In this document: positions 1 to 12,623 of the stretch, piece after piece
Layout of the letters: the number at the start of each line of letters is the position of its first letter
Position numbering within the stretch: the stretch's first letter is position 1
NCBI GenBank assembly: GCA_903831335.1
Contig: CAIKXH010000037.1
Span: 1 to 12,623, forward strand
DNA: 12,623 bases
Direction of reading: 5' to 3'
Source: Candidatus Uhrbacteria bacterium
GTDB lineage: Bacteria > Patescibacteriota > Patescibacteriia > UBA9934 > GWF2-40-263
The notes under the pieces: generated by a model
The model's database searches: none
What the model saw: the letters and a program-made list of their open reading frames with translations, nothing else
Told to the model about the DNA's origin: nothing
Made by a program: the position numbers and the translations under genes

Positions 1-14
1 CGGAGGTCTTTTTG

Positions 15-41
15 AAAAAAGAAAAAGCGCTGATGGGCGCT
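15..41 (-). terminator. Rho-independent terminator of the small membrane-protein gene
   Basis: Read on the minus strand, a 5-bp stem AGCGC/GCGCT (plus positions 26-30 and 37-41) with a 6-nt loop is followed by a T-rich run (plus 15-26, interrupted by one C). It lies about 30 bp beyond the stop codon at 70-72. The stem is short, so strength is uncertain. Confidence 0.6.
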
Positions 42-69
42 CTGAGGAAATGGTTACGACCGGTTCGGG

Positions 70-279
70 TCAGGGGTTGCTGTTTTGTTCGGTGTTTGTG
101 GTCTGCGCGATAGATTTTGCGCGTGTGAACGGCTCACTTCGCAAATACGCGAGGTCTTTGAGAAGTTTATCTTCAAGTACTTTGCGTTGTGCGCGGGTCC
201 CGTATCTGAGGTGCGTGCGCACCAGATCAACGATCATGGCGAGTCCCAAAAGAGCGTACATAACAAGGATGAGTTTCAT
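70..279 (-). CDS. Small single-pass membrane protein, unknown function (69 aa)
   Basis: I do not recognise this protein. The start at 279 (MKLILVMYALLG) is chosen over the longer upstream reading because GAGG lies 9 nt before it and a TTGACA-17-TACGCT promoter places the transcript start near 300. Residues 2-20 are one hydrophobic segment, followed by a basic Arg/Lys-rich stretch (RTHLRYGTRAQRK) and a polar tail, so an N-terminal membrane anchor with a cytoplasmic basic region is likely by the positive-inside rule. The segment about 30-48 is amphipathic and could form a short helix. It has its own promoter and terminator and is not co-transcribed with the next minus-strand gene, whose terminator lies between them. 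The existence of the gene rests on promoter, ribosome site and terminator rather than on homology. Confidence 0.6.
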   Translation of the reverse strand: MKLILVMYALLGLAMIVDLVRTHLRYGTRAQRKVLEDKLLKDLAYLRSEPFTRAKSIAQTTNTEQNSNP

Positions 280-306
280 GTATGAAATCCTCGATGATGT
301 AAGGGG

Positions 307-335
307 AGCGTAAGGGGGAATATGCCTTGTGTCAA
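307..335 (-). promoter_or_regulatory. Promoter for the 69-aa membrane protein gene
   Basis: On the minus strand TTGACA (plus 330-335) is followed after exactly 17 bp by TACGCT (plus 307-312). The -35 box is perfect and the -10 box matches at T1, A2 and T6. The predicted start point near 300 leaves a leader of about 20 nt with a GAGG ribosome site. The -35 box directly abuts the T-run of the upstream terminator. Confidence 0.65.
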
Positions 336-358
336 GAAAAAAACCGCCTTGGGCGGTT
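336..358 (-). terminator. Rho-independent terminator of the 147-aa gene
   Basis: On the minus strand a perfect 7-bp stem AACCGCC/GGCGGTT (plus 352-358 and 342-348) with loop CAA runs into a stretch of T residues (plus 337-343). The gene's TAA stop at 357-359 forms part of the stem, so the gene ends inside its own terminator. Confidence 0.9.
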
Positions 359-800
359 AGGATGGAGCGATCCACGGAATTTGTTCGTGTAATTCGTCGA
401 GACTTTTTGCGTCGGCGAGGTCGAGTGTAAGAAACTCGAGCGCGTGACCGTACATGTTGGAAGGGCTCTTCGGAATGGCTCCGTCGATGTGTTCGCTTGT
501 TTGTGGTGCTGTCGAGTAGGTGAAGAACCACATCTCAGGGTCAATGTCCTTCATGCTCGCGGAGAGGATGGCGGCATTCAGGTCATTGGTAGCAGTGTCG
601 TCACTCTGAGCATAGAATACTGTGCTCGAGATGACGACGGTGCGATCAGGTTTGCGTTTTTCTGCCAGCACATAATCAAGCGCTTCGCGGTGATTGCTGG
701 TGAACAGAATGTTTTCAAGTTGTGCAGGAGTGAGTCTCTGGTCTGCACGTCGCCTGAGTTCTGTGAGAACCTCAGGAAAGCTCTGGAGCACAATGAGCAT
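357..800 (-). CDS. Receiver-like small protein without phosphoacceptor (147 aa), tentative
   Basis: The start at 800 (MLIVLQSFPEVL) is chosen over an in-frame ATG 33 bp upstream because AGAGG lies 5 nt before it and the predicted transcript start (about 826) falls downstream of the longer start. The length and hydrophobic pattern resemble a response-regulator receiver fold: strand MLIVL, a helix, strand NILFT, helix REALDYVLAEKRKPD, strand TVVISS, then WFFTYS and IDGAIPKSP, whose Lys-Ser-Pro resembles the conserved Lys-Pro end of receivers. The acidic pocket near residue 5 and the Asp expected after VVIS are absent, so if the fold is right it is a pseudo-receiver that cannot be phosphorylated in the usual way. 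This is pattern-based inference only. It is divergent from dnaE, with its own promoter, candidate operator and terminator. Confidence 0.65.
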   Translation of the reverse strand: MLIVLQSFPEVLTELRRRADQRLTPAQLENILFTSNHREALDYVLAEKRKPDRTVVISSTVFYAQSDDTATNDLNAAILSASMKDIDPEMWFFTYSTAPQTSEHIDGAIPKSPSNMYGHALEFLTLDLADAKSLDELHEQIPWIAPS

Positions 801-809
801 ATCGGCCTC

Positions 810-828
810 TATCGATACTGTATCGATA
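810..828. promoter_or_regulatory. 19-bp palindromic candidate operator
   Basis: TATCGATAC-TG-TATCGATA reads as a palindrome around a central base and also as two copies of an 8-bp palindrome (TATCGATA) 11 bp apart, one helical turn. It covers the predicted transcription start of the minus-strand gene, a normal place for a repressor site. The protein that would bind it is not identified in the window. Confidence 0.5.
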
Positions 829-832
829 CACA

Positions 833-861
833 AAAATAGTCACAATAAGTCTTTTTGTCAA
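833..861 (-). promoter_or_regulatory. Promoter for the receiver-like gene
   Basis: On the minus strand TTGACA (plus 856-861) and TATTTT (plus 833-838) are separated by 17 bp. The start point should be near 826, inside the palindrome at 810-828. The -35 box is perfect and the -10 box matches 4 of 6 bases. Confidence 0.7.
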
Positions 862-864
862 ACG

Positions 865-893
865 TTGCCGAGGGCATCACGACATGGTAATCT
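865..893 (+). promoter_or_regulatory. Probable dnaE promoter (extended -10)
   Basis: TTGCCG (865-870), a 17-bp spacer and TAATCT (888-893) preceded by TGG, an extended -10. It is back-to-back with the minus-strand promoter, their -35 boxes only 3 bp apart. The same TAATCT -10 recurs upstream of miaB. It would give a leader of about 38 nt. Confidence 0.45.
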
Positions 894-937
894 CTCAGCA
901 ATAAAGACTTATCGCTCGTTGATCGAGCACAAAATGT

Positions 938-3900
938 ATGCCATCAAAGTTCGTCCATCTGCACGTTCATTCCCACTATTCGCTGCTTGAAGCTTTGCCT
1001 AAAACAAAGGCTCTTTTGGGGCATGTAAAGGCATTGGAAATGGATACTGTCGCCATTACGGATAATGGAACCATGTATGGGGCAATTGAGTTTTATCAGA
1101 AGGCGACGGATGCGGAGATTAAGCCGATTATCGGCGTGGATTTTTATGTGGCGCAAGATGGTCGATTACTGAAACGTGCTCGTATCGATACGAAGCCGCA
1201 GCGTCTTGTGTGTCTTGCAGAAACAAATGAAGGTTATCAGAATTTGATCAAACTTTCTTCGATTGGATTTCTTGAGGGATTCTATTACAAACCCCGTATC
1301 GACAAAGAAGTTTTGCAACAGCATTGTAAAGGATTGATCGCGCTTTCAGGTGGACACATGGGAGAGATTGATGAGTTTTTGCATTTGGATCGTTATGAGG
1401 AAGCAAAGGCAGCGATCAAATGGTATGTGGAAATTTTTGGTGAAGGAAATTATTTTCTTGAGCTCGTTGATCGACCCGAGATTGCAGAACAGGAGGCGAT
1501 GAATGCAAAGTTGATCGCACTTGGAAAAGAACTGAATGTTCCTGTTGTTGCGACGAAGAATACGTTTTTCCTAAAGCCTGGCGATGTTGAGGCGTGGAAA
1601 ATTTTGAATTGTATTAAAGGGCAAAAGACCTTGGAACAATATGAACGCATGGCGCAGTTTGATTATGATGCATCCATGGTGAGCGGGGAGTACATGGAAG
1701 AGCGATTCGCAGATGTTCCAGAGGCGATTGAGAATACACGCAAGATTGCGGATCGTTGTAATGTGACGCTTGATCTTGGAAAGTGGAACTTTCCGAAGTT
1801 TGAAATTCCAGAAGGGAAAACATTCAGAGGTGTGTTGACTGAGCGTACGTTTGAAGGGCTCAGAGAAAAGGTGGGGGAATTATCGCAAGTGCAAATTGAT
1901 CGTATCAATTACGAGTTGGAGATTATTGATCAAAAAGGGTTTTGTCCGTACTTCTTGATCGTGTCTGACTTTTTGAGTTGGTCACGTGAAAATGGAATCG
2001 TGACCACAACGCGTGGTTCTGCCGCTGGATCCATTGTCGCGTACGCAACAGATATTTCAGCGATCGATCCATTGTATTATCGATTGCCGTTTGAACGTTT
2101 CTTGAATCCGGAGCGTCCTTCTGCCCCAGATATTGACGCAGACTTTGCGGATAACCGCCGCGATGAAGTTCTTGATTATGTTCGTTCGAAGTATGGCGCA
2201 GATAAGGTGGCGCAGATTTGTACGTTTGGAACCATGCTTGCGCGCGGTTCTGTTCGGGACGTCGGGCGCGCACTTGGATTTCCGTACGGAATGGTAGACG
2301 TGATCGCAAAACTGGTTCCGATGGGTTCACAGGGTTTTCCGATGACGCTTACGCGCGCGATTGAAGAATCTCCGGATTTGAAAAAGCAATATGATTCTGA
2401 TGCAAACGTGCATCGCATGATTGATCTTGCAAAGCAAATTGAAGGATGTGCGCGTCACGTTTCTGTTCATGCTGCCGGAACGGTTATTTCTCCAACAGAA
2501 CTCACGGACTTTACTCCGCTACAAATCGATACAAAAGAAGGAAAGATGATCACGCAGTATGAAATGAAAGCTGTGGAAGCGGCTGGTCTTGTGAAAATGG
2601 ACTTTCTTGGAATTCGCAACTTGTCGATTTTGGGAGATGCGGTTCACCTCGTAAAGAAAACAAAAGATGTGGTGATTGAGATTGATCGATTGCCAACCGA
2701 TGACAAAAAAACATTCGAACTTCTTGCAACCGGAAAAACCATGGGAGTCTTTCAGCTTGGAGGAGATGGAATGACAAAGTATCTCATGGAGCTGAAGCCT
2801 GAGCGTATTGAGGACATCATGGCCATGGTGGCGCTGTATCGTCCTGGGCCGATTGAGTCCATTCCAGAATATATTAAACGAAAGCATGATCCTTCTCTCA
2901 TCAGTTTTTTGGATCCTCGGATGAAGGATATTTTGAACATGTCTTATGGAGTCATTGTTTATCAAGACGACGTCATGTTGATTGCAATTCATTTGGGAGG
3001 ATACTCATGGTTGGAAGCAGATAAGTTGCGAAAGGCGATGGGAAAAAAGATTCCAGAAGAAATGGCAAAGCAGAAAATCAAATTACATGAAGGATTGCTC
3101 AAACATGGAATGTCAGAAAAGAAAGCAAAAGCGCTTTGGAATTTGATTGAACCGTTTGCAGCGTATGGTTTCAACAAGGCACATGCGGCAAGTTACGGAA
3201 TGGTGGCGTATGAAACAGCCTTCATGAAGGCGAATTATCCGGCAGAGTACATGACCGCGCTCATGACTGCGGAATCTGGTGACCTCGAGAAAATCGCGGA
3301 AGCTGTATCAGAATGTCGCCGCATGGATATCGAAGTCCTGCCACCTGATATCAACGAGTCTTTGAAAAACTTTACGTATATTGATGACCATCACATTCGT
3401 TTTGGACTTCTTGTGATCAAGAACTTGGGAGAAGAAGTGATTGAGTCGATTTTGTCGGAAAGAAAATCCGGTGGAGATTTCAAAGATCTCGCTGATTTTG
3501 TAGCTCGTGTTGCACACAGAGCCTTTAACAAGAAGTCGCTTGAAGCACTCATTAAAACGGGCGCGCTCGATCGATTTGCAGAACGCAATCAGTTGCTTGA
3601 GAACCTTGATCGACTATTGCTTCACAACAAGAGCGTGCAAAAAGAAAAAACCACGAATCAACCGAGTTTATTCTCTACGGCTACTTCGACGATTCCGCAA
3701 ACCATTTCACTTCGCCCAGCAGAGCCAGCAAAACTCAATACGCAACTCGCGTGGGAAAAAGAGTTACTCGGACTGTACGTGTCTGGTCATCCATATCAAA
3801 AGATTCATGAGTTCCTCGAGGGAACACTCATGCACATGAAAGATTTGCCTACGCAAAAAGATGGTGCGTTTGTGTATGCGGGTGGAATTATCTTATTACC

Positions 3901-4462
3901 GAAGGTCATTGTGACAAAGAAAGGGGATCCGATGGCGTTCATTGGACTTGAGGACATGACAGGAAAACAAGAGGTAATTGTATTTCCAAAAACATTCGCA
4001 ACCGTGAAAGATATTATGGTGGAAGGACAAATTTGTCTTGTGAGCGCAAAAGTATCTAGACGTGAAGGGGAGGAAGCAAAATTGCTTGCGAACAGTTTTA
4101 TGATCGTAAGTGAGGAGAATATGGGGATTGTGAAAGAGATGTTGTTGAAAGAGCAGTGGATGGCGTATCCGGATGTGGTTTCGGCTGGTCCGTCTGCGAA
4201 CGCAGGGGATGGTCGCGACCATCCTGTTCGAACACAAGAAACCGTTAACATCAAATTGCAGGGGAAGCCGACGCCTGAGACCGTCGAAGCGGTGCGGACG
4301 CTGTTACAGTCAAAACCTGGCGCAACACCCGTTTGTCTCCTCGTCGAATCTGGTGGAAGTTTGCGTCGTATTGAAACAGAATATCGTGTGAGTCCAACCG
4401 AGAGTTTGATTCACGAACTCGCAAGTCTTGTGGGAGCGCAGAATGTGGAGGTGGAGAAATAA
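938..4462 (+). CDS. dnaE: DNA polymerase III subunit alpha (DnaE)
   Basis: Catalytic subunit of the replicative DNA polymerase (C-family), 1174 aa, close to the roughly 1160 aa of E. coli DnaE. Domains in order: PHP (about 1-270), palm with the nucleotidyl-transfer Asp pair in PDIDADF (D398, D400) and the third Asp in VKMDFLG (D555), the canonical RGSAAGS motif before it, fingers (GVFQL, ALYRPGP, YGFNKAHAASYG), helix-hairpin-helix (about 819-840), an OB fold (about 975-1060) and a C-terminal domain. QPSLF at 908-912 matches the internal beta-clamp-binding motif and sits where E. coli has its own. PHP ligands are partly lost: TDNG (41-44) for TDHG, GVD (66-68) for G-x-E, SGGH for SGC, and KNTFF (207-211) for ND-x-H-Y, so PHP proofreading is probably inactive. 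There is no strong Shine-Dalgarno site before 938; HLHVHSHYS begins six residues in, so the start is right. Confidence 0.98.
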   Translation: MPSKFVHLHVHSHYSLLEALPKTKALLGHVKALEMDTVAITDNGTMYGAIEFYQKATDAEIKPIIGVDFYVAQDGRLLKRARIDTKPQRLVCLAETNEGYQNLIKLSSIGFLEGFYYKPRIDKEVLQQHCKGLIALSGGHMGEIDEFLHLDRYEEAKAAIKWYVEIFGEGNYFLELVDRPEIAEQEAMNAKLIALGKELNVPVVATKNTFFLKPGDVEAWKILNCIKGQKTLEQYERMAQFDYDASMVSGEYMEERFADVPEAIENTRKIADRCNVTLDLGKWNFPKFEIPEGKTFRGVLTERTFEGLREKVGELSQVQIDRINYELEIIDQKGFCPYFLIVSDFLSWSRENGIVTTTRGSAAGSIVAYATDISAIDPLYYRLPFERFLNPERPSAPDIDADFADNRRDEVLDYVRSKYGADKVAQICTFGTMLARGSVRDVGRALGFPYGMVDVIAKLVPMGSQGFPMTLTRAIEESPDLKKQYDSDANVHRMIDLAKQIEGCARHVSVHAAGTVISPTELTDFTPLQIDTKEGKMITQYEMKAVEAAGLVKMDFLGIRNLSILGDAVHLVKKTKDVVIEIDRLPTDDKKTFELLATGKTMGVFQLGGDGMTKYLMELKPERIEDIMAMVALYRPGPIESIPEYIKRKHDPSLISFLDPRMKDILNMSYGVIVYQDDVMLIAIHLGGYSWLEADKLRKAMGKKIPEEMAKQKIKLHEGLLKHGMSEKKAKALWNLIEPFAAYGFNKAHAASYGMVAYETAFMKANYPAEYMTALMTAESGDLEKIAEAVSECRRMDIEVLPPDINESLKNFTYIDDHHIRFGLLVIKNLGEEVIESILSERKSGGDFKDLADFVARVAHRAFNKKSLEALIKTGALDRFAERNQLLENLDRLLLHNKSVQKEKTTNQPSLFSTATSTIPQTISLRPAEPAKLNTQLAWEKELLGLYVSGHPYQKIHEFLEGTLMHMKDLPTQKDGAFVYAGGIILLPKVIVTKKGDPMAFIGLEDMTGKQEVIVFPKTFATVKDIMVEGQICLVSAKVSRREGEEAKLLANSFMIVSEENMGIVKEMLLKEQWMAYPDVVSAGPSANAGDGRDHPVRTQETVNIKLQGKPTPETVEAVRTLLQSKPGATPVCLLVESGGSLRRIETEYRVSPTESLIHELASLVGAQNVEVEK

Positions 4463-4464
4463 GA

Positions 4465-4566
4465 GAGGCGACAGAAGCGACAAAGGTGTCAGAGGCGACA
4501 GAGGTAAGGGAAATCGTTTCCAAAAACTTCTGTCGCTTTTGTTGCCTCTGACACCTCTGTCGCTTT
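4465..4566. repeat. Head-to-head arrays of degenerate 9-bp repeats forming a long hairpin
   Basis: The left arm is four 9-mers in register (GAGGCGACA, GAAGCGACA, AAGGTGTCA, GAGGCGACA; 4465-4500). The right arm (4531-4566), read on the minus strand, is again four 9-mers (AAAGCGACA, GAGGTGTCA, GAGGCAACA, AAAGCGACA). Positions 4475-4500 pair with 4540-4565 at 24 of 26 positions plus one G-U, with a 39-nt loop. It begins 3 bp after the dnaE stop and ends in TTTT, so it may help end the dnaE transcript. Its right arm supplies a -35 box for the next gene. Confidence 0.8.
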
Positions 4567-4577
4567 TATGTTACAAT
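4548..4577 (+). promoter_or_regulatory. Extended -10 promoter giving a near-leaderless transcript
   Basis: CTGACA (4548-4553), an 18-bp spacer and TACAAT (4572-4577) preceded by TGT, an extended -10. The start point should be about 4584-4586, essentially at the ATG at 4586, so the mRNA is probably leaderless; no Shine-Dalgarno site is visible. The -35 box lies in the right arm of the 9-bp repeat hairpin. Confidence 0.7.
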
Positions 4578-4585
4578 ACACACAT

Positions 4586-5806
4586 ATGGCCATCAAAAAA
4601 GTCGCAACACGCAAGCGCGTTCCTGTTAAACGTGTAACACGTGTTGTTGCAAAAGAGGAATATGAAACACCTGTGTCGCACTCGCATGCGATCGCGGTTC
4701 CACTTATTTTATATCGCCGCATTGCCCTTGCGTTTATTATTGTTGTTGCGGCCGTGCTTTTGATTGTGATGTATTTGTCTACCATGCAGGCAACCATTCG
4801 CATCAAACCGATTGCAAAAGAATTTTCCTCAGATCTTATTGTTCACACAGCTGCAAGTCCCATTGATGACACAGAAATCCATGGAGCTGTTCTTTCTGGA
4901 ACCATGACAAAGACAAAAACATTTTCTCCAAGCGGGACAGGAGCAAAAAAGGTGGACGGGATCGCAAAAGGAACCGTTGTACTTACAAATAAGACAAACG
5001 CTCCTCAATCCCTCATTGCAACCACACGTTTATTATCCAGTACGGGAGTTTTGTTTAGACTTCAAAAAACAGTTGTTGTACCAGCAAATGGTACGGTAAG
5101 TGCAGAAGTGTACGCAGATAAACCAGGATCTTCTGGTGATGTCCCTGCCGGACACTTTACGATTCCTGGATTGAATGAAATAAAACAAGCTTCGATCTTT
5201 GCAGACAGCAAGGTTGCGTTTTCTGGAGGTGTAGAAACAATCACTGTTGTTTCTAAGGAAGAGCTGGAAAAATCTGTCGATGTTTTGAAAGAAGAAATTT
5301 TGAATGAAGCAAAAGATCTCCTTCGTGCTCAAGCTGGAACAGGATTTGATGGGGAAGTTTTTACAGCAGAAATTACAAATAAAAAAACAAGCATTCAGCC
5401 AGACACAGAAGCAAAGTCTTATGATGTAACCCTTTCAGAAACAGTGGTGGGTGTGTTCTATGATAAGACCGCGCTTAAAAAATTGTTCACGCTTCACTTG
5501 TATGAGGGGTTAGGACAAGGACAAGATTTTTCCGGAACAAACGTAGATAACATGGAGGTCACCATCGATCAATATGATGCTTCCCAAAAAGTCGCAAGTA
5601 TTCATGCGCACATGGATGGAAAAATGACCATTACAAGAACAAACAAAGCTTTGGATGTTTCCCGATTTGTTGGGTTGAGTGCGGATGATGTTCGTAAGAA
5701 GCTTGTGGCAGAGGGGGTTGCCGAATCTGTCACTGTGGACTTTTTCCCGTTTTGGTTGAATAAGATTCCGCGCCTGAAAGATCATGTTTACATTGAGTTT
5801 CAATAG
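4586..5806 (+). CDS. Membrane-anchored extracytoplasmic protein, baseplate-J-like (406 aa)
   Basis: Residues 1-45 form a basic cytoplasmic tail (MAIKKVATRKRVPVKRV), 46-64 one strong transmembrane helix (IALAFIIVVAAVLLIVMYL), and the remainder is a Thr/Val/Lys-rich beta-type extracytoplasmic region. The stretch from about 130 to 200 (GTVVLTNKTNAPQSL, then VVVPANGTVSAEVYA, then GSSGDVPAGHFTIPGL) has the pattern of baseplate J/gp47-like domains annotated on many Patescibacteria surface proteins. The C-terminus (SADDVRKKLVAEG, then FPFWLNKIPRL) looks like a small final domain. The role is unknown; a cell-envelope function is inference. The ATG at 4586 is preferred over one at 4568 because the -10 box overlaps the upstream ATG. 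The gene is monocistronic, with a terminator at 5813-5838. Family assignment is from recollection of pattern, not a search. Confidence 0.85.
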   Translation: MAIKKVATRKRVPVKRVTRVVAKEEYETPVSHSHAIAVPLILYRRIALAFIIVVAAVLLIVMYLSTMQATIRIKPIAKEFSSDLIVHTAASPIDDTEIHGAVLSGTMTKTKTFSPSGTGAKKVDGIAKGTVVLTNKTNAPQSLIATTRLLSSTGVLFRLQKTVVVPANGTVSAEVYADKPGSSGDVPAGHFTIPGLNEIKQASIFADSKVAFSGGVETITVVSKEELEKSVDVLKEEILNEAKDLLRAQAGTGFDGEVFTAEITNKKTSIQPDTEAKSYDVTLSETVVGVFYDKTALKKLFTLHLYEGLGQGQDFSGTNVDNMEVTIDQYDASQKVASIHAHMDGKMTITRTNKALDVSRFVGLSADDVRKKLVAEGVAESVTVDFFPFWLNKIPRLKDHVYIEFQ

Positions 5807-5812
5807 TCTGAT

Positions 5813-5838
5813 AAAAACCCTGCACATGCAGGGTTTTT
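5813..5838. terminator. Bidirectional rho-independent terminator
   Basis: A 12-nt perfect inverted repeat, AAAAACCCTGCA (5813-5824) and TGCAGGGTTTTT (5827-5838), with the innermost pairs opening to form the loop. A-run on the left and T-run on the right allow function in both directions. It closes the unit that ends at 5806. Confidence 0.9.
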
Positions 5839-5841
5839 AAG

Positions 5842-5870
5842 TTGACGAATCAGAAATGGGGGGTTATTCT
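5842..5870 (+). promoter_or_regulatory. Promoter of the thrS T-box leader
   Basis: TTGACG (5842-5847), a 17-bp spacer and TATTCT (5865-5870). The expected start point is about 5876-5878, where the structured leader begins (GGGCAATG). It lies 3 bp beyond the preceding terminator, giving thrS an independent transcript with a leader of about 300 nt. Confidence 0.75.
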
Positions 5871-5874
5871 AAAA

Positions 5875-6096
5875 GGGCAATGAAGAAGGACACACATGTT
5901 TCTTTGCCCAAAAGAGATTGAGAACCTTGGCTGTAAGTTCTCGAGGCACCAAACAAACACGTACAACCTTTGGAGCAATCTGATTCAAAAGAGAGGCTTG
6001 TGAGGGAGAAATCCTCACAGCAATTCGGGTGGAACCGTCCGTGAATAAATTTACATGGATCCCGATTCAACTTAATTAAGATGAATCGGGTTTTTT
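5875..6096 (+). promoter_or_regulatory. T-box riboswitch controlling thrS (tRNA-Thr sensor)
   Basis: T-box leaders bind a specific tRNA; uncharged tRNA stabilises an antiterminator and lets transcription enter the synthetase gene. Visible here: the T-box core GGGTGGAACCG (6027-6037); antiterminator helix A1 TCGGG (6025-6029) with CCCGA (6061-6065); a 7-nt bulge TGGAACC (6030-6036) whose TGGA would pair with a tRNA ending UCCA; helix A2 GTCCGTG (6037-6043) with CATGGAT (6054-6060); and Stem III TGTGAGG/CCTCACA (5999-6005, 6013-6019). In Stem I, AAAGAG (5912-5917) and a hairpin at 5920-5942 with GGCTG in its loop resemble the AG bulge and distal loop. The best specifier is ACA (Thr) at 5963-5965, between helices AAGG/CCTT (5886-5889, 5967-5970) and 5894-5901/5955-5962; ACC at 5948-5950 is a second Thr option. 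The 5' fold is less certain because local hairpins compete with it. Confidence 0.93.
6061..6096 (+). terminator. Regulated terminator of the thrS T-box
   Basis: A 9-bp stem CCCGATTCA (6061-6069) and TGAATCGGG (6082-6090), with a further small stem in the palindrome CTTAATTAAG, is followed by TTTTTT (6091-6096). The left arm CCCGA is also the 3' half of the antiterminator, so the two structures are mutually exclusive, as in known T-boxes. Confidence 0.93.
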
Positions 6097-6102
6097 ATTT
6101 CC

Positions 6103-6170
6103 TGTCATTCTGAACGAAGTGAAGAATCTCTTATTTCAACGCGAGATCCTTCGCTCAGCTCAGGATGACA
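6103..6170. repeat. REP-like palindromic intergenic repeat
   Basis: An imperfect 28-bp inverted repeat (6103-6130 and 6143-6170) with a 12-nt loop; 22 of 28 positions pair by Watson-Crick and two more by G-U. Both ends read TGTCAT on their own strand. The ends resemble the TGTCATTCTGA-type dispersed palindromes I recall from many uncultivated bacterial genomes. Its last bases contain the ATG at 6165, an in-frame but unlikely thrS start. No transposase accompanies it. Confidence 0.75.
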
Positions 6171-6179
6171 CAAACGCAT

Positions 6180-7925
6180 ATGACACAAGATCAACTAGAA
6201 CATCGCAGACATTCGCTTGCGCACTTGCTTGCAGCAGCGGTTATGGAGCTTTGGCCAGACACCAAACGCACCATTGGTCCAGCCATTGATGATGGGTTTT
6301 ATTATGATTTCGAATTTTCGAAACAAATCACAGAAGAAGATCTTCCAAAGATTCAAGCAAAGATGAGAGAGATTCTTCCATCATGGAACAAATTTGATCG
6401 TGAAGAAGTTTCTGTAGAAGAAGCAAAGAATGTGTTTTCATCGAATCCATACAAACTCGAACTCATCGAACAATTTTCTGGAGAAGGGCAGACACTTACT
6501 TTCTACAAATCCGGTTCATTTAAAGATCTTTGTCGTGGTGGGCATGATGAAGGAATTTCTGATGTGGATCCAGAATCTTTTCAGCTGTCGAAAGTAGCAG
6601 GTGCGTACTGGCGCGGAGATGAGAAGAATCAAATGCTGACACGTATTTACGGTTTGGCTTTTGCAACAAAAGAGGAACTCGATGCGCACCTTTTGATGCT
6701 TGAAGAAGCAAAGAAGCGTGATCATCGCAAATTGGGAGCTGAGCTCGAACTCTTTGCCTATTCTCCGCTTGTCGGATCCGGACTCCCGATGTTTACTCCA
6801 CGTGGAACCGCCATGCGTGAGGCACTCACCGGATTTGTGACTGCGCTCATGAAACCGCACAAATATTCTCGTGTGTGGATTCCGCACATCGCAAAATCCG
6901 ATCTCTACAAAACATCTGGGCACTGGGACAAATTTGCGGACGATATTTTTCATGTCACAAGTAAAAAGACCGATGATCAATTTGTCTTAAAGCCAATGAA
7001 CTGTCCGCATCACACGCAAATTTATGCGTCCAAGATGCGCAGCTATCGCGATTTGCCGTTGCGCTTCGCGGAGGCAACAACGGTGTATCGCGATGAGAAC
7101 ACAGGACAACTCGCCGGCCTCACACGTGTTCGATCCATCACACAGGACGATGCACACGTATTTGCTCGCCCAGATCAAGTGAAAGAAGAAGTATTGAAGA
7201 TCTACGACATCATCACAAAATTTTACGCAGCATTCGGCATGCCACTTCGCATCCGTTTATCCGTCGATGATCCAGAACATCCAGAGAAATATCTTGGTGG
7301 GGCAGAGGTTTGGACAAAAGCGGTGGCAGCACTCAAAGACATGTTGACCGAGCTTGGTCGCGACTTTGAACTCGGTGTTGGTGAAGCAGCGTTTTACGGA
7401 CCAAAGATCGATTTTATTGCAACAGATGCAATCGGACGAGATTGGCAATTAGCAACGGTTCAGCTCGATTTTAACCTTCCAGAGCGCTTTGAATTAGAGT
7501 TCCATGATGCAGACGGCCAAATCAAGCGCCCAGTCATGATTCACCGCGCCATTCTCGGAAGTGTCGAACGATTCATGGGAGTTCTCATCGAACACTACGC
7601 CGGCGCCTTTCCGTTCTGGCTCGCACCTGCGCAAGTGCGCATCGCAACTGTAAGTGAAGCATTCATTCCGTTCGCGGAAACAATACTGGCTGAGCTTGTC
7701 GAAGCTGGAGTACGTGCCGAGCTCGATGACTCAAATGAGAAAGTTGGAAAGAAAATTCGCGATGCTGCAACCGTGAAAGTGCCATGGACGATCGTGATCG
7801 GACAGAAAGAAGTGGACGGGGGAGACTTCAAAGTAAACGTCTTCGGACAAACAGAAGACATCATGATTGCCGCAAGCGAACTTATCGCAAAGGCTGTTGA
7901 TGCGTCAAAGTTTCCAATCGTTTAA
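6180..7925 (+). CDS. thrS: Threonine-tRNA ligase (ThrRS) lacking the TGS domain (581 aa)
   Basis: Class II synthetase that attaches threonine to tRNA-Thr. The protein begins directly with the N2 editing domain: H11-x-x-x-H15 (HSLAH) with C118 and H122 (CRGGH), the four residues that in E. coli ThrRS clear Ser-tRNA-Thr. The N-terminal TGS (N1) domain of about 60 residues found in E. coli ThrRS (642 aa) is absent. The catalytic core follows, with zinc ligands C275 (NCPHH), H326 (QDDAHVF) and H455 (MIHRAILGS), motif 2 near VYRDENTG and motif 3 around the final GS. The C-terminal anticodon-binding domain spans about 480-581 (RAELDDSNEKVGKKIRDA). An in-frame ATG at 6165 lies inside the REP-like element, so 6180 is preferred; neither has a clear Shine-Dalgarno site. 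Expression should depend on the upstream T-box. Editing and aminoacylation residues are all present. Confidence 0.98.
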   Translation: MTQDQLEHRRHSLAHLLAAAVMELWPDTKRTIGPAIDDGFYYDFEFSKQITEEDLPKIQAKMREILPSWNKFDREEVSVEEAKNVFSSNPYKLELIEQFSGEGQTLTFYKSGSFKDLCRGGHDEGISDVDPESFQLSKVAGAYWRGDEKNQMLTRIYGLAFATKEELDAHLLMLEEAKKRDHRKLGAELELFAYSPLVGSGLPMFTPRGTAMREALTGFVTALMKPHKYSRVWIPHIAKSDLYKTSGHWDKFADDIFHVTSKKTDDQFVLKPMNCPHHTQIYASKMRSYRDLPLRFAEATTVYRDENTGQLAGLTRVRSITQDDAHVFARPDQVKEEVLKIYDIITKFYAAFGMPLRIRLSVDDPEHPEKYLGGAEVWTKAVAALKDMLTELGRDFELGVGEAAFYGPKIDFIATDAIGRDWQLATVQLDFNLPERFELEFHDADGQIKRPVMIHRAILGSVERFMGVLIEHYAGAFPFWLAPAQVRIATVSEAFIPFAETILAELVEAGVRAELDDSNEKVGKKIRDAATVKVPWTIVIGQKEVDGGDFKVNVFGQTEDIMIAASELIAKAVDASKFPIV

Positions 7926-7965
7926 ATAAAAAATACACCCAAGTGGGTGTATTTTTTATTTAAAC
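7920..7965. terminator. Bidirectional terminator shared by convergent genes
   Basis: A perfect 22-bp inverted repeat (7920-7941 and 7944-7965) separated by 2 nt, with GC pairs near the loop (ACACCC/GGGTGT) and A/T-rich outer arms. It ends both thrS (stop at 7923-7925) and the minus-strand gene (stop at 7960-7962); both stop codons lie in the arms. Confidence 0.93.
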
Positions 7966-10740
7966 CAAACCTTGTGGTCCTTTGTCTTGATACGCTTTTT
8001 CTGTACGTGTTCTTGCTGTATCAGCTGCATTACTTACCGTTCTTGCTCCTTCTTTTCCTGTTGTTACAAATTGACCTTGGAGTTTATTGATTTTATCCAA
8101 TAAATCTTTTCGTGTACGATTTTTTCCGCCCGTAAGACGACTAAGGAATCCAATTTTTGGATTTGTAACTTCTTCCCACGTTGCCGGAAGTCCGTTACTT
8201 AATCGATTTTCAGCAGAAAGTCCGTTGAAAATTGCTTTGTTGAACGCGATCGTTTCTGCTGTGTGCATCGGATCTCCGATTTCTCGCGCGAGATCAATTG
8301 TTGAAGTTTCTGAAGCGATTGTGTCAATTTGACGTGAGAATTCTGTATTTTGTGTCATTTGATCTGCGCCTGGTTGGTTCCATGATTCAGATCCAGGGAG
8401 AGGTAACTCAGGAGCGACCATTTCATCTTTCGGAAGATCGATTCTTAATTCTCTTTTCAGGTCTCCTAAACCTTTCGCTCTTGCTCGGTTCTGTGCATCT
8501 ATGAAGGAAAAAGGTTTTCCCGCTTCTGCTTCTTCATCCATGATTTCTTGGGTGTGTTCTTCGATAGAGAGTTCTTTCGCCCCTGGTTTTTCTCCACCCG
8601 CAATCCATTCGCCAAACTTGGGCATGTCCCCAAAACGACTTTTTGGTTGAATGATCGGCATTTCACGCACGTCATTCTTTGTATTTTGTTCTTTTTCAAC
8701 ATAAAAGTCCAAAACTTCTGCGAGTTTGCTTGGGTTTCTGAGTTCTGGAACACCTGCTTGAACCATTGCAAAATTGAACATTTCTTCTGCGAATTCTTTG
8801 TTGTCTCCAACATCGACTTTTGTGCCATCAGAAAGTTCAATCACGTATTGTCCATCTGTTCTATACACCTCAAGTTTTACGCCTCCCACATTTGCTTTAC
8901 GTTCAAGAAATTGGGTGCGCTCAACGTTTGCATCACGTTGAATGAGTGGCGCTTCATACGATGATTTTATGATCGGCATTTCACGCACGTTGTTTTCTGA
9001 AGTGGATGGCTGTTGGTCTGACTGATCTGCAAGCATGTCTGGCGTTACTACCGGCATCTCAACACGACGTTGTGACGCATCTGTTGGATTATTAACGGCT
9101 TTTTTTTGTTTAAGCCAAGCTTCATAACCACTTTCATCACGATTTATCCATTGTCTGCCATGTTCCTCATCTGTGAGCGTGCTTAGATATTCCTTAAAGA
9201 GTCGTGCTTGTTCATTTTCAGCAGCTTCTGGATTCGCAAGCATGTCCGGCGTTATAACCGGCATATCAACACGTTCTTGTCCTTTTGAAGGCTGCATTCC
9301 TGCACCGGCGATATCAGGTGGTGCAATTGTGTCCATTTCACGTGCGTGGTTTGTTTGATTTTCTTTACGTGCTGCCACACGGGCTATTGCCGCTTCTTGG
9401 AGTGTTATCGATTCTTCTCGTGTAAATTCACGCCCCGCAGCCTTCGCTGCGAGCTTTGCGGCTTGGCGATCTAAAAAGAATTGGTCATCGAGTTCTTCGA
9501 CTGGAGTAGGTTTGTATGTGTCTGCCACCACCTGATCTCCAATAGCACTTTCGCCAATGGTGTGGATGGGATCAGGAACGGATTCTACTCTAGATGTAGA
9601 AAGAGAAGGTTTGCTCAGCTTGGTTTTTTCTATGGCTGTTTGTTCGCTGAAACGAATGTCTTCTTCTTCATCGTTTAAATCACTGATAAATTTTTGTGTT
9701 TCGACAAAAATTTTTGTCACATCTTTTTCTTTTTCTGATAGTTCTTTTACAAAGTCAAAAACGCGTTTCGCTTGTTCTGGATTTCTGGAAATTGGAATGA
9801 CTTGGTCATAAATTTCTAGTTTTCTTTGTTCTTCTGTTGGAGGATAAGGAATTTGAGGAAAGTAAATTTCATAATCTGAACTCTTCCAACGGGCTGCAAA
9901 TTCAATACCTGTTTTTGATACAGCGCTTTCACGATATGCTCGCTCTGGACCTGTATATTCTAAGCGTTGAGGATTTACCCCAGCTTCAACGCGTGCTTTT
10001 GGATCTTGTGCGTTTGATTGTTCTAAACTTTTATCCCATGGCCCGTCTTCTTCCTCGTCTGTTGCAAGAATTGTTGGAGTGCCACGCATTTCAGATAATG
10101 GAACGGGGGTTGCATCTTTTATATCCATTGATCCTGCATCAAACTCTTCGTCATCGTCTCTGTTGGATGCTGGTGCGTGGAGCACTTCTAAACTAGAAAT
10201 GGTTGTTCCATCTATGAGTTTACTTTCAATATCGAATGGTGTTTTTTCTACATTGCGAATTTGTCGTTCGAGGGCTCGGATGTTTCTGCCGATTTGTTTG
10301 ATCTTGGTACCGATTTCAGATGTCATTGGCAATTTATTCAGTTGTCCTGTCCAGTAGGCTTTTTCACCTTTAAGACTTCTGATGGATTTCTTTTGTTCAT
10401 TTATTTTTGCAGAAATAACATCTTTATTTTCCAATAATTCCTGAACGATTGCGTTCAGGGCATTTGGATTCTTTTCAATCATCTGCATGGCACGTTTTAA
10501 AACCTCTTGTTTGACAGAAGGTTCTGAAAACATCTGTAAGATTTTTTTTCTATCTGGATCTTCTGGTGAAAGTTGTGCAACACTCGCCTCAGCGAATTTG
10601 TCGTAGTTTGCCGTTTGTTCTTTTTCTTGTTTCTTTTGCATTTTTGCAAGCTCTTTACTTGCATTTTGATCTTCAACAGAAGCAAGATTTTCATGTTCTG
10701 GAGCGTATACCCCTTGCTCTCGTCGGGCGCTTGATGGCAT
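7960..10740 (-). CDS. Large charged low-complexity protein with repeated MPII/MPVI motif (926 aa)
   Basis: I do not recognise this protein. The start at 10740 (MPSSARREQGVY) is chosen because an extended -10 box at 10769-10777 places the transcript start near 10763, downstream of the longer in-frame extension; no clear Shine-Dalgarno site is visible. There is no signal peptide or membrane helix, so it is probably cytoplasmic. Residues 27-45 and 104-166 are Lys/Glu/Gln-rich and likely coiled coil. The middle is acidic and probably disordered, with a short motif centred on Met at 469, 493, 562, 588 and 694, mostly (R)(E/D)MP(I/V)I. A compact segment at about 618-660 (VKLEVYRTDGQYVIELSDG) looks like folded beta structure, and the C-terminus from about 864 is basic (GFLSRLTGGKNRTRKDLL). 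A scaffold or adaptor is possible, but that is inference. It is convergent with thrS and divergent from the next gene. Confidence 0.88.
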   Translation of the reverse strand: MPSSARREQGVYAPEHENLASVEDQNASKELAKMQKKQEKEQTANYDKFAEASVAQLSPEDPDRKKILQMFSEPSVKQEVLKRAMQMIEKNPNALNAIVQELLENKDVISAKINEQKKSIRSLKGEKAYWTGQLNKLPMTSEIGTKIKQIGRNIRALERQIRNVEKTPFDIESKLIDGTTISSLEVLHAPASNRDDDEEFDAGSMDIKDATPVPLSEMRGTPTILATDEEEDGPWDKSLEQSNAQDPKARVEAGVNPQRLEYTGPERAYRESAVSKTGIEFAARWKSSDYEIYFPQIPYPPTEEQRKLEIYDQVIPISRNPEQAKRVFDFVKELSEKEKDVTKIFVETQKFISDLNDEEEDIRFSEQTAIEKTKLSKPSLSTSRVESVPDPIHTIGESAIGDQVVADTYKPTPVEELDDQFFLDRQAAKLAAKAAGREFTREESITLQEAAIARVAARKENQTNHAREMDTIAPPDIAGAGMQPSKGQERVDMPVITPDMLANPEAAENEQARLFKEYLSTLTDEEHGRQWINRDESGYEAWLKQKKAVNNPTDASQRRVEMPVVTPDMLADQSDQQPSTSENNVREMPIIKSSYEAPLIQRDANVERTQFLERKANVGGVKLEVYRTDGQYVIELSDGTKVDVGDNKEFAEEMFNFAMVQAGVPELRNPSKLAEVLDFYVEKEQNTKNDVREMPIIQPKSRFGDMPKFGEWIAGGEKPGAKELSIEEHTQEIMDEEAEAGKPFSFIDAQNRARAKGLGDLKRELRIDLPKDEMVAPELPLPGSESWNQPGADQMTQNTEFSRQIDTIASETSTIDLAREIGDPMHTAETIAFNKAIFNGLSAENRLSNGLPATWEEVTNPKIGFLSRLTGGKNRTRKDLLDKINKLQGQFVTTGKEGARTVSNAADTARTRTEKAYQDKGPQGLV
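8651..8990 (-). repeat. Internal 22-bp direct repeat encoding VREMPII
   Basis: Positions 8651-8672 and 8969-8990 are identical over 22 bp, inside the 926-aa gene. Both encode the VREMPII motif in the same frame (Met 694 and Met 588). Identity at third codon positions suggests duplication or exchange between motif copies rather than protein-level convergence alone. Confidence 0.8.
9031..9273 (-). repeat. Internal 36-bp near-identical repeat encoding the MPV-TPDMLA motif
   Basis: Positions 9031-9066 and 9238-9273 match at 32 of 36 bases. They encode RVEMPVVTPDMLA and RVDMPVITPDMLA (Met 562 and Met 493), longer versions of the repeated motif in the 926-aa protein. Confidence 0.8.
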
Positions 10741-10768
10741 AAAGTTGTGTTTAGATTGAATTGTAAAA

Positions 10769-10777
10769 ATTATACCA
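10769..10777 (-). promoter_or_regulatory. Extended -10 promoter of the 926-aa gene
   Basis: On the minus strand TGG-TATAAT (plus 10769-10777) is a perfect extended -10. No good -35 is visible 16-18 bp upstream, which extended -10 promoters can do without. The start point near 10763 gives a leader of about 22 nt. Confidence 0.75.
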
Positions 10778-10804
10778 TAATTCATGGGTGTTGAGCATGA
10801 TATG

Positions 10805-10832
10805 TTGACAAATTCAAAAACCATGCTAAGCT
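10805..10832 (+). promoter_or_regulatory. Promoter of the 142-aa gene
   Basis: A perfect TTGACA (10805-10810), a 16-bp spacer and TAAGCT (10827-10832) preceded by TGC, an extended -10. The start point near 10839 gives a short leader carrying AAGGGGG (10848-10854), 6 nt before the ATG at 10861. It diverges from the promoter at 10769-10777. Confidence 0.7.
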
Positions 10833-10860
10833 GCGATGTTCCTATCAAAGGGGGTTTATC

Positions 10861-11289
10861 ATGGGGACGATGACATCTCTTGTGCGGCGAGAGTATCTGA
10901 AACACTTTTCTGCTGCGCCCGCTTTTGTAGATTACTTAGAACGGCGCACCATTGCTCTTGGCGGAACCCTTGAGTTTGCCAGATGGCTAAGTTGTGCGTT
11001 GTTGGCGTATGTACCAAACCAACAGCCTCATTTTGTCTCAGATGAATCTGTCAAAAGATTGGGATGCGATTTAAAACGTGAGTCTGTTTGGCGATTGTCG
11101 AGTAATCTCTCGTTTGAGGAAAAACTTCGCCAATCGTTTGCAAACCTGTTTTTTTTACAGACGCTCAATCAGCACGTTCCTTCGGTCGTACTGACAAAAT
11201 CCAAATCCAGAGCATATGTTCTTTTATTTGTTTGTGCCTGTGCAATGCTCACAGAATCAACAAATGATCCATGCGCACAAGCCTCGTAA
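10861..11289 (+). CDS. Hypothetical protein (142 aa)
   Basis: I do not recognise this protein. The start at 10861 is supported by a strong purine-rich ribosome site, AAGGGGG, 6 nt upstream; a second Met at residue 4 has poorer spacing. Predicted mostly alpha-helical: LVRREYLKHF, then AFVDYLERRTIALGG, LEFARWLSCALLAYV, FEEKLRQSFANLFFL and AYVLLFVCACAML. The two hydrophobic stretches (about 39-51 and 118-128) are short and may be buried helices rather than membrane spans. Three cysteines lie in the last 25 residues. It has its own promoter and terminator (11295-11322). No function is proposed; the transcription and translation signals make it a credible gene. Confidence 0.75.
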   Translation: MGTMTSLVRREYLKHFSAAPAFVDYLERRTIALGGTLEFARWLSCALLAYVPNQQPHFVSDESVKRLGCDLKRESVWRLSSNLSFEEKLRQSFANLFFLQTLNQHVPSVVLTKSKSRAYVLLFVCACAMLTESTNDPCAQAS

Positions 11290-11294
11290 TTCTC

Positions 11295-11322
11295 AAGGAC
11301 TCTATCAGAAGGGTTCTTTTTT
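11295..11322 (+). terminator. Rho-independent terminator of the 142-aa gene
   Basis: An 8-bp stem AAGGACTC (11295-11302) and GGGTTCTT (11311-11318) including two G-U pairs, an 8-nt loop and a T-run to 11322. It starts 6 bp after the stop codon and separates the gene from the following promoter at 11336. Confidence 0.75.
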
Positions 11323-11335
11323 CTTTCTGCTTGGA

Positions 11336-11364
11336 TTGACAAAATGCTTCATTTCGAGTACAGT
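11336..11364 (+). promoter_or_regulatory. Promoter of the 284-aa gene
   Basis: A perfect TTGACA (11336-11341), a 17-bp spacer and TACAGT (11359-11364). The start point near 11371 gives a leader of about 28 nt with GGAGG at 11386-11390, 8 nt before the ATG at 11399. One of the clearest promoters in the window. Confidence 0.8.
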
Positions 11365-11398
11365 TTTGCCGCCGTTCAACAGATGGGAGGAGTGGGCA

Positions 11399-12253
11399 AT
11401 GACAAGCAATTCAGAATACAGTCGTGGTCGGAAAGAAAGTCCTGCGAGTCGCTTCAAGAAAGGAAAGCATAGGACAAACGCAGCTCTCAATGCTATTCTC
11501 AAACATCCATTTTGGGGGCAGTTCCCAAAAGCTTTTTCGAATGGGATTGATTGGGTTGATGAGTTTTTTGAAAGGGCCGAGTTTGACGAAGCCCTTGCAG
11601 ATCGTGTTGCGTGCGCACTTCGCCTTGTGATAGAGCATGGGAAGTTTGGGGAGTCTGAGCAAGTGTTCTTGAATGCGGCTCGTTCTGAGTTCCATAAAGA
11701 GAAGAGCTTCTTTCAGACAACGATCGATTTTGTTTCTGTCGTTGTCGGCTCCGCTAATCCGGATGACAAAAAAACACCCACGCAAGTGCGTGATCATCTT
11801 GATCTTGTTTACTTTGTTTACGTTGCGGCACGCGACAAGCCTGAATTGTTGGATTATCTGAATGACAGTGAGTACAGGCAACTTGATCCTTCCGCGGTTG
11901 ATAAACCTAACATCGACAAGCTCCTCTATGAGCTCGTAGAGAAGAAGCTTTTGACGCGGCGGAGTTACATCAATGTTGTTAAAGACATGGTTCCTTCGCT
12001 ACGTACAAAATGGACGACAGATCGGTGCGATGAAGCTCGGCGCCTGTTCGATAAAGTCGGATACCTCGAGAACACTGGGCTTGCAGAACTTCGTCACGAC
12101 ACCGATCGTTATCGTGAGAAATTCCCGAAGATCGCTGCCAAAGTGGCGGCTTCTGTCCATACGCTCCGTCTCATGTATACGGAAGAAATAGCGCTCCGCT
12201 TCGAGTTTGGGTGCTATACAATGCACATCGCTCTCACTTCGATTCATGCTTAG
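11399..12253 (+). CDS. Hypothetical protein (284 aa)
   Basis: I do not recognise this protein. The start at 11399 (MTSNSEYSRGRKES) is fixed by GGAGG 8 nt upstream and a TTGACA promoter at 11336; a longer in-frame reading from 11216 would begin before the promoter and overlap the previous gene. The first 25 residues are basic and polar (SRFKKGKHRTN), followed by an apparently all-helical body with Trp/Phe-rich HPFWGQFPKAF (about 36-46) and charged helices DKLLYELVEKKLLTRRSY and RDHLDLVYFVYVAARDKPELL. There is no signal peptide, membrane segment, zinc-binding cysteine cluster or nucleotide-binding motif visible. A basic N-terminus with a helical body would suit a nucleic-acid-binding protein, but this is weak inference. 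It is monocistronic; its stop codon overlaps the terminator stem at 12252. Confidence 0.85.
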   Translation: MTSNSEYSRGRKESPASRFKKGKHRTNAALNAILKHPFWGQFPKAFSNGIDWVDEFFERAEFDEALADRVACALRLVIEHGKFGESEQVFLNAARSEFHKEKSFFQTTIDFVSVVVGSANPDDKKTPTQVRDHLDLVYFVYVAARDKPELLDYLNDSEYRQLDPSAVDKPNIDKLLYELVEKKLLTRRSYINVVKDMVPSLRTKWTTDRCDEARRLFDKVGYLENTGLAELRHDTDRYREKFPKIAAKVAASVHTLRLMYTEEIALRFEFGCYTMHIALTSIHA

Positions 12254-12276
12254 ACCCTCTCCTGAGGGTCTTTTTT
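12252..12276 (+). terminator. Rho-independent terminator of the 284-aa gene
   Basis: A perfect 8-bp stem AGACCCTC (12252-12259) and GAGGGTCT (12264-12271) with loop TCCT, followed by a T-run to 12276. The last two bases of the TAG stop codon (12251-12253) are in the stem. Confidence 0.93.
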
Positions 12277-12282
12277 ATTGAT

Positions 12283-12329
12283 CGATCTCATAAAAAGATC
12301 GCTTTCTCACGCTGCTCTTCGCAATGACA
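12283..12329. repeat. REP-like repeat fragment upstream of miaB
   Basis: Read on the minus strand, 12329 to 12297 starts TGTCATTGCGAAG and ends GAAAGCGATC, resembling the TGTCATTGCGA-type palindromes I recall from many bacterial genomes. A hairpin CGATCT/AGATCG (12283-12288, 12296-12301) overlaps its far end. It is a different type from the element at 6103-6170 but shares the TGTCATT end. It could be half of a once longer palindrome. Confidence 0.55.
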
Positions 12330-12352
12330 AAATAAGCCTTTTCTGTTAATCT
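12324..12352 (+). promoter_or_regulatory. Promoter of miaB (extended -10, near-leaderless)
   Basis: ATGACA (12324-12329), a 17-bp spacer and TAATCT (12347-12352) preceded by TGT. The start point near 12359 is only a few bases before the ATG at 12363, and no Shine-Dalgarno site is present. The -35 box is the terminal sequence of the REP-like fragment. Confidence 0.6.
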
Positions 12353-12362
12353 TCCCATCGTT

Positions 12363-12623
12363 ATGTCAGACACAAAACCAAAATATCATCTCCTTACCTT
12401 CGGTTGTCAGATGAATAAAAATGACTCTGAGCGAATGGAAACCATTTTGCGTGGGTTAGGTTTTGATTCAACAGATATTCCAGAAGAAGCAGATTTGATT
12501 TTAATGAACACATGTTCTGTTCGCCAGCAGGCAGAAGATCGTGTGTTTAATAAGGTTCGGGATTTTGAGAAGATCAAAGAGATAAATCCAAAACTCATTA
12601 TTGGAATCACGGGGTGTATGGCA
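12363..12623 (+). CDS. miaB: tRNA methylthiotransferase MiaB, 5' part (87 aa visible)
   Basis: MiaB is a radical-SAM enzyme that adds a methylthio group to N6-isopentenyl-adenosine at position 37 of tRNAs reading UNN codons. Only the start of the N-terminal MTTase (UPF0004) domain is in the window. Its three conserved cysteines, which hold the auxiliary [4Fe-4S] cluster, are present: C15 (TFGCQMN), C51 (NTCSVR) and C85 (TGCM). The pattern GCQMNKNDSERM is characteristic of MiaB rather than of RimO or MtaB, though the radical-SAM CxxxCxxC motif and TRAM domain lie beyond the edge. The gene has its own near-leaderless promoter and follows a terminator. It is partial because the window ends, not because it is broken. 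Confidence 0.93.
   Translation, partial: MSDTKPKYHLLTFGCQMNKNDSERMETILRGLGFDSTDIPEEADLILMNTCSVRQQAEDRVFNKVRDFEKIKEINPKLIIGITGCMA

Follow-up and report, generated by a model that had tools for sequence, protein, structure and literature searches.

A probable threonine T-box leader upstream of thrS in Patescibacteria, and T-box-like leaders across the phylum

Introduction

T-box riboswitches are best known from Gram-positive bacteria. In the passages drawn on here, PMC7583486 gives RRRxG and AA flanks of Stem III as a T-box feature, puts a typical Stem II domain alone at about 70 nt, and relates the 'C rule' of T-box codons to the S-turn in Stem II. The same passages state that transcriptional T-boxes generally need a long Stem I, and that ultrashort forms are described from translational T-boxes (PMC7583486). 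In the open-licence literature we found no report of a T-box in Patescibacteria or the candidate phyla radiation. The excerpt concerned of a paper treating Patescibacteria and riboswitches names riboswitches as a gene-expression tool (PMC11665869), the table of phyla in a 2008 T-box survey is without such a lineage (PMC2494555), and Patescibacteria are not named in the consulted portions of the articles on TBDB (PMC7778990) and on a 2025 riboswitch survey (PMC12452182).

Here we describe the thrS leader in a 12,623-nt stretch of DNA from a Candidatus Uhrbacteria bacterium, which we call the window, and follow related leaders through its family, class and phylum. A preliminary description of this DNA had made its placement in Patescibacteria conditional; the placement is supported by a genome of the same phylum (G688) that shares DNA with a 'Patescibacteria group bacterium' record (L088). 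The class of the window we take to be ABY1, and a genome of the same class (G224) shares DNA with Kerfeldbacteria (L084).

Anatomy of the thrS leader

Judged by its anatomy, the segment at 5875-6096 (+ strand, as are all leader features and thrS below) is a genuine threonine T-box, a member of a known T-box family in a phylum for which we found no report. It makes up a complete leader of the transcriptional type, preceded by a promoter-like site and followed by thrS. The promoter-like site (TTGACG, 17 nt, TATTCT; 5842-5870) matches the consensus at 9 of 12 positions, and a pattern scan found one such site against a mean of 0.6 in shuffles. TTGACG recurs by eye at a similar position in many family leaders, and the site would place the transcript start at about 5877.

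Stem I (5875-5976) is of the long form, with covariation in all four helices among 18 leaders. The pairs G5877-C5976 and C5878-G5975 are followed by kink-turn strands, a lower helix (5885-5889/5967-5971), an upper helix (5894-5898/5958-5962) in which A5896 and C5960 are unpaired, and a covarying distal hairpin (5918-5925/5937-5944). The 5' side of the specifier loop reads ACAC (5890-5893, alignment columns 20-23), and the specifier codon, ACA for threonine, lies at 5963-5965 with A5966 after it. The module that binds the tRNA elbow, comprised of AGAGA and distal loop, is present, since 5913-5944 aligns to RF00230; its AGAGA motif (5913-5917) falls on the AGAGA of the model in nearly invariant columns. 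Stem III (5996-6021; strands 5996-6005/6013-6021) has 9 bp and one bulge, backed by covariation and fold, and gains a G-U pair in the lowest-energy fold. Both flanks expected of a T-box are there, GAGAG at 5991-5995 as the RRRxG motif and AA at 6022-6023.

The T-box core, GGGTGGAACCG, occupies 6027-6037 within an antiterminator at 6025-6065 that is placed by the RF00230 alignment, by folds and by the covariation table. Helices A1 (6025-6029/6061-6065) and A2 (6037-6040/6057-6060) close around a 7-nt bulge, TGGAACC (6030-6036; UGGAACC in the RNA), which fits UGGNACC. The intrinsic terminator pairs CCCGATTCA with TGAATCGGG (6061-6069/6082-6090), has an inner helix (6071-6073/6078-6080), and runs into six T at 6091-6096. 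Core, A1, TGGA bulge, A2, Stem III and terminator with T-run had all been placed correctly in the preliminary description.

Stem II and IIA/B, which are usual though not universal in class I T-boxes, are absent from the window leader. Stem I and the core are separated by 51 nt in the window, most of them Stem III, by 51-52 nt in the four leaders of its genus, and by 51-69 nt in all 18; because Stem III fills most of the 51-52 nt gap, the genus leaders have no Stem II.

The T-box had also been said to lie upstream of thrS, and this holds: the reading frame at 6165-7925 is a threonine--tRNA ligase (TIGR00418, 657.8 bits against a cut-off of 383.65). Its ATG at 6165 lies inside an imperfect palindromic repeat (GTCATTCTGAACGAAGTGAAGAATCTC ... 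AGGATGACA) that occupies 6100-6172, between terminator and thrS. The ATG at 6180 fits the start in relatives better and is perhaps the true one. At the spot of this repeat, two genus-mates (G035, G034) and a relative (G017) carry, by eye, a different inserted sequence. A second, near-perfect long inverted repeat lies between dnaE and the next gene (4470-4569), where Rfam models of plant microRNAs match below their cut-offs. The gene directly upstream of the leader (4568-5806) encodes a 412-aa protein with a weak Baseplate_J match just under cut-off.

Evidence that the leader is a T-box

A cmscan search of the window, a check proposed in the preliminary description, matches RF00230 at 5871-6067 with 45.5 bits and an E-value of 1.6e-7. 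The score is about half the Rfam gathering score of 93 and does not reach it; therefore annotation that relies on cut-offs misses this leader. No second RF00230 match at E<=1 occurs in the source genome (852 kb, 81% complete). The leader also folds better than dinucleotide shuffles (z -3.15), none of 200 being as good.

Comparison with relatives had likewise been suggested, and it bears out the pairing. We aligned 18 thrS leaders of the family, the window included, and assessed a structure of 34 pairs whose helices come partly from RNAalifold, with A1 and A2 set by hand. Changes on both sides occur in 27 of the 34 pairs, and 94.4% of 608 cells are paired, against 76.3% in shuffles and 30-49% when the structure is slid; helix A1 has no pair with change on both sides. 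Chance resemblance is ruled out by the RF00230 match, the fold against shuffles and the covariation. Counting against a T-box switch are the sub-threshold Rfam score, the A-C mismatch in the upper helix of Stem I, and the lack of a T-box in the close relative G033 (see below). Even so, we consider it very probable that this is a threonine-specific, transcription-attenuating T-box riboswitch controlling thrS, for which computation establishes the parts, their pairing and covariation, the codon, the tRNA match and the exclusive hairpins.

Codon and tRNA specificity

The specifier column reads threonine in 18 of 18 family leaders (ACC in 12, ACA in 4, ACU in 2) and is the only alignment column to read threonine in all of them. 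Other columns that encode a single amino acid are fixed motifs, except one for Leu (CTG/TTG) and one for Pro (CCC/CCG). ACA is common to the four leaders of the genus, the window among them, and agrees with the amino acid of the downstream gene. The specifier loop reads ACAY/ACNR in most of the 18 rows, not AGUA/GAA. An ACA specifier breaks the 'C rule', and a threonine T-box with ACA and without Stem II offers a test case for the rule that codons rich in A and U require Stem II.

We read 29 tRNA genes in the source genome, 28 clear and one odd, from an assembly that is 81% complete, and the list may lack some genes; a 30th, weak RF00005 match yielded no tRNA. At 1498-1574 of L081, a tRNA-like gene of 77 nt with an odd anticodon arm was called tRNA-Ser(UGA). 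The tRNA-Thr genes found have the anticodons UGU, GGU and CGU, and all three end in UCCA. Across the 29 tRNAs, U73 occurs in four, these three and tRNA-Gly(UCC). The UGGA of the bulge is complementary to the UCCA end of tRNA-Thr, discriminator U included, just as had been predicted from the TGGA motif, and the UGU anticodon, also singled out beforehand, is present. Codon ACA and bulge UGGA together point to tRNA-Thr(UGU) as the target, because the specifier is ACA and U73 is confined to the three tRNA-Thr and tRNA-Gly(UCC).

A tRNA other than tRNA-Thr was rejected on the threonine specifier column and the distribution of U73. That the leader senses another U73 tRNA, such as tRNA-Gly, seems scarcely credible: tRNA-Gly(UCC) of the source genome does end in UCCA, and T-boxes of the class also stand before glyS, but glycine codons do not match a specifier that is ACA here and threonine throughout the alignment, and the gene downstream is thrS.

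Proposed mechanism and terminator architecture

By analogy with the known T-box family, from which we infer tRNA binding, the sensing of charging and the direction of control, a threonine-specific switch would work as follows. The leader would be transcribed from the promoter at 5842-5870, and Stem I would hold tRNA-Thr(UGU), with the anticodon paired to ACA and the AGAGA/distal-loop module meeting the elbow. If this tRNA is uncharged, its 3' UCCA would pair with UGGA at 6030-6033 and A1 and A2 would close; the terminator could then not form and thrS would be transcribed. With the tRNA charged or absent, 6061-6069 would pair with 6082-6090 and transcription would stop at the T-run. Reduced, host-dependent bacteria are commonly thought to have little regulation; this one appears to monitor directly whether a single tRNA is charged.

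The 5' strand of the window terminator contains all five 3' bases of A1, which makes the two structures exclusive, and by folding the A1 and terminator forms lie 7.4 kcal/mol apart. The overlap is five of five bases in the window and three genus-mates. A pattern scan with a loop limit of 8 passed over this terminator.

Elsewhere in the family the arrangement differs. The lowest-energy fold holds A1 and the hairpin before the T-run together in 13 of the 18 family leaders, and the co-folding hairpin keeps 7-10 bp in 12 of these 13 and only 4 in G005; in G020 the terminator overlaps A1 by 4 bases. Terminator and antiterminator are not exclusive in 12 of 18 leaders, with G005 and G020 intermediate. 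By script, 12 family leaders (G005 included) have a terminator that starts -2 to +1 from the end of A1. The same holds by inspection for G025, whose terminator the script had mis-picked and whose terminator sequence matches that of G023. A usable terminator was obtained for just two of the family's seven tryptophan T-boxes, L002 and L006. Offsets in 16 T-boxes of one Bacillota genome run from -7 to -22, and in the class an offset of -3 or more occurs in 9 of 12 Gly leaders, 5 of 36 ultrashort Thr leaders and 8 of 37 other Thr leaders, the last group containing members of the window's family. These comparisons use the terminator offset only, as the script's 'compatible' label is unreliable, having flagged 4 of the 16 Bacillota controls, wrongly by inspection.

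For the abutting leaders, our guess is that A1, shut by the tRNA and flush with the terminator, would prevent hairpin closure within the RNA exit channel. A pairing between Stem I and terminator, seen by eye in one abutting leader (GUGAAG/CUUCAC in G029), was also considered and fails in other leaders. With both exclusive and abutting terminators, the family provides natural sequences for studying the role of strand sharing.

Probable inheritance and loss within the family

RF00230 at E<=0.01 gives 22 matches in 18 of 42 family genomes; the Rfam cut-off is passed in 2 of the 42. Fifteen matches stand before thrS with a Thr codon, counting G016 with one gene between, and seven carry a Trp codon (by eye). 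Three more Thr leaders found by motif bring the alignment to 18, and a 19th (G004), found by model, stands outside it, so that at least 19 of 42 family genomes have a Thr T-box before thrS. The intervening gene of G016 (L007) encodes 412 aa and matches nothing in NCBIfam or Pfam; the T-box stands in front of it and thrS follows.

The tryptophan T-boxes (L002-L006, L008, L019; UGG specifier by eye) precede trpD-like genes in L004, which was checked and falls below the equivalog cut-off, and in L002 and L003, which are alike. Those of L019 (checked) and L008 (alike) precede trpS, and the genes behind L005 and L006 gave no identification by model.

In 27 of 30 family loci the 1.5 kb before thrS contain a homologue of the window's upstream gene, which rules out contamination of the window; among the three exceptions is G013, which has just 103 bases before thrS. 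Twelve loci have the upstream gene and showed no T-box; in 11 of them 8-229 nt separate this gene from thrS, and in the twelfth (G038) the upstream gene is matched only in part. G033 sits beside the window (support 94/84) in the ThrS tree, and its thrS is 90% identical; no T-box was seen there and the gap is 84 nt, against 361 in the window. T-box control is thus dispensable, since a close relative shows none. In G026 (L042), which is without that upstream gene, an apparent T-box remnant stands directly before thrS; all that seems left of it is the promoter, the beginning of Stem I and the final part of the terminator.

Frequent loss of this kind, with the element absent in G033 and apparently deleted internally in G026, speaks for a relic, a leader kept by descent that no longer regulates while thrS is read through regardless. 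We judge this very improbable, as hairpins, bulge, specifier and T-run are intact in the four leaders of the genus and vary compatibly, and the losses that we looked at resemble deletions by eye rather than decay in place.

Mapped on the ThrS tree (29 rows), the T-box label requires six changes, against 9.9 in shuffles, with 6 of 500 shuffles as low; ThrS is mosaic, so this is not a species tree. The mosaic is seen among the family genomes (L023-L052): in G036 the first ~180 alignment columns of ThrS are like another ThrS type and the middle is 78-100% like that of the window, and the G036 thrS leader closely resembles the window leader. Within the window's family, the distribution looks like inheritance of the T-box with repeated deletion. 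To the question raised at the outset, whether the element was inherited or transferred, synteny and deletions give an answer inside the family, where inheritance is favored.

T-box-like leaders across class and phylum

RF00230 at E<=1e-3 matches 123 of 361 Patescibacteria genomes and 5 of 14 control genomes. Because 13 of the 361 reach the Rfam cut-off, databases may already list some Patescibacteria T-boxes. We searched further with a family model (R1) and an ultrashort model (R2), the E-values of both being rough by the tool's own warning, in class and phylum samples that include the window and its relatives. R1 matches 134 of 380 genomes of the class, and R2 matches 195 of 380 in the class and 60 of 379 in the phylum. 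By model matches, about a third of sampled phylum genomes (RF00230) and half of those in the class (R2) hold a T-box-like leader.

Of 146 R1 matches in the class (counted from the listing) 110 were inspected, and 109 have a T-box core, L230 being the one without. By BLASTP, thrS is the longest reading frame behind 84 of the 110. Behind another 12 lies glyS, two checked with NCBIfam and the rest named by sequence likeness, and the remainder precede valS, metK, GNAT-like genes or no reading frame in the stretch. The T-box-like leaders before genes like GNAT acetyltransferases are those of L235, L270, L273 and L281; the family matches for L235 are all below cut-off. Thirty loci from the R2 phylum search divide into 14 from the class, all with the core, and 16 from elsewhere, with a T-box-like core that in five of them is a variant missed by the motif and seen only by eye. 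The loci outside the class precede thrS, glyS, ileS and others, named by sequence likeness.

Among 80 thrS loci of named genomes, R1 at E<=0.1 matches five, from Kerfeldbacteria, Paceibacterota, CSMAG_888 (of the window's class), an uncultured bacterium and Alteribacillus, and none of the many Bacteroidota loci. ThrS proteins of named genomes do not exceed 59% identity among the matches listed.

The absence of Stem II, the break with the 'C rule' and the frequency of T-box matches across the phylum go beyond the preliminary description, and we find the wider pattern more interesting than the single leader of the window.

An ultrashort Stem I with putative terminators

The class yields 88 Thr leaders, 84 by BLASTP and four assigned by hand. 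As an ultrashort Stem I we counted any hairpin with 4 or more base pairs whose loop is 7 nt long and has AC-N-purine at positions 3-6; it occurs in 45 of the 88, the window itself being of the long form. By script, 38 of the 88 fit neither the ultrashort nor the long pattern, a group that includes long-form leaders of the family. In 39 of the 45 ultrashort leaders a stem of at least 5 bp carries ACC in its loop, and any other codon is found there in at most three. In 37 aligned ultrashort leaders, 92.2% of cells over 23 pairs are paired against 70.3% in shuffles, a value that for Stem I is partly due to selection, the leaders having been picked for that hairpin. Pairs with change on both sides number 18, a count reached by 18 of 500 shuffles (one of five measures).

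By script, 36 of the 45 have a terminator, and ultrashort Thr leaders thus appear to use terminators. If true, this contradicts the rule that transcriptional T-boxes need a long Stem I. We tentatively propose, at a little under even confidence, that Patescibacteria hold their own, mostly unannotated branch of T-boxes. Many of its members would be ultrashort, with a 7-nt loop presenting the codon (e.g. CU-ACC-AA), and yet terminate. Part of the branch would have an abutting terminator, as in the 12 of 18 family leaders that do not include the window, with the tRNA blocking by bulk or stacking and not by base competition.

Comparison with known systems

The window leader is most readily compared with class I T-boxes (RF00230). 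It shares with them the kink-turn Stem I, the AGAGA/distal-loop module, the specifier and a Stem III flanked by purines, as well as the UGGN bulge, A1/A2, an exclusive terminator and an aminoacyl-tRNA synthetase gene behind. It differs in its score (45.5 against 93 bits), in the absence of Stem II and IIA/B, in a specifier loop without AGUA/GAA, and in a codon that ends in A.

The thrS T-box of Alteribacillus sp. YIM 98480 (L184) resembles the window leader by eye in its specifier loop (ACAUG/UACCG), AGAGA motif and distal hairpin, and it too has a UGGAACC bulge. It is longer, with an RF00230 match of 302 nt, a long middle section and the codon ACC, against 197 nt and ACA in the window. Of the 16 T-boxes of this one Bacillota genome, it scores best under the family model (57.1 bits; next 50.7). 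These likenesses would fit a transfer of the threonine T-box from Bacillota in place of common ancestry, a question of origin that does not compete with the mechanism. Against this, T-box matches are spread over many of the phylum's families, with thrS behind most of those inspected, and the locus is largely syntenic within the window's family. We consider transfer a serious possibility, though rather doubtful, and the phylum-wide matches are relevant to the question of whether the T-box arose in Gram-positive bacteria or earlier.

The glyQS glycine T-boxes that are without Stem II resemble the window leader in the short linker that joins Stem I to Stem III, and differ in having, according to the relevant passage of PMC7583486, the strong codon GGC where the window has ACA. 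The ultrashort translational T-boxes of Actinobacteria, finally, resemble other T-boxes of the window's class in a Stem I without elbow module. In contrast to the actinobacterial forms, these T-boxes of the class seem to rely on terminators, and the gene they serve is thrS or glyS.
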